In this document: positions 1-64,000 of the stretch, piece after piece
Numbering within the stretch: position 1 is the stretch's first letter
Layout of the letters: every line of letters begins with the position of its first letter
NCBI RefSeq assembly: GCF_900070365.1
Contig: NZ_LN850107.1
Coordinates: 5,704,001 to 5,768,000 of the forward strand
Length of the DNA stretch: 64,000 nucleotides
From: Alloactinosynnema sp. L-07
GTDB taxonomy: Bacteria; Actinomycetota; Actinomycetes; Mycobacteriales; Pseudonocardiaceae
Reading direction: 5' to 3'
Notes under the pieces: model-generated
What the model was told of the DNA's origin: nothing
The model's database searches: none
What the model saw: the letters and a program-made list of their open reading frames with translations, nothing else
Position numbers and translations under genes: made by a program

Positions 1-759
1 CGAGTCGATGCGGCGCAGGCAGTGCGGGGCGGCGGCGGTGTAGCTGACCGCGTCCCAGTCGGCGACGCACGCCGCGGGCGCGTTGACCGGCCAGCCGTAC
101 TGCTGGGCGGCGTTCAGGCCGACGGTCACGGCGAGGTAGTCGCCGAACGCCTCGCCGATCGAGCCTGCCTCGTGGGCCGAGCCGAAGCCGGTGACCTGGG
201 CGTCGTGCACCGCGTGGCCGTACTCGTGCACGATGACCTCGGCGTCCTCGGCGTCATCGACGCCGCCCTTGCCGAGGCGGATGATGTCGTGCTTGTCCCA
301 GGAGTACGAGTTGTCCTGGCCCCACTGGTTGGTGCGCACGTCCTGCGACTCGGCGTTCACCGGCGCCAGCTCGCTGCCGAAGCCGATCGACTGCAGGTAC
401 TCCTGCGCCTGGTTGACCCAGAAGTAGGCCATGACCTGCTCGAACTCGTCTTGGTTGCGGGTGAAGACGAACCGGCCGTCGGCCGACCGCGCGGGCTTGC
501 CCGTCTCGGCACGCACGTTGACCCACTTGCCGGTGAGGGTGCCGGAGCCGTCGAGGTTGCGCAGCGGCACGGTCACGTAGGCCGACGCGGGCACCGCGGC
601 GTCCGCGTCCTTGTTGTCGGTCAGCGCCTGGTTCCCGCTGGACTGCACCGGGTTCACCATGAACACCTGGCCGACCCCGGTGGTGGGCGCGGCGTCCGCG
701 CCGGGGGCGGCGGCCACGACCAGGCCGAGCGTGAGCGTGAGGACCATACGGCGTCGCAT
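1..759 (-). CDS. Secreted zinc metalloprotease (M4/M36-like), C-terminus beyond window
   Basis: Reads from an ATG at 759 down through the window edge, so only the first 253 residues are visible. An N-terminal signal peptide (MRRRMVLTLTLGL, cleavage near ADA-AP at residue 24) indicates export. The zinc motif HEYGH lies at residues 178-182, and a downstream GSIGEAFGDY segment supplies the third ligand Glu near residue 203. This HExxH plus distal Glu layout is that of gluzincins such as thermolysin (M4) and fungalysin (M36). The role would be extracellular protein degradation. No long propeptide of FTP/PepSY type is evident before the catalytic part, unusual for classical M4/M36 enzymes, so the exact subfamily is open. 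Confidence 0.85.
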   Translation of the reverse strand, partial: MRRRMVLTLTLGLVVAAAPGADAAPTTGVGQVFMVNPVQSSGNQALTDNKDADAAVPASAYVTVPLRNLDGSGTLTGKWVNVRAETGKPARSADGRFVFTRNQDEFEQVMAYFWVNQAQEYLQSIGFGSELAPVNAESQDVRTNQWGQDNSYSWDKHDIIRLGKGGVDDAEDAEVIVHEYGHAVHDAQVTGFGSAHEAGSIGEAFGDYLAVTVGLNAAQQYGWPVNAPAACVADWDAVSYTAAAPHCLRRIDS

Positions 760-825
760 TGTGTGCTCCCTCTGGGACGTCAGTGGTGCACGCATCCTGC
801 CCCGCCGAACGACGTCAGGGAAGGG

Positions 826-3027
826 TCACGAGGTCCGCCGCAGCATGCGGGTGACGCCCGCAGCGACCGTGGTGGCCAGGATCCAGCCCGCGGCGACCAT
901 CGACGCCGCGATCCACTGGGAGGCGCCGCCGACCGTCCACTTGTTCTTGTGTCCGAAGTCGACGATGGGGACGATCAGGTCCAGGGTGTAGAGCACCGGG
1001 TTCCACACCAGGTGATCGTCCTGATTGGACTCCGACGGGGTCTGGATGAACGAGAACCAGACCGAACCCGCCACCAGGATCGCGATGAGCCACAACAGCG
1101 CGCGCATCGGGCGGTAGCCGTAGCCGACCATCCAGCGCTGCAGCCAGCTCCACAGGTGGATGCCGGGGCGGGTCCAGCGCGCGCCCTCGGCGAGGGCGGC
1201 GTAGCGGCGGCGCTGTTTCTCGACCAGGACCGTGGCCGCGTGTTCCTCGTTGCCGCCCGCGCGCAGCATCGCGGCGAGCTGGTCGTACGGGCCGGGGCGG
1301 TAGACCTCGCGCATGCCGTGGCGCAGCCAGCGCAACCGCTCGACGACGCGGGTGTCGGCGTCGAGCGGGACCGGGTCACCGAGGCCGTCGTAGCGGAACT
1401 CCTCCAGTTCGATCCGCCCGCCCGCCTGCCACAGCGACGCGTTGTCGGTGAGGGACGCGCAGTGCAGGTGGCGCAGGTCGATCTCGCCGCTGGGCGGGAT
1501 GGCCACGTCGAGCCGCAGTTCCTGGGTGCGCACCCCGAAGGCGTTGAGCGCGATGCCGTTGCTGCCCGCCGACAGGCGAGCGCCGTGAAAGTTGGTCTCG
1601 CGGCCGACCTCGGCGCGGCGGATGCGGATCTCGCCCTCGGCGAGGCTGTCGGCGAGGATCAGGTCGCGGCCGACGTGGGCGACGCGCAGGTCGAGCGACG
1701 GCTTGGGCGAGCGGTCGCGGTGGTACGTGCCGGGCGCCAGCAGGGAACTGCCGCGCAGGTCGACGTTCGCGGCGACCTTGATGCCCGGCAGCAGCAGCGA
1801 GCCGAACACGGTGGCCGACCGGGCGTCGAGGTTGCCACCGCAGGTGAACCGCCGCGCCTCGACCGCGTCGCCGTGGCGGTTGCTGAACACGCAGCGGTCG
1901 AGCAGCACACTGCCTTGCACCTGGACGTCGACCAGCCGCACCTGCCCCGCGACCCGTGCGTCCCGGGCGTCGATGCCGCCGCGGATCTGGGTGCCGTCGA
2001 AGTGCAACGACCGGTCGTCATACGGACCCGGGGCGCCGTCGACCGCGCGGAACGGCTCGCGCCCGCCCGACAGGTCGACCCTGGCGTGCGCCATTCGCAG
2101 TGACCCGCCGATGTGGGCGTTGACCATGCGCACGGTCCCGGTGCTGGCGAACCCGCGGTCGAGGTTGACATTGCCGTCCACTTTGGACCGATCGGCGACC
2201 AGCGTGGCGTTGGGGTCGTAGAACGGGTCGTCCGGCGGAACCGGCCGCGAGTGCTCGGTCCGCGGCGCCATCTTGGCTCCCCGCAACGAGAAGTCGCTGT
2301 CGATCCGCGCGCTGGCGAGCAACACCTGCCCGACACTGCGGAACGGCGTCCCGGTCGCGCCGTCCGGCGTCAGGTGCAGGTTGCCACCGACCTGGACGCC
2401 GTTTCCGTTGAGCGCGAAGCCTTTCGGGTTGTTGAGCAGCGCGCCCGCGAAGTTGACGTTGCCGCCCGTGCGCAGGCCGGGGATGCGGACCTCGCCCTCC
2501 GCCTGCATGTTCGCCGCGAGCAGCGCGCCCGCCAGGTGCAGCCGGTTGGCGTGCAGGGCGGGGCCGTCGGTGCTGAACAGCTTGCTGCCGCGCAGCACGA
2601 GCGAGCCGTGGATCTCACCGTCGGTCAGGTCGACCGTGCCCTGCACGACGGTGCCCGCCACGAGCAGGACATCGTTGTCACTGCGCAGGTTCCGCGCGGC
2701 CAGCCCCGGCAGCGCGCAGTCGCGGAACTCGACGCCCGCGAGCTTGGCCTGGCGCAGGTCGGGCGTGAACTCGAACCGGCAGCGGACGAACTCCAGCAGA
2801 TAAGGGAACTCGACGCCGCGCAGATCCAGCTGACCGGTCAGGAAGCGGTCGGAGACAGTCAGCACGGGGGCCGTGGCCGGGCGCCTGCGCCGCAGGACGC
2901 CGCCGGTGTCGGGCTCGATCGCCTGCCGCACGACCTCGGAAGCGGGCAGCCGCGCCCATGCGGGCGGGAACGGGTCGTGCGGATCGAGGATGCCACCCGG
3001 TTCCTCGGTCCAGTCCGCCGTCGCCAT
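826..3027 (-). CDS. Large beta-helix-like repeat protein with C-terminal membrane anchor
   Basis: 733-residue protein starting at an ATG preceded by a strong AGGAGGGGG site. Residues about 55-540 consist of repeated short strands with patterns such as LDLRG, GNVNF, GSVLLD and GNLDAR, which look like a right-handed beta-helix related to pentapeptide-repeat or bactofilin-type folds. After a charged helical stretch (about 560-635) come two hydrophobic segments at roughly 642-661 and 703-727, so the repeat domain should be membrane tethered. Similar actinobacterial proteins are sometimes labelled membrane-associated oxidoreductase, but no nucleotide-binding or redox motif is visible here, so that name is not supported. 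It stands alone between the protease gene and the ABC operon. Function unknown; a scaffold or envelope role is a guess. Confidence 0.8.
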   Translation of the reverse strand: MATADWTEEPGGILDPHDPFPPAWARLPASEVVRQAIEPDTGGVLRRRRPATAPVLTVSDRFLTGQLDLRGVEFPYLLEFVRCRFEFTPDLRQAKLAGVEFRDCALPGLAARNLRSDNDVLLVAGTVVQGTVDLTDGEIHGSLVLRGSKLFSTDGPALHANRLHLAGALLAANMQAEGEVRIPGLRTGGNVNFAGALLNNPKGFALNGNGVQVGGNLHLTPDGATGTPFRSVGQVLLASARIDSDFSLRGAKMAPRTEHSRPVPPDDPFYDPNATLVADRSKVDGNVNLDRGFASTGTVRMVNAHIGGSLRMAHARVDLSGGREPFRAVDGAPGPYDDRSLHFDGTQIRGGIDARDARVAGQVRLVDVQVQGSVLLDRCVFSNRHGDAVEARRFTCGGNLDARSATVFGSLLLPGIKVAANVDLRGSSLLAPGTYHRDRSPKPSLDLRVAHVGRDLILADSLAEGEIRIRRAEVGRETNFHGARLSAGSNGIALNAFGVRTQELRLDVAIPPSGEIDLRHLHCASLTDNASLWQAGGRIELEEFRYDGLGDPVPLDADTRVVERLRWLRHGMREVYRPGPYDQLAAMLRAGGNEEHAATVLVEKQRRRYAALAEGARWTRPGIHLWSWLQRWMVGYGYRPMRALLWLIAILVAGSVWFSFIQTPSESNQDDHLVWNPVLYTLDLIVPIVDFGHKNKWTVGGASQWIAASMVAAGWILATTVAAGVTRMLRRTS

Positions 3028-3133
3028 CGCGCCCCCTCCTCGATCTTGCTGCCCGAGGAGTTAAACGCACGCCGGCTACGCTTCGTTCCCATCCGGTCGC
3101 CCCACGTATGCGAAACGACCGGATGGACGAAGA

Positions 3134-3886
3134 TCAGTCGATGTGCGTCGGGTCCAGAACGCGCTTGAGGAAGGTCTTGGTGCGCTCGTGCTGCGGCGAG
3201 CCGATGACCTGGGCCGCCGGGCCCTGCTCGACGACGTAGCCGCCGTCCATGAACAGGACCTTGTCCGCCACCTCACGCGCGAACTGCATCTCGTGGGTGA
3301 CGACCAGCATCGTCATGCCCTCGTCGGCCAGGCCGCGCATGACCGCCAGCACCTCGCCGACCAGTTCCGGGTCGAGCGCCGAGGTCGGCTCGTCGAACAG
3401 CATGACCTCGGGGTTCATCGACAGCGCGCGGGCGATCGCCACCCGCTGTTGCTGGCCGCCGGAGAGCTGGCTGGGCAGGGCGTTGACCTTGTCGGCCAAG
3501 CCCACCCGTTCCATGTTCGCCATCGCGACCTTCTCGGCCTCGGCCTTGGACCTGCCGAGGACCTTGCGCTGCGCGATGGTCAGGTTGTTCAGCACCGTGA
3601 GGTGGCCGAACAGGTTGAACGACTGGAACACCATGCCGATCCGCCGCCGCGCGCCGTCGAGATCGGTGTCGGGGTGGGTCAGCTCAACGCCGTTGACGAC
3701 CACGGAACCGTCGTTAGGTTCCTCAAGCAGGTTCACGCATCGCAGCAGCGTGGACTTGCCGGAGCCGGACGGGCCGATGATGCAGACGACCTCGCCAGAG
3801 GCCACCTCGACGTCGATGCCGCGCAGGACTTTCAGGGTGCCGAAACTCTTGGTGAGTCCGGTGATGCGGACCGCGGGCTCACTCAC
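3134..3886 (-). CDS. Polar amino-acid ABC transporter ATP-binding protein (GlnQ-like)
   Basis: 250 residues from a GTG at 3886 that overlaps the permease stop by four bases (GTGA), which decides this start over a longer upstream frame. Walker A is GPSGSGKST, the signature [15 protein letters not shown] and Walker [13 protein letters not shown], with a downstream switch His in VVTHEM. These are the hallmarks of the GlnQ/GluA class that powers glutamate/glutamine-type uptake. It is the last gene of a three-gene operon (binding protein, permease, ATPase) and would sit on the inner face of the membrane, hydrolysing ATP for import. The substrate is inferred from family only. Confidence 0.95.
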
Positions 3887-4713
3887 TTGACGGCCTCCAC
3901 GTCCACGTCGACCTTCTCCGGCGACGCGATCTTGCGTCCGCCGGTCCGCTTCTCCAGGTACCGCGACAGGTAGGAGAGCGGAATGGTGATGATCAGGTAA
4001 CAAATGCCCGCGACCAGAACTGGGGTCAAGCTGCGGGACTGGTTCAGCGAGGTGCGACCGAACTGGGTGAGCTCGTACTGCAGCGGGCTCGACCCCAGGA
4101 ACAGCACGAGCGACGAGTCCTTGGTCAGCAGGATCAGCTCGTTGGTGAGCGGCGGCAAGATGATCTTGAACGCCTGCGGGATGACGATCCAGATCATCGC
4201 CCGGCCCTCCGACATGCCCAGCGACCGCGCCGCCTCGACCTGTCCCTTGGGGACGGCCTGGATACCCGCGCGGATCGTTTCGGCCATGTACGCCGAGCCG
4301 ACGATGCCCAGCGCGATCATGATCGCGACGTAGCGGTCGAGGTTGGTGCCGAAGGCCAGCGGGATACCGCTACCGATAGCCAGGATGACCAGCAGCGCGG
4401 GCAGGCCGCGGAAGAACTCGATGTAGGCGCCCGCGATCCACCGGTACACCGCGACGCTCGACAGCCGCATCAGTGCCAGGATCAAGCCGAGCGCCAACCC
4501 GAACCCGAACCCGAGTCCGGTGTAGATCAGGGTGTTGACCAGGGCGACGCTGATGACCTCGGGGAACATCTTGGCGGCGACGTCGAGGTCGAAGAAGGCC
4601 ATCCGGATCTTGCCCCAGTCCGCGGCGAACGCCGCGACCAGGACGAAGGCGACGAGAACGGCGTATTGGGCGGTCCGGATCACCCGAACGCGTTGGCGTT
4701 TGGTCATTGCCAT
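3883..4713 (-). CDS. Polar amino-acid ABC transporter permease (HisM/GluC-like)
   Basis: 276 residues. The ATG at 4713 is preferred over an upstream in-frame ATG because AGGAG lies five bases before it. The protein has one N-terminal membrane helix followed by a typical five-helix BPD_transp_1 domain; the EAA loop is visible as [33 protein letters not shown]. The segment [23 protein letters not shown] and the [11 protein letters not shown] region are standard for the HisMQ/GlnP permease family. It probably forms a homodimer with the neighbouring GlnQ-like ATPase. The stop overlaps the next start (GTGA), implying translational coupling. Confidence 0.94.
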
Positions 4714-4786
4714 ATTCGCTCCTAGGAAATGGCTCCGCACATGCTGCGGGGCCGGCGCGACGTGCGCGCCGACCCCGCGGCCGTTG

Positions 4787-5608
4787 CTAGTTGCTACCCG
4801 GCTTCTTGCCGAACCACTTCTCGTAGATCTTGTCGTACTCGCCGCTCTTCTTGGCGTCGGCCAGCGTCGAGTTGATGAGCTTCAGGAGCTTGTCGTTGCC
4901 CTTCTTGACACCGATGCCGTACTGCTCACCGGTGGCGAACTCCTTGACGACCTCGAAGTCGGTCTTCTTCTTGGCCCAGTCGAACAGCACGCCGTTGTCG
5001 TTGATGCCCGCGGCGACCTGGCCGGTCTCGACCGCGGTCAGCAGCAGACCGAGGTCCTCGAAGGTGACCAGCTCGACGCCCGGCGCGTTCTTCTGCGCGT
5101 ACTCCATGCCGGTGGTGCCGTTCTGCACCGCGAGCTTCTTGCCGCTCAGCCCGGCGAGGTCCTTGATGCCGGAGCCCTTCTTCGACACGAGCGCCTGGGT
5201 GGCGTCGAAGTAGGGGTCGGAGAAGTCGAAGTTCTGCTTGCGCGTGTCGGTGATCGTCATCCCGGCCGCGGCGAGGTCGCACTTGCCCGAGTTCAGGTCG
5301 ACACCGGACTGGATGCCGTCGAACGGGGTGTCGATGATCTCCTGCGTGACGTTGATCTTCTTCGCGACCAGGTCGACCAGGTCGACGTCGAACCCGATGA
5401 CCTTGCCGTCCTTTTCGAACTGGAACGGCTCGTAAGGCAGACCGGTGCAGGTCAGCAGCTTGCCGGACTTGATGAGCTGAGGGGCGTCCGCCGCCGCACC
5501 CGTCGTGGAGCCCCCGGAGGGCGTGTCCGTCTTCCCGCATCCCGCTGCGGCGACCGCGAGGGCCAGCGCCGGGACCAGGGCGAACACCTTGAGCTTGGAT
5601 CGAAGCAC
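4787..5608 (-). CDS. Amino-acid ABC transporter substrate-binding lipoprotein
   Basis: 273 residues from a GTG at 5608 with GAGGAG seven bases upstream. The N-terminus carries a lipoprotein signal ending in AAGC, so Cys24 should be lipidated and the protein displayed on the outer face of the membrane. The mature part is a type II periplasmic-binding fold (SBP_bac_3): the opening KLLTCTGLPYEPFQF, then GFDVDLVDLVAKK, the hinge region DFSDPYFDATQALV, and GTTGMEYAQ match glutamate/glutamine binders. First gene of the operon; the permease starts 73 bases downstream. Ligand not provable from sequence, but acidic or amide amino acids are most likely. Confidence 0.94.
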   Translation of the reverse strand: MLRSKLKVFALVPALALAVAAAGCGKTDTPSGGSTTGAAADAPQLIKSGKLLTCTGLPYEPFQFEKDGKVIGFDVDLVDLVAKKINVTQEIIDTPFDGIQSGVDLNSGKCDLAAAGMTITDTRKQNFDFSDPYFDATQALVSKKGSGIKDLAGLSGKKLAVQNGTTGMEYAQKNAPGVELVTFEDLGLLLTAVETGQVAAGINDNGVLFDWAKKKTDFEVVKEFATGEQYGIGVKKGNDKLLKLINSTLADAKKSGEYDKIYEKWFGKKPGSN

Positions 5609-5780
5609 GGTGTCACTCCTCGTAACTTTGTTCAGGTCGAGTGCACGCATACTGCCACCGTCACCCGGCCATGTGCAGTACAAGTTCGTTTGTCACGCCA
5701 CCGCAGCCAAGTTGTTGCGTCGCCTTGACCCCGCGCGCAGCATTTGCGCATAGCGGAGTTCGGGACCGAAAGAAGTCCGT

Positions 5781-8441
5781 TCAGTCGACCCCGTCAGGCC
5801 ACCCGGCGAGCAATACCGCCACCAACGCCGTCCACCCGGTCTGGTGGGTGGCGCCCAGGCCCTCGCCGGTGTCGCCGTCGAAATACTCACTGAATGTCAT
5901 GTGCTCCCGCCAGCGCGGGGAGTCGGTCGACTCGATGCGTTTCCCGTCGGCGGGGCGGGCGCCGTCCGGGCCGGGCAGGAACAGCGCGGCGAGCCTGCCC
6001 GCCAGGCCGCGGGCCGCCTGACCTGCGGTGACCTGCGTATCCGAACCGGTCGGCACGGGCAGGGTGATGCCACCGCGGTGGAACTCGTCGAGGACGAACA
6101 GGGCCTCCACCAGCAGGGCGTTCGTCGGGAACCAGACCGGGCCGCGCCAGTTGGAGTTGCCGCCGAACATCGTGGTGTGGGACTCGCCGGGTTCGTAGTG
6201 GATCCGGTGTTCCGAGCCCGCGATGTCGACCACGATCCCGTCGCGGTGGGCGGCGGACAATGACCGGATGCCGTGCGGGCTGAGGAACTCGGCCTCGTCG
6301 AACATCCGGGTCAGCACGCGCCGGAGTTTGCCTTCATCCAGCAGCGACAGCAGGGCGCGGCGGCCGTCCTCGTCCTCGCGCCAGGTGAGGAACTGGCCGA
6401 ACTCGGGCTGGCGGTGCAGCACGTAGTTGAGCCGTTCGGCGAACGCGGGCAGCTCGGTGAACACCCACGGCTCCAGCGACGCCGAGGCCAGTATCGGGAT
6501 AAGCCCGACCATCGACCGCACCCGGACCGGCCGCGACTGCTCGCCCGCGCGGGCGAGCAGGTCGTAGCAGAAGCCGTCCTGCTCGTCCCAGATCGGCGCC
6601 CCGGCCGAGCCGAAGTGGGTCGAGGCCTGCGCGATGGCCAGGAAGTGCTCGACGAACTTGGTCGCCACGTCCTCATACGCCGGGTCGTGCCTGGCCAACT
6701 CCAGCGCCATGGTCATCAGGTGCAGGGCGTAGGTGGCCATCCACGAGGTCGCGTCGGACTGCTCGAAGCGCCAGCCGTCGGGCAGCGGCTCGGAGCGGTT
6801 GACCGGGCCGATGTTGTCCATGCCGAGGAAGCCGCCCTCGAACAGGTTGTTGCCCTCGGGATCCTTGCGGTTGACCCACCACGAGAAGTTGAGCAGCAGC
6901 TTGTGGAACACCCTGGCCAGGAACAGCCGGTCGCCGTGGCCGGTCGCGCGCTGCTCGGCCCGATAGACCTGCAGCGCCGCCCACGCGTGCACCGGCGGGT
7001 TGACGTCGCCGAACTCCCACTCGTAGGCGGGCAGCCGACCGTCGGGGTGCATCAGCCACTCGCGGCACAGCAGGAGCAACTGGTCCTTGGCGAAAGCCGG
7101 GTCGATCTGGGCGAACGGCACCATCTGGAAGGCCAGGTCCCACGCGGCGAACCAGGGGTACTCCCACTCGTCGGGCATGGACAGCACATCGGCGACGTCC
7201 ATCTGGGTCCAGTGCCGGTTGCGCGCGTCCGACGCCTTCCGCTCGGCCGGTGCCGGTGGGTGCGCCGGGTCGCCCTCCAACCACTCACGGACCCGGAACC
7301 GGTAGTGCTGCTTTGTCCACAGCAGACCCGCGAACGCGCGCCGGGCGACCTGCTTCTCCTGTTCGCTCGCGGCGGGCGCGATGCCGTCGTAGAACGCGTC
7401 GGCCTCGGCCTCGCGGTCGGCCATGGTCTTGTGGAAGTTGCCGCTGAACGCGCCGCCGTGGCCGTCGCCGCTGATCAGCCGCAGTCTCACGGTGACCGAC
7501 TCGCCCGGGGCGACCGCGTCGAACCGGTACCACCCGGCGGCCTTGGTGCCCGGCTGCGATGCGCCGTTGACGAGCTGGCAGGAGTCGGGGTCGCCGTTGA
7601 CGATGTGGTCGCCGATGCCCGACTTGACGTACCGGCTGGGGTTGGCGTCGCGGCCGAACAGCAGCGCCTCATCGGTCTCGTTGTCGGTGACGAGCAGCCG
7701 CGGCGAGCCGTCGAAGTGCAGCGTGTACCGGCCGAGGCTGGAGTGCTCGGCCAGGACCCGCGACCAGCCGTCGACGGTCGAGGCGACCAGCGACGGCTTG
7801 CGCGCGTCGCGGCCCCACGACCAGGTGTTGCGGAACCAGACCTGCGGCACCAGGTGCAGCGGCGCCGGGTCGGGGCCGTGGTTGGTCGCGGTGATCTGGA
7901 CACAGAGGTCCTCGGGACCGGCCTTGGCGTAGGTGACCTCGACGTCGAAGAAGCGGTCCTGGTCGAGCACCCCGGTGTCGGCGAGCTTGGGCTCACGCGC
8001 GTCGCGCCCGGCGGCCTTGGCGAGTTCCCGCAGGCGGGCGTAGGGGTAGGCGGCGTGCGGGTAGCGGTAGACGACCTTCATCCACGAATGGGTGGGGGTG
8101 CCGTCGACCACCCACCAGTGTTCCTTGACGTCCTCGCCGTGGTTGCCCTCGGCGTTGGCGAGGCCGAAGTAGCGTTCCTTGAGGATCTCGTCCTGGCCGT
8201 TCCACAGCGCCACGCTCAGGTTGAGGAACCCGTACCGGTCGCAGATCCCGGCGATCCCGTCCTCACCCCACCGGTAGGCGCGGGAGCGGGCCTGCTCGAA
8301 CGGGAAGTATCCCCAGGCGTCCCCGTTCGCTGAGTAATCCTCACGGACTGTGCCCCATTGTCTCCCGGCCAGGTAGGGCCCCCAGTGCCGCCAGGGTGAG
8401 TGCGCGAACGGTGATTCGGCGAGCCTGTCGTGTTCGTTCAT
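5781..8441 (-). CDS. GH63-like glucosidase (MGH1-type six-hairpin glycosidase)
   Basis: 886 residues from the ATG at 8441 (MNEHDRLAES); frames further upstream run into the promoter region. The N-terminal third is a beta-sandwich segment beginning HWGPYLAGRQWGTVREDYS. The C-terminal part is an (alpha/alpha)6 barrel with WEYPWFAAWDLAFQMVP and LPAYEWEFGDVNPPVHAW, the latter containing acidic residues typical of the catalytic centre in the GH63/mannosylglycerate-hydrolase clan; GNSNWRGPVWFPTNALLVEAL is also characteristic. No signal peptide, so likely cytosolic, trimming alpha-glucosides or glucosylglycerate-type compatible solutes. The substrate is not determinable here. Divergent from the PPE-like gene. 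Confidence 0.88.
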   Translation of the reverse strand: MNEHDRLAESPFAHSPWRHWGPYLAGRQWGTVREDYSANGDAWGYFPFEQARSRAYRWGEDGIAGICDRYGFLNLSVALWNGQDEILKERYFGLANAEGNHGEDVKEHWWVVDGTPTHSWMKVVYRYPHAAYPYARLRELAKAAGRDAREPKLADTGVLDQDRFFDVEVTYAKAGPEDLCVQITATNHGPDPAPLHLVPQVWFRNTWSWGRDARKPSLVASTVDGWSRVLAEHSSLGRYTLHFDGSPRLLVTDNETDEALLFGRDANPSRYVKSGIGDHIVNGDPDSCQLVNGASQPGTKAAGWYRFDAVAPGESVTVRLRLISGDGHGGAFSGNFHKTMADREAEADAFYDGIAPAASEQEKQVARRAFAGLLWTKQHYRFRVREWLEGDPAHPPAPAERKASDARNRHWTQMDVADVLSMPDEWEYPWFAAWDLAFQMVPFAQIDPAFAKDQLLLLCREWLMHPDGRLPAYEWEFGDVNPPVHAWAALQVYRAEQRATGHGDRLFLARVFHKLLLNFSWWVNRKDPEGNNLFEGGFLGMDNIGPVNRSEPLPDGWRFEQSDATSWMATYALHLMTMALELARHDPAYEDVATKFVEHFLAIAQASTHFGSAGAPIWDEQDGFCYDLLARAGEQSRPVRVRSMVGLIPILASASLEPWVFTELPAFAERLNYVLHRQPEFGQFLTWREDEDGRRALLSLLDEGKLRRVLTRMFDEAEFLSPHGIRSLSAAHRDGIVVDIAGSEHRIHYEPGESHTTMFGGNSNWRGPVWFPTNALLVEALFVLDEFHRGGITLPVPTGSDTQVTAGQAARGLAGRLAALFLPGPDGARPADGKRIESTDSPRWREHMTFSEYFDGDTGEGLGATHQTGWTALVAVLLAGWPDGVD

Positions 8442-8486
8442 CGCCCACCAGTGTGGACCGGCGCGCGGGATGATGTGAAACGTCCC

Positions 8487-8520
8487 CGTGACGACCGTGA
8501 CGTTCGGTAAGGTCGTCACG
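8487..8520. promoter_or_regulatory. Inverted repeat in divergent promoter region
   Basis: Perfect 10-bp arms CGTGACGACC (8487-8496) and GGTCGTCACG (8511-8520) separated by 14 bases, lying in the 109-bp gap between the divergent glucosidase and PPE-like genes. The partial repeat CGTGACG recurs inside the spacer. Position fits a regulator-binding site controlling one or both genes; no regulator gene is adjacent. Confidence 0.45.
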
Positions 8521-8550
8521 CGCCAAGAGTGAGAGTCAATCGGGGGCAGC

Positions 8551-9759
8551 ATGTTCGAGGCGGGTGGCGGTGGCGGCGGCGGACTGTCCGCGCACCAGAT
8601 CTATATCGCGCTGAAAGAGGGGCCCGGCACCCACAGCCTGGAGTCCGCCTACGGCGTGGCCGACACCGAAGCGACTCTCGAAGCCGAGCGCGCCAAGCTC
8701 GTGCAGCGGCTCGCCGAGAAGATCGAAGCCGGTTGGGAAGGCCAGGCGGGCGCCGCCGCGTTCGGCGCGGCCAAGCCGCTGGCCGACGTCTCCATCGTCG
8801 GGGCCACCAACCTGGAGAAGACCCACATCCTGCTCCAGCAGCAGGCCGACGGCTTCAACCGCGCGTCGTCCCAGGTGCACCCGGTCGCGGAGAACCCGCC
8901 GGAGACGAACTGGATCGACGACTGGAGTCCCTGGGACACCGACACCGAGGACGAGGTCAAGCGGCACCAGGAGAAGTCCGAGCACAACATCCGCGTCTAC
9001 CGCCAGTACGACGACCAGAGCATGTCCAACGAGCAGGAACTGCCGATGGACTACTCGTACCTGACGGATCCGGGCGGCTCGGTCGCGGTCACCCCGCCCG
9101 ACGGCGGCGGCAAGGAGCCGGTCGACCCCGGCAAGAAGGACCCGTGGACCCCTCCGGGGGGCGACGGCCGGGACGACCGCTACAACCCGCCATCGCTGCC
9201 TGACGAGAACAAGCCCAACCCGCCGGACCAGACCAGGCCCCAGCAGGTCGGTCCGCCGCAGGTGACGCTGCCCAACGAGCACCACAACCTGCCGAACCGG
9301 CCGGAGATCACCCGGCCGCCGGTCAGCCTGCCGCCGCAGCCGCCGGTCAGCCCGCCGTACCCGCCTGGACCGTTCGGGCCGGGCGGCGGCGGTGGCACGG
9401 GCGGCGGCCCCCGCGGTGGTGGACCCGGTGGCGGGCCGCGCGGTGGCCCTGGTGGTCTCGGCGCGACCGGTCCCCGGTCCGGCTTCGGCGGCGGTTCCGG
9501 CGCGGAGCACGGTCCTGGCGGCCGGGCGGGCGCTGGTGCGCTCGGCGGTGAGCACGGTCCGGGTGGACGCGGTGCCGCCGGTGGCGCGGGCGCCGGTCGT
9601 GGCGGCGCGGGCATGGGCGGCGGCATGGGTGGCGGCGGCGGTCGCGGCCAGGGTGGCGAGGACGAAGAGCACACCCGCGCGTCGTTCCTGCAGGAAGACG
9701 ACCCGGAGGCGATCTTCGGCACCGACGAGGTCACCGCGCCACCGGTCATCGGGGAGTAA
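8551..9759 (+). CDS. PPE-like type VII secretion substrate with Pro/Gly-rich tail
   Basis: 402 residues. The N-terminal about 150 residues are helical and contain a WxG turn (GWEGQAG, Trp62) between two helices, the arrangement of WXG100/PPE superfamily proteins exported by ESX systems. The rest is low complexity: a Pro-rich part (about 175-270) followed by long Gly-rich blocks (about 275-370) and an acidic end. The next gene, two bases downstream, encodes an EspG-like chaperone, the standard partner of PPE proteins, which supports the assignment. No ESX core genes (EccB/C/D) are present in the window, so export would depend on an apparatus elsewhere. Surface or secreted location inferred. 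Confidence 0.75.
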   Translation: MFEAGGGGGGGLSAHQIYIALKEGPGTHSLESAYGVADTEATLEAERAKLVQRLAEKIEAGWEGQAGAAAFGAAKPLADVSIVGATNLEKTHILLQQQADGFNRASSQVHPVAENPPETNWIDDWSPWDTDTEDEVKRHQEKSEHNIRVYRQYDDQSMSNEQELPMDYSYLTDPGGSVAVTPPDGGGKEPVDPGKKDPWTPPGGDGRDDRYNPPSLPDENKPNPPDQTRPQQVGPPQVTLPNEHHNLPNRPEITRPPVSLPPQPPVSPPYPPGPFGPGGGGGTGGGPRGGGPGGGPRGGPGGLGATGPRSGFGGGSGAEHGPGGRAGAGALGGEHGPGGRGAAGGAGAGRGGAGMGGGMGGGGGRGQGGEDEEHTRASFLQEDDPEAIFGTDEVTAPPVIGE

Positions 9760-9761
9760 GG

Positions 9762-10493
9762 GTGAAGGTCGAACTTTCCGTCCACACGCTCTACCGCCTG
9801 CTGGAGACGCAGAACCTCGGCGAGCCGCACACCGTCTTCACCGGCGGCGAGCGCTACTACTCGCCGCGGTTCAAGCAGGAGAACGACGCCCAGTTCCGCC
9901 GCGAGTTGGAGCGGGCCAAGATCGTCACCCAGCGCGGGATCGACCCCGACTTCCTCGACCTGGTCCAGGTGGTCCAGCGCGCGGGCACCGAGTACTACGG
10001 CTGGCTGCGCGACGCCGAAGGCCCCTACACCGTGCTGACCGCCACCGCAGGCAGGCTCGGGGTGCTCGCCGAACGCATCGGCGACCAGGTCACCTTCGAG
10101 CGGATCGACGCCGCCCGCGCGCTTGAGTCGTTCGTCTACCGCCTGCCGAACGTGCCCCCGGCGCGCGGCGAGGCGATCTCGGTGCGCATGGCCGACCTGA
10201 CCCCCGCCAAGCCCGACGGCTACGGCAGGCGCTCGGCCGCCCCGCCACAGGCCCGCAAGCTCGACGAGCTGATGAAACAACCCCGCGTCGGCGGCGCGAA
10301 GCTCTACACCGCCAAACGCGACCAGCGCGGCAGGCGCCTGCGCGCCGCGGAGTGGATCACCGCCATCGATCTCCAGGCGGGCCGGTGGGCGATCTACAAG
10401 ACCGGCCGCGGCGAGACGTCGGTCATGGCGGTCCCCGGCAGCGCGCAGTTCATCGGCAAGCGCTTGCGGGAGCTTCACGAAACCATCGACTGA
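9762..10493 (+). CDS. ESX secretion-associated chaperone, EspG family
   Basis: 243 residues from a GTG two bases after the PPE-like gene. The sequence opens VKVELSVHTLYRLLETQNLGEPHTVF and contains EYYGWLRDAEGPYTVLTA and a C-terminal AQFIGKRLRELH, consistent with the EspG family of cytosolic chaperones that bind the helical tip of PE-PPE-like pairs and hold them for the type VII secretion ATPase. The segment TKTGRGETSVMAVPG-like region (YKTGRGETSVMAVP) is also typical. Co-transcription with its likely cargo is implied by the spacing. Function is by family; cargo pairing is inferred from context. Confidence 0.82.
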   Translation: MKVELSVHTLYRLLETQNLGEPHTVFTGGERYYSPRFKQENDAQFRRELERAKIVTQRGIDPDFLDLVQVVQRAGTEYYGWLRDAEGPYTVLTATAGRLGVLAERIGDQVTFERIDAARALESFVYRLPNVPPARGEAISVRMADLTPAKPDGYGRRSAAPPQARKLDELMKQPRVGGAKLYTAKRDQRGRRLRAAEWITAIDLQAGRWAIYKTGRGETSVMAVPGSAQFIGKRLRELHETID

Positions 10494-10769
10494 CCCGTTC
10501 ACGAACGTGTGTCGTGAGCCGTCGCCTCGCGGCGCGACCGAGATCCACACCGACGACCGAGCTTGGTCTGGTGGGGGGCAGGGTCGCGGCGGGTGACCTC
10601 GACGGACGCGCAGAACCACCGCCCACCCCCTAGGTGACACTGGCCGAGCGGATCCGGGCGGTCCCGCACCAGGGTCCCGACTTCCAAAACGCGGCCTCAA
10701 GCAGTACATCCAGACACGATCGGACCCATAACCTCAGACGGTTCGCACCCCCCTACTAGCCTTGCCCGC

Positions 10770-11885
10770 GTGGACGGCGATTTCCCCTATGACCGCGTGA
10801 TCCCCGCCGACCGCCTGCTCGGCTGCCTGGTGGCAGGCGCGGTGGGCGACGCGCTCGGCGGACCGGTCGAGTTTCTCTCCATCGACGAGATCCGGTCGCG
10901 GTTCGGCGCGGAGGGCACCACCGGCTACGCCGACGCCTACGGCGGCCGCGGCAAGATCACCGACGACACCCAGATGACGCTGTTCACCCTGGAAGCGATG
11001 ATCCGCGGCCACGTCGCGCGCCGCCTGCTCTACTTCGAGCAGCACCCGTCGTCGGTCCTGCAGCACGCCTATCAGCGCTGGTATCACACCCAGGGCGTGC
11101 CGTGGCACAAGGCGGCGGGCTCCTACGCGATGCAGGCCGAGCCAGACGGCTGGCTGATCGGCGAGCGTGACCTGTTCCACCGCCGCGCCCCCGGCTCGAC
11201 CGTGCTGCACGCCCTGGAGGGCTTCGCCGCGGGCGCCGATCGGGGAACCCTGTCCAACAAGCTCAACGATTCCAAGGGCTGCGGCGCGGTCATGCGCGCG
11301 GCCCCGTGCGCGCTGTGGTCGGAGGACCCGCTCGACGGGTTCGTCATCGCCGCCCAGGCGGGCGCGCTGACCCACGGCCACCCCAGCGGCTACCTGTCGG
11401 CGGGTGCCCTGGCGTTCATGGTCCACCGCCTGCTCGACGGCGCCGAGCTGGTCGAGGCGATCGCCGACGTGCGCGCCGAGCTGATCACCTGGGAGGAGTC
11501 CACCGAGACCGTCGCCGCGCTCGACGGCGCGGTGCGGCTGGCCGAGCAGGGCAGGCCGACCCCGGAGCAGCTCGCGGGCCTGGGCGGCGGCTGGGTGGGC
11601 GAGGAGGCGCTGGCGATCGCGGTGTGTGCGGCGCTGGTGGCCGAGGACCTGGAGGACGGGCTGCTGCTGGCGGTCAACCACTCCGGCGACAGCGACTCGA
11701 CCGGGTCCCTGTGCGGCAACCTGCTGGGCGCGGTCCACGGAATCGGCGCCATTCCGGCCGACTGGCTCGCGGAGTTGGAACTGCGCGACGTCATCGAGCG
11801 TCTAGCCCAAGACGCGCTGATCGAATTCAGCCAGCAGAACTCGCTGGAGAACCCCGACTGGCAGGTGCGGTACCCGGCCTGGTGA
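10770..11885 (+). CDS. ADP-ribosylglycohydrolase (DraG/ARH family)
   Basis: 371 residues from a GTG at 10770. The Mg-binding motifs of the ADP-ribosyl-glycohydrolase fold are all visible: GAVGDALGGPVEF near the start, TDDTQMTLF (about residue 65), and HSGDSDSTGSLCGNLLGA near residue 305. These enzymes remove ADP-ribose from proteins or hydrolyse related ADP-ribosyl compounds in the cytosol. It lies in the ESX cargo cluster two genes before an NAD-degrading toxin, but TNT toxins hydrolyse NAD rather than ADP-ribosylate targets, so an antitoxin role is not supported. No close operon partner: 276 bases separate it from EspG. Confidence 0.9.
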   Translation: MDGDFPYDRVIPADRLLGCLVAGAVGDALGGPVEFLSIDEIRSRFGAEGTTGYADAYGGRGKITDDTQMTLFTLEAMIRGHVARRLLYFEQHPSSVLQHAYQRWYHTQGVPWHKAAGSYAMQAEPDGWLIGERDLFHRRAPGSTVLHALEGFAAGADRGTLSNKLNDSKGCGAVMRAAPCALWSEDPLDGFVIAAQAGALTHGHPSGYLSAGALAFMVHRLLDGAELVEAIADVRAELITWEESTETVAALDGAVRLAEQGRPTPEQLAGLGGGWVGEEALAIAVCAALVAEDLEDGLLLAVNHSGDSDSTGSLCGNLLGAVHGIGAIPADWLAELELRDVIERLAQDALIEFSQQNSLENPDWQVRYPAW

Positions 11886-11926
11886 CGGTAGGTTCCGGCG
11901 GTCCGATAGTAGGAACGGGTGACAGC

Positions 11927-12472
11927 GTGACACAGCCGCGATTCGGTGGGGACGGCTTCCAGACCGAGCAGGAGATGCGGCGCTGGGCGGCCGACATCGA
12001 GGCCAAGGCGCAGCGCTACCAGTCGATGCAGGCCGAGGTGGCCACGGTGACGGTCACCGAGGTCTCGCGCGACGACGTGGTGCGAGTGACGGTCGACGCC
12101 ACGGGCGCGGTCACCGACCTGGTGATCAGCGACAAGAGCCGCGACCTGCCCGGCGCCGAGCTGTCCACGATGGTGCTGACGACGATGCGCCGCGCCCAGT
12201 CCAAGATCACCGAGCAGGTCGCCGAGGTCATGGTCCGCACGGTCGGCGACGACGAGCAGACGGTCAACGCGGTGGTCGATTCATATCGGCAGAGATTCCC
12301 GGAACCGGAGCCCGATCTTGAGCGTCCGACCGTGAGCACAGTCGAGGAGATGCGACTGGGCGATGTGCCAGAGGACGACGAACAGCCACCCCGCCGACCG
12401 CAGCGACCCCGCCCTCCCCATGACGATGACGACGATGAAGACACCTGGGGCGGACCTCCCATCCTGACCTGA
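11927..12472 (+). CDS. YbaB/EbfC-family protein
   Basis: 181 residues starting at GTG 11927. Residues about 10-115 match the YbaB/EbfC nucleoid-associated fold: a long helix (EMRRWAADIEAKAQRYQSMQAEVATV), beta strands (TVTEVSRDDVVRVTVDATGAVTDLVIS) and a closing helix (ELSTMVLTTMRRAQSKITEQVAEVM). The tail is Pro/Arg-rich then strongly acidic (a run of Asp). Such proteins commonly precede EspC-like/WXG toxin genes in Pseudonocardiales, as here, where an EspC-like gene follows 19 bases later. DNA binding is known for bacterial YbaB; whether this variant serves type VII secretion or DNA binding is unclear. Confidence 0.8.
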   Translation: MTQPRFGGDGFQTEQEMRRWAADIEAKAQRYQSMQAEVATVTVTEVSRDDVVRVTVDATGAVTDLVISDKSRDLPGAELSTMVLTTMRRAQSKITEQVAEVMVRTVGDDEQTVNAVVDSYRQRFPEPEPDLERPTVSTVEEMRLGDVPEDDEQPPRRPQRPRPPHDDDDDEDTWGGPPILT

Positions 12473-12491
12473 TCGAAACGGAGTCCCCGCC

Positions 12492-12800
12492 GTGCCCAAC
12501 GGATACGGAGTCTTGACCGGCGAGTTAGGCGGTCACGCGAGCAGGCTCGACGCCCTGCACGACCGGCTCGACCAGGCCGTGCAGGCGGCCAACCAGGTCC
12601 ACCTCGGCGACAGCGCGTACGGCGTGATCTGCCAGTTCTTCGTTCCGGTCGTGCACATGGTCAGCGGCCCGGGCGTCGAGGCGATCCGTCAAGCCACCGA
12701 GTCCATGGCCGACTCGGCCCAGGGCGTGCGCGACAGCTCGACCTCGTACGACAACGTCGAGCGGGCCAACACCCAGCCCTTCGCGGGCGGTGCCCAGTGA
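12492..12800 (+). CDS. EspC-like (DUF2580) type VII secretion-associated protein
   Basis: 102 residues from a GTG with GGAG upstream. The protein is almost wholly helical (residues 10-45 and 60-90) with a short turn at HLGDSAYGVICQ, resembling EspC/DUF2580 proteins, the small helical partners of secreted WXG-type toxins. Its stop overlaps the toxin start by GTGA at 12797-12800, so the two are translationally coupled and may form a heterodimeric export substrate. Size fits the family (about 100 residues). Assignment is from fold pattern and context, without a diagnostic catalytic motif. Confidence 0.72.
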   Translation: MPNGYGVLTGELGGHASRLDALHDRLDQAVQAANQVHLGDSAYGVICQFFVPVVHMVSGPGVEAIRQATESMADSAQGVRDSSTSYDNVERANTQPFAGGAQ

Positions 12801-14431
12801 CGAACCCGCTTATCGCCGAACGCAAGGACTCCACGACGGCGGTCACCGGCATCGGCATCGCCGAGTCGGCCGTCGACATCTACAACGGCGTCCAGAACGG
12901 CTCCTGGGTCGAGGGCGGCATCGGCGCGCTGGGCGGCGGGCTGGAGGCCCTGTCGCTGGTGCTCGACCCGATCGGCACCCTCGGCCAGTACGCGGTCTCG
13001 TGGGTCATCGAACACGTGGCGCCCTTGCGCGACGCGCTGAACTGGCTGGCCGGGGACGCCGACCAGATCGCCGCGTACGCGGCCACGTGGAAGAACGTGT
13101 CGCAGGCCGTCGCCGGGGTCGCGGCGGACTATCAGACGGAGATCACCAACGGCACCGCGGGCTGGCAAGGCCCGGCGGCCGACGCCTACCGGACCAACGC
13201 CGCCCAACAGGGCGAACACATCACCGCGGCAGGCACCGGCGCCGACACGATCGGCACGGTCGTCGAGGTCGTCGGCGTCCTGGTCGGCGTGGTCCGCGGG
13301 ATCGTCCGAGACCTGGTCGCCGAATGCATCTCGACGCTGCTGATCCGCTTGCCGCAGTGGCTCGCCGAGTTGGGCCTGACGCTGGGTTTGGCGACCCCGC
13401 ACGTGGTCGCCTCGGTGGCGGCGCTGGTGGCCAAGTGGGTCGGCCGGGTCACCGACATCATCACCAAGCTCACCCGGTCGCTGGAGAAGCTCCGCCCGAT
13501 CATGAGCAAGCTGGGCGAGATCTGGGAAGCCGTCAAGCGCGGCCTCCAGCGCCTGCGCACCGCGGGCCGCGGCGCCGACTCCCCGGACGCGCCCGACACG
13601 GTCCGCTCCGCCACCCCCACCACCACCCCTTCCGGCGCGGCCACTCCGGACACGCCGTCGAGCGCCACTCCGCCCACGCCGAGCACATCGACCACCCCGT
13701 CCGGTGCGGCCACCCCGGACACCCCGTCGACTCCGACGCCCACCACAACACCGTCGGGCACGACCACGCCCAGCGGGGCGACGGACGCGCCGACTCCGCA
13801 CGTCGACCCGAGCCCGCCCGTCGGCGTCCGCGACTACGACGCCACCGGCAAAACGGTCCCGACCAGCCAACTCCGGCATCCACACGCGAACCTGATCGAC
13901 GATGACCTGATCACTCAGGCCAGGGCGAACCCGAATCGAGACGCCATCATCAACACCAACGGGGTCCCCGCCGACCACCCAGCCGTCCGCGACCTGATGC
14001 CGCCGACGTACGACCCGCACGCGGGCCTCGGCGAAGCCGGGTGGAACCAGCAGTACTGGCCGACGGGCGACACCGGCCGCTATGGCAACCGGATGCTTGA
14101 GTGGCCCGACCCCGAGGCGCACCCGCAGGGCTTCGCGACCCCCGAGTCGCGGACGCCCGGTGTCCTGCAGCCCGGCCAGACCATCGACCGCTTCGGCAGC
14201 GCGCGCGGCGACTTCGTCTCGCCCGCCGACACGCCGTACCCGCAGCGTGGTCTGCCGCCGGACAACCTCAACAACGGCTACCACCAGTACGAGGTGGTTC
14301 GTCCACTGCCGGTGTGGGAGGGTCCGATCGCCCCGGCCATGGGCCAGCCTGGTGGCGGGACGCAGTATGTGCTGCCGCACTCCGTGGTCGATTTGATCAA
14401 CGCCGGATATCTCAGGGAGATCCCGCTGTGA
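12797..14431 (+). CDS. Polymorphic toxin: WXG-like N-domain with C-terminal TNT NAD glycohydrolase domain
   Basis: 544 residues. The N-terminal part is helical with a WxG turn (AGWQGPAADAYR, Trp123) and a hydrophobic stretch (about 145-200), as in ESX-exported toxins. A Thr/Pro-rich repeat linker spans about 265-335 (SGAATPDTPS units). The C-terminal about 150 residues match the tuberculosis necrotizing toxin domain of CpnT: DRFGSARGDF (Arg465), the LPP turn, YHQYEVVRPLPVWEGPIAP and GQPGGGTQYVLP with Gln523, equivalent to the essential Gln of TNT. TNT hydrolyses NAD, killing the target cell. The overlapping downstream gene is the likely immunity factor. Prey (bacterial rivals or host) is not determinable. 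Confidence 0.9.
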   Translation: MTNPLIAERKDSTTAVTGIGIAESAVDIYNGVQNGSWVEGGIGALGGGLEALSLVLDPIGTLGQYAVSWVIEHVAPLRDALNWLAGDADQIAAYAATWKNVSQAVAGVAADYQTEITNGTAGWQGPAADAYRTNAAQQGEHITAAGTGADTIGTVVEVVGVLVGVVRGIVRDLVAECISTLLIRLPQWLAELGLTLGLATPHVVASVAALVAKWVGRVTDIITKLTRSLEKLRPIMSKLGEIWEAVKRGLQRLRTAGRGADSPDAPDTVRSATPTTTPSGAATPDTPSSATPPTPSTSTTPSGAATPDTPSTPTPTTTPSGTTTPSGATDAPTPHVDPSPPVGVRDYDATGKTVPTSQLRHPHANLIDDDLITQARANPNRDAIINTNGVPADHPAVRDLMPPTYDPHAGLGEAGWNQQYWPTGDTGRYGNRMLEWPDPEAHPQGFATPESRTPGVLQPGQTIDRFGSARGDFVSPADTPYPQRGLPPDNLNNGYHQYEVVRPLPVWEGPIAPAMGQPGGGTQYVLPHSVVDLINAGYLREIPL

Positions 14432-14679
14432 ACCTACAAGCCCTCGGCACCGCCCTGGACGCGATGGGAATCGAACCCAGGGTGGTGGCCCTCGGCGCCC
14501 GTGACGAGCAGTGCTGGTGCGTGCTGCCTGACGCGGACGGGGTCTGGGAGGTCTACTGGCTCGAACGCGGCCAGAAGAACCACTTGGTCCGCCTGCCGTC
14601 CGAGTCGGACGCGTGTGAGCTGCTGCTCGGCAAACTCGCGTACAGCGAACTGGTGGCGGGCAGGCTTCGCCGCCAGTGA
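14428..14679 (+). CDS. Probable immunity protein for the TNT toxin
   Basis: 83 residues from a GTG that overlaps the toxin stop (GTGA at 14428-14431). Small, acidic alpha/beta protein with VWEVYWLERGQKNHLVRLPSESDACELLLGKLAYSELVAG; no known catalytic motif. Its immediate, coupled position after the toxin is the standard arrangement for an immunity gene, which would bind and silence the toxin in the producer's cytosol. It is much smaller than the mycobacterial TNT immunity factor (IFT), so it would be a different immunity family. Function is inferred from position. Confidence 0.7.
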   Translation: MNLQALGTALDAMGIEPRVVALGARDEQCWCVLPDADGVWEVYWLERGQKNHLVRLPSESDACELLLGKLAYSELVAGRLRRQ

Positions 14680-14861
14680 CCGCTATCCGCTCGGGCACGT
14701 ACGCGGTGTTCCGGGGCGAGACGCGCGCGGGCCACTACTCGCCGCGCGCGGACTTCATCTACGCGGGCGACAACAGCGGCTGGGCGCGGAGGCACCCGAT
14801 CCGGTACCGCGAGCGCCACACCGATTTGCTTCACCCCAGTCGGACGGGTTCACCGTGGTGA
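14676..14861 (+). CDS. 61-residue orphan protein wedged between immunity gene and endonuclease V
   Basis: Starts at GTG 14676 overlapping the immunity stop and ends with a TGA overlapping the endonuclease V GTG (14858-14861), so GTGA couplings exist at both ends. The sequence opens TAIRSGTYAVFRGETRAGHYSPRADF, rich in Arg, Tyr and aromatic residues, and ends abruptly with LLHPSRTGSPW. The first 40 residues look like a small beta-barrel (SH3-like) start, and the ending suggests a protein that may once have been longer. Unrecognised. It could be a second immunity component or a truncated gene. Confidence 0.5.
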   Translation: MTAIRSGTYAVFRGETRAGHYSPRADFIYAGDNSGWARRHPIRYRERHTDLLHPSRTGSPW

Positions 14862-15493
14862 TCTGGCCGTCCACTGAGGACGAAGCGGTCGCCGAGCAGC
14901 TGCGGCTGCGGGATCTCGTCGTCGACCAAGCCCCCGACGGCTTCGCGCCCAAGACCGTGGCCGGGCTCGATGTGCACTACACCGATATCGGCGTCGCCGC
15001 CGTCGTGGTGCTCGATCTGGCGACGCTGGAGGTGGTCGATCAAGCCGTGGTCAAGGGCGAGGTCGACTTTCCTTACATCCCCGGCCTCTTCGCCTTCCGC
15101 GAGCTGCCATTGCTGCTCCCCGCGCTCGACCGGCTCACCGTTCGGCCGGACGTGCTCGTGTGCGACGGCCAAGGCATCGCTCACCCGCGGCGGTTCGGGC
15201 TGGCCTGCCACGCGGGTGTCCTGACCGGCATCCCGTCCATCGGGGTCAGCAAGAGCGCCTTCGGCGGCTACCCCGACCCCGGCCCGAACCGCGGCGACTG
15301 GACCCGGATCGAGGACGACCGCTGGCCACTCGGCCGGGCATTGCGCACGCGCGAGGGCGTCAAGCCGGTGTTCGTGTCGGTCGGCCATCGGATCGACATC
15401 GGCACCGCCACCGAGTTGGTCCTCCGGCTCACCCCGAAGTACCGCCTCCCGGAGACAACCCGACTGGCGGATCAACTCAGCCGACGCGGGTGA
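14858..15493 (+). CDS. nfi: Endonuclease V (deoxyinosine-specific)
   Basis: 211 residues from the GTG at 14858; a second GTG three bases upstream is possible. Endonuclease V motifs are present: AGLDVHYTD (metal-binding Asp), IPGLFAFRELP (Glu), VLVCDGQGIAHPRRFGLACHAGV (Asp plus His-containing loop) and IGVSKSAFGG. The enzyme nicks DNA near deoxyinosine (or RNA near inosine), repairing deaminated adenine in the cytosol. It is translationally coupled to the end of the toxin/immunity chain, an unexpected partnership that may be only a by-product of compact packing. Length is normal for bacterial Nfi. Confidence 0.92.
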   Translation: MIWPSTEDEAVAEQLRLRDLVVDQAPDGFAPKTVAGLDVHYTDIGVAAVVVLDLATLEVVDQAVVKGEVDFPYIPGLFAFRELPLLLPALDRLTVRPDVLVCDGQGIAHPRRFGLACHAGVLTGIPSIGVSKSAFGGYPDPGPNRGDWTRIEDDRWPLGRALRTREGVKPVFVSVGHRIDIGTATELVLRLTPKYRLPETTRLADQLSRRG

Positions 15494-15568
15494 CGAGCGT
15501 TCCCCGACGGCCCACGAGTGATTCCCAGTCGTCCGGCTTTGTGAGACCTCGCCGTTAACGTGTGTGGC

Positions 15569-16261
15569 ATGGGTCCCCTCCTGAGCACACATCCCGTCAA
15601 TGTCGAGGGCAGACGGGCCGTCGGCGTGGTCGCGTTGATCGTGTCGCTGCTGTGCCTGTTACTGCTGGCAGGCATGACGGTGTTCGACCTCGGTGGCGTT
15701 GAGTACATGGCGCTGTTCGCCCTCTACCCTCTCGCGATCACCGGGCGCGTCGCCGTGGTGATGCTGAGACCCGCCGCCCGAATACCGGAGACCTTCGAGT
15801 TGTATGAGGGCGGGATCGCCCAGGTGTTGGGCAGCGAGCGGCGCGCTTGGATGTGGGAGCAGGTGAGAGCGATCGACGTGGTCCAGCATGGACCCATCAA
15901 CCCCAAGGGTGCAGGCGTCGACTGCCGCATCCGCTTCGACGACGGCGTGATCGTCCGGGTCACGGGATCCACCGCCGACTGCCCCGCCATCCTCGCGGCA
16001 CTCGGCACGCACTGCATCGAAGCCACCCGTGAAACCCTGCGTCCCCACGGCCTGCGCCGGACAGTCATGGTGCTCGGCACGGTCACATTGGTAGGCGCGG
16101 GAGTGGCGACCTGGGCCGTGTTCAAGTCCTACGACACCCTCGACGAGGACGGCAGCTCCCACTTCGGGTTGGCCATGCTCGCGGCCGTGTGCGTGGTGCC
16201 CGCGTTTATCAGCGCGATCACGTTGGCGGTGCTCGCCACGACCCGGCGCCGGCGTGCGTGA
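15569..16261 (+). CDS. Hypothetical membrane protein with PH-like domain
   Basis: 230 residues from ATG 15569. Two N-terminal membrane helices (about 18-40 and 48-68) are followed by a soluble beta-rich segment (about 75-165; TFELYEGGIAQVLGSERRAWMWEQVRAIDVV) that looks like a bacterial PH-like (bPH) domain, then two further membrane helices (about 170-190 and 202-225). No catalytic motif. Stands alone, convergent with the M20 peptidase. Function unknown. Confidence 0.72.
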   Translation: MGPLLSTHPVNVEGRRAVGVVALIVSLLCLLLLAGMTVFDLGGVEYMALFALYPLAITGRVAVVMLRPAARIPETFELYEGGIAQVLGSERRAWMWEQVRAIDVVQHGPINPKGAGVDCRIRFDDGVIVRVTGSTADCPAILAALGTHCIEATRETLRPHGLRRTVMVLGTVTLVGAGVATWAVFKSYDTLDEDGSSHFGLAMLAAVCVVPAFISAITLAVLATTRRRRA

Positions 16262-16301
16262 ACACCCCAGCGCCGGGAGTCCGGCGCTCGGGGATCCACG
16301 G

Positions 16302-17711
16302 TCAGGCGTTGGCGTGCGCGTCGAGGATGTGGGCGACGGCCTCGGTGACGCGGGTGGCCTGGGCGATGTCGAGCGACTCGTCCGGGACGTGGATGTTGCT
16401 GTCCGGGCCGACCGCGCCGGTGATGACGAACTGGGCGTCGGGGTAGCGCTCGGCGAGCAGGCCCATGAACGGGATCGAGCCGCCCATGCCCATCGTGCGC
16501 CAGGGTGCGCCGAACACCGTGTCGCTCGCGGTGTCCAAAGTGGACCGAAGCCACGGGGCGAGCGGGGGCGCGTTCCAGCCGCCCGCGGCCTCCAGGCGGG
16601 TCAGCTCGACCTGGGCGCCATCGGGCACGTCGGTGGTGAGGATCGAGCGCACCTCAGCCAGCGCCGCGTCCGCGTCGGCCGTCGGGGGCAGGCGGAAGCT
16701 CAGGGTGAGGGTGGTGAACGGGCGCAGGACGTTGCCCGCGTTCTCCGGTTCCGGCAGCCCGGACGCGCCGATGACCGAGAGGGTGGGGCGCCAGCTGCTG
16801 TTGAGGACGAGTTCGACCTCGTCGTCCACGACCGGGCGCACGCCCTCGGCGAACGGGATCGCGGAGATGACGGTGCCGGGCGCGGACTCGACGGTCGCGC
16901 GGGCCTCGGCGGCGCGGTCGGCGGGGATCTCGACGTTCATCGAGGACAGCTTGATCTCACCGGTCGACGAGTCCTCGACCCGGTCGATCAGCTGCCGCAG
17001 GACCCGGAACGAGCTGGTCACGACCCCGCTGACGGTGCCGGAGTGCTGGCCGCCGGTCAGCACCCGCACGGTCGCGGTGACCGATACCAGGCCGCGCAGG
17101 GACGTGGTCAGCCAGAGCCGGTCGTAGTCCATGCCGCCCGAGTCGAGGCACACCACCAGCGACACCGCACCCAGGCGCGCGTCGAGGTGTTCGAGGTAGG
17201 CGGGCAGGTCGTAGCTGCCGGACTCCTCGCACGTCTCCAGCAGGATCACGCACCGACTGTGCGCGCCACCGCCCGCCCGCACGGCCTCGACAGCGGCCGT
17301 CGCGGCATAGCCGGCGTAGCCGTCGTCGGCGGCGCCGCGACCGAAGAGTTTGCCGTCGCGCACGACCGGGGTCCACGGGCCGAGCCCCTCAGCCCAGCCG
17401 CCGACCGGGGGCTGCTTGTCGAGGTGGCCGTAGAGCAGGACGGTGCCCGCGTCGACCGTGCCGGGGATGTCGACCAGCAGCAGCGGGGTGCGCTCCGGCA
17501 GCCGCACGACCTCGACGGTCGCCCCCGGCAGATTGCGCTTGGTGATCCACGCCCGCAGGTGCTCGACGGCTGCGTCCAGGTTGCCGTTGGCGGCCCAGGC
17601 GGCGTCGAAGGAAGGGGAGAGGGCGGGGATGGCCACGAAGTCCTGCAGGCTCGGCAGGATCTCTGCCTGCCAGAGTTGCTGGACGGTCTGCGCCGTTGCT
17701 GTCTTGTCCAC
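16302..17711 (-). CDS. M20-family dipeptidase/carboxypeptidase
   Basis: 469 residues from GTG 17711 (VDKTATAQTVQQLW). Metal-binding motifs of M20 peptidases are clear: YGHLDKQPP (His, then catalytic Asp), GRGAADDGYAG (bridging Asp) and ETCEESGSYDLPAYLE (catalytic and metal Glu), with the C-terminal metal His in the IPFMGLL/VPDESLD region. The inserted dimerisation domain runs about 200-330. It would act in the cytosol on dipeptides or N-acylated amino acids, like CNDP/PepV-type enzymes. Substrate not determinable. Single gene. Confidence 0.92.
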   Translation of the reverse strand: MDKTATAQTVQQLWQAEILPSLQDFVAIPALSPSFDAAWAANGNLDAAVEHLRAWITKRNLPGATVEVVRLPERTPLLLVDIPGTVDAGTVLLYGHLDKQPPVGGWAEGLGPWTPVVRDGKLFGRGAADDGYAGYAATAAVEAVRAGGGAHSRCVILLETCEESGSYDLPAYLEHLDARLGAVSLVVCLDSGGMDYDRLWLTTSLRGLVSVTATVRVLTGGQHSGTVSGVVTSSFRVLRQLIDRVEDSSTGEIKLSSMNVEIPADRAAEARATVESAPGTVISAIPFAEGVRPVVDDEVELVLNSSWRPTLSVIGASGLPEPENAGNVLRPFTTLTLSFRLPPTADADAALAEVRSILTTDVPDGAQVELTRLEAAGGWNAPPLAPWLRSTLDTASDTVFGAPWRTMGMGGSIPFMGLLAERYPDAQFVITGAVGPDSNIHVPDESLDIAQATRVTEAVAHILDAHANA

Positions 17712-17777
17712 GCCCCGATACTGCCACCTGGGATGTCCCGGCCGCTGCCCCGGGACATCCACCCCTCGTTTGCCTGT

Positions 17778-18110
17778 CTACGGAGTTACCGTCCCCGACG
17801 GCGTGTCGGCAGCCGCCAAGTCCGCCAACTTGCGCAGTTCATCTCGGAATCCGGCCCAGTCGTCACCGGGCAGGCGCTTCTCGGCTTCGGGGACGAGGTC
17901 ATCACGCAGCGCCGCGATGATGGTCGCGCGGGCGGGCGGCGGGAAGTCGCCTGCGTCGATGAACTTCAGGTTGTTGTCGTCGATCACCTTCAGTTCCGCC
18001 ACAGTGTCAGGATCACCGATGTGGTTGATCAGGAACTCGATGACGAAGTTGAACAGCGAGTTGTTGACGACCCAGCGCGCGTCGTCAGTGATCCAGATGT
18101 CGCCTGCCAT
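17778..18110 (-). CDS. Candidate immunity protein for the adjacent toxin-like gene
   Basis: 110 residues from ATG 18110, which shares its A with the stop of the upstream gene (TGATG). Acidic protein beginning MAGDIWITDDARWVVNNSLFNFVIEFLINHI, with a helical C-terminal half rich in Asp/Glu. No known motif. Being small, acidic and overlapped with a toxin-like gene whose C-terminus resembles contact-dependent toxins, it is best read as the cognate immunity protein. This is inference from position and composition. Confidence 0.6.
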   Translation of the reverse strand: MAGDIWITDDARWVVNNSLFNFVIEFLINHIGDPDTVAELKVIDDNNLKFIDAGDFPPPARATIIAALRDDLVPEAEKRLPGDDWAGFRDELRKLADLAAADTPSGTVTP

Positions 18111-18787
18111 CACATTCCCACAATGAACACTCGGGGGCCGAGCGGCCCGATGAACTCTTGCACCCGCTTGACCTGCTCGGGCGAGAACTGGGAGACGTCA
18201 ACCGGCACGTAGTAGGACTTGTCCATGTGGTCCACGATCCGCTCTGTGAACTTCTTCCACTGTCGGTCAAGGAACTCCCCCGGAAAGTTACCCACAGCGT
18301 CGTAGGTCCTGCCGTCCGGACCGATCCAGTCCGGCCCCGTCTCATCGGGAGACCGGACGAGAGCGGTACGGCGTTTGTCCTCGATCCGACGGGCTGTCTG
18401 GGACTCCCCGGGCCGGAACCGCTGGACCGCCGGGTCGTAGCCCAGCCTCCACTCTCTCTCGCTGAGCCCCGCCGAGTCCGGCCCCCGCGACGCCGCCGCA
18501 ACCGATCCTTCCTCACCGGTGGAGCCCCCAATCTGCCCGATGTGCACGGCCAGGTACTTCTCCGCTCCGACGAGCAGCGCGTGTGCGTGACCGGCGGCGT
18601 CTCGCGCCGCTCGGAGCGCGCCGAACGCATCACGGGTCTGTGGATTGCGGCTGCCGAAGGTTGCCCGGCCGAACAACGTCTGCGCCTGTTCGAGACGATC
18701 GGCAGCCACGGTCACCTGTTCTCGCATTGACTGCGTCTGCTCGATGACCGCGTTCAGGCTGGCGGCTAGTTCCTCGACTGAGCTCAT
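18110..18787 (-). CDS. Toxin-like protein: helical WXG-type N-domain plus CdiA-C-like C-terminal domain
   Basis: 225 residues from ATG 18787. Residues 1-90 form helices (MSSVEELAASLNAVIEQTQS and the following repeat-like helices) typical of the delivery part of actinobacterial toxins. The C-terminal about 85 residues (GPDWIGPDGRTYDAVGNFPGEF, then a helix with HMDKSYYVPVDVSQFSPEQVKR and a final strand RVFIVGM) resemble the small nuclease-type domains at the C-termini of contact-dependent inhibition toxins. The active site cannot be named with certainty. The coupled downstream gene would be its immunity factor. Delivery route unknown; no classical signal peptide. Confidence 0.6.
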   Translation of the reverse strand: MSSVEELAASLNAVIEQTQSMREQVTVAADRLEQAQTLFGRATFGSRNPQTRDAFGALRAARDAAGHAHALLVGAEKYLAVHIGQIGGSTGEEGSVAAASRGPDSAGLSEREWRLGYDPAVQRFRPGESQTARRIEDKRRTALVRSPDETGPDWIGPDGRTYDAVGNFPGEFLDRQWKKFTERIVDHMDKSYYVPVDVSQFSPEQVKRVQEFIGPLGPRVFIVGM

Positions 18788-18789
18788 CG

Positions 18790-18906
18790 CTACAGGTTCC
18801 TCATGTACTGCGCTGCTGCTTCGGTCGCGGCAGATGCGGCCAGGCGAACCTCGGCCACACGTTCGGCCGCCTCGCGCAGCGTGCCCTGCGCGGCTTGGGC
18901 CTCCAT
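18790..18906 (-). CDS. Short helical ORF upstream of the toxin-like gene
   Basis: 38-residue reading frame ending at TAG 18792-18790, two bases before the toxin-like start. It is Ala/Glu-rich and predicted to be one amphipathic helix (TLREAAERVAEVRLAASA). Overlap with the toxin leader and lack of a clear ribosome site make it doubtful, but spacing and codon use would fit a small partner or leader peptide. The true start may lie a little further upstream. Confidence 0.3.
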   Translation of the reverse strand: MEAQAAQGTLREAAERVAEVRLAASAATEAAAQYMRNL

Positions 18907-19020
18907 CTGCGCGGAGACCAGCGTGACGGTTTGTACCGCTGGTTTCCTTGTATCGGTAGGCGAAACGGCTCATCTCATCGTGGCATTTCGCGGAGAGGTA
19001 GCGGCTGGTCCAATGATCAG

Positions 19021-19866
19021 GTGAGCGAGTACCACGGGACCGCGCGCGCCCGAGCGCTGGCGGCGGAACTAAAGCAACTGCGTGAGGATTCGGGCCTGAC
19101 GACGGTGCAGATCGCCGCGCGGGTGGGGATGTCCGCGCCAGTCCTCAATCGCAGCGAGAACGAGAAGAGGATCCCGAACCCGGAGGAGGTCTCAGCGCTG
19201 CTGGTCGTCTACGGCGTAGGTGGCAAGGAACGAAAGCGGCTCATGGACCTGGCCCGCCAGGCCAACTCCGACGACTGGCTGGAGTTCGTCAGCGACGAAC
19301 CCGACCCAAGCAATATGCCCCTGTCGTTCTTCGAGCAACAAGCCAGCCTCATTTCACATTTCAACCCTCTGATGATCCCAGGCATGTTCCAGACCGCCGC
19401 CTACGCGCACGCCGTGATGCGGGACGCCGGACTGGAGCCTGAGGACGCAGAGGCCCGCGTGACCGCGCGGATGAATCGCCAGATGATGTTGCACAAGCCG
19501 AATGGCCCGCATTACCTGGCGATCATCGAGGAGGCCGCACTCCGACGCCCGATAGGCGGCAAACCGTTGCTGGCACAACAGATTCGCGGCCTGATGGAGA
19601 CCGCGAAGCTGCCGACAGTCGAAATCCGTGTGATCCCGGACCGGTGGACCGGATTCGTGCCGCACGGCGCCTTCTCGCTGCTGGAGTTCCGCAAGGCCAC
19701 GCCATTGGTGTTCATCGAACACCTCACCTTCCGGGGGTTCATCCACCGCCCCGACGACACTCGCCCGCTTCAGGCACTCAGAGATAGGCTGGTGACGATC
19801 TCGATGGGCGCCGGGGAGACCGTGGACTTCCTGACCCATGTCGTCGCCGACCTTGAGCGAGGATGA
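19021..19866 (+). CDS. XRE-family regulator with DUF5753 domain
   Basis: 281 residues from GTG 19021. Residues about 8-65 form a helix-turn-helix (LREDSGLTTVQIAARVGMSAPVLNRSENEKRIPNPEEVSALLVVYGV). The remaining about 190 residues match the DUF5753 ligand-type domain (FFEQQASLISHFNPLMIPGMFQTAAYAHAVM, DRWTGFVPHGAFSLLEF). In actinomycetes these regulators pair with a small DUF397 protein, which follows five bases downstream; such pairs have been linked to development and antibiotic control (BldB/WhiJ-like systems), possibly acting like toxin-antitoxins. Divergent from the toxin-like operon. Confidence 0.9.
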   Translation: MSEYHGTARARALAAELKQLREDSGLTTVQIAARVGMSAPVLNRSENEKRIPNPEEVSALLVVYGVGGKERKRLMDLARQANSDDWLEFVSDEPDPSNMPLSFFEQQASLISHFNPLMIPGMFQTAAYAHAVMRDAGLEPEDAEARVTARMNRQMMLHKPNGPHYLAIIEEAALRRPIGGKPLLAQQIRGLMETAKLPTVEIRVIPDRWTGFVPHGAFSLLEFRKATPLVFIEHLTFRGFIHRPDDTRPLQALRDRLVTISMGAGETVDFLTHVVADLERG

Positions 19867-19870
19867 CCTG

Positions 19871-20059
19871 ATGGATGGACCGTGGCGGAAGTCGTCGTTC
19901 AGCAACAATCAGGATGATTGTGTTGAGGTTGCCTTCCCTGGCCAGGTTGGGCTCAGGGACTCCAAGAACCCCGATGGTGGTCGTCTGATCGTGTCCGTCG
20001 AGTCCTGGCGGTGTGCGCTGAGATCGTTTTCAGGTCCGCTCGGGCACTCTCGTCCTTGA
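19871..20059 (+). CDS. DUF397 protein
   Basis: 62 residues from ATG 19871. The motif WRKSSFSNNQDDCVEVAF, then VGLRDSKNPDGGRLIVS, is diagnostic of DUF397. The last 15 residues (SWRCALRSFSGPLGHSRP) deviate from the usual short hydrophobic ending, so the C-terminus may have diverged or been altered. It is in an operon with the XRE-DUF5753 regulator and probably interacts with it in the cytosol. Stop codon lies at the start of a hairpin terminator. Confidence 0.85.
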   Translation: MDGPWRKSSFSNNQDDCVEVAFPGQVGLRDSKNPDGGRLIVSVESWRCALRSFSGPLGHSRP

Positions 20060-20100
20060 GACCGTGGTCTTGACAGTTCCCGCACAAGGCCACGGTCTCA
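20057..20100 (+). terminator. Hairpin after DUF397
   Basis: Arms 20057-20072 and 20085-20100 are complementary at 15 of 16 positions with a 12-base loop. The stop codon of the DUF397 gene lies in the left arm. No T-run follows, as is common for actinobacterial terminators. It separates the regulator pair from the lipoprotein gene. Confidence 0.6.
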
Positions 20101-20116
20101 CCCATACGCTGCCCCC

Positions 20117-21058
20117 ATGAAGCGCACATGCCTGATCCTCGCCGCAGGCCTCACCCTGGCAGGCTGCGGTGAATCGCCCGTGCCGACCGCCGCTACGACT
20201 GTCGGCGGGCTGGCGCTGGCCCTGGCGACCGTCGAGAACAACGACGACTCCCGCACGTACGTCGAGTACGCCGACTTGACCAAGGTCGCCGCGCTTCGGG
20301 ACAAGGACGCCAGGAAGGCGCGGATGGTGGAGTTCGTCGGCTATTCCGGCATCGGCGACTACCGCATCAAGATCAAGGAAGAGCTCGATCTCGATCTCAC
20401 GGCGTTCAAAGAGGCGGTGACGGTCGGCAGGCCGCCCACCGCGTCAGCACGGTTCCGGGGCGCCTACGACAACGGCGCGGTCAACGCGAAGCTGAGTGGG
20501 CGCAAGGCGACCGAGTCCAAGTCCGGCGACTTCACCGTCTGGCGCACGAACGAGGACGACAAGATCGAGATGGACGGCCCGATGAGCGATGTCGGCCCGC
20601 TCAACCAGTTCAACGCGATCCGGACCAGTCCGACCGAGTTCACGCACTCCGCTTCCGGCGCGCGGCTGGGCTGGTTCGACCAGGGCAGCCTGCTCGACGA
20701 TCCGACGATCAAGACCCTCGCCACCTGCCTGGACGACGTCTCGGCGGCGATCATCCAGGCGGCCGTGGAGCGCAGGCCCGCCGTGGCGGCCGGGGTCCGG
20801 ATCGGCGACGACACCACCGACATCGTGTGCCTGCGGGCCAAGTCCGAAGAAGACGCGGGCGAACTGCGCAAACAGCTCGAAGCGACCCTCAAAGGCGCCA
20901 AAACGGCGTCAGGCACCCCCTGGTCGAAAATTCTGCCAGGGGCCACCGTCGAAACCGTGGGGGACACCGTGCGGATCAGCGCCAAGAGCGAGACGCCCGG
21001 GATGGTGTTCTCTGCGCTCAGCCGGGGCGACCTCGACATGTTGGTCAACTTCGAGTGA
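20117..21058 (+). CDS. Hypothetical lipoprotein
   Basis: 313 residues from ATG 20117. The lipobox LAGC ends at Cys17, so the protein should be a membrane-anchored lipoprotein outside the cytoplasm. The body has no recognised motif; it contains DSRTYVEYADLTKVAALR near the start and a repeated-looking pattern of strands with AGVRIGDDTTDIVCLRAKSEEDAGELRKQLEATLKGA, suggesting two similar alpha/beta halves. Comparable Pseudonocardiales lipoproteins are annotated as hypothetical. Single gene. Confidence 0.8.
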   Translation: MKRTCLILAAGLTLAGCGESPVPTAATTVGGLALALATVENNDDSRTYVEYADLTKVAALRDKDARKARMVEFVGYSGIGDYRIKIKEELDLDLTAFKEAVTVGRPPTASARFRGAYDNGAVNAKLSGRKATESKSGDFTVWRTNEDDKIEMDGPMSDVGPLNQFNAIRTSPTEFTHSASGARLGWFDQGSLLDDPTIKTLATCLDDVSAAIIQAAVERRPAVAAGVRIGDDTTDIVCLRAKSEEDAGELRKQLEATLKGAKTASGTPWSKILPGATVETVGDTVRISAKSETPGMVFSALSRGDLDMLVNFE

Positions 21059-21370
21059 CGCAGCTCACGACCGGACATGAAGGTTCTTCCAGGTCGCGGA
21101 CCCGACTCTTCTGAGCTGCTGTGACCGCGTGCCCCTTTGAGCCCCTAACGTCGGGAATCCGAGCGTTTTCGCTGATCAGCGGCGCATTCCCGACGGCTAG
21201 GGGCCATCCGGGCCTCACCACTGTTGCCCCGAACGTGTCAGGATGTCGGGGAGAACCGTCAGCGCCGACGGTGGCCAACCATCCAGAACCGGGTGGGCGA
21301 GGTGACCGGCGGCGCGGCTGCATGCCGTCGCCACGAGCGACTGTGCGGCCCAGACACGAGGAGAACGCAC
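21059..21370. other. 312-bp intergenic region upstream of the 2-oxoacid dehydrogenase operon
   Basis: No credible gene. The main content is a long inverted repeat at 21141-21204 (separate entry). A GAGGAG ribosome site sits about 10 bases before the E1 alpha ATG. No convincing -10/-35 pair was identified. Confidence 0.6.
21141..21204. repeat. Long imperfect inverted repeat (hairpin) upstream of E1 alpha
   Basis: Arms 21141-21158 (starting GCCCCTA, ending TCGGGAAT) and 21186-21204 pair almost perfectly, with one bulged base, around a 27-base loop that contains its own complementary GCG/CGC stretches. It may be a terminator for the lipoprotein gene, an RNA leader structure, or a small repeated element; one copy only is seen here. 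Confidence 0.6.
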
Positions 21371-22573
21371 ATGTCGTCCCCAGAAACGTGGACGCACCCG
21401 GAGCCCCGTGAGGGCCCCGCCGCCACCGCCGCTGCCCCAACAGCAGAGCAGGTGATCGCGGGTTTGCGAGCGACAAGCGAAGGCGGTCCGGAGCTGGTCC
21501 AGCTCCTGACCCCCGAGGGTGAACGGGTCGAGAACCCGGAGTTCGACCGCTACGTCGCCGATGTCACCGCCGACGACCTGCGCGGGCTGTACCGCGACAT
21601 GGTCCTGGTGCGGCGTGCCGACCGGGAAGCCAACGCACTGCAGCGGCAGGGCCAGCTCGGCATCTGGGTCCCGCTGCTCGGCCAGGAGGCCGCGCAGATC
21701 GGGTCGGGCCGGGCGATGCGACCCACCGACATGGCGTTCCCGAGCTACCGCGAGCACGGCATCGCGTGGTGCCGGGGGATCCACCCCAAGGAACTCCTGG
21801 GCATCTTCCGCGGCACCGACAACGGCAGCTGGGACTCCAACGCCACCCGCTTCCACCCGTACACCATCGTGATCGGCAACCAGGTGCTCAACGCCGCCGG
21901 TTACGCGATGGGCCAGCGGTTCGATGGCAAGGTCGGAGACGACGACGGGGAGGCCACCGTGGTCTTCTTCGGCGATGGCGCGACCTCGCAGGGTGACGTG
22001 CACGAGGGCTTCGTGTGGGCATCGGTCTACGACGCGCCGCTCGTCTTCTTCTGTCAGAACAACCAGTGGGCGATCTCCGAGCCCACAGAACGCCAGACGC
22101 GCCTGCCGCTCTACCAGCGCGCTCGCGGCTACGGCTTCCCCGGCATCCGGGTCGACGGCAACGACGTCCTCGCCACCCTCGCCGTCACCCGGTGGGCGCT
22201 CGACGCCTGCCGCCACGGCAACGGGCCGGTCCTCATCGAGGCGTTCACGTATCGGATGGACGCCCACACCACGACCGACGACCCGACGCGCTACCGGCTC
22301 TCCGACGAACTCGAGGCCTGGAAGCTCAAGGACCCGATCGAGCGGCTGCGGGTCAACCTGGTCCGCCACCACGACGCCGACCAGGAGTTCTTCGACTCCG
22401 TGCAGGCCGACGCCGACGCGCTCGCCGTGGAGCTGCGCGAGTTCTGCTTCAACATGCCCGAACCGCCGGTCGAGCAGATGTTCGACAACGTCTACGCCGA
22501 GGCGAGCCCGGTCCTCGACGCGCAGCGCGACGAGTTCCTTTCCTACCACGCAGGCTTCGGAGGTGAGCACTGA
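21371..22573 (+). CDS. 2-oxoacid dehydrogenase E1 alpha subunit (pyruvate/branched-chain type)
   Basis: 400 residues from ATG 21371 with GAGGAG upstream. The thiamine diphosphate motif runs from GDGATSQGDVHEGF to CQNNQWAIS (about residues 198-232). MVLVRRADREANALQRQGQLGIW and GQEAAQIGSGRAMRPTD are typical of PdhA/BkdA chains. With E1 beta it forms the alpha2-beta2 decarboxylase that converts a 2-oxoacid and transfers the acyl group to E2 lipoate. The FAFTYRMDAHTTTDDP-type stretch (EAFTYRMDAHTTTDDP) favours a PDH/BCKDH enzyme of Gram-positive type. Pyruvate versus branched-chain substrate cannot be settled. Confidence 0.94.
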   Translation: MSSPETWTHPEPREGPAATAAAPTAEQVIAGLRATSEGGPELVQLLTPEGERVENPEFDRYVADVTADDLRGLYRDMVLVRRADREANALQRQGQLGIWVPLLGQEAAQIGSGRAMRPTDMAFPSYREHGIAWCRGIHPKELLGIFRGTDNGSWDSNATRFHPYTIVIGNQVLNAAGYAMGQRFDGKVGDDDGEATVVFFGDGATSQGDVHEGFVWASVYDAPLVFFCQNNQWAISEPTERQTRLPLYQRARGYGFPGIRVDGNDVLATLAVTRWALDACRHGNGPVLIEAFTYRMDAHTTTDDPTRYRLSDELEAWKLKDPIERLRVNLVRHHDADQEFFDSVQADADALAVELREFCFNMPEPPVEQMFDNVYAEASPVLDAQRDEFLSYHAGFGGEH

Positions 22574-23598
22574 TGGCCGCACCCGCGATCAACAAGCCCG
22601 CTACTGACTCCAGGACCCAGTCGCTGACCCTGGGCAAGGCGCTCAACCTCGGTCTGCGCACCGCGATGGAGGCCGACCCCAAGGTCATCGTCATGGGCGA
22701 GGACGTCGGCAAGCTCGGCGGTGTCTTCCGAATTACCGACGGTCTGCAGAAGGACTTCGGCGAGCACCGCGTGCTCGACACCCCGCTGGCCGAGTCCGGC
22801 ATCATCGGCACCGCGGTCGGCCTGGCCGTGCGCGGCTTCCGGCCGGTCTGCGAGATCCAGTTCGACGGGTTCATCTTCCCCGGCTTCGACCAGATCGTCT
22901 CCCAGGTCGCCAAGCTGCACGCGCGCACGCAGGGCCGGGTCAAGGTGCCCATGGTCATCCGCGTGCCGTTCGGCGGCGGCATCGGCGCGGTCGAGCACCA
23001 CTCCGAGTCCCCCGAGTCGTACTTCGCGCACACCGCGGGCCTCAAGGTCGTCACCTGCTCCAACGCGGTGGACGCCTACTGGATGATCCAGCAAGCCATC
23101 CAGTGCGACGACCCGGTGCTGTTCTTCGAGCCCAAGCGCTACTACCACTCGGCCAACATGAAGGCCGACGTCGACACCTCGGCCACGCCAGAGCCGCTGT
23201 TCGCTTCGCGCGTGCTGCGCACCGGGACGACCGCGACCGTGGTGGCCTACGGGCCGTCGGTGAAGGTCGCGATGGACGCGGCCACCGCCGCGGCCGAGGA
23301 GGGCAAGTCGCTGGAGGTCATCGACCTGCGCACGCTCTCCCCGCTCGACCTGGCCCCGGTCTACGACTCGGTGCGCCGCACCGGTCGGCTGATCGTGGTG
23401 TCCGAGTCGCCGTCGGAGGCGTCGCTGACCTCCGAGATCGCGGCCAAGGTGCAGCAGGAGTGCTTCTACTCGCTGGAGGCGCCCGTGCTGCGGGTCAACG
23501 GCTTCGACGTGCCGTACCCGCCCGCGAAGCTCGAAGAGCACTTCCTGCCCGACCTCGACCGAGTGCTCGACGCCGTCGACCGCTCGCTGGGGTGGTAG
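22573..23598 (+). CDS. 2-oxoacid dehydrogenase E1 beta subunit
   Basis: 341 residues; its ATG shares a base with the E1 alpha stop (TGATG). Conserved features: VIVMGEDVGKLGGVFRITDGLQ, DTPLAESGIIGTAVGLAVRG with the TPP-activating Glu, PFGGGIGAVEHHSESPESYF and the C-terminal SEIAAKVQQECFYSLEAPVLRVNGFD. Forms the cytosolic E1 heterotetramer with the previous gene product. Middle gene of the operon, three bases before E2. Confidence 0.94.
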   Translation: MAAPAINKPATDSRTQSLTLGKALNLGLRTAMEADPKVIVMGEDVGKLGGVFRITDGLQKDFGEHRVLDTPLAESGIIGTAVGLAVRGFRPVCEIQFDGFIFPGFDQIVSQVAKLHARTQGRVKVPMVIRVPFGGGIGAVEHHSESPESYFAHTAGLKVVTCSNAVDAYWMIQQAIQCDDPVLFFEPKRYYHSANMKADVDTSATPEPLFASRVLRTGTTATVVAYGPSVKVAMDAATAAAEEGKSLEVIDLRTLSPLDLAPVYDSVRRTGRLIVVSESPSEASLTSEIAAKVQQECFYSLEAPVLRVNGFDVPYPPAKLEEHFLPDLDRVLDAVDRSLGW

Positions 23599-23601
23599 TC
23601 G

Positions 23602-24975
23602 ATGCCTGAGTACAAGACTTTCCCGCTGCCCGACACCGCCGAGGGCCTCACCGAGGCCGAGATCCTGTCGTGGCACGTCAAGCCGGGCGACACGGTCACG
23701 GTCAACCAGATCATCGTCGAGATCGAGACGGCCAAGGCCGCCGTCGAGCTGCCCTGCCCGTGGGCGGGCGTGGTCACCGAGCTGCACGTCAAGCCCGGCC
23801 AGACCGTCGACGTCGGCGCGCCGATCCTGACCATCGACGTCGACCCCGGTGGCGCCGCCAAACCGACCAACGGTTCCACTCCCGCGGCGGCCGCGCCGGT
23901 GGAAGAGGAAATGAAGCCGCTGGTCGGCTACGGCTCCAAGACCGTCACCGCCAAGCGGCGCGCGCGCAAGGGCCCGGCCGTCCCCGCGTCGGCCGCGGCC
24001 GAGGCGGCACAGAGCACGGTGGCCGCCGCGTTCGAGCACCACCAGGGTCCTGTGCCCGACCCGGAGCCGGTCGTGCCCGACAGCCCGGCCGCGCTGCTCG
24101 ACCTGCCCGGCGGGTACGTCCCGCTGGCCAAGCCGCCGGTCCGCAAGCTGGCCAAGGACCTCGGCGTCGACATCCGCTCGCTCACCGGCAGCGGTGAGAG
24201 CGGCGTGATCACCCGCGCCGACGTCGAGCGCGCCGCGTCCGGACCGGTCGACACCCCGGCCGCCGTGGTAGCCCCGCGCGGCGAGCGGCGGGTGCCGATC
24301 AAGGGCGTCCGCAAGGTCACCGCGCAGGCCATGGTCGCCAGCGCCTTCACCGCGCCGCACGTCACCGAGTTCCTGACACTCGACGTCACGCCGATGATGG
24401 AGCTGCGGGCGAAGCTGAAGAACCACCCGGAGTTCCGGGGGGTCAAGCTGACCCCGCTGGCGTTCTGCGCCAAGGCCATCGCCATGGCCGTGCGCCGCAC
24501 GCCGGAGGTCAACTCGTCGTGGGACGAGGCCGCCCAGGAGATCGTCTACAAGGACTACGTGCACCTGGGCATCGCGGCCGCCACGCCGCGCGGCCTGATC
24601 GTGCCCAAGATCCGCGACGCCGACACCCTGTCGCTGCGCGAACTCGCCGAGGCGCTCGACCTGCTGACCACGACGGCCCGGGACGGCAAGACCCCGCCCG
24701 CCGACATGGTCAACGGCACGATCACGATCACCAACGTCGGCGTCTTCGGCGTCGACACCGGCACCCCGATCATCAACCCAGGAGAGTCCGCGATCCTCGC
24801 CTTCGGCGCGATCCGGGACACCCCGTGGGTGGTCGACGGTGAGATCAAGATCCGCAAGGTCTGCCAGCTCGCGCTGAGCTTCGACCACCGCCTGGTCGAC
24901 GGCCAGCAGGGCTCGGAATTCCTCGCCGACGTCGGCGCGCTGCTCGCCGACCCGGCGCTGGCGATCACGTACTGA
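23602..24975 (+). CDS. 2-oxoacid dehydrogenase E2 (dihydrolipoamide acyltransferase)
   Basis: 457 residues. N-terminal lipoyl domain with the modified Lys45 in IETAKAAVELP; a Pro/Ala-rich hinge; an E3/E1-binding domain (about 170-208, VRKLAKDLGVDIRSLTGSGESG); then the catalytic acyltransferase domain ending in SFDHRLVDGQQGS with His429 and Asp433. It accepts the acyl group from E1 and transfers it to CoA, forming the core of the complex. Single lipoyl domain. No E3 gene follows, so dihydrolipoamide dehydrogenase must be encoded elsewhere. A strong terminator closes the operon. Confidence 0.94.
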   Translation: MPEYKTFPLPDTAEGLTEAEILSWHVKPGDTVTVNQIIVEIETAKAAVELPCPWAGVVTELHVKPGQTVDVGAPILTIDVDPGGAAKPTNGSTPAAAAPVEEEMKPLVGYGSKTVTAKRRARKGPAVPASAAAEAAQSTVAAAFEHHQGPVPDPEPVVPDSPAALLDLPGGYVPLAKPPVRKLAKDLGVDIRSLTGSGESGVITRADVERAASGPVDTPAAVVAPRGERRVPIKGVRKVTAQAMVASAFTAPHVTEFLTLDVTPMMELRAKLKNHPEFRGVKLTPLAFCAKAIAMAVRRTPEVNSSWDEAAQEIVYKDYVHLGIAAATPRGLIVPKIRDADTLSLRELAEALDLLTTTARDGKTPPADMVNGTITITNVGVFGVDTGTPIINPGESAILAFGAIRDTPWVVDGEIKIRKVCQLALSFDHRLVDGQQGSEFLADVGALLADPALAITY

Positions 24976-24985
24976 CCGAGCCGCG

Positions 24986-25020
24986 AAACCCGCTGTCCCG
25001 TTCGCCGGGACAGCGGGTTT
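24986..25020 (+). terminator. Intrinsic terminator after E2
   Basis: Perfect 15-bp stem (24986-25000 with 25006-25020), five-base loop TTCGC, arms ending in AAACCC/GGGTTT and followed by T-containing sequence. Ends the E1 alpha-E1 beta-E2 transcript. Confidence 0.85.
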
Positions 25021-25102
25021 TGTCATGGGGGACCAAAACACTGGACTCGCGCGCGGCGACACCCGATGGTCAAGATCGGCTTCGGCGGATGGAGACCTGC
25101 GG

Positions 25103-26599
25103 ATGTTTCGACGAACGACTCTCTTGTGTGGTGCGCTGCTACTCCTGCTCGGCTTCGCCACGGCACCTGCGAACGCGACGACAGAAGTCGGTTCACTGTC
25201 GGCTCGGTACACGACCGCGGCGGGCTCGCCCGTGACGAACGCCGGGGTCTCGATCTTCGACATGACGCAAACCCTGCGGGGCTGGGGTGTGACCGACGTC
25301 GACGGCTGGATCCGCATCACCAACGTCCCGGTCGGCGACTACAAGATCCTGTTCCGCTCCCCGAGTGGTCGCACCCAGTGGGCGACCCAGAAGTCCGACT
25401 TCGCCACCGCCGACCCGATCGCCATCCAGGCAGGCGTCGAGACCGTGCACCGCGAGATCTCGCTGCCGACCGGCGGCATCGACCTGACGGTGCGCGACGC
25501 ACGCACAGCGGAACCGACGGTCGGGGCCTGCCTGTCCACGCTGTCCGGACCGATGCCGATTCGCGGCTGCACCAACGGCGCGGGTCGACTCGTCATCAGC
25601 CAGGTCACCGTGGGCACCTACACACTCCTGGTCACACCGCCGCAGGGCTACCTCACCGAGACACTGCACGACGTCGTCGTGTCGGAAGACCACACCACGG
25701 CACTGGCCGTGGCGGCGACCAAAGCTGCTCGACTCGCCTTCACCATGCGGGACAAGGCCACCGGCACGCCCGTCAGCGGCGCGTGCGTGACACTGGTCGA
25801 GGCAGGCGCGCGGGGCGTCGTCGGGACCGAGTCGATTTGTGCCGACGACCAGGGGCTCGTGCGGTTCGACGGGATGCGGCCAGGTCGCCATCGCGCGTTT
25901 GTGCGGGCCACCGACAGTGTGCACGGCAGCCAGTGGGTCGGCGTCCACGGCGGTACGGGCAACATCGACCGGGCCAAGTGGATCGAGGCCGTCGCCGGGC
26001 AGACCGCGCATACCGCCGTCGACCTCGACCGCGCGGGAACGATCTCCGGAACGGTCACCGCCGCGCGCGACGGCCGACCGGTCCATGGACTCTGCCCGAC
26101 CGTCACGCCTGCGGGCCCATCACCCAGCCAACCTGCCGGTGTCACCTGTACCGCGGCTGACGGTCGCTACACGATCAGCGGACTCGGCCCCTACGACTGG
26201 CGACCGCAGTTCCCGGACTACACCGGCGCCTACGCGTGGACGTGGTCCGGCGGTGCCGCCCACCGGCTCGACGCCAGGGCAATCACGGTCTATTCAGGAC
26301 GGAACAGGACTGTTGACGTGCGGCTCGCCGACGCGGGAACCGTCACTGGACGCCTAATCGGCGCGACACGACCGAGCGAGTCCATCGTCGTTCGGGCGTT
26401 CAACGACCGTACTGGCGACTACGCGGCGCCGGAGGGTCGGATCCTCCCCGGGCCTGAGTATGTCCTCACCGGCCTGGGCTCGCAGAAGCTCGTGATCACC
26501 TATCTCGCGTCGGTGGCACCGGACGTCGCGTGTTCAGGGCCGGTCGAGGTCGAAGCAGGCGGGGTCGCACAGCTCGATCTCGTGGTTCCGACGCCGTGA
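25103..26599 (+). CDS. Secreted protein with repeated carboxypeptidase-regulatory-like (Ig-fold) domains
   Basis: 498 residues from ATG 25103 with GGAGA upstream. Signal peptide MFRRTTLLCGALLLLLGFATAPANA, cleavage after Ala25. The mature protein is a string of about five beta-sandwich modules with motifs such as GVTDVDGWIRITNVPVGDYKILFR, TYTLLVTPPQGY and GRYTISGLGPYDWRPQF, as in CarboxypepD_reg/Cna-B type stalk domains. Cys pairs occur in several modules (for example ACLSTLSGPMPIRGC). No sortase signal or membrane anchor at the C-terminus, so it is probably released or loosely surface-bound. Function unknown. Confidence 0.82.
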   Translation: MFRRTTLLCGALLLLLGFATAPANATTEVGSLSARYTTAAGSPVTNAGVSIFDMTQTLRGWGVTDVDGWIRITNVPVGDYKILFRSPSGRTQWATQKSDFATADPIAIQAGVETVHREISLPTGGIDLTVRDARTAEPTVGACLSTLSGPMPIRGCTNGAGRLVISQVTVGTYTLLVTPPQGYLTETLHDVVVSEDHTTALAVAATKAARLAFTMRDKATGTPVSGACVTLVEAGARGVVGTESICADDQGLVRFDGMRPGRHRAFVRATDSVHGSQWVGVHGGTGNIDRAKWIEAVAGQTAHTAVDLDRAGTISGTVTAARDGRPVHGLCPTVTPAGPSPSQPAGVTCTAADGRYTISGLGPYDWRPQFPDYTGAYAWTWSGGAAHRLDARAITVYSGRNRTVDVRLADAGTVTGRLIGATRPSESIVVRAFNDRTGDYAAPEGRILPGPEYVLTGLGSQKLVITYLASVAPDVACSGPVEVEAGGVAQLDLVVPTP

Positions 26600-26707
26600 C
26601 AAGTGCGGGCCCCTATAGACCGTTTGCGTGATACCCGTCACAGGGCGGCGGGAGTGGCCGATACTGGGGTTGTCGGCTCGATTCCGCACGCTCGAAGGCG
26701 GCGCGAC

Positions 26708-27235
26708 ATGCCCCACGACCCATATCAGGACCGCAGGCGTCCTCACCAACGCAATGTCGGTGGTTACGGCAACCGCAACGTCGGTGGCAACTACCACGAA
26801 GACAACCGCGCCTGGCACCAGAACGTCGACAATCGCCACGGCCGGTACGCCAACCGCGACTACATCGAGAACCGCAACCGCGCCTACTACGAGGGCGACC
26901 AGTTCCACGTGGACACCGGTCAGGACATGGGCATCGGCCGGGGCAGCGGACGTGGCATCGGCAGGCTCATCGCCTTCATCGGCATGGTCATCGCCCTGGC
27001 CGGGTTCGCCGCGTTCGCCTGGACGATCTTCAGCTTCGGCGCGAGCATCAACGACGGCGGCACGCCGGACCTGTTCAACAAGGAGTTCAACGGCCTTCCA
27101 GTCATCCCGATCGCGTTCGGCGCTTTCCTGGCAGGCGGCCTTATCGCGGGTGCCGGGCGATCCATGTCGAAAGCGGCACTGCGCCGCCACGAACAACGCG
27201 AGCGGGACCGACGGCGACGGGAGTACTACCGATGA
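26708..27235 (+). CDS. Small membrane protein with N-terminal NVGGNYH motif
   Basis: 175 residues from ATG 26708. The first 75 residues are polar, rich in Asn, Arg, His and Tyr; residues 24-43 hold the motif NVGGNYHxDNRxWHQNVDN shared with the next gene. Two membrane helices follow (about 92-115 and 132-158) and a basic C-terminal tail. Its stop overlaps the next ATG (ATGA). The Asn/Gly repeat pattern recalls amyloid-nucleating signalling motifs found in bacterial immune and cell-death proteins, but this is only a resemblance. Function unknown. Confidence 0.75.
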   Translation: MPHDPYQDRRRPHQRNVGGYGNRNVGGNYHEDNRAWHQNVDNRHGRYANRDYIENRNRAYYEGDQFHVDTGQDMGIGRGSGRGIGRLIAFIGMVIALAGFAAFAWTIFSFGASINDGGTPDLFNKEFNGLPVIPIAFGAFLAGGLIAGAGRSMSKAALRRHEQRERDRRRREYYR

Positions 27236-27648
27236 GCCAGCAGAACATCGGCGGCAGCGGCAACATCAACGTCGGCGGCAACTACCACCAGGACAACCGC
27301 ACCTGGCACCAGAACGTCGACAACCGCGGCGGCGTGTACGCGGGCCGCGACATGGTCGTGCAGGTCCCGCCAGAACTGCTGCGCGACCTCGACCACCTGA
27401 GCGGCCTGCTCGGGAAACTGCGACTCAGCGAGCAAGAGCGCTCGGCGGCGGCGTCCGCGCTCGGCCAGGCCCGGCAGGCGGCCGACCAAGCCGATCCGGA
27501 AGGCGTGGGGAATCACCTGCACCGGTTCACCCGGGCTCTGGTCAACGCGGGCGCCGTGGCCCAGGCAGGCACCTCGCTGACCGACGCCATCGGCCGCATC
27601 GCCACCTGGCTGGGCCCGGTCGGCGCGGCGGTGCTGGCGTTGCTCTGA
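27232..27648 (+). CDS. Small helical protein with N-terminal NVGGNYH motif
   Basis: 138 residues from ATG 27232, overlapping the preceding stop. Residues 5-32 contain the same Asn/Gly-rich motif as its partner (18 of 20 positions identical over residues 13-32), followed by VYAGRDMVVQVPPELLRDL and a helical bundle (about 48-138) ending in a hydrophobic helix that could insert in a membrane. The shared motif suggests the two products assemble together through this segment. No enzymatic motif. Function unknown. Confidence 0.75.
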   Translation: MSQQNIGGSGNINVGGNYHQDNRTWHQNVDNRGGVYAGRDMVVQVPPELLRDLDHLSGLLGKLRLSEQERSAAASALGQARQAADQADPEGVGNHLHRFTRALVNAGAVAQAGTSLTDAIGRIATWLGPVGAAVLALL

Positions 27649-27660
27649 GCCTGGGCCGAG

Positions 27661-28278
27661 TCAGGCCTTGGGCAGGTCGAAGTAGGAGATCAGGGTGGCC
27701 GCGAAGGCGATGTCGCCCTTGACCTTCACCTTCGCCGACAGGAACAGCATCGGCAGGCTCACCGTGCCCGCGACCGCACGCAGGAAGTCGGCGGGGGCGA
27801 TGGTGACGGTGACCCTGGCGTCGGCGGTGGGGTGGTCGGCGGACTCGCACGTGCCGTTGTCGATCACGGTCTCGAACCGGTCGAAGCCGCCATCGCCCGC
27901 GCCGCCGGTGAACCGCCAGTGGATGACGGCCTGGAGATTGGCGGCGCGGTCGCGGTCGAGGTGGGTGGTCATCCGGCTGAAGACCTCCTCGAACACCACC
28001 TGACGCAGTCGTGGCTGCTCCATCAGCGCTTCGAGGTGGTCGCGGGAGCAGCGGCCGAGGAAGCGGATGAACACCTGCGTGCTCATTCCCGCGAACTCCA
28101 GGCCGGTGCCCGACGAGCCGAGGATGTCGAGCACCTCGATCAGCCGGACGAACTGCGCCGGGGTCAGCTTGGCCGGGTCGATCGCCTCGGCGAAGCCGTC
28201 GAGGTCGTGGATGGTGCGCGGCTCGATCCGGTGCCACTTCTGCTTGCGCCGCCACGACCGCTTCCGTCTTTCGGGCAT
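27661..28278 (-). CDS. SCP2-like sterol-carrier-fold protein (paralogue A)
   Basis: 205 residues from ATG 28278 (MPERRKRSWRR). The C-terminal half carries an SCP2-like fold: VIHWRFTGGAGDGGFDRFETVIDNGTCES, VTVTIAPADFLRAVAGTVSLPMLFLSAKVKVKGDIAFAATL. The N-terminal half is helical. It is clearly homologous to the next gene upstream in the operon, so the pair arose by duplication. SCP2 domains bind lipids or acyl chains and this protein probably works in lipid handling in the cytosol. The pair lies divergent to a TetR gene with operator-like repeats in between. Confidence 0.82.
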   Translation of the reverse strand: MPERRKRSWRRKQKWHRIEPRTIHDLDGFAEAIDPAKLTPAQFVRLIEVLDILGSSGTGLEFAGMSTQVFIRFLGRCSRDHLEALMEQPRLRQVVFEEVFSRMTTHLDRDRAANLQAVIHWRFTGGAGDGGFDRFETVIDNGTCESADHPTADARVTVTIAPADFLRAVAGTVSLPMLFLSAKVKVKGDIAFAATLISYFDLPKA

Positions 28279-28295
28279 GGCTGCAGTCTGCCCCG

Positions 28296-28940
28296 TCAAG
28301 CGCGTGGGAGGTCGAACAGGCCGGTCAGACCCGCCGCGAAGGCCAGGTCACCGCGGACCTTGAGCTTGCCGGTCATGAACAGCACCGGGGCCGAGGCGTT
28401 GTTGGTGATCAGCTTGAGGAAGTCAACCGGGGACACCGTGATGGTGGCTCGCGGCTGGCCTTCCAGGTCCCGGTTAACGGAACAGACCCCGTTTTCGATC
28501 AAGGTCTCGTAGCGGTCGTAGCCACCTTCGCCCGCGCCTCCGGTCAGCCGCCAGTGCACGACGGCGTGCAGGCCGCCGGTGCGGTCCTGGCGCAGGTGGG
28601 TGCCCATCCTGCGGTAGACCTCGTCGAGCACCTGCGCCCGCAGCGCGGGGTCGACCATGATCGACTGGAGCTGGTCCTTGGAGGCGTCGGTGATGATCTT
28701 GGCGAAGGTGACGGCGGCCAGCTTGGACAGCGCGAGGTCAGCGCCTTCGGCGGCGAGTCGCGCGAACGCGCGCAGCATCGTGGACAGGCCAGTGCGCCCG
28801 AGTTTCCTCGGATCGATCGCCCGCCCGATAGCATCGACATCTATGTCCATCGTGGCCGCTTCCTCGATGGTCAACCGATCAAGCAGCTCCACCAACTCCC
28901 GCGGCTTCAGCGCGTCGAGCGTCCGGCGGGTCTCGGTCAT
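28296..28940 (-). CDS. SCP2-like sterol-carrier-fold protein (paralogue B)
   Basis: 214 residues from ATG 28940. Same layout as its neighbour: helical N-half with DPRKLGRTGLSTMLRAFARLA and C-terminal SCP2-type domain (VVHWRLTGGAGEGGYDRYETLIENG, TVSPVDFLKLITNNASAPVLFMTGKLKVRGDLAFAAGLTGLFDL). First gene of a two-gene operon reading away from the TetR regulator. The operator-type repeats at 28958-29004 start 17 bases upstream of its ATG, implying repression by that TetR and induction by a lipid-type ligand. Confidence 0.84.
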   Translation of the reverse strand: MTETRRTLDALKPRELVELLDRLTIEEAATMDIDVDAIGRAIDPRKLGRTGLSTMLRAFARLAAEGADLALSKLAAVTFAKIITDASKDQLQSIMVDPALRAQVLDEVYRRMGTHLRQDRTGGLHAVVHWRLTGGAGEGGYDRYETLIENGVCSVNRDLEGQPRATITVSPVDFLKLITNNASAPVLFMTGKLKVRGDLAFAAGLTGLFDLPRA

Positions 28941-28957
28941 CGGGTCAGCCCTCCTTA

Positions 28958-29004
28958 CCTACTGACGAGTAGGCTACGGGCGAGTAGATTTACGTGCAAG
29001 TAGG
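28958..29004. promoter_or_regulatory. Tandem TetR operator-like sites, SCP2/TetR divergent promoter
   Basis: Site 1 is CCTACTGACGAGTAGG (28958-28973): half-sites CCTACT and AGTAGG with a 4-base spacer. Two weaker copies with the same spacing follow in phase at 28973-28988 (GCTACG..AGTAGA) and 28989-29004 (TTTACG..AGTAGG). The same palindrome is found at 33638-33653 between fabG4 and fadA2. Location between divergent genes and next to a TetR gene makes it the likely autoregulatory operator. Confidence 0.75.
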
Positions 29005-29020
29005 AATTGGAGGCCATCGG

Positions 29021-29674
29021 GTGAGCGTCGAAGAAGAGCGCAAACCGGCGCGGGTGAAACGTCTGCCCCGCGAGGTCCGCGAGCGCCAAATCCTCGACGC
29101 CGCCGTGCGGGTCTTCTCCCAATACGGCTACCACAACGCGTCGATGGACGAGATCTCCGAGGTCGCCGGGGTCTCCAAGCCGATGATCTACGCCTACCTC
29201 GGCCACAAGGAAGACCTGTTCGCCGCCTGCATCCGGCGCGAGGCCACCCTGCTGATGGAGGCCATCGCGGCCGGGGTCAGCAGCGACCTGGCCCCCGACA
29301 TGCAGCTGTGGCACGGCCTGCGCGCCTTCTTCCAGTTCGTCGGCGAACAGAAGCAGAGCTGGCGGGTCCTGCACCGCCAGGCCACCTCCCAGGGCGGCCC
29401 GTTCAGCGAGGAACTCCTGGCCATGCGCGGCCGCGCGATCAACCTGGTCGACGCCCTCCTGGTCCGCTCAGCCACCACCCGCGGCGAGTCCCCAGCCAAG
29501 TCGACCGAGGCCATGGCCGCCGCATTGGTAGGCGCCAGCGAGTCCCTGGCCGACTGGTGGCTCGACCACCCGGAGGTCCCGGACACGACCGTGGCGTCGT
29601 GGCTGATGAACCTGGTCTGGATGGGCTTCGGCGACCTGGTCACCGGCACGATCTGGACACCGACCCCCAAATGA
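29021..29674 (+). CDS. TetR-family regulator of the lipid module
   Basis: 217 residues from GTG 29021, with GGAG in the leader. N-terminal TetR DNA-binding domain: RERQILDAAVRVFSQYGYHNASMDEISEVAGVSKPMIYAYLGHKEDLFAACI. The C-terminal ligand-binding part is helical and Trp-containing (QLWHGLRAFFQFVGEQKQSWRVLHRQA). Palindromic sites of one type sit at its own promoter and at the fabG4/fadA2 promoter 4.6 kb away, so it likely controls both, sensing an acyl-CoA or steroid-like ligand. The target set is inferred from the shared operators. Confidence 0.88.
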   Translation: MSVEEERKPARVKRLPREVRERQILDAAVRVFSQYGYHNASMDEISEVAGVSKPMIYAYLGHKEDLFAACIRREATLLMEAIAAGVSSDLAPDMQLWHGLRAFFQFVGEQKQSWRVLHRQATSQGGPFSEELLAMRGRAINLVDALLVRSATTRGESPAKSTEAMAAALVGASESLADWWLDHPEVPDTTVASWLMNLVWMGFGDLVTGTIWTPTPK

Positions 29675-29717
29675 GTGCGCAGATTCGCCCGGTTGGGTAA
29701 CGACTGCACCCACTCGC

Positions 29718-29748
29718 TTGACACGTGCGAAAATCGCACGACCATAGG
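29718..29748 (+). promoter_or_regulatory. Promoter with embedded operator for the XRE-ImmA/IrrE gene
   Basis: A consensus -35 TTGACA lies at 29718-29723. A perfect inverted repeat CGTGCGA-AAA-TCGCACG (29724-29740) fills the spacer, and a CATAGG/TAGGGG -10-like element ends three to four bases before the ATG at 29752. The transcript would start at or near the start codon (leaderless). The dyad is well placed for autorepression by the XRE protein. Confidence 0.6.
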
Positions 29749-29751
29749 GGT

Positions 29752-30828
29752 ATGGAATGGTCGGCTGTTGGTGAACGAGTACGGGAGGCCCGGCTGGCGG
29801 CAGGCCTGTCGCAGGAGCGGCTCGCCCAGCTCGTCCAGCTCGAGCGAACGAAGATCGCGAAGATCGAGTCAGGCGATCGGCATATCGACGCGCTCGAACT
29901 CGTCCGCCTGTCGGAGGCGCTCAAGGTTCCGATGAGCCACTTCCTTTCCGCCAGACCGCAGGTCGTATCCCGACGCGCCCAGATCGTCGAAGACACCGAC
30001 AGCGAGGCAGCTCGCGAGTCGTACCGGATCGAAGCCGCTCTGCTCGCCTGGCTGCGCGAGGTTCGGCAGTTGGAGAACCTCGGGGTATTCACAGCACCCG
30101 CCGCCATGTCGTACCAGGATGGCGCCGCCGACGCGGAAGCTGCCCGAAAGGCGGCACTCTGGCTCCGAGATCAACTCGGTCTTTCGAACCGTCCAATTGA
30201 AACTCTGATGTCCGTGTGTGAGGCGGCAGGTCAGCTCCTGCTTGTCGACAACATCCCGGGAGACGGCGCGTCGCTCATCGATGGCGACACCGCTGTCGCC
30301 ATCATCAGCGGAAAAGCCGACCCCGGACGCCGTCGCGCCACGGCCGCACATGAACTCGGGCATTTCATCCTGGGTGATGAATACTCCAGCGACCTTGGCG
30401 TGGCGGTGTCCAGAGCTGAGCGCGAAGGCATTGTGGACGCTTTCGCATCCGAACTGCTGCTCCCCACGCAGGTCATTTCCGAGAAATGCCGGACGAACAG
30501 CCGGGATGACCTCGTCATCATGGCTGCGCGCTACCGCACCTCCTGGTCACTCGCGGTCCGCCAAGCAGCCCACGCGGGAGTCATCGGCGACCAACACGTG
30601 CACAAATGGTGCGCGGTCGCTCCTACACAAGCGGAACTGAAGGACGCGGTCGGCTGGGCACCCCAGGCCGATCTCAACAGTGTCCGGGTCCCGCCCAAAT
30701 ACGCGCACGCCGTAATCAACGCATGGCGAGCGGCCTACATCACGGCTGACCGCGCCGTCGAACTCATGCACGGACAGATCCGGCTCAGCGACTTACCGAC
30801 GGTCGCTGGCAAGGAGCCCGAGCCGTGA
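29752..30828 (+). CDS. XRE helix-turn-helix fused to ImmA/IrrE-type metallopeptidase
   Basis: 358 residues from ATG 29752. N-terminal HTH (residues about 5-60: REARLAAGLSQERLAQLVQLERTKIAKIESG). The C-terminal ImmA/IrrE domain has HELGH at residues 200-204 and EREGIVDAFASELLLP supplying a further acidic ligand. Fusions of this kind (COG2856) act as antitoxins or stress-activated proteases that cleave repressors. The next gene, a PIN-domain RNase, starts with a GTGA overlap, so the pair looks like a toxin-antitoxin or phage-defence module. The promoter dyad supports autoregulation. Confidence 0.88.
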   Translation: MEWSAVGERVREARLAAGLSQERLAQLVQLERTKIAKIESGDRHIDALELVRLSEALKVPMSHFLSARPQVVSRRAQIVEDTDSEAARESYRIEAALLAWLREVRQLENLGVFTAPAAMSYQDGAADAEAARKAALWLRDQLGLSNRPIETLMSVCEAAGQLLLVDNIPGDGASLIDGDTAVAIISGKADPGRRRATAAHELGHFILGDEYSSDLGVAVSRAEREGIVDAFASELLLPTQVISEKCRTNSRDDLVIMAARYRTSWSLAVRQAAHAGVIGDQHVHKWCAVAPTQAELKDAVGWAPQADLNSVRVPPKYAHAVINAWRAAYITADRAVELMHGQIRLSDLPTVAGKEPEP

Positions 30829-31379
30829 CGGCCCCATCGAGCAAGTTCGTCCTGGACGCGATGTGCCTGAATCACTTCGCGCGGATCGACCGGCTCGACG
30901 TCCTTCGCGATCTGCTCGTCGCGGACCAGTGCTACACGACGTACGTAGTGTTGAACGAGATCAAAGATGGGGTTCATACTCACCCACTCCTCGCAAGCGC
31001 CCTGGAAATGGACTGGGTGAGGCCCAGGCGTCTCGACTCGATTTCCGAGCTGGACTGCTTCGCGAAGTGGATCGAACGAGTCGGCGCCGCGCGAAGGAAC
31101 CAGGGCGAAGCGAGCGTGTTCGCGGCCGCCGAACTATTGGGCGGGATCGCCATCACTGATGACGGCGACGCCCGGAAGGTCGCGAGCAAGTTCGGACTCG
31201 CGGTCCACGGAACCATCTGGCTGCTGGCACGCGCCTGCAACGACAGCAAACTCACGCCGGTGGCCGCCGGAAACCTGGTCGATATGCTTCAAGCGTCGGG
31301 AATGCGACTCCCCTGTACCGGTGCGGAGTTTCCAAGCTGGTGTCATGAACGCGGTTTGATCCAGCTCTCACCTGAATAA
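30825..31379 (+). CDS. PIN-domain protein, probable RNase toxin
   Basis: 184 residues from GTG 30825, overlapping the upstream stop. The PIN acidic residues are in place: Asp11 (FVLDAMCLNHF), Glu45 (VVLNEI), Glu95 in the GEAS motif and Asp112/Asp113 (AITDDGDAR). PIN proteins are Mg-dependent single-strand RNases; here paired with the XRE-ImmA/IrrE partner it would be the toxin. C-terminal WLLARACNDSKLTPVAAGNLVDML matches the DUF3368-like arrangement. Target RNA unknown. Confidence 0.82.
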   Translation: MTAPSSKFVLDAMCLNHFARIDRLDVLRDLLVADQCYTTYVVLNEIKDGVHTHPLLASALEMDWVRPRRLDSISELDCFAKWIERVGAARRNQGEASVFAAAELLGGIAITDDGDARKVASKFGLAVHGTIWLLARACNDSKLTPVAAGNLVDMLQASGMRLPCTGAEFPSWCHERGLIQLSPE

Positions 31380-31435
31380 CCAGGGCCTTGAGCCTAGCCC
31401 GACGGCCACCGGATCGGGTGACCGTCAGGCTGGCG

Positions 31436-32272
31436 TCACAGCGGGGTGATGATCCCGTCAACGTGCGGCTGCGGCTTCCGCGCGTTGATCAGATCGAACT
31501 TCCACCCACCACCCTGCTCCCGAGCCACAAACCCCACCTTGGCAGGCAACAGCACCGGCAACTTGAACCGGACATCCACCGAATACGCCGAAGGCAGCCG
31601 CCCCTCAAACGCGGCCAAACACCGAGCCTTCGTCCACATGCCATGCGCGATAGCCCGAGGAAACCCGAACAACTTGGCCGTCAACGCATGCATATGGATC
31701 GGGTTGCGATCACCCGAGACCTCCGCATACCGCCGCCCGATATCGTCCGGAACCTTCCAGAACGACGTCGGCTCAGGCAGTTCAGCCCGCTCGCCCGACT
31801 CCGCCTCACCAGACCCGCCACCACGCCGCAGATAAGTGCTGACGTCGTGCCAGATCACTTCACCATCGACAGAGGCCTCGCTGACCATGTCGAACTGACG
31901 CCCTTTCGGATGCGCACGCAGATTCTCCACATGCACCCGAAGATCGAACTTCTCGTCCACCCGCAAAGCCCGAGTCTGCGTGATCCGGTTCGCCACATGC
32001 ACCGAACCGACCAGCGGAAAAGGGAAATCGCCGTCGGTCATCAGCTTGACCTGCATAGGAAAGGTCAACATGTGCGGATACGTGGCAGGCAGCTCATCAG
32101 TCAGCCGGAATTCACACACCCGGTTGTAGGCAGCCAGATGCTCCGGATCCACCGCGACACCGGACCGCACATAATCGCGGTCCGGCAGCGCGCCGCCCTT
32201 CTTGGTGAAGCCCGCGAGGACCGCCTTGGGGAACAGCAGCCCCAGGTTCGGCGACTCCTTGAGCTCCATCAC
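31436..32272 (-). CDS. MaoC-like (R)-3-hydroxyacyl dehydratase (HtdX-like)
   Basis: 278 residues; the start overlaps the fabG4 stop (ATGA, 32269-32272). The C-terminal hot-dog domain has the hydratase-2 motif YAEVSGDRNPIHMHALTAKLFGFPRAIAHGMW. N-terminal half is a degenerate hot-dog domain, giving the double-hot-dog layout of mycobacterial HtdX/HtdY. It would hydrate/dehydrate (R)-3-hydroxyacyl-thioesters, coupled to the FabG4 reductase encoded just upstream. Same gene order as mycobacterial Rv0241c-Rv0242c-Rv0243. Confidence 0.9.
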   Translation of the reverse strand: MMELKESPNLGLLFPKAVLAGFTKKGGALPDRDYVRSGVAVDPEHLAAYNRVCEFRLTDELPATYPHMLTFPMQVKLMTDGDFPFPLVGSVHVANRITQTRALRVDEKFDLRVHVENLRAHPKGRQFDMVSEASVDGEVIWHDVSTYLRRGGGSGEAESGERAELPEPTSFWKVPDDIGRRYAEVSGDRNPIHMHALTAKLFGFPRAIAHGMWTKARCLAAFEGRLPSAYSVDVRFKLPVLLPAKVGFVAREQGGGWKFDLINARKPQPHVDGIITPL

Positions 32273-33609
32273 GCCCCCAGCAGGCTCTGGCCGCAGACCC
32301 GGACCACGTTGCCGTTGACCGCGCCCGAGGCCGGGCTGGCGTACCAGGCGATGGTCTCGGCGACGTCGACCGGGAGACCGCCCTGCGACATCGAGTTCAT
32401 CCGACGGCCGGCCTCGCGGATGAACAGCGGGACCGCGGCGGTCATCTTGGTCTCGATGAAGCCGGGGGCGACCGCGTTGATCGTGATGCCCTTGGCCGCG
32501 TACTCGTCGGCGTAGGCGTTGACCATGCCGATGACCCCGGCCTTGCTGGTGCCGTAGTTGGTCTGGCCCAGGTTGCCCGCGATACCCGCGATCGACGAAA
32601 CCCCGATGATGCGCCCGCCCTCGCGGAGCGCACCTTCAGACAACAGCACCTCGTTGACCTTGAGCTGGCTGGTCAGGTTGACCGCGAGGACCGAGTCCCA
32701 CGCGCCGTCCTTCATGTTGGCCAGCGTCTTGTCGCGGGTGATGCCCGCGTTGTGGACCACGATGTCGACGCCGCCGTGGCGGGTCTTGAGGTGCTCGACC
32801 AGCTTGGCTGGGGCGTCGGCGGCGGTGATGTCGAGCTGGAAGGTCGACCCGCCGACCCGGTTGGCGACCTTGGCCAGGTCGGCGCCCTGGGCGGGGATGT
32901 CGAGGGCGATCACGTGCGCACCGTCGCGGGCGAGCACGTCGGCGATGGCCGCGCCGATGCCGCGGGAGGCGCCGGTGACCAGCGCGATCTTGCCCGCCAG
33001 CGGGGCGGTCCAGTTCTCCGGCTCGCTGACGTCGCCGCCGTGCGTGCCGATCCGGATGACCTGGCCGTCGACGTAGGCGGACTTGCCCGACAGCAGGAAG
33101 CGCAGGGTCGACTCGACCTTGTCCTCGGCGCCCGGCTGGACGTAGACCAGCTGCGACGTCGCGCCGCGCTTGAGTTCCTTGCCCAATGACCGGGTGAAAC
33201 CCTCGAGCGCGCGCTGGGCGATCAGCTCGCCCTGGTCCTTCGCGGCCTCGGGCGGGGTGCCGAGCACGACAATCCGACCCGACGACGCGACCGAGCGCAT
33301 CACCGGGTGGAAGAACTCATAGAGCCCGCGCAGCTGCTCCGGGCTCGCGATCCCGGTCGCGTCGAACACGAGCGCGCCGTACTTCTGGGTGTCGGTCCCG
33401 GCCGAGGTCAGCACCTCGATCCCGGCGGACTTCAGCACCTGGCCGAGCCCGTCGGCCAGCCTTCCGGTGCCCCCGACCAGCGCGGGGCCGGTCAGGGCGG
33501 GCTCGCCCGGCTGGTACCGCCGCAGCGGCTCGGGGTTCGGCAGTCCGAGACGCTTCACGAGAAGCCGTCCGACGCCGGAAGTGCTGAACTGTTGGTAGCG
33601 GTCAGTCAT
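32269..33609 (-). CDS. fabG4: FabG4-like long 3-oxoacyl reductase
   Basis: 446 residues from ATG 33609, long for FabG (usually about 250) but normal for the high-molecular-weight FabG4 class. The N-terminal 200 residues are a flavodoxin-like regulatory domain. The C-terminal SDR domain has the cofactor motif TGASRGIGAAI (about 212-222), HNAGI, and catalytic Ser339, Tyr352 and Lys356 (VSSIAG and YGTSK). FabG4 reduces 3-oxoacyl-CoA, usually with NADH. Operon with the dehydratase; divergent from fadA2 across paired TetR-type operators. Confidence 0.92.
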   Translation of the reverse strand: MTDRYQQFSTSGVGRLLVKRLGLPNPEPLRRYQPGEPALTGPALVGGTGRLADGLGQVLKSAGIEVLTSAGTDTQKYGALVFDATGIASPEQLRGLYEFFHPVMRSVASSGRIVVLGTPPEAAKDQGELIAQRALEGFTRSLGKELKRGATSQLVYVQPGAEDKVESTLRFLLSGKSAYVDGQVIRIGTHGGDVSEPENWTAPLAGKIALVTGASRGIGAAIADVLARDGAHVIALDIPAQGADLAKVANRVGGSTFQLDITAADAPAKLVEHLKTRHGGVDIVVHNAGITRDKTLANMKDGAWDSVLAVNLTSQLKVNEVLLSEGALREGGRIIGVSSIAGIAGNLGQTNYGTSKAGVIGMVNAYADEYAAKGITINAVAPGFIETKMTAAVPLFIREAGRRMNSMSQGGLPVDVAETIAWYASPASGAVNGNVVRVCGQSLLGA

Positions 33610-33621
33610 TCGTTGCGCCTC

Positions 33622-33653
33622 CCTACTCGCTAGTAATCCTACTCATGAGTAGG
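33622..33653. promoter_or_regulatory. Tandem TetR operator-like sites, fabG4/fadA2 divergent promoter
   Basis: Perfect palindrome CCTACTCATGAGTAGG at 33638-33653, preceded by CCTACTCGCTAGTAAT at 33622-33637, exactly one site length away. Half-sites and spacing are the same as at 28958-28973 beside the TetR gene. The sites lie 12 bases from the fabG4 ATG and 44 bases from the fadA2 ATG, suitable for repressing both. Confidence 0.75.
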
Positions 33654-33697
33654 TTAGAATGCTACCGCAGATGTAAATCCGTGCTCAGGAGGATGAG

Positions 33698-34978
33698 ATG
33701 GCCCCTACTCGCGTACGCCGCGTCGCGGTCGTCGGCGGGAACCGGATTCCGTTCGCCCGGTCCAACGGGCCTTACGCCCGAGCGTCGAACCAGGACATGT
33801 TCACCGCCGCGCTGGACGGGCTCGTGGCCCGGTTCAGCCTGCAGGACGTCCGCGTCGGTGAGGTCGCCGCGGGCGCCGTCCTCAAGCACAGCCGCGACTT
33901 CAACCTCGCCCGCGAGTGCGTGCTTGGCAGCAAGCTCTCGCCCGAGACGCCCGCCTACGACGTGCAGCAGGCCTGTGGCACGGGTCTGCAGGCGATCATG
34001 CAGGTGGCCAACAAGATCGCGCTCGGCCAGATCGACTCGGCCATCGCCGGCGGTGTCGACACCACCAGCGACGCGCCGCTGGCGCTCAACGACGATCTCC
34101 GGCGCATCCTGATCGCGCTCAACAACGCCAAGACCGTCGGGCAGCGGCTCGCGCTGGCGGCCAAGCTGCGGCCCAGCCACCTGGCGCCGGAGCGCCCGGA
34201 GAACTCCGAGCCGCGCACCGGGCTGTCGATGGGCGGCCACGCCGCGCTGACGGCCAAGGAGTGGGGGATCACCCGCGAGGCGCAGGACGAGCTGGCGGCT
34301 TCGAGCCACCAGAAGCTCGCCGCCGCCTACGATCGCGGGTTCTTCGACGACCTGGTCACCCCGTTCCAGGGCCTCGCGCGCGACCAGAACCTGCGGCCGG
34401 ACTCGTCGGCGGAGAAGCTGGCCAAGCTCAAGCCCGCGTTCGGCGGCCCCGACGGCACCATGACCGCGGGCAACTCCACCCCGCTCACCGACGGCGCGTC
34501 CGCGGTGCTGCTGGCCTCGGAGCAGTGGGCCAAGGAGCGCAAGCTGCCGGTCCTGGCGTACCTGACCTTCCACGAGACGGCGGCCGTCGACTACGTCCAC
34601 GGCGGCGAGGGCCTGCTCATGGCGCCCGCCTACGCGGTGCCGCGGATGCTGGCGCGGGCCGGGCTGACGCTGCAGGAGTTCGACTTCTACGAGATCCACG
34701 AGGCGTTCGCGTCGCAGGTGCTCGCCACGCTGGCCGCGTGGGAGGACGTCGCGTTCGCCAAGGAGAAGCTCGGCCTGACCGAGCCGCTGGGCTCGATCGA
34801 CCGGGCGAAGCTCAACGTCAACGGCTCCTCGCTGGCCGCGGGCCACCCGTTCGCCGCGACCGGCGGCCGGATCGTGGCGACGCTGGCCAAGCTGCTCGAC
34901 GAGAAGGGCTCGGGCCGCGGCCTGATCTCGATCTGCGCGGCGGGTGGCCAGGGCGTCACGGCCATCCTGGAGAAGTAA
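33698..34978 (+). CDS. fadA2: Acetyl-CoA acetyltransferase (FadA2-like thiolase)
   Basis: 426 residues from ATG 33698 with AGGAGG upstream. Thiolase residues: Cys93 (YDVQQACGTGLQAI), the HEAF motif (YEIHEAFASQVLA), His383 (AAGHPFAATGGR) and Cys413 (ISICAAGGQG). It cleaves 3-ketoacyl-CoA or condenses acetyl-CoA units in the cytosol. With the FabG4 reductase and MaoC dehydratase it completes a short beta-oxidation-like or elongation-like cycle. Ends at a strong terminator. Confidence 0.92.
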   Translation: MAPTRVRRVAVVGGNRIPFARSNGPYARASNQDMFTAALDGLVARFSLQDVRVGEVAAGAVLKHSRDFNLARECVLGSKLSPETPAYDVQQACGTGLQAIMQVANKIALGQIDSAIAGGVDTTSDAPLALNDDLRRILIALNNAKTVGQRLALAAKLRPSHLAPERPENSEPRTGLSMGGHAALTAKEWGITREAQDELAASSHQKLAAAYDRGFFDDLVTPFQGLARDQNLRPDSSAEKLAKLKPAFGGPDGTMTAGNSTPLTDGASAVLLASEQWAKERKLPVLAYLTFHETAAVDYVHGGEGLLMAPAYAVPRMLARAGLTLQEFDFYEIHEAFASQVLATLAAWEDVAFAKEKLGLTEPLGSIDRAKLNVNGSSLAAGHPFAATGGRIVATLAKLLDEKGSGRGLISICAAGGQGVTAILEK

Positions 34979-34988
34979 GTACGGTCCT

Positions 34989-35024
34989 CTACGGCTCTCT
35001 AGTCTTCGGACTAGAGAGCCGTAG
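34989..35024 (+). terminator. Intrinsic terminator after fadA2
   Basis: Perfect 16-bp stem (34989-35004 with 35009-35024) closed by a TTCG tetraloop, followed by CGTTTCT. Strong factor-independent terminator for the thiolase transcript. Confidence 0.85.
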
Positions 35025-35100
35025 TCGTTTCTACGGTCGACACGCCGTAGGGGATTCTCGCCAAATATCGGGCTGACACTAGAGACGCCGATACCGTCGG

Positions 35101-36297
35101 ATGATGGACCCGGTCCGCAACCCGTTCGCCCCCGGCGCAGGCCAGCGCCCGCCGGAACTCGCAGGCCGCGAGAAGGAGTTACAGGCCTTCGAGGTGGTCC
35201 TGGAGCGGGTCGCGCGGGGCCGCCCGGAACGAAGCCTGGTCCTCACCGGCCTGCGCGGCGTCGGCAAGACGGTCCTACTGGGCGAGCTGCGCTCGATGGC
35301 CGTCCGCCGCGGCTGGGGCGCGGGCAAGATCGAGGCCCGCCCGGACGCCGACCTGCGCCGCCCCCTGTCGGCCGCGTTGCACCGCGCAGTGCGTGACCTG
35401 GCCGTGCGCCACCGCGCGCCGGACCGGGTGGAGCAGGTGCTTGGCGTGCTCAAGGCGTTCGCGCTGCGCGCCAGCCCGGACAACGCCAAGCTCCGCGAAC
35501 GCTGGCAGCCGGGCATCGACGTGCCCGCCACCACCGGCCGCGCGGACTCCGGCGACATCGAGATCGACCTGGTCGAACTGTTCACCGACGTCGCCGAACT
35601 CGCCCAGGACGTCGGCACCGGCGTTGCCGTCCTCATCGACGAGATGCAGGACATCGGCGCCGACGACATCTCCGCACTGTGCGCCGCCTGCCACGAACTG
35701 TCCCAGTCGGGCGCCCCGTTGGTGGTCGTGGGCGCGGGACTGCCGCACCTGCCCGCGGTGCTGTCGGCGAGCAAGTCCTACTCCGAGCGCCTGTTCCGCT
35801 ACGTCCGGATCGATCGCCTGGACCGAGCCGACGCCGACCAGGCCGTGCTGGCACCGGTCGACCGCGAGGAAGCCGGGATCACGCCCGCCGCCCTGGACGC
35901 GCTCTTCGAACGATCGGGCGGCTACCCGTATTTCATCCAGGCCTACGGCAAAGCCGCCTGGGACGCGGCCCCGGACGATCCGATCACCGTCGAAGACGTC
36001 GCGGTGGCGGCCCCCGAGGCGGAAGCGGAACTGGCGGTCGGCTTCTTCGGCTCGCGGTACGAACGAGCGACCCCTGCGGAGCGGGAGTACCTGCGGGCGA
36101 TGGCGGAGCTGACGGAGGGAAAGGACGAGGGCGCGGGCACGTCGGACGTGGCCGTCTACTTGGGACGCAAGCCGTCGTCGCTGTCGCCCGCGCGGGACTC
36201 GCTGATCAAGAAAGGTCTGATCTACTCGGCGGAACGGGGCAGGATCGCGTTCACGGTGCCCCACTTCGGCCGGTACTTGCTGGGGATGGACGAATAA
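35101..36297 (+). CDS. AAA-type ATPase (AAA_16/STAND-like)
   Basis: 398 residues from ATG 35101 (a second ATG follows directly). Walker A is TGLRGVGKTVLL (about 49-60), Walker B VAVLIDEMQDIG (about 175-186), sensor region PLVVVGAGLPHLP; the C-terminus is a winged-helix-like part (LGRKPSSLSPARDSLIKKGLIYSAERGRIAFTVPHFGRYL). The layout matches orphan ATP-binding proteins of actinobacteria related to Orc1/Cdc6 and MalT-type P-loop proteins. No partner gene beside it. Role unknown; DNA binding through the C-terminal winged helix is possible. Confidence 0.82.
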   Translation: MMDPVRNPFAPGAGQRPPELAGREKELQAFEVVLERVARGRPERSLVLTGLRGVGKTVLLGELRSMAVRRGWGAGKIEARPDADLRRPLSAALHRAVRDLAVRHRAPDRVEQVLGVLKAFALRASPDNAKLRERWQPGIDVPATTGRADSGDIEIDLVELFTDVAELAQDVGTGVAVLIDEMQDIGADDISALCAACHELSQSGAPLVVVGAGLPHLPAVLSASKSYSERLFRYVRIDRLDRADADQAVLAPVDREEAGITPAALDALFERSGGYPYFIQAYGKAAWDAAPDDPITVEDVAVAAPEAEAELAVGFFGSRYERATPAEREYLRAMAELTEGKDEGAGTSDVAVYLGRKPSSLSPARDSLIKKGLIYSAERGRIAFTVPHFGRYLLGMDE

Positions 36298-36450
36298 GCA
36301 GCCCGGCGATCCGTGCGCATCGGGCCGGCGTCGTCCAGGATCTCGCCGCCGCCATCCGAGCCCTAGTCGGCCAGGGCCCGCCCATACGGGCGGCGGCGAG
36401 GGCCGGGGAGTCCGGGGCAAGGTACCGGCAAGTCAATTCAAGGAGGAGCG

Positions 36451-37988
36451 ATGCGGTCGTGGTGGGGCTGGGGAACGGTCGAGGACGCCGTCACCGACGC
36501 GGAGGCCGTTGACCTGGTCACCCGGGTCCGCGCGGTGCTTCCAGAACACGACTTCACCGACCACGCGCCACCCGCGCCGGAGGACCTCGGGATAGCGCCC
36601 TCTCGGGTGACGCCCCCGCCTCGCTGGCCGAGCTGTGTTCGGATGACGTGGTCGACCGGGCCGCGCACGCACACGGGAAGGCGTTCCGGGATGTCGTGCG
36701 GAACCTGCACGGGCGGCTCGACCACGTGCCGGACCTGGTCGCACGGCCCGGGTCCGAGCAGGACGTGATCGACATCCTCGACTGGTGCACCAGGGCTGAG
36801 ATTCCGGTGATCCCGTTCGGTGGCGGCAGTTCGGTGGTCGGTGGGGTCGAGCCACGGTTCGACGGACCCGCGGTGACCATGGATCTCTCCCGGCTCGACC
36901 AGGTGCTGGACATCGACCGAACCAGCCGGGCCGCGCGGGTGCAGGCCGGGGTGTTCGGCCCGCACCTTGAGGACCAACTGCGCCCGCACGACCTCACCCT
37001 GCGCCACTTCCCGCAATCGTTCGCCTTCTCCACTCTCGGGGGCTGGCTGGCGACGCGCGCGGGTGGGCACTTCGCCACGCTCTACACGCACATCGATGAC
37101 CTGACCGAGTCGCTGCGGGTGGTCACGCCGGTGGGTGTCAGCGAGTCGCGGCGGCTGCCGGGGTCGGGGGCGGGACCGTCGCCGGACCGGCTGTTCCTCG
37201 GGTCGGAGGGGACACTCGGGGTGATCACCGAGGCGTGGGTGCGACTCCAGGACCGGCCGAAATGGCAGCTGACGGCCTCGGTCACCTTCCAGGACTACGC
37301 CGACGCCGTCGCCGCCACCCGGACCATCGCGCAGGCCGGGCTGTATCCGACCAACTGCAGGCTGCTCGACCCGACCGAGGCCTACCTCAACGCAGGCGCG
37401 GCCGGGTCGGTCCTGATCTTGGGGTTCGAGTCGGCCGACCACCCGGTCACCACGGCCCTCGACCGGGCGCTGGAGATCGCGGCCGACCACGGCGGCGTGA
37501 TCGGGGAGCGCAAGGAGCGGACCTGGCGGTCGTCGTTCCTGCGCATGCCTTATCAGCGCGACGCGCTCGCGCGGCGAAGCATGATCGTGGAGACGTTCGA
37601 GACCGCGTGCACGTGGGACCGCTTCGACGCCTTCCACAGTGCTGTGACGGCGGCGGCGCAGGACGCGATCGAGCGGGTCTGCGGGATCGGCGTCGTGAGC
37701 TGCCGGTTCACCCACGTCTACCCGGACGGCCCGGCGCCGTACTACGGGATCTACGCGCCCGGCCGCTGGGGAAGCACGGTCGAACAGTGGGACGAGATCA
37801 AGGCGGCGGTGTCCGAGGCGATCATCGCCAACGGTGGAACCATTACCCACCATCACGCGGTCGGGCGGGACCATCAGCCGTCGTATGAGAAGCAGCGGCC
37901 GGACGTCTTCGCACTGGCACTCACGGCGGCGAAGGCGGCACTGGACCCGGCAGGAATCCTGAACCCGGGCGTCTTGCTGCGGAAATAA
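36451..37988 (+). pseudogene. FAD-binding oxidase (alkyldihydroxyacetonephosphate synthase-like) with a frameshift
   Basis: The gene begins at ATG 36451 after GGAGGAG (MRSWWGWGTVEDAV, the classical start of this family) but leaves frame near 36613-36617, where five C are present; six would restore a continuous protein of about 512 residues. The frame to the right continues LAELCSDD...DRAAHAHGKAFRDVVRN, then the FAD-binding PCMH domain (PFGGGSSVVGGVEPR, LFLGSEGTLGVITEAWV) and the C-terminal domain with YYGIYAPGRWG and THHHAVGRDH. The family makes ether lipids (AgpS) or oxidises hydroxy acids. Either a real disruption or a sequencing error in the C run; the rest shows no decay. Confidence 0.8.
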
Positions 37989-37992
37989 GGAA

Positions 37993-38037
37993 ACCCCGTA
38001 GTGCTGCCAGGTCGGGGGTCCGCCAGCACTACGGGGT
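37993..38037 (+). terminator. Hairpin terminator after the FAD oxidase
   Basis: Perfect 14-bp arms ACCCCGTAGTGCTG (37993-38006) and CAGCACTACGGGGT (38024-38037), 17-base loop. Located five bases after the stop codon. Confidence 0.75.
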
Positions 38038-38124
38038 CAACCGGAACATCGTGGTTCGTCCCGGTCGTGTTACACGGGACCAAACTGTGCCCTGCATCAC
38101 AATTTGGCCCGTGTATTTGACGTC

Positions 38125-38271
38125 TTAGCGCCAGGTGACGCTCTGCAGCTGAGCCAGGGTGATCAGTTCGTGCCGCATCGAGGGGGTCGCGGCGGTTTCG
38201 ATGGCGTGGGACACCGCCTTGCGAGTACGGGCCTCGACTCGGCGGGCGCGGATCTTCGCAGCGATGTTCAT
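38125..38271 (-). CDS. Small conserved-type basic protein
   Basis: 48 residues from ATG 38271, with GAAGGGG about nine bases upstream. Sequence MNIAAKIRARRVEARTRKAV, then HAIETAATPSMRHELITLAQ, predicted to be two helices, the first strongly basic. Similar tiny proteins are frequent in Pseudonocardiales genomes, usually as monocistronic hypothetical genes. No function known. A longer frame starting at 38322 is less likely because its start lacks a ribosome site. Confidence 0.6.
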   Translation of the reverse strand: MNIAAKIRARRVEARTRKAVSHAIETAATPSMRHELITLAQLQSVTWR

Positions 38272-38573
38272 GGTGTTGCCATCCCCTTCAGGAAGTCGTT
38301 TGCCTGTCTGGCTGACCGGCATGACTCAAGTATGCACCTCCGCCCCGGCAAATGCACGCGATTGTCCGGTGAACTGGCGCACATCCCGGCGAATCATCGG
38401 TCAACAGCACCTAAATTCCGGCGGCTGTCCGGCCTGCGCTGTGATCCGGCGGACACGGAGGTAACGCCGAAAAGGCCGTCGGCGATGACCGCTAGGTCAA
38501 TATAGGTTGATCTAGCAGATTCGCTATATAGCAGAAGACAAGCGCAGATCCGCCGCTCCTTCATACTTCTCCT
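38272..38573. other. 302-bp intergenic region between divergent small gene and ROK kinase
   Basis: No gene seen. The right-hand end (38480-38560) is AT-rich for this genome and carries two dyads (separate entry), so it is probably the promoter of the ROK gene. The left part contains the leader of the small minus-strand gene. Confidence 0.6.
38491..38532. promoter_or_regulatory. Operator-like dyads upstream of the ROK kinase
   Basis: Inverted repeat GCTAGGTCAA (38491-38500) and TTGATCTAGC (38507-38516), nine of ten matched, spacer TATAGG. A second perfect palindrome GCTATATAGC lies at 38523-38532. Both fall in the AT-rich promoter region 40-80 bases before the ROK start. Confidence 0.5.
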
Positions 38574-39488
38574 GTGGCATACCTGGGCATCGATGTCGGC
38601 GGGACGAAGATCGCCGCCGGAGTGGTCGACAGCGAGGGCACCGTCCTCGACCGGCTGCAAGTCCCCACCCCGGAGGGCACCGCCGACGCGGTGTTCGCCG
38701 CGATCACCGAGTGCGTGCGCCAACTCGACACCGCTGTCGACGGCGTTGGCGTGGCCAGCGCCGGGCCGGTCGACCTGCGGGCGGGCACCGTCTCGCCGGT
38801 CAACATCGCCGAGTGGCGCGGGTTCCCGTTGCGCGACCGGGTGGCCGAGCTGTTCCCCCACATTCCCGTCGAGCTCGCGGGCGACGGCGTCTGCATGGCG
38901 CTGGGGGAGCACTGGACCGGGGCCGGGCAGGGCGTGGCCGACCTGCTCGGGCTGGTCGTGTCGACCGGCGTCGGCGGCGGCCTGGTGCTCGGCGGGCGCG
39001 GATATCCCGGCCGGACCGGGAACGCGGGCCACATCGGACACATGGCCGTGGCGACCGAGCCCGCCTGCCCCTGCGGCGGACTCGGCTGCGTCGAGGTGCG
39101 GGCCAGCGGGCCGAACATCGTCGCCTGGGCGAAGGCGCAGGGCTGGGCCGCGCCCGCCGACGCCGATGGGAAGGCGCTCGCGGACGGGGCGCGGGCGGGC
39201 GACGAGATCGCGCTCGCGGCGTTCGCGCGCAGTGGGCAGGCCGTCGGGATGGCGATCGCGGCCGCGGCGGTGTTGTTCGACCTGGAACTCGCCATCGTCG
39301 GCGGCGGGCTCGCGCAGGCGGGCGACCTGCTGTTCGACCCGATCCGGGCGGCCGTGGCCACGCACGCCAAGCTCAGCTATGTCAGCGACCTGCGCGTCGT
39401 GGCGGCCGAGCACACCAAGGACGCGGGCATCGTCGGGGCGGCCTCGCTGGTGGCCCGACCTGCGACAACGCCGACGCCACCCGAATAG
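38574..39488 (+). CDS. ROK-family sugar kinase
   Basis: 304 residues from GTG 38574. N-terminal phosphate-binding motif LGIDVGGTKIAAGVVD; ROK signature with GLVVSTGVGGGLVLGGRGYPGRTGNAGHIGHM, and the zinc-binding CPCGGLGCVE (three Cys), which together with His of GHIGHM bind zinc in true ROK kinases. The catalytic Asp is in VELAGDGVCMALGE; here the usual ND pair reads GD, a small deviation. It would phosphorylate glucose or a related hexose in the cytosol. No HTH, so it is a kinase rather than a ROK repressor. Confidence 0.9.
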   Translation: MAYLGIDVGGTKIAAGVVDSEGTVLDRLQVPTPEGTADAVFAAITECVRQLDTAVDGVGVASAGPVDLRAGTVSPVNIAEWRGFPLRDRVAELFPHIPVELAGDGVCMALGEHWTGAGQGVADLLGLVVSTGVGGGLVLGGRGYPGRTGNAGHIGHMAVATEPACPCGGLGCVEVRASGPNIVAWAKAQGWAAPADADGKALADGARAGDEIALAAFARSGQAVGMAIAAAAVLFDLELAIVGGGLAQAGDLLFDPIRAAVATHAKLSYVSDLRVVAAEHTKDAGIVGAASLVARPATTPTPPE

Positions 39489-39674
39489 GCCAACAGACGA
39501 GCAGCCGGTTGCACCCGGTCAGCGAATTCACTCGATTGGTCATCGGGGTCGAGCGACTTCCGTTCGGCGCTGACCACGCTCCGCTCATCGTCTACTTGAA
39601 AGTAAGAGCCGGATCTTGGGCCGAATGGCGGCAGAATCGACGGCGACCGAGACAGATCTAAGGAGTTTGTCGCT

Positions 39675-39995
39675 TTGGCCGTGAGAGGACCAGAGAGCAG
39701 GCGCCGCCGCGCGGTGCACCTGCGGAATGTCCCGCCCAAGAACCCGCCCACCGTTCCCGCGCCACGCTCGGCCGGGTCGACGAAACAGGCACCCACCAGA
39801 GCCTTGTCCCTGGGCGAGCGGTTCATGCTCGCCGCGGAGCGGGCGCTGGGCGGTCTGGCGCCGACACTGCACCTCGCCCTGGCGATAGTGGCCGTGGCCG
39901 TGGTCGGCTTGATCGTCCTCGCGTTCACCGTGGGGATCGTGCCCGCCATACTGGGCGGGCTGGTGCTGCTGGCGGTCATCGGCCGCCCGAGGTGA
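39675..39995 (+). CDS. Small single-pass membrane protein
   Basis: 106 residues from TTG 39675 with AGGAG nine bases upstream; GTG 39681 is an alternative. The N-terminal half is basic and Pro-rich (ESRRRRAVHLRNVPPKNPPTVP), the C-terminal half has one or two hydrophobic helices (HLALAIVAVAVVGLIVLAFTVGIVPAILGGLVLLAVI). No known domain. Monocistronic and convergent with the symporter gene. Confidence 0.6.
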   Translation: MAVRGPESRRRRAVHLRNVPPKNPPTVPAPRSAGSTKQAPTRALSLGERFMLAAERALGGLAPTLHLALAIVAVAVVGLIVLAFTVGIVPAILGGLVLLAVIGRPR

Positions 39996-40032
39996 GGTTG
40001 TGCGGGCCTGCGGGCCCGCACACCTCCCGACC

Positions 40033-41676
40033 TCAGTGCGCGGCGACCTTCTTGACCCTCTTGTCGCCCTCGTCGACGTGGTAGTCGCCGGGGTTGGTCT
40101 CGTCAGTGCCGTTGAACGTGCGCAGCCGCCGGGCCACGATCGTCACCACGACCGCGACCAACAGGTTCAGCGCCAACGCGAGTATGCCGACGTAGATCTG
40201 CAGCGCGGAGCCCGCGAACGGGTGCCAGCCGAAGACGCTCAGATCGTTGAGCTTGAGCGCCGAGGCCCCGAAGTGCGCCCGCCTGCCGTCCGCGCTCGGG
40301 ATGTTGTAGAGCATCGACAACCCCCACGCCATGCCCGCGAACCAGCCCGCGATCAGGCCGTGGAGGTGGAACCAGCGCGTGTAGAGCGCGATGGCCACCG
40401 CTGGCAGCGTCTGCAGGATCATCACCCCGCCGATGAGCTGCAGGTCGATGGAGAACTGCGGGTCGATGAACAGGATGAACGCGACCGCGCCGAACTTGAC
40501 CACCAGCGACGCGAGCTTGGCCTGCTTGGCTTCCTGCGCCGAGGTGGCGTCCTTGTGGATGAACTCCTTGTAGACGTTGCGGGTCCACAGGTTCGCCGCG
40601 GCGATCGACATGATCGCGGCGGGCACGAGCGCGCCGATGCCGATGGCGGCGAAGGCGATGCCCGCGAACCACGACGGGAACATCTGCTCGAACAGGTTGG
40701 GCACGATGGTATTCGTGTCCGGGTTGCCGGTGGCCTGGTTGACCAGCGGTTTCGTCCCGGCCGCGATCGCCATGAAGCCCAGCAGCGCGAGCAAGCCGAG
40801 CAGCAGCGAGTACGCGGGCAGCGCTGACATGTTCCGCTTGATCACCGTGCGCCCGCGCGAGGCGAGCACGCCGGTGATCGAGTGCGGGTAGAGGAACAGT
40901 GCCAGCGCCGAACCCAGGGCCAGCGTCGCGTACTGGAGTTGGTTGTTGCCGTTGAGCAGCAAGCCGTCGCCCGCCGCAGGGGTGGCCTTGAACTTCGCGT
41001 CGGCCGCGCCGAAGATCTCGCTCCAGCCGCCGAGCTTGATCGGCAGGTAGATCACCGCGACGATGATCACCACGTAGATCAGGATGTCCTTGACGAACGC
41101 GATCAGCGCGGGCGCGCGCAGGCCGGACTGATACGTGTAGACCGCCAGGATCACGAACGCGATCAGCAGCGGCAGATGCCCGACGATCCCGGAGCCGTTG
41201 AACCCGAGCGTGCGCAGCACCGCCTCCAAGCCCACCAGTTGTAGCGCGATATACGGCATCGTCGCCACGATCCCGGTGATCGCCACCAGCAGCGCCAGCC
41301 ACGACGAGCCGTAGCGGCCTCGAACGAAGTCCGCCGGAGTCACGTATCCGTGCACCCGCGACACCGACCACATGCGCAGCAGCGGCATGAAGACGATCGG
41401 GTAGACGATCACCGTGTAGGGCAGCGCGAAGAACCCGGCCGCGCCCGCGCTGAACATCAGCGCCGGGACCGCGACGAAGGTGTAGGCGGTGTAGAGGTCG
41501 CCGCCGATGAGGAACCAGGTGATCCACGAGCCGAACTTGCGCCCGCCGAGGCCCCACTCGTCGAGGTGTTCGAGGGTGTCGCCCGCCTTCCACTTGGCGG
41601 CGACGAACCCCATGACGGTGACGACGCCGAAGAGGAGCGCGAAGACGATCAGCTCGGTCCAGTGCAGGTCGGTCAC
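40033..41676 (-). CDS. Sodium:solute symporter (MctP-like monocarboxylate transporter)
   Basis: 547 residues from GTG 41676, which overlaps the DUF3311 stop (GTGA). About 13 membrane helices; typical SSS features GGRKFGSWITWFLIGGDLYTAYTFVAVPALMFSAGAAGFFALPYT and RGRYGSSWLALLVAITGIVATMPYIALQLVG. The pairing with a small DUF3311 membrane protein is characteristic of MctP/acetate-pyruvate-lactate or similar monocarboxylate uptake systems. Located in the cytoplasmic membrane, driven by sodium or proton gradient. Upstream of the operon lies the DnaA-box-like array. Substrate inferred from family. Confidence 0.92.
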   Translation of the reverse strand: MTDLHWTELIVFALLFGVVTVMGFVAAKWKAGDTLEHLDEWGLGGRKFGSWITWFLIGGDLYTAYTFVAVPALMFSAGAAGFFALPYTVIVYPIVFMPLLRMWSVSRVHGYVTPADFVRGRYGSSWLALLVAITGIVATMPYIALQLVGLEAVLRTLGFNGSGIVGHLPLLIAFVILAVYTYQSGLRAPALIAFVKDILIYVVIIVAVIYLPIKLGGWSEIFGAADAKFKATPAAGDGLLLNGNNQLQYATLALGSALALFLYPHSITGVLASRGRTVIKRNMSALPAYSLLLGLLALLGFMAIAAGTKPLVNQATGNPDTNTIVPNLFEQMFPSWFAGIAFAAIGIGALVPAAIMSIAAANLWTRNVYKEFIHKDATSAQEAKQAKLASLVVKFGAVAFILFIDPQFSIDLQLIGGVMILQTLPAVAIALYTRWFHLHGLIAGWFAGMAWGLSMLYNIPSADGRRAHFGASALKLNDLSVFGWHPFAGSALQIYVGILALALNLLVAVVVTIVARRLRTFNGTDETNPGDYHVDEGDKRVKKVAAH

Positions 41677-41930
41677 CGGCCCGCCCCCTGGTCGACGCGG
41701 TCGGGGCCGGGCTTGTCGGGACGGTCCTTGGTCTTGATGAACACCAACGTTGTACACAGGACGCCGACGATGATCCCGAGGAACTGGAACCAGTAGAAGA
41801 ACGGCATCCCGAACAGTTCTGGTCCGGTCCGGTTGTAGATCGGTGTGATCAACCAGAGCAGGGGAATCGCGAGCAGCAGATTCCAAGGGCTCCAGCGGAA
41901 GTTGGAGCCCGTTTTCCCAGCTCGGGGCAT
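41673..41930 (-). CDS. DUF3311 small membrane protein, symporter partner
   Basis: 85 residues from ATG 41930. Two membrane helices: WNLLLAIPLLWLITPIYNR and FGMPFFYWFQFLGIIVGVLCTTLVFI, the second with the PFFYWFQ signature of DUF3311. It always precedes an SSS permease and is thought to be a subunit needed for its assembly or function. Translation is coupled to the symporter by a GTGA overlap. Confidence 0.9.
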   Translation of the reverse strand: MPRAGKTGSNFRWSPWNLLLAIPLLWLITPIYNRTGPELFGMPFFYWFQFLGIIVGVLCTTLVFIKTKDRPDKPGPDRVDQGAGR

Positions 41931-42050
41931 CGGCGCACCTCGCTTGTCGTCGGTGACGTGTTGCCGGGCAACACTAGAGTGCGACGCCGATCACGTCACT
42001 ACCTCACCGATAACGAAACGATGCCGCGATTCACTCACCGCAAGGGCGAT

Positions 42051-42117
42051 GTGTCCACAGGCTGTGCACAAGTTTGTCCACAGGTTGTGGATAGCTTCGT
42101 CCACAGGCTGTGGACGG
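42051..42117. promoter_or_regulatory. Array of six DnaA-box-like 9-mers in three convergent pairs, 23-bp period
   Basis: Forward boxes GTGTCCACA (42051-42059), TTGTCCACA (42074-42082), TCGTCCACA (42097-42105); reverse boxes at 42063-42071, 42086-42094 and 42109-42117 read TTGTGCACA, CTATCCACA and CCGTCCACA on the minus strand. Each pair is separated by three bases, and the unit repeats every 23 bp. TTGTCCACA is the known consensus DnaA box of streptomycetes. The array lies between the small gene at 42123 and the DUF3311 promoter, with no dnaA or dnaN nearby, so it is not a standard oriC. Confidence 0.75.
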
Positions 42118-42122
42118 CTGGG

Positions 42123-42359
42123 CTACTGGTCGAACGCGGAGATGCTGTGCTGCTCGGCCAGTCGATCACCGATGATCAACAGGCAGGCCAGGCATCGGGG
42201 GCCTTCGTGGGTGCTGCGGATCTTGCCGAACGGGACGCTGTGTGTGCACGCCGCCTCGACGAAGCTCGCGGGCCGCTCATCGCTGGGGAACGCGTGCACC
42301 CTGTCGTCGTAGCCCGACATGCGCCAGCGCCATCTGTCTGCCTCGCCCACCGTCCTCAA
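42123..42359 (-). CDS. Small protein with a CTHSVPxGKI...CLACLL motif
   Basis: 78 residues. Contains HAFPSDERPASFVEAACTHSVPFGKI and GPRCLACLLIIGDRLAEQ: two Cys-containing clusters (ACTH and CLAC) that could bind a metal. Small proteins of this pattern recur in Pseudonocardiales as hypothetical genes. Start may be ATG 42359 or the internal ATG at 42320. Its stop lies six bases from the DnaA-box-like array, so the array is either at its 3' end or part of the next promoter. Confidence 0.65.
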   Translation of the reverse strand: MRTVGEADRWRWRMSGYDDRVHAFPSDERPASFVEAACTHSVPFGKIRSTHEGPRCLACLLIIGDRLAEQHSISAFDQ

Positions 42360-42488
42360 CCTCCTGTTTTCGTCCGCCCCTTCATATCTTGAAGACGAGC
42401 ACGCACGGATTTAGTGACGCCGGAAACGCCGACGTGAGAGAAGCCGTCGCCCTCGCAACCGCAGCCTAAGGGGAACGCGAAGCAAAAA

Positions 42489-42520
42489 GACCACGGTGCG
42501 CTCGCCAGCGCACCGTGGTC
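42489..42520. terminator. Terminator of pckG
   Basis: Perfect 14-bp stem (42489-42502 with 42507-42520), tetraloop CGCC. On the minus strand it is followed by TTTTT (AAAAA at 42484-42488), giving a classical intrinsic terminator for pckG. It could also stop plus-strand transcripts. Confidence 0.85.
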
Positions 42521-42558
42521 TCGTCACGGAACCGAACCTAGAATCTCGGGGAGGCGGA

Positions 42559-44382
42559 CTAGCCCAGGCGCTGCTTGAGCGCTGCCAGCTCGTCGCGCAG
42601 TGGCGTCGGGAGCTTGTCGCCGATCTTGTCGAACCACTCCTCGATCAGCGGCAGCTCGGCCCGCCACTCGTCGGCGTCGACCTGGAGCGCGGCCTCGATG
42701 TCGGCGCGAACGCCGTCCACACCGTCGAGGTCGAGGTCGTCGATCGTCGGCACGTAGCCGATCGGGGTCTCCACGGCCGCGGCCTTGCCCTCGATGCGCT
42801 CGATGGCCCACTTCAGCACGCGGGAGTTCTCACCGAATCCAGGCCACAGGAACTGCTTGTCCTCGCCCCGGCGGAACCAGTTGACGTAGAAGATCTTCGG
42901 CAGCTTGGTCGCGTCGGCGCGCTTGCCGGTCTCGATCCAGTGGTTGAAGTAGTCACCGGCGTGGTAGCCGATGAACGGCAGCATCGCCATCGGGTCGCGG
43001 CGCACGACACCGACCTGGCCGACCGCGGCCGCGGTGGTCTCGCTGGACAGGGTGGCGCCCATGAAGGTGCCGTGCTGCCAGCTGCGCGACTCGGTGATCA
43101 GCGGAATCGTTGTCGCCCGGCGTCCGCCGAAGAAGATCGCCGAGATCGGCACACCCTTCGGGTCGTCCCACTCCGGCGCCTTGGTGTCGCACTGCTCGAT
43201 CGGCGTGCAGTAGCGCGAGTTCGGGTGCGCGGCCTTCTCGTCGGCGCCCGGCGCCCAGTCGTTCTTCTTCCACGAGGTGAGGTGCTCGGGCGCCTCGCCC
43301 ATGCCCTCCCACCAGATGTCACCGTCATCGGTCAGCGCGACGTTGGTGAACAGCGAGTTGCCCTTGGCGATGGTGCGCATCGCGTTGGGGTTGGTGTGGT
43401 AGTCGGTGCCCGGCGCCACGCCGAAGAAGCCGTTCTCCGGGTTCACCGCCCAGAGGCGGCCGTCCTCACCGAACCGCATCCAGGCGATGTCGTCGCCGAT
43501 GGTCTCGACCTTCCAACCCGGCACGGTCGGCTCCAGCATCGCCAGGTTGGTCTTGCCACACGCGCTCGGGAAGGCCGCGGCGACGAAGTAGACCTTGTTC
43601 TCCGGCGAGGTCAGCTTGAGGATCAGCATGTGCTCGGCCAGCCAGCCCTCGTCACGGCCCATCGCCGAGGCGATCCGCAGCGAGTAGCACTTCTTGCCCA
43701 GCAGCGCGTTGCCGCCGTAGCCCGACCCGTAGCTCCAGATCACGCGCTCTTCCGGGAAGTGCACGATGTACTTGGTGTCGTTGCACGGCCACGCGACGTC
43801 GGCCTGGCCCGGCTCCAGCGGGGCGCCGATCGAGTGCAGCGCGGGCACGAAGTCGCGCTCGGTGCCATCGGCGTCGACGAAGCGCTCAAGGGCCTTGGTG
43901 CCCATCCGGGTCATGATCTTCATCGAGACCACGACGTACTCGGAGTCGGTGATCTCCACGCCGAGCATCGGGTTCTCCGCGTCGAGCGGGCCCATGCAGA
44001 ACGGGATCACGTACATGGTGCGGCCGCGCATCGAGCCCCGGTAGAGCTCGGTCATGACGGCCTTCATCTCGGCCGGGTCCATCCAGTTGTTGGTGGGACC
44101 GCAGTCAGCCGGGTCGGCCGAACAGATGTAGGTGCGCTCCTCGACGCGCGCGACGTCGTTGGGGTCGGAAGCCGCGTAGAAGGAGTTCGGCTTCTTCGCC
44201 AGACGCGTGAAGGTGCCCGCGTCGACCAGCTTGTCGGTCAGCCGGGTCCACTCCTCGTCGGAGCCGTCGACCCAGACGACCTCATCCGGAACGGTCAGTT
44301 CGGCCACCTCGCGCACCCAGGACAGGAGCCGCTGGTGTGTCGTCGGTGCCTGGTCGACACCAGGGATTGTCACTGCCGTCAT
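42559..44382 (-). CDS. pckG: Phosphoenolpyruvate carboxykinase (GTP)
   Basis: 607 residues, the normal length. P-loop-like kinase motif with the hyper-reactive Cys: [10 protein letters not shown] (residues 271-280, Cys275). Other hallmarks: [75 protein letters not shown], and [13 protein letters not shown]. Converts oxaloacetate and GTP to PEP and CO2, the first step of gluconeogenesis, in the cytosol. Monocistronic; ends at a strong hairpin. Two palindromes far upstream (44586-44595 and 44621-44638) may take part in control. Confidence 0.97.
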
Positions 44383-44772
44383 CTCCGCCTCGTCTCCTGG
44401 CTGAACGCCGAAATGCCGATCAGGACGCCATCACGCCCTGGTGGACCGACGGCGTCCTCATCGAATAGCTACGCGCCCGCTCTGGGTGGAGCGGGTGCGT
44501 GCTTGAAGGAATGCAATGAGGCTAGCGAAGTGACCGGCAGGTAACCGAGACCTGTCCTGTCGGTTCTCTCACAAGAACGATAAGGGAATCGATTCAGTAC
44601 ACGGATGCGTAGTCGAAATTCGGACATCCGGGTGTCCGGTTTGCGAACAGGCGCGACGTAACGTGAGTCTTCCCACGTCAGGTGGGCCGATCAACAAAAG
44701 ATCCCGGCGCGGTCGCCCGCGCCGGGATCTTCTATTTGTCCTCATTCGTCACCTTGAGTGACGATCATGCGG
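44383..44772. other. 390-bp intergenic region upstream of pckG
   Basis: No gene seen. Contains the palindrome GAATCGATTC (44586-44595), a near-perfect 18-bp dyad CGGACATCC/GGGTGTCCG (44621-44638), and the terminator at 44700-44729. The dyads are 200-250 bases from the pckG ATG, so a long leader or a distal operator is possible. Confidence 0.5.
44700..44729. terminator. Terminator of the Asp-rich protein gene
   Basis: Perfect 13-bp stem GATCCCGGCGCGG (44700-44712) with 44717-44729, loop TCGC. Minus-strand continuation reads CTTTTGTTG; the plus strand reads TTCTATTTG, so it may work in both directions. Confidence 0.8.
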
Positions 44773-45564
44773 TCAGACCGAGTCGTCCGGGACGCCCGCG
44801 GAGGTGTTCCACGCGGCGTCGGAGCCGCTGGGGGTGCCCGAGCTGTCGGACTCGTAGGAGCCGTCGGCGTTGATGTGTCCGGTCTCGACGGTGGTCCACT
44901 CGTCCTCGCCGGTGTGCTCGGCGATGGTCACGTCGCCGTCGGCCTCGACCACGATCGCCTGGTCGGCCTCGCCGTCGCCGTCGGCGTCGGTGAACGCGTA
45001 GGTGTTGCCCTCCTCGTCGGTGACGACCGAGGTGTCGTTGGTGCCGTCGCCGTCGGCGTCGTACTCCGCCGGGCCCGCGGTGACGTCGCCGTCCTTGGTG
45101 TCGACGGTGATGGTCTCGCTGCCGCCGTCGTCGTCCTTGGACGTGGGCAGGTCGCTGTCGTCGTCGTCCTTCTTGGCGGGCTTGTCATCGTCATCGTCGT
45201 TCGACGCGGGCTTGGCCGAGCCGCTGTCGTCGGCGCCGTCGCCGCTGGGGGCCTCGACGGAGTCGGGGTCGGCCTCGGCCCACTCGCCGGAGGCCTCGTC
45301 GTACTCGGCGGCGCCGGTGACGTTGCCTTCCTCGTCGAGCTGGACCATGGTGTCCGCGGTGCCGTCGCCGTCGGTGTCCGTGAAGGCCATGTAGCCGTCT
45401 TCGGTCTGCACGACGGCGGTGTCGTTCTTGTTGTCGCCGTCGTAGTCGTAGTTCTCTTCGACCTCGTACTCCTCGCCACCCACCTCGACGGTCAGCTCGT
45501 CGTGGCCCGCGGTGTCATCCGCGGTGGTGTCGGTCGTGTCGGCGCCGGTCTCGTCCACGTACAC
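44773..45564 (-). CDS. Very acidic Asp-rich protein with duplicated DxDGD modules
   Basis: 263 residues from GTG 45564, with AAGGGGG six bases upstream. More than a quarter of residues are Asp/Glu. Two homologous modules (about 39-98 and 168-228) each contain YDxDGDxxNDTxVV and FTDxDGDGxADxxV, the pattern of EF-hand-like or thrombospondin type-3 calcium loops. They are joined by a linker with several runs of Asp/Lys (about 110-148). No signal peptide. Calcium binding is likely from the motifs; cellular role unknown. Divergent annotation names such as DUF6802 have been used for similar proteins. Separate promoter from the dynamin operon, with a dyad at 45631-45654. Confidence 0.8.
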   Translation of the reverse strand: MYVDETGADTTDTTADDTAGHDELTVEVGGEEYEVEENYDYDGDNKNDTAVVQTEDGYMAFTDTDGDGTADTMVQLDEEGNVTGAAEYDEASGEWAEADPDSVEAPSGDGADDSGSAKPASNDDDDDKPAKKDDDDSDLPTSKDDDGGSETITVDTKDGDVTAGPAEYDADGDGTNDTSVVTDEEGNTYAFTDADGDGEADQAIVVEADGDVTIAEHTGEDEWTTVETGHINADGSYESDSSGTPSGSDAAWNTSAGVPDDSV

Positions 45565-45630
45565 GTGAAACCCCCTTCAATCCGCTCTTTGTTGTGGGTA
45601 TGACTGACGCCTCGTCGGTCCGGTTCCCGA

Positions 45631-45654
45631 CGGTACCTAGAAACCTAGGTACCG
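45631..45654. promoter_or_regulatory. Perfect inverted repeat between dynamin operon and Asp-rich gene
   Basis: CGGTACCTAG (45631-45640) and CTAGGTACCG (45645-45654), spacer AAAC. It follows the dynamin stop codon (45664) and precedes the Asp-rich gene by about 70 bases. No T-run, so an operator is at least as likely as a terminator. Confidence 0.45.
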
Positions 45655-45663
45655 CTGTTCGGG

Positions 45664-47490
45664 TCAATTCTTGTCGCGCACGGACCGAATGCTGGCGAGC
45701 AGCTTCTCCGCGCGGTCACGTCCGGCGACCACATCGGTCAGCCGCTTGTTTACCACGGTCACAAGCTTTTGCCGCTCGCTCACATCAAGTCGTAATGCCT
45801 TGTCGACCTCGCGGAGCTGCTCCTCGATCCCGACGATGCGCTTGCCGAGCGCCTCGTCGAGCGCCAGCGACAGTTGGGACTCCGCGTCGATGAGCTGCTC
45901 GGAGACCAGTTGATCCAATGTGGACCTCGAATCGGCGATCGACTCGTTGAGCCACAGCTTCATGTGCTGCTTGTCGGCGGTGTGCTTGCGGGTACGCGCG
46001 ATCCACCAGCCCGCGCCGAGGCCGATGATGATCGTGGGCACCAGCAGGATGGGCGCGGCGACCGCGCCCGCGATCGGCAGCACGGCCATCTTGCCCGCGC
46101 CGAAGCCGCCGGAGACGCCCATGAAGATCAGCAGCTTGTCCTCGGCGGTCGGCAGCCGCTTCTCAGCGGCGCGCAGGACCACTTGCGACTGTCCCGACCG
46201 GGCGAACTGGGAGCGGATGACCGCCAGTTCCTCGGCGCTGAACAGCTCGCTGAGCACCGTGTCGGCGACCTGGTTGAGCCGCTCGCTGACCGACTGGCTG
46301 ATCCGCCCCGACACCATCTGCATCGCGGCGTCGACCTGGCCGGGCAGTTCCTTGAGCTTGTCGCGGTCAGCGGTGTCGATGGCCTGGCGGAACCACGATT
46401 GCAGGTCGCGCATCTGGCGGCTGACCTCGTGGGCGTTCTCCAGCCGCGCGCGCTGGACCTCGCTGCGCAGCTTGACCTGCCAGCCCCGGGTGGAGGACCG
46501 GCGCTCGGAGGTCAGCTCGTCCTTGCGGGCGCGCAGTGCCTCGGCCTCGGCCTCGCCGGTGGTCAGGGCGCGGCGCTCGTTGTCGAGCTTGACCTTGAGT
46601 TCGCCGAGGGTGGAGGACAGCGCCCGCAGCGTGTTGGCCTCGGCAAGCATCGCCGACCGGCCCACCAGCAGGGCGCGCAGCGCCTGGCCCAACTCGGCCA
46701 CCCCAGAACGTTCCCTGAGCATCGCGGCGGCCTCGGGGCTGGGCGCCTTGCCCGCCATCTCGTACATCCGCGACGACACTGGATAGAAGGTGGCCCCCGC
46801 GAACCGCGGCGCGTGTTCGGTCAGCAGCGTCTGGTTGGCCTCCATCACCTGCCGCCAGCCCCGGAACTGGTCCACTTTGGACAAAGCGAAGACCACGGTC
46901 TCGACCCGCTCGCCGATGTTGGCCAGGAAGGTCAGCTCGCCGATGGTGAACGGCGCGGACGCGTCGACGACGAACAGCAGGGCCGTGGCCGAGGCGGCGG
47001 CCTCGATGGCCAGGTCGCCGTGCACCGAGTCGAGCCCGCCGACGCCGGGGGTGTCGACCAGGATCAGCTTGTCGAGCAGGTCGGACGGGCCGTCGACCTC
47101 GACGTAGCGGGGCGGCAGCTCGCCGTCGGGCAGTTCGTGCGCGGCCGAGACCCAGTTGACCAGCTTGGCCAGGTCGACCGGGACCGGCGCGAGCTGGCCG
47201 GGGTAGCAGGCGCGGGCCTGCCACTCATCGGCGTGGCCGAACACCAGATAGGTCGCGGTGGCGACGTCGGCGTCGACCGGGGACAGGCCTGGGGTGTCGA
47301 TCAAGGCGTTGACCAGCGAACTCTTGCCCCGGTTGGTCTCGCCGACCACGACGACCGACGGCTTCTTGCGCCTCTTGGACCGGATCTCCTCGACCCACTG
47401 CGCGGCGTCCGGCTCGGCCTCCTTGAGCAGCGCGATCAGCTTTTCCCTGGCCTGCGCTACCTGCTGGGGCAGTGTCAGCGGCTTGGTCAT
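45664..47490 (-). CDS. Dynamin-like GTPase (IniA-type)
   Basis: 608 residues from ATG 47490, overlapping the GrpE-like stop (ATGA). GTPase motifs: G1 VGETNRGKSSLVNAL (about 50-64), G3 LVDTPGVGGLD (about 143-153), G4 ALSKVDQF. A long helical region follows (about 250-440), then a hydrophobic hairpin (about 455-500, MGVSGGFGAGKMAVLPIAGAVAAPILLVPTIIIGLGAGWW) for membrane insertion and a helical C-terminus. Bacterial dynamins remodel or repair membranes; mycobacterial IniA/IniC respond to cell-wall drugs. It is the third gene of an operon with a second dynamin. Confidence 0.9.
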   Translation of the reverse strand: MTKPLTLPQQVAQAREKLIALLKEAEPDAAQWVEEIRSKRRKKPSVVVVGETNRGKSSLVNALIDTPGLSPVDADVATATYLVFGHADEWQARACYPGQLAPVPVDLAKLVNWVSAAHELPDGELPPRYVEVDGPSDLLDKLILVDTPGVGGLDSVHGDLAIEAAASATALLFVVDASAPFTIGELTFLANIGERVETVVFALSKVDQFRGWRQVMEANQTLLTEHAPRFAGATFYPVSSRMYEMAGKAPSPEAAAMLRERSGVAELGQALRALLVGRSAMLAEANTLRALSSTLGELKVKLDNERRALTTGEAEAEALRARKDELTSERRSSTRGWQVKLRSEVQRARLENAHEVSRQMRDLQSWFRQAIDTADRDKLKELPGQVDAAMQMVSGRISQSVSERLNQVADTVLSELFSAEELAVIRSQFARSGQSQVVLRAAEKRLPTAEDKLLIFMGVSGGFGAGKMAVLPIAGAVAAPILLVPTIIIGLGAGWWIARTRKHTADKQHMKLWLNESIADSRSTLDQLVSEQLIDAESQLSLALDEALGKRIVGIEEQLREVDKALRLDVSERQKLVTVVNKRLTDVVAGRDRAEKLLASIRSVRDKN

Positions 47491-47978
47491 GCGCCTGCCT
47501 TGGTGTAGACGGTGACGATCGGCGGGCGCAGCACCTGGCCGCGGTCACTGAACCCGACGACCTCGGTCTCGGCCACGGTTCCGTCGAGCGAGTCGTCCGC
47601 GGTGGTCGCGGTGCCGCCCGCCTCGTGCAGCGCCGGGTCGAACTTGGCCCCGTCCGGCCGGACCGCGACGACGCCGACGGCGGCCAGGCCCGCCTCGATC
47701 CGCTCGGCCACCCCGGAGCTGCGCGCCCGGTCGTGGGCGTAGAGGCACAGGGTGACCAGCGAACGCCGCTCGTCGACGGCCTGGTCGTACAGCTCGGGAG
47801 CGATGCTGACCAGCGCGGGCTCGATCCGGAAGTCGTCGGACAGCTCGATCTCCGGCGGGGTCGGCAACGGCAACGGCACGGGCTCCGGCTCGGCGGCCTG
47901 GTCGGCGTCGGCGATCACTTGGGCGGTGACCTGAATGGTCGAGTCTTCGTCTTTGCGCTTGCCTTTGAACCAGGACAC
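47487..47978 (-). CDS. GrpE-like protein between two dynamins
   Basis: 163 residues from GTG 47978. The C-terminal part resembles the beta domain of the nucleotide-exchange factor GrpE: FDPALHEAGGTA, VAETEVVGFSDRGQVLRPPIVTVYTKA. The N-terminal coiled-coil of true GrpE is shortened to about 60 residues, so it is a divergent member. In several actinobacteria such a protein sits with an Hsp70-like gene and dynamin GTPases; no Hsp70 gene is present here. It may control the nucleotide state or assembly of the neighbours. Role inferred. Confidence 0.75.
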   Translation of the reverse strand: MSWFKGKRKDEDSTIQVTAQVIADADQAAEPEPVPLPLPTPPEIELSDDFRIEPALVSIAPELYDQAVDERRSLVTLCLYAHDRARSSGVAERIEAGLAAVGVVAVRPDGAKFDPALHEAGGTATTADDSLDGTVAETEVVGFSDRGQVLRPPIVTVYTKAGA

Positions 47979-47982
47979 CGTG

Positions 47983-49536
47983 TCACCCAGCCTGTTCGCG
48001 AAGTTGTTGCCAGATCAGGAAGTAAGCGCGGTGCACGACGTGCGCGACGCGGCTCTGCGCCGGGGTGGCGCCGAACGAGGCGAACGAGCGCCACCAGCCC
48101 GCCCGCTCCAGCGCGTATGCCGACAGCTCCTTGTGCGGTCGGCCCTTCATGCCCAGTTGCTCGCCCACCTCGGCGCTGCTGCCGACCCGCAGGACCTCCT
48201 CGGCCAGGTCCTCCGGCATGTCCACCGCGCCGGAGGTGACCAGGGTCAGGGCTTCGAGCAGGCGCAGCTGGTGGGCCTCGGGCTTGGCGAGCAGGACCTC
48301 GATGGCGTCGTGCACGCGCTGGCGCTCGCCGGGGTCGCCCGAGGCGTGGGCCAGCGCGGTGACCGAGGCAAGCGCGGCGGCGGCCTTGATGCCGTCGGCG
48401 CGGGCGCGGAAGACCGCGTCGAGCCTGCTGCGCACGCCCGCCAGGCCGGAGGCGTCGAGCAGCCTGCGGCGCAGGGCGCCCGCGGTGAGCTCGGGTTCGG
48501 CCTTGATCGCGTCGACGGCGGTGCGGATGCCGTAGAGGTCGAGCTTCTCCAGCAGTTTGACCCGGGTGCCCGTGGCCACGTCGCAGTCCCAGCTGGTGAA
48601 GATGTCGGCCGACATCAACATGGTCTCCCACGTGATGTCGTCGAGGGCGGCCAGCGCGCGCAGGGCGTCGGCGTCGGCTGAGGTGAAGCCGCCGGACTCG
48701 GCGGACTCGGCGAGCAGGCCGATCACCGGGATGACGTCGGCGACGCGCGGCTTGAGGGTGGCGGCCTGCTTCTCGGCCAGCAGCGTGGCCGCCTTCCAGA
48801 CATCGCCATCGCTGCCGGTCACCGACTCCGGGATGATCGTGTCGGCCTTGTTGAGCACGGCGATCGCGTTGACCGGGCCCGCCTCGCGGCTCGCGGTGGC
48901 GGCGGTGAACGCGGCCAACGCCTGCTGGTCGTCGGCGCGCACGCCCTGGGTGACGACGTAGAGCACGGCCTCGGCGCCCGCGACGGCGTTGCGGGAGGTG
49001 TCGTCGAGGTCGTCGGAGCCCTCTTCGCTGTCGTCCTCTTTGTCCTTGGCGGCGCCCAGGAGTTGCTCGGTGCGCTTGACCGAGGCGGCGTCGAGTGAGC
49101 CGAGGCCGGGGGTGTCGATGACGGTGAGGTCGCGCAGGACCGCGTTGGTCAGGTACGCCTCAAGGTGGGAGACCTTGTCGAAATCGACCTCAAGATCGTT
49201 GGGGATCATGCCGCCGACATCGAAGGGCAGCACCTGCTTGGTGCCGTCGAAGAAGACCAGCTCGACCCGGTCGACCGTGCCGTACTGGAACCGGGTGACC
49301 AGCCGGGTGCACTCGCCGACGTCGGTCGGCGCGACGCGGCGCCCGATGAGGGCGTTGACCAGCGTCGACTTGCCCGACTTGATCCGGCCCGCCACCGCGA
49401 CCTGCAGGGGCGCGGACAACCTGCGCAGGACCTCACGGAACCCCGCCGCCGTGCGCGCCGAGACCTGCGGCTGCAGGCGCTGGCACAGATTGGCGACCGC
49501 GGCCGACAGCGGTCCGGCGAGATGCTGCTCGCTCAA
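47983..49536 (-). CDS. Dynamin-like GTPase (IniC-type)
   Basis: 517 residues from TTG 49536 with GAGGAGG seven bases upstream. GTPase motifs: G1 AGRIKSGKSTLVNALIG, G3 VIDTPGLGSLD, G4 AVLNKADTI. A helical stalk follows, but a clear membrane-inserting hydrophobic hairpin is lacking, so it may depend on its partner for membrane contact, as heterotypic bacterial dynamin pairs do. First gene of the operon. An IS982-like element is inserted 133 bases upstream, possibly replacing or disturbing its promoter or separating it from former neighbours. Confidence 0.88.
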   Translation of the reverse strand: MSEQHLAGPLSAAVANLCQRLQPQVSARTAAGFREVLRRLSAPLQVAVAGRIKSGKSTLVNALIGRRVAPTDVGECTRLVTRFQYGTVDRVELVFFDGTKQVLPFDVGGMIPNDLEVDFDKVSHLEAYLTNAVLRDLTVIDTPGLGSLDAASVKRTEQLLGAAKDKEDDSEEGSDDLDDTSRNAVAGAEAVLYVVTQGVRADDQQALAAFTAATASREAGPVNAIAVLNKADTIIPESVTGSDGDVWKAATLLAEKQAATLKPRVADVIPVIGLLAESAESGGFTSADADALRALAALDDITWETMLMSADIFTSWDCDVATGTRVKLLEKLDLYGIRTAVDAIKAEPELTAGALRRRLLDASGLAGVRSRLDAVFRARADGIKAAAALASVTALAHASGDPGERQRVHDAIEVLLAKPEAHQLRLLEALTLVTSGAVDMPEDLAEEVLRVGSSAEVGEQLGMKGRPHKELSAYALERAGWWRSFASFGATPAQSRVAHVVHRAYFLIWQQLREQAG

Positions 49537-49669
49537 GCGGTGGCCTCCTCGATGTTTCGAGTGGAATCGTACTGATCCGCCTCCCCGAAATTCTTACGGT
49601 TGGTCACGATTGAGGCGATGTCACGATTGGTCGGTCACCGTGGTCAGCCGCCGTCCCGGTCCCCTTAGG

Positions 49670-50650
49670 CGCGTTTTGTGGGTTGGTCGGCGTGTTGGTG
49701 CTGGATATGAAGGTGCCCCTGCGCAGGCTGGTGATTGCTGAAGATCGCCGACCTGCGAGGGGCACTGTCATGTTGCCTGCTGAGGATCTGTTCGTCCACT
49801 GCTACGTCCTCGTCGATGACCTGATCAAGGATGCAGTGGTGGTCATCCCGCCGCGTCCTGGTCCGGCACCGGCCTGCACTGACGCCGAGATCATCACGAT
49901 TGGGCTGGTCAGACACCTGATGGGTCGGCGCAGCGAGTCCGGATTCGTCGCCGAGATCCGCCGCGAGTGGCCACGACTGTTCCCGTCGCTGCCTCACATC
50001 AGCGAGGTGAACCGCCGCGCCCGCTGGCTCTATGGCGCCTACGAACAGATCCGCCAGGCCGTGCTCGCCACGGTCCCTGCCGACACCTGGGGTCAGATCG
50101 ACACCTCCGCGCTGCCGGTCAAACACCCCAGCCGGGTCCGCGGCCCGGACTCCTGGACCGGGCCCAACGAGCTGTGCGCCCGTTTCGGCCGCGACGCCGC
50201 ACACGGCGAGTGGTTCTACGGTTTCCGCCTCGCTGTGCGCACCGACCTGGGTTCGCGGCTGGTCCGAGCCTGGGCGATCGTGCCCGCGACAGTGAGCGAA
50301 CGCGCACTGGTCCCCGACCTGATCGCCGGCGCCGAGCACCTCGTCGGCCTGCTCAACGAAAAAGGCTTCAACGGCCGAGCCTTCACCAAATCCCTTGCCG
50401 CACAAGGGATCACAAACCTGGTGCCGCCAACCAAGGCCGACCGCGCGACCATGCCAGCCACCCTGCAGAAGATCATCGCCGAGTGGCGCAACCGCGTGGA
50501 AACCACCTTCAGAGAACTCACCGACACCATGGAACTCGCCCGACACGGCGCTCACACCTTCCACGGCCTGCTCACCCGCACCGCCGCCACCATCGCAGCC
50601 CACAGCATCGCCCGGATCGCCCTACCGACAAACTGAACCCACAGAACGCG
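49670..50650 (+). mobile_element. IS982-family-like insertion sequence, about 981 bp
   Basis: Terminal inverted repeats CGCGTTTTGTGGGTT (49670-49684) and its complement at 50636-50650, 14 of 15 matched. Flanked by the direct repeat CCTTAGG (49663-49669 and 50651-50657), a 7-bp target duplication. One transposase gene fills the element. Both ends and frame look intact, suggesting recent insertion between the dynamin operon and the two-component system. Confidence 0.8.
49770..50636 (+). CDS. IS982-like DDE transposase
   Basis: 288 residues from ATG 49770; a longer start is possible. Contains TDAEIITIGLVRHLMGRRSESGF, TWGQIDTSALPVKHPSR (first Asp), GFNGRAFTKSLAAQGI and EWRNRVETTFRELTDTMELARHGAHTFHGLLTRTAA with the terminal Glu, as in IS982/DDE_Tnp_1 transposases. 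Complete frame ending at the right inverted repeat. Catalyses cut or copy transposition of the element. Confidence 0.85.
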   Translation: MLPAEDLFVHCYVLVDDLIKDAVVVIPPRPGPAPACTDAEIITIGLVRHLMGRRSESGFVAEIRREWPRLFPSLPHISEVNRRARWLYGAYEQIRQAVLATVPADTWGQIDTSALPVKHPSRVRGPDSWTGPNELCARFGRDAAHGEWFYGFRLAVRTDLGSRLVRAWAIVPATVSERALVPDLIAGAEHLVGLLNEKGFNGRAFTKSLAAQGITNLVPPTKADRATMPATLQKIIAEWRNRVETTFRELTDTMELARHGAHTFHGLLTRTAATIAAHSIARIALPTN

Positions 50651-50736
50651 CCTTAGGCGCGGTCAGTCCCAGGGCGGACCAAGGATCCACCGGGAGGTTG
50701 ACGTCCGGGCGTGGTGGGGCTGCCTACGCTTGTCCA

Positions 50737-51924
50737 GTGCGGCGACTGAGTATGTGGATGAAACGGCACCCGGTGGCGGGCGACACCGTGATCGCGATGC
50801 TGTTCGTCGTGCTGGAGCTGCCTTCGCTCTTCATCGACTTCGACGCCGCGGCGGCGTGGGCGTACTGGCTGGTCGGCATCGGGCTGCTCGCCCCGCTGGT
50901 CATCCGGCGGCAGAACCCGATGCTCTCGGCGTACCTGATCCTGCTGGCCGGGTTCGCCCAGCTCGTCACCCACGGCCAGACCCAGGTCACCGACCCCATG
51001 GCCGACGTGCGGGTGCGCGTCGCCGACTTCGCGCTGGGCATCTCGCTCTACACCCTGGTCACCTACGTCGGCCGCAAGCAGGCGCTGCTCTACCTGGTGT
51101 GGCTCGGGATCGGCACCACGGCGTGGGCGATCTGGCGGATCAGCTTCCCCGACGCGATCCTGCCGCTGCTGGTGATCGTGGTGATCTTCGCGCTGTGCTG
51201 GGTCCTCGGCGAGTTCACCGGCGCCCGCAAGGCCTATCACGTGGAGGTCGAGGCCAGGCTCGCCCTGCTGGAGACCGAGCGCGACCAGCAGGCCCGCATC
51301 GCCGTCGGCGAGGAACGCGCCCGCATCGCCCGCGAACTGCACGACGTCGTCGCGCACGCGGTCAGCGTGATCGTCGTGCAAGCCGACGGCGCGGCGTACG
51401 CGGTGCGGTCCAACCCGGAGATGGCCGAGCGCGCGGTCAACACCATCTCGGCGACCGGCCGCGAGGCCCTCACCGAACTCCGCCGCCTCCTCGGCGTCCT
51501 GCGCGACGACGGTGCCGACTCCGACCGGGCCCCACAGCCAGGCACCCAGTCGATCTCCGACCTGGCCGAACGGGTGCGCGCGGTGGGCGTGCCGGTCCAG
51601 CTGGACTTGGCAGGCGACCTCGACGACCTGCCCACCGGCGTGAGCCTGGGCATCTACCGGATCGTCCAGGAGGCCCTGACCAACACGATCAAACACGCTG
51701 GCCCCGGCGCCACGGCGTCGGTCAACGTGGCGCGGGTCGGCGACCGGGTCGAACTCGACATCACCGACCGCGGCTCGGGAAAGGCGCTGGCGAACGTGGT
51801 CGGCGGCAACGGCCTGATCGGCATGCGGGAACGGGCGAACGTCTTCGGCGGAACCCTGCAAGCGGGCCCCGAACCGGGCGGCGGCTGGCGGGTCCGCGCG
51901 GTCCTGCCGGTCTCCGGGAACTGA
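50737..51924 (+). CDS. Two-component sensor histidine kinase (NarL-type partner)
   Basis: 395 residues from GTG 50737. Five to six membrane helices in the first 170 residues, without an extracellular sensor loop, then a coiled coil (LETERDQQARIAVGEERAR) and the HisKA_3 motif ARELHDVVAHAVSVIVVQADGA with the phosphorylated His. The ATPase part has IVQEALTNTIKHAGPG (N box) and NGLIGMRERANVFGG (G boxes). Pairs with the next gene. Likely an intramembrane-sensing kinase for envelope stress or antibiotics, as in many actinobacteria; the signal is unknown. Confidence 0.92.
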   Translation: MRRLSMWMKRHPVAGDTVIAMLFVVLELPSLFIDFDAAAAWAYWLVGIGLLAPLVIRRQNPMLSAYLILLAGFAQLVTHGQTQVTDPMADVRVRVADFALGISLYTLVTYVGRKQALLYLVWLGIGTTAWAIWRISFPDAILPLLVIVVIFALCWVLGEFTGARKAYHVEVEARLALLETERDQQARIAVGEERARIARELHDVVAHAVSVIVVQADGAAYAVRSNPEMAERAVNTISATGREALTELRRLLGVLRDDGADSDRAPQPGTQSISDLAERVRAVGVPVQLDLAGDLDDLPTGVSLGIYRIVQEALTNTIKHAGPGATASVNVARVGDRVELDITDRGSGKALANVVGGNGLIGMRERANVFGGTLQAGPEPGGGWRVRAVLPVSGN

Positions 51925-51967
51925 CGATGACCCGGCGCCCGCCGCCCACATGGCCAAGGAGGCTACG

Positions 51968-52633
51968 TTGGGACGCGTGATCAGGGTTGTGCTTGTCGAT
52001 GATCAGGAACTGATGCGCGTCGGCTTCCGCATGGTGCTCGGCGCCCAAGAGGACATGGAGGTCGTCGGCGAAGCAGGCGACGGCCGCGCCGCCATCGAGC
52101 TGGCCGAGAAACTCAGGCCCGATGTGGTGCTGATGGACGTACGCATGCCGGTGCTGGACGGGGTCGAGGCCACCCGGGTGATCACCGAGGCAGGCACGTC
52201 AAAGGTCCTGGTCATGACCACCTTCGACCTGGACGAGTACGCGTTGTCGGCCCTGCGCTGCGGAGCGAGCGGTTTCCTCCTCAAGGACACCCCGCCATCC
52301 CACCTGGTCTCGGCGTTGCGATCGGTGGCCAGCGGCGACGCGGTGGTCTCTCCCAGCGTCACACGACGGCTGCTAGACCGATTCCTAGGTCCGGGCGGCG
52401 GCGAACCCCGAGACGCAACGGTCCTGGAAGCACTGACCGAGCGGGAACGCGAGGTCCTGGTCCTGATCGCCCACGGCCTCTCCAACACAGAAATCGCCCG
52501 CAAACTGTTCTTGTCAGAGGCAACGGTGAAAACGCACGTCGGCCGAGTCCTGGCAAAACTGGAACTGCGAGACCGAGTCCAAGCAGTAGTGCTCGCCTAC
52601 GAAACCGGCCTGGTCCGTCCAGGAGACGCATAA
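51968..52633 (+). CDS. NarL/FixJ-type response regulator
   Basis: 221 residues from TTG 51968 (GGAGG five bases upstream; GTG 51977 is an alternative). Receiver domain IRVVLVDDQELMRVGFRMVLG with phospho-acceptor Asp in VVLMDVRMPVLDG. The LuxR-type DNA-binding domain is LTEREREVLVLIAHGLSNTEIARKLFLSEATVKTHVGRVLAKLELRDRVQAVVLAYETGLV. Pairs with the upstream kinase and regulates transcription. Target genes not evident; the ABC exporter at 54.5 kb is a plausible but unproven target. Confidence 0.93.
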   Translation: MGRVIRVVLVDDQELMRVGFRMVLGAQEDMEVVGEAGDGRAAIELAEKLRPDVVLMDVRMPVLDGVEATRVITEAGTSKVLVMTTFDLDEYALSALRCGASGFLLKDTPPSHLVSALRSVASGDAVVSPSVTRRLLDRFLGPGGGEPRDATVLEALTEREREVLVLIAHGLSNTEIARKLFLSEATVKTHVGRVLAKLELRDRVQAVVLAYETGLVRPGDA

Positions 52634-52640
52634 CCCACAA

Positions 52641-52802
52641 AACGTAAGGGGCCGAACAGAACGGCCTGTTTGGGTGGTTCGCCTTGATTTGGGGGAAATG
52701 GGCCTAAACTCGCGGTGCGGGTGAGTCTTCTTGACCTCGCCTTTTGACCCGCACAGGCCCATTTCCAGGGGTCCCCAAATCAAGGCGAACCACCCAAACA
52801 GG
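52641..52802. repeat. MITE-like long hairpin repeat, copy 1
   Basis: Leader AACGTAAGGGGCCGAACAG (52641-52659), then a 138-bp dyad with 30-bp outer arms (52665-52694 and 52773-52802, perfect complements) and inner complementary segments GAAATGGGCCT/AGGCCCATTTC and GTGCGGGT/ACCCGCAC. A second copy, broken by an IS3 element, is at 61032-61053 plus 62497-62639. Both copies lie between the 3' ends of convergent genes, suggesting a repeated bidirectional terminator. Confidence 0.8.
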
Positions 52803-52822
52803 CGCCCACCAGCCAAAATGGC

Positions 52823-53734
52823 CTACCGATACGGCGCCGGATCCACCGATGCCGGGTCCAGCCCACCCCCATGAACGTCCTTGAACCACCGCCCCCAGTC
52901 CGGCTTGCTGCCGTCGACGTCAGTGAACCCGTATTCCCGCATAAGAGTCCAACTGGCCAACGTCTTGCCCGAGAACCGCTTCACATCCGGATCCGAAGCC
53001 AGCGCCACCACCCCACGCCCAAGAAAGCGCGGAGTCTCCGACATCCGATAGTCGGGAACCGTGGTCGACTCCCACGTCTCCTCAGTCACCCCGTAGTGCT
53101 CCATCATCATCTCCGACCGCAAATACCCAGGCGTCACCGAAAGCCCAGTGCAGCCTTTCGCGGCCAGGTCGTCCGCCACCGCCCGCCCAATCGCCCGCAC
53201 GCCGGATTTCACCAAGTGATACGGGATCCCGACCGGACCCGGATAGTCATCCACATCCCCGTCCGTCACCTCGATGACCAACCCGCCAGGCTTGCCGACC
53301 ACCAACGGCACCAGCCGGTGCAGCGCGATCAGGTGCGTCTCCAGACCATTGCGAACGACCCCGAGCGCCTTGTCCAAATCGGACTCCCAGAACGGCGTGC
53401 CGAACTCCACGAACAGATCGCCACCCCAGATGTCGTCCACCAGGATGTCCAGCGCGCCATGGTCGGACGAGATCCGAGCCCGCAGAGCGTCCACATCGGA
53501 CAGAACCGTGTAGTCGCAGCGGACCGGGATACCGTGCCCCCCAGCCGAGGAGACCAGCTCAGCGGTCTCCTCGATGGTTTCCTTGCGTCCCATGGGAGAC
53601 GCGGTCTCCCGCGTGGTCCGACCCGTCACGTACACCGTCGCACCCGCCGCGCCCAGTTCCACCGCGATCCCGCGCCCACAGCCACGCGTCGCGCCGGTCA
53701 CCACGGCGACCTTGCCTTTCAAATCCACGATCAT
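52823..53734 (-). CDS. Short-chain dehydrogenase-like protein
   Basis: 303 residues from ATG 53734, whose ATGA overlaps the TetR stop. Cofactor motif VVTGATRGCGRGIAVELG, an Arg-rich NADP-type loop (VTGRTTRETASPMGRKE), DILVDDIWGG (replacing NNAG) and a YHLVKSG active-site Tyr/Lys. The usual catalytic Ser is not at the expected position (VIEVTDGDVDDYPG), so catalysis may be altered. Extended C-terminal part (about 240-303). Operon with TetR. Substrate unknown. Confidence 0.85.
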   Translation of the reverse strand: MIVDLKGKVAVVTGATRGCGRGIAVELGAAGATVYVTGRTTRETASPMGRKETIEETAELVSSAGGHGIPVRCDYTVLSDVDALRARISSDHGALDILVDDIWGGDLFVEFGTPFWESDLDKALGVVRNGLETHLIALHRLVPLVVGKPGGLVIEVTDGDVDDYPGPVGIPYHLVKSGVRAIGRAVADDLAAKGCTGLSVTPGYLRSEMMMEHYGVTEETWESTTVPDYRMSETPRFLGRGVVALASDPDVKRFSGKTLASWTLMREYGFTDVDGSKPDWGRWFKDVHGGGLDPASVDPAPYR

Positions 53735-54306
53735 CCCCTCCAGCCGTCTATTACCGCGTCCACGTCCTCCGCCAGCCGGTCGCCCAGCACACCGACCGGG
53801 CGGATCGACCAGTCCATCGATACCCCGTTCACCACCGCCAGCAAGACCCGCGCCGCCCGAACCGCATCCGGTGCGCGCGGGAGATCCGACGCGGCGGCGA
53901 CCACGGCCCGGCGAAGTTCGCCCTCCATCGCCGCGTAGTGCTCGCCCAGCAACCCCCGCAGAACCGGGTCGACCAGGTCGACACCGAGTTGGCCGAGGTG
54001 GTTGGCCGCCGTCTCGGCGTCGCCCAGGCCGAGGTGGGTGACGACCGCCGCCGCCCGCAGACCGTCCACAGGCGACTCGTGCGCCTCGGCCGCCGCGCGC
54101 ATGTCGAGCGCGACCCGACCGGTCCAATGGGTCGTCAGCGCGCGCAGCAGCCCGGCCTTCGAGCCGAACCGCTGCGCCACCGTGCCCACCGAGACCTGAG
54201 CCTCGGCGGCGACCTGGGCCAGGGTGAAGCCGGGCCCATTGCGCCCGATGATCTCGCCCGCCGCGTCGAGTAACCGCTGGTCGGTGATGGTCTTGGGGCG
54301 AGCCAC
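53731..54306 (-). CDS. TetR-family regulator
   Basis: 191 residues from GTG 54306. N-terminal DNA-binding domain: ITDQRLLDAAGEIIGRNGPGFTLAQVAAEAQVSVGTVAQRFGSKAGLLRALT. The C-terminal ligand domain is Ala-rich and helical. Translationally coupled to the SDR gene and preceded by a dyad TTAGTGAAC-N4-GTTCATTAA that is the likely operator, so the pair forms an autoregulated two-gene operon. Ligand unknown; the SDR substrate is a good candidate. Confidence 0.9.
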   Translation of the reverse strand: MARPKTITDQRLLDAAGEIIGRNGPGFTLAQVAAEAQVSVGTVAQRFGSKAGLLRALTTHWTGRVALDMRAAAEAHESPVDGLRAAAVVTHLGLGDAETAANHLGQLGVDLVDPVLRGLLGEHYAAMEGELRRAVVAAASDLPRAPDAVRAARVLLAVVNGVSMDWSIRPVGVLGDRLAEDVDAVIDGWRG

Positions 54307-54310
54307 ACCA

Positions 54311-54332
54311 TTAGTGAACCACAGTTCATTAA
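54311..54332. promoter_or_regulatory. Operator dyad of the TetR-SDR operon
   Basis: Inverted repeat TTAGTGAAC (54311-54319) and GTTCATTAA (54324-54332), eight of nine matched, four-base spacer, four bases upstream of the TetR GTG. Half-site GTTCAnTAA is AT-rich against the genome background. Autorepression likely. Confidence 0.7.
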
Positions 54333-54545
54333 TCGTGTCACCCCGACTCGGCGGCCATCCGGGATCAGGGTGGGGTCAGGGTCGTTCCCGATGAGGTCAG
54401 CCTCACGGTTGATGGAGGCTAGTCCCGCAAGGTGATCCCGGGTCGCGACCACAGGACGACGCGGGCGCCCATCCCGGCGGAACAGGATTTGTGCAGTGGG
54501 GGAGCCGTCGCGACCCGAGCGAGGCACCGGATACGAGGAGAAACC

Positions 54546-55481
54546 ATGATCGAGGCAGTCGGCCTCACCAAGCGGTATGGGAAGACCCTCGCCGTGGACA
54601 ACCTGTCGTTCAGCGTGCCGACGGGCCGGGTAACCGGCTTCCTCGGCCCGAACGGCGCGGGCAAGTCCACGACGATGCGGATGATCCTGGGACTGGACGC
54701 GCCGACCGGGGGCTCGGCGCTCATCGACGGGCAGCACTACCGCGACCTGCACCACCCGCTGCGCACCGTCGGCGCCTTGCTCGACGCCAAGTGGGTGCAC
54801 CCCAACCGCTCCGCGCGGGCGCACCTGCAGTGGATGGCCAAGTCCAACAAGATCTCCGCCAAGCGCGTCGACGAGGTCCTCGACCTGGTCGGCCTCACCT
54901 CCGTGGCGAGCAAGCGCGCGGGCGGCTTCTCCCTCGGCATGTCCCAGCGCCTCGGCATCGCCGCCGCGCTGCTGGGCGACCCGCAGGTGCTGCTGTTCGA
55001 CGAGCCGGTCAACGGTCTGGACCCCGAGGGCATCCTTTGGATCCGCAAGTTCATGCACCGCCTGGCCGACGAGGGCCGCACGGTCTTCGTCTCCAGCCAC
55101 CTGCTCTCCGAGATGGCGCTGACCGCGCAGGAACTCGTCGTCATCGGCCGCGGCAAGCTCATCATGCAGACCAGCACCGAGGACTTCGTGGCCCAGGCCA
55201 CCGAGAACACCGTCCGCGTCCGCAGCCCGCACCTGTCGGCGCTGCGCACCGCGCTCGGCCGCACCGGGGTCGGACTGCGCGACGAGGGCGAGAGCCTGAT
55301 CGTGTCCGGGATGGACTGCGCCGACATCGGCGAGCTGGCCGCCTCCACCGGCGCCGTGCTGCACGAGCTGAGCCCGCAGCGCGGTTCGCTGGAAGAGGCG
55401 TTCATGCAGCTGACCGGCGACTCCGTGGAGTACCACACCGATCTGACCGACAACGCGGCTCTCGTCGGCGCGGGGAAGTGA
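54546..55481 (+). CDS. ABC-2 type exporter ATP-binding protein
   Basis: 311 residues from ATG 54546 with CGAGGAG upstream. Walker A GPNGAGKSTTMRM, signature FSLGMSQRLGIAAALL, Walker B VLLFDEPVNGLDPEG, His switch SSHLLSE. The C-terminal about 90 residues form the extra domain common in multidrug/antibiotic exporters of the DrrA/BcrA class. It drives two downstream permeases encoded by duplicate genes. Stop overlaps a possible GTG of the first permease (GTGA). Substrate unknown; antibiotic or lipid export is typical. Confidence 0.93.
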   Translation: MIEAVGLTKRYGKTLAVDNLSFSVPTGRVTGFLGPNGAGKSTTMRMILGLDAPTGGSALIDGQHYRDLHHPLRTVGALLDAKWVHPNRSARAHLQWMAKSNKISAKRVDEVLDLVGLTSVASKRAGGFSLGMSQRLGIAAALLGDPQVLLFDEPVNGLDPEGILWIRKFMHRLADEGRTVFVSSHLLSEMALTAQELVVIGRGKLIMQTSTEDFVAQATENTVRVRSPHLSALRTALGRTGVGLRDEGESLIVSGMDCADIGELAASTGAVLHELSPQRGSLEEAFMQLTGDSVEYHTDLTDNAALVGAGK

Positions 55482-55486
55482 CTTCC

Positions 55487-56248
55487 ATGACTCTGCTCGC
55501 CGTCGAACGCATCAAGCTCTTCACTACCCGCTCGCCGTGGTGGAGCACCCTCGCCGCCCTGGCCGTCACCGTCGGCTTCGCCGCGCTCATGGCGGGCACC
55601 GCCGAGACCGAGATCCCGATGACCGTCGCGGCCTCCCAGTTCGGCTACAGCTTCGGCCTCGTAGTCGTCATGGTCATGGCCGCGCTGGCGGTCACCACCG
55701 AGTACCGGTTCTCCACGATCCGGGCGACCTTCCAGGCCATCCCCAACCGCACCGCGGCGCTGCTGGCCAAGACCGTCGTCGTCGCCCTGCTCGCCGCGGT
55801 CATCGGCGAACTGGCCGCCTTCGGCTCCTGGGGCGTCGCGTCCCTGATCAGCCCGGCCGACCTGGCGATCAACACCGCCTTCGAGTGGCGCGCTGTGGCC
55901 GGTGTCGGCCTGGTCTACGCCCTGGCCGGGATCGTCTCGGTCGCCGTGGGCATCCTGATCCGGCACTCGGCGGGCGCGATCTCGCTGCTGCTCATCTACA
56001 CCCAGCTGGTCGAGTCGCTGATCTCGTTTATCCCCGAGGTGGGCGACGACATCCACAAGTGGCTGCCGTTCAACCTGGCCAACCACTTCCTCACCGGCAA
56101 TCCCGATCTGACCGGCAGGCCCCAGGAGTTCGGCCCGATGATCACCGACGTGACCATGAATCCATGGTCCGCGCTGGCGCTGTTCGCCGGGTTCTCCGTG
56201 GTCATGCTGGCAGGCTCGCTGGCGGTCGCGAACCGGAGGGACGCCTGA
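55487..56248 (+). CDS. ABC-2 type permease, copy 1
   Basis: 253 residues from ATG 55487, chosen because its N-terminus (MTLLAVERIKLF) matches the paralogue that follows; a GTG nine bases upstream overlaps the ATPase stop. Six membrane helices; characteristic TEYRFSTIRATFQAIPNRTAALLAKTVV. About two-thirds identical by eye to the next protein, so the two arose by tandem duplication and likely form a heterodimeric channel. Confidence 0.9.
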   Translation: MTLLAVERIKLFTTRSPWWSTLAALAVTVGFAALMAGTAETEIPMTVAASQFGYSFGLVVVMVMAALAVTTEYRFSTIRATFQAIPNRTAALLAKTVVVALLAAVIGELAAFGSWGVASLISPADLAINTAFEWRAVAGVGLVYALAGIVSVAVGILIRHSAGAISLLLIYTQLVESLISFIPEVGDDIHKWLPFNLANHFLTGNPDLTGRPQEFGPMITDVTMNPWSALALFAGFSVVMLAGSLAVANRRDA

Positions 56249-56973
56249 TGACGCTGCTCGCGGTCGAGCGCATCAAGCTGTTCAGCACCCGCTCGCCGTG
56301 GTGGAGCATCGTCGCGGCGCTGGGCCTGACGATCGGTTTCACGGCGCTGAGCGTCGGCACCAAGGACGCGGGCTTCCCCGTCACAATGGGCGAGACCCAG
56401 TTCGGCCGGATGTTCGGGCTGATGGTGGTCATGGTGATGGCCGCGCTGGCCGTCACCACCGAGTACCGGTTCTCCACGATCCGCACGACGTTCCAGGCTA
56501 TCCCCAACCGCAGCGCGGCCCTGCTGGCCAAGACCGCGGTCGTGGGTCTGCTGGCCGCGGTCATCGGTGAGGTCGCCGCGTTCGGCTCGTGGGGCATCGC
56601 CAACCTGTTGCAGCCCGCCGCCGACCTGGGCATCCACACCGCGGCGGACTGGCGGCTGATCGCGGGCACCGGCCTGGTCTACGGCCTCGGCGCGGTACTC
56701 GCGGTCGCGGTCGGCACGCTGATCCGGCAGTCGGCCGGCGCGGTCTCGGTGCTGCTGATCTGGCCGCTGCTGGTCGAGACGCTGGTCCAGCTCATCCCCA
56801 AGGTGGGCCAGGACATCGCCTGGCGGATGCCGTTCACCAACGCCAACGAGTTCGTTGCGGGGCCGTCGCCGGACGCGCCGTTCAGCCCGTGGGTCTCGCT
56901 GGCGTACTTCGCCGGGACCGTTGGGGTCTTCCTGGCCGCCGCGCTGGTCGTCGCGTCGAAGCGGGACGCGTAG
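56248..56973 (+). CDS. ABC-2 type permease, copy 2
   Basis: 241 residues; the ATG overlaps the preceding stop (TGATG). Same start MTLLAVERIKLF, same TEYRFSTIRTTFQAIPNRSAALLAKTAVV core and six helices. It lacks about 12 residues of the loop present in copy 1 before the last helix. Last gene of the exporter operon; a GC-rich hairpin follows at 57019-57054. Confidence 0.9.
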   Translation: MTLLAVERIKLFSTRSPWWSIVAALGLTIGFTALSVGTKDAGFPVTMGETQFGRMFGLMVVMVMAALAVTTEYRFSTIRTTFQAIPNRSAALLAKTAVVGLLAAVIGEVAAFGSWGIANLLQPAADLGIHTAADWRLIAGTGLVYGLGAVLAVAVGTLIRQSAGAVSVLLIWPLLVETLVQLIPKVGQDIAWRMPFTNANEFVAGPSPDAPFSPWVSLAYFAGTVGVFLAAALVVASKRDA

Positions 56974-57018
56974 AAAACTGGTCGCCGTCGTCGGGGGACG
57001 GCGGTGACCGAGGGAAGC

Positions 57019-57054
57019 GGGCTCGGTCCACCTTTCGGGGGGTGGGTCGGGCCC
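57019..57054 (+). terminator. Probable terminator after the exporter operon
   Basis: Arms 57019-57032 (GGGCTCGGTCCACC) and 57041-57054 (GGTGGGTCGGGCCC) pair with three G-U or mismatched positions and an eight-base loop, followed by GTTCCTGTTT. Confidence 0.55.
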
Positions 57055-57243
57055 GTTCCTGTTTCCGCCCGCGGTGAGGGGCTTTCGCCCCTTGCCCTCG
57101 GAGAGGACGATTACTTACAACAAGCACTCGGATTAAGACCACGTTAAGTAGCTGTGATGTTGAGCACATCGTGCGGACGGGACCCGCCGATTCGGGTCTG
57201 ATCATGGTTCACAGTCCCGTCTCGGAGCCCATGGAGGTGGACC

Positions 57244-57810
57244 TTGACGGTGGTTGACGCCGGTACGCCACAACGGATCCCGACGCCGCAGAGTCGCGGC
57301 CTGCATGTCGAGCCCATGATCGGCCTGGAGTGGTCCGAGGCGCTCGAACAGCCCTTCGGCGCCCAGCCGGGCTCGCCAGGCGAGGCCCGCCTGTCGTGGG
57401 TCCACCGCGCGCCCGAGGTCCAGGTGCTCGCCCTCTACCGGGCCGCGCGCGCCGCGGATCCCGACGTGCCCGCCCCGTGGTGGCTGCGTGCCCTCGCGGC
57501 CGGGACGCTGACCAGCCGACTCGAAGGCTGCCGCATCGAGGACCGGGTCACCAAGCTGCTCGACGCGCGCCCCGGCTGGGTGTTCGTGCCGTGGGGCGAG
57601 GAAGGCGAACCGGGGTACTGGGAGTACATGCCCTCCGAGCGCGCGCTGAGCCGCCCCGGCATGCCGACCACCCTCGCCCACACCGACCGGCACACCGGCT
57701 GGATCGACGTCGTGCCCGTGCACGCGGGTCCGACGCCGCCGCCCATCGCCGTCGGCGGGCTGGCCGACCTGCGCGCCAACCTCGCCCGGCTGGAGTCGCT
57801 GACCCCCTGA
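57244..57810 (+). CDS. Hypothetical protein
   Basis: 188 residues from TTG 57244 with GGAGG six bases upstream (GTG 57250 possible). No recognised domain. Contains RGLHVEPMIGLEWSEALEQPF, then an Ala-rich helical region, RPGWVFVPWGEEGEPGYWEYMPSERALSRPGMPTT and a short C-terminal helix. Rich in Trp and Pro; globular, cytosolic. Located 18 bases upstream of trmB, so probably co-transcribed with it. Function unknown. Confidence 0.7.
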   Translation: MTVVDAGTPQRIPTPQSRGLHVEPMIGLEWSEALEQPFGAQPGSPGEARLSWVHRAPEVQVLALYRAARAADPDVPAPWWLRALAAGTLTSRLEGCRIEDRVTKLLDARPGWVFVPWGEEGEPGYWEYMPSERALSRPGMPTTLAHTDRHTGWIDVVPVHAGPTPPPIAVGGLADLRANLARLESLTP

Positions 57811-57828
57811 CCTGGCAGGCTGGTCGGC

Positions 57829-58533
57829 GTGACACCGACCGAACAGGAGCCGCGCAAGCGCGCCGTGGTGAGTTTCGTGCACCGCGGCGGCCGGATGACC
57901 GTGGGCCAGGGCAAGGCGTGGGACCGGCGCTGGGACGAGCTGGGCAAGCAGGTTCCCCAGCTGCCGCCCGGCCCGATCGACCTCGACTCCTGGTTCGGCC
58001 GGTCGGCGCCGGTGCTGCTGGAGATCGGGTCCGGCATGGGCGAGACCACCTCGCAGCTGGCCAAGGCGGCCCCGGAGCTGAACTACCTCGCCGTCGAGGT
58101 CTACCAGCCGGGCCTGGCCCAGCTGATGCTGCGCGCGGAGGCCCTGGAGCTGACCAACCTGCGGCTGCTGCGCGGCGACGCGGTCGTGCTGCTCGGCGAG
58201 CACATCCCGGTCGGGTCGCTGGCCGGTGTGCGCATCTTCTTCCCGGATCCGTGGCCGAAGAAGAAGCACCACAAGCGGCGGCTGGTCCAGCCCGAGTTCA
58301 TCGCCTTGGTCGCCTCCCGGCTCGCGCCCGGCGCGACCATCCACCTGGCCACCGACTGGGAGAACTACGCCGAGCAGATGCTCGAAGTGCTCTCGGCCGA
58401 GCCGACGCTGCGCAACCGGTACGACGACTGGGCGCCGCGGCCGGACTGGCGGCCGGTGACAAAGTTCGAGTCCCGGGCCCGCGAAGAGGGACGGATCAGC
58501 CGGGATCTGATCTTCGAACGAGTGAATGATTGA
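57829..58533 (+). CDS. trmB: tRNA (guanine-N7-)-methyltransferase
   Basis: 234 residues from GTG 57829. SAM-binding motif LLEIGSGMGETT; conserved VEVYQPGLAQLMLRAE; the family signature FFPDPWPKKKHHKRRLVQPEF; and TDWENYAEQMLEVL near the end. The enzyme methylates G46 of tRNAs in the cytosol. Complete, normal length. Confidence 0.95.
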   Translation: MTPTEQEPRKRAVVSFVHRGGRMTVGQGKAWDRRWDELGKQVPQLPPGPIDLDSWFGRSAPVLLEIGSGMGETTSQLAKAAPELNYLAVEVYQPGLAQLMLRAEALELTNLRLLRGDAVVLLGEHIPVGSLAGVRIFFPDPWPKKKHHKRRLVQPEFIALVASRLAPGATIHLATDWENYAEQMLEVLSAEPTLRNRYDDWAPRPDWRPVTKFESRAREEGRISRDLIFERVND

Positions 58534-58612
58534 CCGACGGTGACGGCTGGATGGGGTAAACCACTCGTCCGAGTAGTCGAGCTGCGGTCCTGAAGTACCG
58601 ATATCCAGTGAT

Positions 58613-59641
58613 GTGACCGCACTGCGCGACGACGTCCTGCCCCTGCCCCGCGCGATCCCGCACACCACCGACTCCGTAGCGGACCTCGAACAAGAGGCCG
58701 CGCACTTCCTGCGCCTGTACCACGCCGCCCGGCCCAAAGCGGGCGCCGTCCACGAGCGGATGGCCAAGGTGCGCGCCGAGATCGCGGCCACCGGCACCTA
58801 CCGCCACACCCAGGCCGAGCTGGCCTTCGGCGCCCGCGTGGCGCTGCGCGACAGCGGCTGGTGCCCCAGCGCGGTGCCGTGGCGCGGCCTGCTGGTGCGC
58901 GACCTGCGCGCCGTGCGCGACGCCGACACCGTGGTCGCCGAGTGCGGCAAGCACCTGCGGACCGCGGGCCTGGGCGGCCAGGTCCGCCCCACGGTCACCG
59001 TCTTCGCCCCCGACACGCCGTGGCGGCGCGGCCCGCGCATCCGAAACGACCAGCTCGTGCGCTACGCGGGCTATCGCGGCGTGCCCGACGGGGACATCGG
59101 CGACCGCCGCTACACCGACTTCACCACCGTCGTGGGCAAGCTCGGCTGGCGCCCGCCGCTGACCAGGGGCGCCTTCGACCGGCTGCCCCTGGTCGTGGAG
59201 ACCGACGACGAGGGCATCACCCTGCACACGCTGCCCAGCGAAGTCGTGCGCGAGGTCGCCTTGGTCCACCCGACGCTGCCTTGGTTCGCCGAGCTGGGCC
59301 TGCGCTGGCACGCCGTGCCGGTGATCAGCAACCAGCGGTTGCACATCGGCGGCATCGACTACCCCGCCGCGCCGTACAACGGCGTCTACCTGTGCCGCGC
59401 GATCGGCGAGGACGTCATCGCCGACGACTCCGCCTACGGGCTGGCGCGGGTGATCGCCGCCCGGCTCGGCCTCGACACCGCCAGCGAGCGCACCCTGTGG
59501 CGCGACCGGGTCGCCGTCGAGTGCAACCGCGCGGTGCTGCACTCGTTCGACGCGGCCGGGGTCACCGTCGAACACTCGGCCGAGGCCTACGCGTCACCCG
59601 CGTCGTCCCACGGCAGACCGGCGTTCCTCCGCCAGCGTTAA
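58613..59641 (+). CDS. Divergent nitric oxide synthase oxygenase-like protein
   Basis: 342 residues from GTG 58613. Clear NOS-oxygenase architecture: RHTQAELAFGARVALRDSGWC with the proximal heme Cys84, RPTVTVFAPD, NDQLVRYAGYRGV, FDRLPLVVE, VHPTLPWFAELGLRWHAVPVISN, HIGGIDYPAAPYNG and LGLDTASERTLWRDRV. The substrate-arginine-binding Glu, normally in the (W)YM-TEIG segment, is replaced: here VYLCRAIG with Ala263. The final about 40-50 residues that carry the pterin-site Trp are missing. It therefore binds heme plausibly but may not make NO from arginine. The next gene starts 11 bases later, so nothing was lost to annotation. Confidence 0.8.
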   Translation: MTALRDDVLPLPRAIPHTTDSVADLEQEAAHFLRLYHAARPKAGAVHERMAKVRAEIAATGTYRHTQAELAFGARVALRDSGWCPSAVPWRGLLVRDLRAVRDADTVVAECGKHLRTAGLGGQVRPTVTVFAPDTPWRRGPRIRNDQLVRYAGYRGVPDGDIGDRRYTDFTTVVGKLGWRPPLTRGAFDRLPLVVETDDEGITLHTLPSEVVREVALVHPTLPWFAELGLRWHAVPVISNQRLHIGGIDYPAAPYNGVYLCRAIGEDVIADDSAYGLARVIAARLGLDTASERTLWRDRVAVECNRAVLHSFDAAGVTVEHSAEAYASPASSHGRPAFLRQR

Positions 59642-59652
59642 AGTTCCCAGCT

Positions 59653-60960
59653 ATGAGCCTGCGCTTGCGTGCCCCGATTGTCCTGCCCTGCGACGCCGCG
59701 TGTTCGGTGCTGCGCGACGCGGTGGTCGACATCGGCGCCGACGGCCGGATCCTCCACTGTGGACCGACGGCGACCGCGCCCGCGTCCGACGCGCCCGTGC
59801 GCCTGCTGACCGGCATCCTCATGCCCGGCCTGGTCAACACCCACGCGCACAGCCCGATGACGGTCCTGCGCGGGATGGGCGACAACCTTCCGCTGATCCG
59901 CTGGCTCACCGAGGTCATCTGGCCCGCCGAGGGCAAGCTGACCGGCCAGGACGTCTACGCGGGCATGGTCCTCGGCTCAGTGGAGATGCTCCGCGCGGGC
60001 GTGACCACCAGCGCCGAGATGTACTTCCACGGCGAGGACGTCGCCCGCGCGATCATCGACACCGGCGCCCGTGGCGTCATCGCCCCGGCCGTGCTCGACG
60101 GACTCGGCATGGACTGGCGGAAGATGCTGGCCGACATCAGCACCTGGATCGACGCCGACGGCCTGCGCTTCGGCCCCGGCGAGCGCGTCGAGCTGGGCTA
60201 CGGCCCGCACTCGGCCTACACACTGCCGCCCGCCGCGCTGACCGAGGTCGCCGAAGCGGCCAGGCAGCGCGACGCCCTGGTCCAGATCCACGTCGCCGAG
60301 TCACTCCCGGAAGACCAGACCCAACGCGCCGAGCACGGGTCGGTCCCGGCCCTGCTCGCCAAGGTCGGCTTCTTCGGCGGCCGCGTGCTCGCCGCCCACT
60401 CGGTGCACCTGTCCGACACCGACATCGCCCTCTACGCGGACAACGGGGTCGGCGTCGCGCACTGCCCCGGCTCGAACACCAAACTCGCCTCCGGCATCGC
60501 CCGCCTCACCGACCTGCGAGCGGCGGGCGTCGCGATCGGCCTGGGCACCGACGGCCCAGCCAGCAACGACGACCTGGACCTCTGGGAGGACATGCGCCTG
60601 GCCGCCCAACTGGCTCGCGTGTCCACAATGGACCCAACCGCACTCGGCGCCGCCGACACCCTGCTACTAGCCACCCGAGGCGGCGCCCAAGCCCTACACC
60701 GCAACGACATTGGCGCCCTGGAAGCGGGCCGCTGGGCCGACCTGGTCCACGTCGGCATCGACGACCCAGCCTTCGCCGCAGGCCTGGACGTACCCGACAC
60801 CCACCTGATCGCAAACCTGGTGTGGGCAGCCGGATCCAGGACAGTCTGCGACGTCTGGGTCGCGGGCGAACAGGTAGTCGCCGACCGCGAACCAACCAGA
60901 ATCGACCGCACAGAAGCACAGGCGATGGCCGGAAAGGTAACCACCCGCCTGCTTGCGTAG
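59653..60960 (+). CDS. SAH/MTA deaminase-like amidohydrolase
   Basis: 435 residues from ATG 59653. Amidohydrolase metal sites: NTHAHSPMTVLRG (two His), QIHVAESLPEDQ, LAAHSVHLSDTDI and LGTDGPASNDDLDLWEDMRL with the catalytic Asp, as in MtaD/SsnA-like deaminases. It would deaminate S-adenosylhomocysteine, 5'-methylthioadenosine or a related compound in the cytosol. Starts 11 bases after the NOS-like stop, so the two are probably one operon; the functional link is unclear. Confidence 0.9.
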   Translation: MSLRLRAPIVLPCDAACSVLRDAVVDIGADGRILHCGPTATAPASDAPVRLLTGILMPGLVNTHAHSPMTVLRGMGDNLPLIRWLTEVIWPAEGKLTGQDVYAGMVLGSVEMLRAGVTTSAEMYFHGEDVARAIIDTGARGVIAPAVLDGLGMDWRKMLADISTWIDADGLRFGPGERVELGYGPHSAYTLPPAALTEVAEAARQRDALVQIHVAESLPEDQTQRAEHGSVPALLAKVGFFGGRVLAAHSVHLSDTDIALYADNGVGVAHCPGSNTKLASGIARLTDLRAAGVAIGLGTDGPASNDDLDLWEDMRLAAQLARVSTMDPTALGAADTLLLATRGGAQALHRNDIGALEAGRWADLVHVGIDDPAFAAGLDVPDTHLIANLVWAAGSRTVCDVWVAGEQVVADREPTRIDRTEAQAMAGKVTTRLLA

Positions 60961-61031
60961 GCATGGCACGGCTTTCCGCCAAGGGCCACCGCAGCACCCA
61001 GCACACACCGCCAGCACCCCAGCACCCCCGA

Positions 61032-61053
61032 AACGTAAGGGGCCCAACAGAAA
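61032..61053. repeat. Left remnant of hairpin repeat copy 2
   Basis: AACGTAAGGGGCCCAACAG (61032-61050) matches the leader of copy 1 at 52641-52659 except one base, followed by AAA, the 3-bp target duplication of the IS3 element. The rest of the copy resumes at 62497. Confidence 0.75.
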
Positions 61054-61091
61054 TGAACCGCTCCCCGGAAGTTGGACTGCGTAAGTAAAGG

Positions 61092-61946
61092 TTAGGGCGC
61101 GAGGGCCTGGGCTCGGTATTCGACCGGGCTCAGGCCCTTCAGCGTGGTGGAGATGCGGGTGTTGTTGTACCAGTCGAGGTACTCGTCCAGGGCTGTGGTG
61201 AACTCCTCGACGGTGCCGAACGTGTCATGGTTGAACATTTCCTCCTTGAGGTGGCCGAAGAAGTTCTCGGCGAGTGAGTTGTCCAGGCAGTTGGCTCGCC
61301 GGGACATCGACTGCGGCAGACCCGCGTCGGCCAGCAGCGCGCGCCAGGAGGCGTGTTGGTACTGGAAGCCCTGGTCGGAGTGCACCAGCGGTGTGGCCCC
61401 GGCGTTCAGGGTGGCGATGGCCTCGCGCAGCGAGGAGTTCGTCAGTTCCAGCGACGGGGACGGGCCGTGGGTGTAGGCGATGACGGATCGGTCGAACAGG
61501 TCGATCACCGGTGACAGGTAGATCTTGCGGTCCGCGATGCGGAACTCGGTGACGTCGGTGACCCACTTCGTGTCGGGGGCCTGGGCGCTGAACTGGCGGT
61601 TCAGCACGTTCTCGGCGACCGTGCCTGCCTGCCCGAGCCAGGACCGATACCGCCGCGGCCGCCGCACCTTGCAGACCAGGCCCAGGGTGTTCATCAGCTT
61701 GAGCACGGTCTTCTTGGCCACCCGCCGGCCCTGGCGGGCCAGCACGAGGTGAATCCGCCGATGCCCGTATCGGCCACGAGCCTGCTCGAACGCCTCGGTG
61801 ATCGCGGCCTTGAGACCCGCGTGCGGATCGGGGCGCGACAGCCGGGCCTGCTGGTAGAAGAACGTCGACCGGGCCACACCGGCGACCTCCAGCAGCACCG
61901 GCAGCGGATAGTCGGCCTTGAGAGTGGCGATGACCTGGGTTTTCAC
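61092..61946 (-). CDS. IS3-family transposase OrfB (integrase core)
   Basis: 284 residues. HTH_21-like start (ARGRYGHRRIHLVLARQG) and rve integrase core with the DDE residues: TKWVTDVTEF (Asp), PLVHSDQGFQYQ (Asp) and the Glu in CLDNSLAENFFGHLKEE. In vivo most activity comes from the OrfAB fusion made by frameshifting at 61976-61982. Frame is intact, so the element may be active. Confidence 0.92.
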   Translation of the reverse strand: MKTQVIATLKADYPLPVLLEVAGVARSTFFYQQARLSRPDPHAGLKAAITEAFEQARGRYGHRRIHLVLARQGRRVAKKTVLKLMNTLGLVCKVRRPRRYRSWLGQAGTVAENVLNRQFSAQAPDTKWVTDVTEFRIADRKIYLSPVIDLFDRSVIAYTHGPSPSLELTNSSLREAIATLNAGATPLVHSDQGFQYQHASWRALLADAGLPQSMSRRANCLDNSLAENFFGHLKEEMFNHDTFGTVEEFTTALDEYLDWYNNTRISTTLKGLSPVEYRAQALAP

Positions 61947-62437
61947 CCTCGCCCCTGCTCCCTCAAGGCCCGCAATTTTTTTAGGTAGGCCACCTCCGCG
62001 GACAGCCGCAGGTTCTCCCGCCGCAACCGCTCCAGCTCGCTTGGCGCCGGCGCGGGCGATCGCGTGTCACCGGCGGGCGGCCGCCCTTTCGGCTTGGGCC
62101 GCAACGCTTCGGCGCCCTCACGCCGATACAGCCGCACCCAGTTCTCGACCAGCTTGGGCGAGGACAGGTCATGCTCGCGCGCGAGCTCGATCGCGGTCGC
62201 CTCACCGCTGACGAACCGCCGCACCACATCGAGCTTGAACTCGAACGTGAACGACCGCTTGCCCGGCACCATCACCAGCGCCCCCGCGCCTCGCAGCCTC
62301 CAACGATCATGCAAGCGTCCCACCGCGTCCGGGGACACACCCAGCCGGGTCGCGACCGCGCCTCTGCCATACCCGGCCTCGAACAACGCGACAGCAGCCT
62401 CCCGCTGCCGCTCCGACAACGAACTACCTGGATACAC
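61943..62437 (-). CDS. IS3-family transposase OrfA (helix-turn-helix)
   Basis: 164 residues from a GTG at 62437. Two HTH units: LSERQREAAVALFEAGYGRGAVATRLGVSPDAVGRLHDRW and FKLDVVRRFVSGEATAIELAREHDLSSPKLVENWVRLYRR, then a leucine-zipper-like helix (SELERLRRENLRLSAEVAYLKKLRALRE). It binds the inverted repeats. Ends just inside OrfB, with the slippery heptamer near its end. Confidence 0.9.
   Translation of the reverse strand: MYPGSSLSERQREAAVALFEAGYGRGAVATRLGVSPDAVGRLHDRWRLRGAGALVMVPGKRSFTFEFKLDVVRRFVSGEATAIELAREHDLSSPKLVENWVRLYRREGAEALRPKPKGRPPAGDTRSPAPAPSELERLRRENLRLSAEVAYLKKLRALREQGRG
61976..61982 (-). other. Slippery A7 run for -1 frameshifting (OrfA to OrfAB)
   Basis: Seven A on the minus strand, read CTA AAA AAA TTG in OrfA frame at the codons for YLKKL. 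A -1 slip continues into the OrfB frame and gives the OrfAB fusion transposase, as established for IS3-family elements. Confidence 0.75.
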
Positions 62438-62496
62438 CAAACCGCTCCCCGGAAGACGGAACTGGATTACCAGTCCAACTTCCGGGGAGCAGTTCA

Positions 62497-62639
62497 AAAC
62501 GGCCTGTTTGGGTGGTTCGCCTTGATTTGGGGGAAATGGGCCTAAAATCGCGGTGCGGGTGAGGTTCCTTGAGCTCGCCTTTTGACCCGCACAGGCCCAT
62601 TTCTAGGGGCCCCAAATCAAGGCGAACCACCCAAACAGG
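62497..62639. repeat. MITE-like long hairpin repeat, copy 2 (main body)
   Basis: The 137-bp dyad 62503-62639 matches copy 1 (52665-52802) with scattered changes; outer arms CCTGTTTGGGTGGTTCGCC and their complement are kept. Its leader was separated by the IS3 insertion. It lies between the plus-strand amidohydrolase (beyond the IS) and the minus-strand SDR. Confidence 0.85.
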
Positions 62640-62681
62640 CACGCCACGACCAAGCAGGCCGACCCAGCCAAGCGGGCCAAC

Positions 62682-63374
62682 CTACCGAACCGGCCGCGAT
62701 CGAATGGTCACGTCGGTGAGATGAGCGTCCGGCGTAGCCAGAACACTGGCCCGGACAGCAGCAGCCACCGAATCAGCGGTCAGGTAACGCTCAGGCTCAT
62801 ACTCACCACCCTCATCCGCACGAACGACGCGCTGCATATCGGTGTCAGTGCGCCCGGGATAAACCGACGTAACCCGCAGACCCGCCCCTTCTTCCTCCGC
62901 ACGCAGAACATCCGCAAACGCCCGCAACGCGAACTTGCTCGCCGCATACGGCCCCCAACTGGGATTCGCGTTCTGCCCCGCACCCGAGTTGATCAACACG
63001 ACCTGACCGCGAGCGGCACGCAACGCAGGCAGCAAAAGCCGCGTCAACTCGGCCACAGCGACCACGTTGACCTCATACATCCACCGCCACTGATCAGCAG
63101 TGAACCCGCTCAACGGCCCGACCCGCACCACACCGGCCGAATGCACGAGCACGTCCAACCTGGTCAGGTCCGCCGTCGCGGCGGCAAGGGCGGCCCCATC
63201 GGTCAACTCGACCAGCCACGGCCGCGCGTCAGGCAGCCCCGCCGCCACCGCGTCGAGCGCGGCCACATCCCGCCCGCCCAACAGCAGCCGATGGGTCGGA
63301 GCCAGCGCGTGCGCGATAGCGGCGCCGATGCCGCGGGAAGCGCCGGTGATCAACGCGAGGGGACGATCAGTCAT
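62682..63374 (-). CDS. Short-chain dehydrogenase/reductase
   Basis: 230 residues from ATG 63374. Classical SDR: LITGASRGIGAAIAHALA cofactor motif, VLVHSAGVV, catalytic Ser in INSGAGQ, Tyr and Lys in WGPYAASKFALRAF. Compact size and SVYPGRTDTDMQR after the active site fit the YdfG/YciK-like group acting on small hydroxy compounds. NADP preference is suggested by LLGGRD. Monocistronic; the terminator of the upstream phoX gene lies 12 bases before it. Confidence 0.9.
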   Translation of the reverse strand: MTDRPLALITGASRGIGAAIAHALAPTHRLLLGGRDVAALDAVAAGLPDARPWLVELTDGAALAAATADLTRLDVLVHSAGVVRVGPLSGFTADQWRWMYEVNVVAVAELTRLLLPALRAARGQVVLINSGAGQNANPSWGPYAASKFALRAFADVLRAEEEGAGLRVTSVYPGRTDTDMQRVVRADEGGEYEPERYLTADSVAAAVRASVLATPDAHLTDVTIRSRPVR

Positions 63375-63386
63375 GCCCCGAAAATA

Positions 63387-63419
63387 GTGCACCCGCCGTC
63401 ACCGGGACGGCGGGTGCAC
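63387..63419. terminator. Terminator of the PhoX-like gene
   Basis: Perfect 14-bp stem GTGCACCCGCCGTC (63387-63400) with 63406-63419, five-base loop. On the minus strand it is followed by TATTTTCG, fitting termination of the phoX-like transcript. Confidence 0.8.
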
Positions 63420-63431
63420 CGGGACAGCTAC

Positions 63432-64000
63432 TTACTCACCGATCTTGTGGCCGGGCTTCCAGATCACCGCGACCGAGGGGCGCGGCTGCGAGGTGCCACC
63501 GTCGGGCCAGTGCGCCTTCGGGTTGTCGGCGCTGGCACCGTCGAGCTCACCCGGGTGCTGCACCGAGACGAGGACGAACTTGTCCTCGATCACCGGGCCG
63601 CAGGTCTCCGCACCGGCGGAGACGGTGAGGAACTGCTTGAGGTGACCGCGCTCCGGACCAACGGTGGCCGTGGCGAACAGGCCGTCGTTGGAGCCCAACT
63701 GGTTGCCGTCGGTGGAGATCCACAGGTTGCCGTGCTTGTCGAAGGCCAGGTTGTCCGGGCACGAGATCGGGCTGACCTGGGTCTTGTCGTAGCCGCCGAA
63801 GTAGGTGTCGGCGCTGGCCGGGTCACCACAGACAAGCAGCAGACGCCACGAGAACGTCAGCGCGGTGTTGTCGCCGCCGTCCTCTTCCCACTCCAGCACG
63901 TGACCGTGCCGGTTGGCGCCGCGCGGGTTGATCTCGGTCGGGCCTTCCTTGCCCGGCTTGCCGCGGTCGGTGTTGTTGGTGAGCGCGGCGTAGACGCGGC
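63432..64000 (-). CDS. PhoX-family phosphatase, C-terminal part (gene continues beyond window)
   Basis: About 189 residues are visible, running in frame to the right window edge. Motifs RVYAALTNNTDRG, INPRGANRHGHVLEWEEDGGDNTALTFSWRLLLVCGDP, SCPDNLAFDKHGNLWISTDGNQLGSNDGLF and TVGPERGHLKQFLTVSAGAETCGPV are those of the PhoX (DUF839) alkaline phosphatases, which hydrolyse phosphate esters outside the cell using calcium and iron and are usually exported by Tat. The signal peptide lies outside the window. Probably phosphate-starvation controlled by family analogy. Confidence 0.92.
   Translation of the reverse strand, partial: RVYAALTNNTDRGKPGKEGPTEINPRGANRHGHVLEWEEDGGDNTALTFSWRLLLVCGDPASADTYFGGYDKTQVSPISCPDNLAFDKHGNLWISTDGNQLGSNDGLFATATVGPERGHLKQFLTVSAGAETCGPVIEDKFVLVSVQHPGELDGASADNPKAHWPDGGTSQPRPSVAVIWKPGHKIGE

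Follow-up and report, generated by a model that had tools for sequence, protein, structure and literature searches.

Can a protein that keeps the heme-binding Cys and most of the oxygenase motifs of a nitric oxide synthase (NOS), and has Ala in place of the Glu that binds arginine, still be counted as a NOS, and if not, what might it do? The question is raised by a gene of Alloactinosynnema sp. L-07 that lies, with the following neighbours, in the window analysed here, a stretch of 64,000 nucleotides.

57829..58533, + strand: trmB, tRNA (guanine46-N7) methyltransferase, upstream (TIGR00091, 161 bits against a cut-off of 112.65)
58613..59641, + strand: NOS-like gene, type A (GTG start, 342 aa)
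59653..60960, + strand: amidohydrolase resembling MTA/SAH deaminases, downstream (PF01979, 188.9 bits; best PDB match 4f0r)

An earlier note, made from the letters of the window, had given the open reading frame these limits and a gap of 11 bases to the next ATG (59653), both of which proved correct on re-reading, and had proposed a heme protein with a new substrate or a sensing role rather than a classical NOS.

Fold and active site of the NOS-like protein

Sequence and fold place the window protein with NOS. The open reading frame scores 310.5 bits against PF02898 (NO_synthase), the match covering positions 4-302 of the 362 in the profile, and its product aligns to solved NOS chains of cyanobacteria, mammals and bacilli. 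Residues 19-342 of its AF2 model (mean pLDDT 83.4, pTM 0.80) align to residues 2-359 of B. subtilis NOS in a structure comparison, and NOS entries are among the matches listed by a Foldseek search with this model, so that the domain and oxygenase fold expected of a NOS are present, as is the axial heme Cys (Cys84). NCBIfam gave no match for this protein nor for the canonical NOS of the host and is non-discriminating here, and Rfam gave no match across 56-62 kb of the window. The host genome, a single 7.4-Mb contig, carries a second, complete NOS (L001) at 1.24 Mb, with 423 aa and 511.9 bits in the profile search.

Residues were compared across two samples. A protein search yielded 1948 relatives among 8000 candidates scored, and residues were counted on the best 120 of these, which comprise 94 type-A rows (P0002-P0095, the window protein included) and 26 of type B. 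Named genomes were scanned as well, and of the 363 loci obtained the best 80 were used; with the window added, these include 21 type-A loci, 36 type-B rows along with two divergent ones (L063, L072), and a single type-D locus. The canonical comparison set has 22 rows, the complete NOS of the host among them. The features on which the comparison turns are as follows.

58613..58633, + strand: N-terminal tail VTALRDD, before a low-confidence linker (alignment, model)
58844..58846, + strand: codon of Leu78, proximal-Trp column (alignment)
58862..58867, + strand: codons of Cys84-Pro85, axial heme Cys and invariant Pro (alignment)
59384..59386, + strand: codon of Val258, conserved-Trp column, mapped by us to Trp356 of human eNOS (alignment)
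59399..59401, + strand: codon of Ala263, arginine-binding Glu column (alignment)
59408..59413, + strand: codons of Glu266-Asp267, new acidic pair, 267 being the pterin-Arg column (alignment)
59588..59617, + strand: point of the internal deletion, pterin/lariat segment gone (DHH-to-PxF spacing)
59618..59626, + strand: PxF anchor at the C-terminus (Pro336-Phe338), kept (alignment)

On the proximal side of the heme, Cys84 is the axial ligand position as first described, and the column holds Cys in all 21 type-A loci. The next residue is Pro in every one of these and in 94/94 of the listed type-A relatives, in place of the Cys-Ile of all 22 canonical rows and the Cys-Thr of type B; relative to the host's complete NOS, the Arg before the Cys has become Trp83 and the Ile after it Pro85. 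According to a passage of PMC9500659, a Trp contacts the Cys, to whose thiolate it hydrogen-bonds, and this contact is presumed to adjust the potential of the heme. This proximal Trp, present in 22/22 canonical rows, is Leu78 in the window protein, Leu (19) or Val (2) across type A, and Leu (34) or Met (2) in the 36 type-B rows.

The grip on arginine has likewise been changed. Glu592 of rat nNOS is described in part of PMC6120233 as the residue that holds arginine. At this column the earlier note read Ala263 correctly, and Glu occurs in 0/21 type-A loci (Ala 17, Thr 2, Gly 1, Ser 1) compared with 22/22 canonical rows; the 94 type-A relatives among the best 120 of 1948 have Ala in 89, Thr in 3, Gly in 1 and Ser in 1. 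The flavodoxin domain interacts at a conserved Trp, residue 356 in human eNOS, as stated in a passage of PMC12922734. The replacement of a neighbouring Trp by Val-Tyr had also been noted and stands, although its numbering slipped by one residue: the Val is 258, not 257, and is followed by Tyr259. This docking column is Trp in 22/22 canonical and 35/36 type-B rows, and Val (20) or Ile (1) in type A; neither it nor the proximal column holds a Trp in any of the 94 listed type-A relatives. Not recorded at first were the docking function of this Trp and the losses of the proximal Trp (now Leu78), of the Arg that precedes the Cys (Trp83), of the pterin Arg (Asp267) and of the Arg of column 274, which we take to be another pocket Arg and which is Ala in 19/21 type-A loci, that of the window included.

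The floor of the distal pocket, on the other hand, is nearly intact, with Pro236, Asn256, Gly257, Tyr259 and Arg150 each in 21/21 type-A loci and Ile238 and Gln147 each in 20/21; among the 94 listed type-A relatives the Cys and the columns of Pro236, Asn256, Gly257, Tyr259 and Ile238 are kept in 92-94. Such a pocket, in which the shrinking of the Glu and Trp columns to Ala and Val would make additional room, gives rise to the main rival of the reading that we favour below, namely a heme-thiolate oxygenase or peroxygenase, pterin-free and perhaps peroxide-driven, with a substrate other than arginine that is probably bulkier and lacks a guanidine group. We consider this possible, though we would not lean towards it: the Glu column varies between Ala, Thr, Gly and Ser, as if nothing were gripped there, and the conserved reductase-docking Trp is gone.

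Could a Glu elsewhere have taken over the lost contact? There is none at column 263, but two new acids lie in the same predicted helix, residues 261-270 forming one helix in the AF2 model. Column 266 is Glu in 21/21 type-A loci and Ala in the host's complete NOS, and column 267 is Asp (19) or Glu (2) in type A and Arg in 36/36 type-B and 22/22 canonical rows, neither acid being found in either of those sets. A protein that remains an arginine NOS with its acidic anchor shifted to Glu266/Asp267 would account for this conservation. This seems to us very improbable, however: canonical NOS has its pterin Arg at column 267, roughly a helical turn away from the arginine-binding Glu, and type A also lacks the Arg of column 274, the pterin site and the dimer segment.

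The absence of the pterin-site region was confirmed, and a search of the sequence for a complete pterin site found none in the window protein; what did not stand is the view that the C-terminal end had been lost. The deletion is internal, with the PxF anchor kept beyond it (Pro in 20/21 and Phe in 21/21 type-A loci). The DHH column and the PxF motif are 15 residues apart in 21/21 type-A loci, 21-22 in the 36 type-B rows and 51-53 in the 22 canonical ones, corresponding to deletions of about 36 residues in type A and about 30 in type B. A stop codon or frameshift that removed the C-terminus is ruled out by the identical spacing in all 21 loci and by the anchor that follows. Gapped in 21/21 type-A loci, and also in types B and D, are the two Trp columns of the pterin segment. 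Available passages of PMC9500659 describe a Trp that stacks on the pterin in NOS and a requirement of dimerisation for NOS catalysis in vitro, and one of PMC12922734 places helical lariats with BH4 at the centre of the dimer interface; the pterin Arg, the stacking Trp and the lariat/dimer segment are all missing from the window protein.

At the other end, the motif [MV]TALRD is found in 20/21 type-A loci, in 1/38 type-B loci (24 more have a looser form) and in none of the 22 canonical rows; in the AF2 model residues 1-19 have a pLDDT under 50. Of the 14 columns with a fixed difference between type A and the canonical set, five fall in the proximal loop and five in the 258-274 stretch that surrounds the Glu and pterin-Arg columns. 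As judged from these alignments, the type-A substitutions are far from chance.

Relatives, phylogeny and selection

The earlier note had proposed a search for homologues with the same substitutions, and a whole clade of them was found, represented by the 21 type-A loci and the 94 listed relatives. It includes Actinokineospora, Actinophytocola, Labedaea and Herbihabitans, and the window protein is 65-77% identical to the proteins of 13 named Actinokineospora loci. Among 200 Pseudonocardiaceae genomes, 115 have a match to any NOS and 17 to type A (type assigned by score), and a type-A match is present in 10/10 sampled genomes of the host genus. At E <= 1e-107 the window protein was matched in 25/397 genomes of the order, all within its own family, and in 2/394 genomes of the class, both of the host genus; in the sampled genomes type A looks family-bound. 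As 11 of the 17 type-A genomes have no second NOS match, type A would be independent of a canonical partner, and a heterodimer with canonical NOS is disfavoured.

A tree of 68 rows (86 less 18 near-duplicates), built with the diagnostic columns included, sets types A and D apart together by a split with support 100/99, gives type A alone 96/72, and separates A, B and D from the canonical rows (100/99). Type B, as we have named it, is the sister clade of the type-A side of the tree and comprises Kutzneria, Saccharothrix, Lentzea and Saccharopolyspora; as labelled it needs two changes on this tree, the two divergent rows standing apart. A quick tree of all 86 rows, again with the diagnostic columns included, joined A and D (99) and gave type A alone a support of 61. 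We also observed that the NOS-like proteins of two loci, L053 (titled Rhodococcus rhodnii) and L033 (Nocardia sp.), group with Kibdelosporangium and Lentzea, and these labels may be wrong.

Type B keeps an acid at the arginine column (Glu 29, Asp 7 of 36), and its 26 rows among the best 120 of 1948 relatives show Glu in 23 and Asp in 3, with the axial Cys in 25 and Ala in one; the latter is a metagenomic protein, P0109. Type D, found in Kibdelosporangium and its kin, also lies at the trmB locus, and six of six fetched copies (L085-L090, where L090 and L068 come from the same genome) have Tyr at the axial column. Across 20 type-D relatives (P0122-P0141) this column holds Tyr in 18, His in 1 and Cys in 1, the distal Ile column is Arg in 15/20, and the Glu column is Ala in 17, Glu in 2 and Val in 1. 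The type is not uniform, given its Glu in 2/20 and its Cys in 1/20. Tyr, His and Cys are all able to ligate heme, which suggests, though this is a guess, that heme has been retained in type D.

Uncorrected pN/pS ratios, from a simple home-made count in which high third-position G+C may distort pS, were 0.205-0.502 for seven type-A pairs, 0.17-0.21 for two type-B pairs, 0.21-0.29 for two canonical pairs and 0.06-0.34 for 15 type-D pairs. By this measure the tested pairs of each type are under purifying selection; type A may be less strongly constrained, since its ratios lie mostly above those of the few type-B and canonical pairs and those of type D. Decay of a duplicate towards a pseudogene would explain the missing catalytic residues, the complete NOS elsewhere in the genome and a pN/pS somewhat above that of the other types. 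We nevertheless regard decay as scarcely credible in view of the pN/pS range itself, the type-A match in every sampled genome of the host genus, and the constant spacing of 15 residues and newly invariant positions shared by 21/21 loci.

The type-D sequences bear on another alternative, in which the protein is a pseudoenzyme, heme-free or able to dispense with heme, acting as a scaffold or as a module for binding. In 19/20 listed type-D relatives the axial Cys is gone, yet selection on type D remains purifying (pN/pS 0.06-0.34), and A, B and D alike have gaps at the Trp columns of the pterin segment. We find a pseudoenzyme improbable for the window protein: the Cys of 21/21 type-A loci and the near-invariant distal heme pocket would be hard to explain without heme, and the axial replacements in type D are themselves residues that can ligate it.

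Genomic neighbourhood

The gene occupies a recurrent chromosomal position. A trmB gene is present in 21/21 type-A and 32/38 type-B loci, lying directly upstream on the same strand (<=400 bp) in 16 and 29 of them, respectively. Downstream of type A the amidohydrolase lies no more than 400 bp away in 16/21 loci and at 482 bp in one, and is absent from the fetched stretch in four; against NCBIfam it reached no cut-off. The gap of 11 bases in the window, together with the 16/21 loci, may be read in favour of the oxygenase introduced above, for which the amidohydrolase could be a pathway partner. A dedicated pathway with this enzyme is weak as a proposal, however: the amidohydrolase occurs in 190/200 genomes of the family (E <= 1e-60) compared with 115/200 for any NOS match, it is absent from the fetched stretch in 4/21 type-A loci, and no dedicated partner is visible. 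In 12 chosen stretches around amidohydrolases of the family no NOS match was found, and in five of these trmB directly precedes the amidohydrolase with gaps of 33-644 bp, while in the other seven it lies kilobases off or outside the stretch. The NOS-like gene thus sits between two genes that co-occur without it, and because such trmB-amidohydrolase pairs exist and 190/200 genomes carry the enzyme, the amidohydrolase is not a private partner of the NOS-like gene.

The neighbourhood of type B differs downstream, where a HisKA_3 (DesK-type) sensor kinase is found in 22/38 loci (e.g. L022:11334-12506), within 340 bp in 20 of them and at 0.7 kb in L072 and 3 kb in L063. In the latter two, 2/38 loci, the kinase is accompanied by a LuxR-type response regulator. 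Neither a sensor kinase nor a LuxR-type regulator was found at any of the 21 type-A loci, and the single type-D locus counted likewise has no sensor kinase after the gene.

Several other features surround the gene in the window. The open reading frame upstream of trmB (57244-57810) belongs to a cluster present in 16 A-labelled and 22 B loci and has no Pfam or NCBIfam match. A direct repeat of 131 nt, 90% identical, occurs at 52648-52778 and 62486-62616, 9.8 kb apart, and beside its second copy lie overlapping open reading frames on the - strand (61092-61946 and 61943-62497) that by eye resemble an IS3-type transposase pair. Also by eye, an open reading frame at 49683-50636 (+ strand), upstream of a histidine kinase gene, resembles an IS4/IS5-type transposase, and a second direct repeat of 300 nt, 78% identical (55487-55786 and 56248-56547), lies within apparently tandem-duplicated ABC permease genes.

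Possible roles and known systems

The earlier view that this is not a classical NOS is borne out, in that the guanidinium, pterin, dimer, proximal-Trp and docking columns are changed throughout a clade that is under purifying selection. As the arginine Glu, the Cys-contacting Trp, the pterin Trp, the docking Trp and the lariat/dimer parts are all absent, arginine-to-NO chemistry in type A appears very unlikely; the window protein is probably no longer an arginine NOS and probably no longer makes NO. Several features that define a NOS were looked for and are missing, so the protein should not be filed as one. Judged from its sequence and that of its relatives, type A is plausibly a heme protein, for which the invariant Cys and the distal floor argue.

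Our favoured reading, to which we assign a probability of roughly 45%, is that a NOS fold without a NOS role is represented here, a candidate heme-thiolate protein that would sense a ligand or a redox state. A heme protein responsive in this way is preferred because there is no pterin and no docking Trp, the residue at the Glu site is small and variable, and the N-terminal tail is conserved. As the alignments show, the clade has given up its arginine-gripping residue, the pterin/dimer segment, the Trp that tunes the thiolate and the one that docks the reductase, and has kept the axial Cys together with the distal floor. Heme would be bound through Cys84 in a monomer or loose dimer, a small ligand (a gas, peroxide or heme itself) would bind or the redox state would change, and the signal would be relayed via the conserved N-terminal tail rather than through arginine turnover. 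In favour of sensing we count the DesK-type kinase that accompanies the sister type B in more than half of its loci; counted against it are the nearly intact distal pocket, which fits an enzyme equally well, the possibly weaker constraint on type A, and the lack of a sensor kinase after the gene at the 21 type-A loci.

A broader scenario, which we think rather unlikely as a whole, is that the NOS fold was stripped stepwise in Pseudonocardiaceae, mostly at one chromosomal site, giving a lineage of heme proteins that do not make NO and that include a Tyr-ligated, catalase-like heme. With the order read from the 68-row tree, the first losses would have been those of the Trp that tunes the thiolate and of the pterin/dimer segment (common to B, A and D), followed by those of arginine and reductase binding (A and D); last of all, Kibdelosporangium and its kin would have exchanged the Cys ligand for Tyr (18/20), with Arg at the distal Ile column (15/20).

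Databases give such proteins names such as "nitric oxide synthase oxygenase", and domain-based counts of NOS may therefore overstate the number of NO producers in the family. If heme is bound, these proteins would be natural variants of the NOS heme site in which the proximal Trp, the Glu and the pterin segment, and in some the Cys too, are missing in known combinations, which would make the contribution of each part testable and reveal what the NOS fold can be reused for. We found no description of such variants in open-licence PMC literature (titles, abstract starts and passages). One paper on NOS-guided mining (PMC10831120) describes, in the part available, a similarity network of homologues more than 45% identical to PtnF, and its main text contains no occurrence of Actinokineospora or Saccharothrix.

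Compared with the bacterial NOS oxygenases of B. subtilis, S. aureus and G. stearothermophilus, type A lacks the substrate Glu, the proximal and docking Trp, the pterin Arg, the pterin Trp and the lariat segment, and adds the CP dipeptide, the Glu-Asp pair and the N-terminal VTALRD tail. TxtD, RufN and PtnF are likewise actinobacterial NOS homologues and, in the passages of PMC10831120 and PMC9500659 by which alone they were compared, are described as sources of NO for biosynthesis; the window gene, in contrast, lies between trmB and an amidohydrolase with no visible natural-product cluster. The Cys-Pro heme sensors (HAP1, the ALAS1 leader), as described in part of PMC6154995, share with type A a Cys-Pro at the heme-binding Cys. 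In type A this dipeptide stands at the heme-ligand column in all 21 loci. The folds of these sensors are unrelated to that of NOS, and a likeness of two residues is a weak lead rather than evidence of membership. Type B resembles type A in having lost the proximal Trp and most of the pterin segment and in the trmB of its locus (32/38), but unlike type A it keeps the Glu/Asp, the docking Trp (35/36) and the pterin Arg, has Cys-Thr for Cys-Pro, and is followed by a sensor kinase in 22/38 loci.
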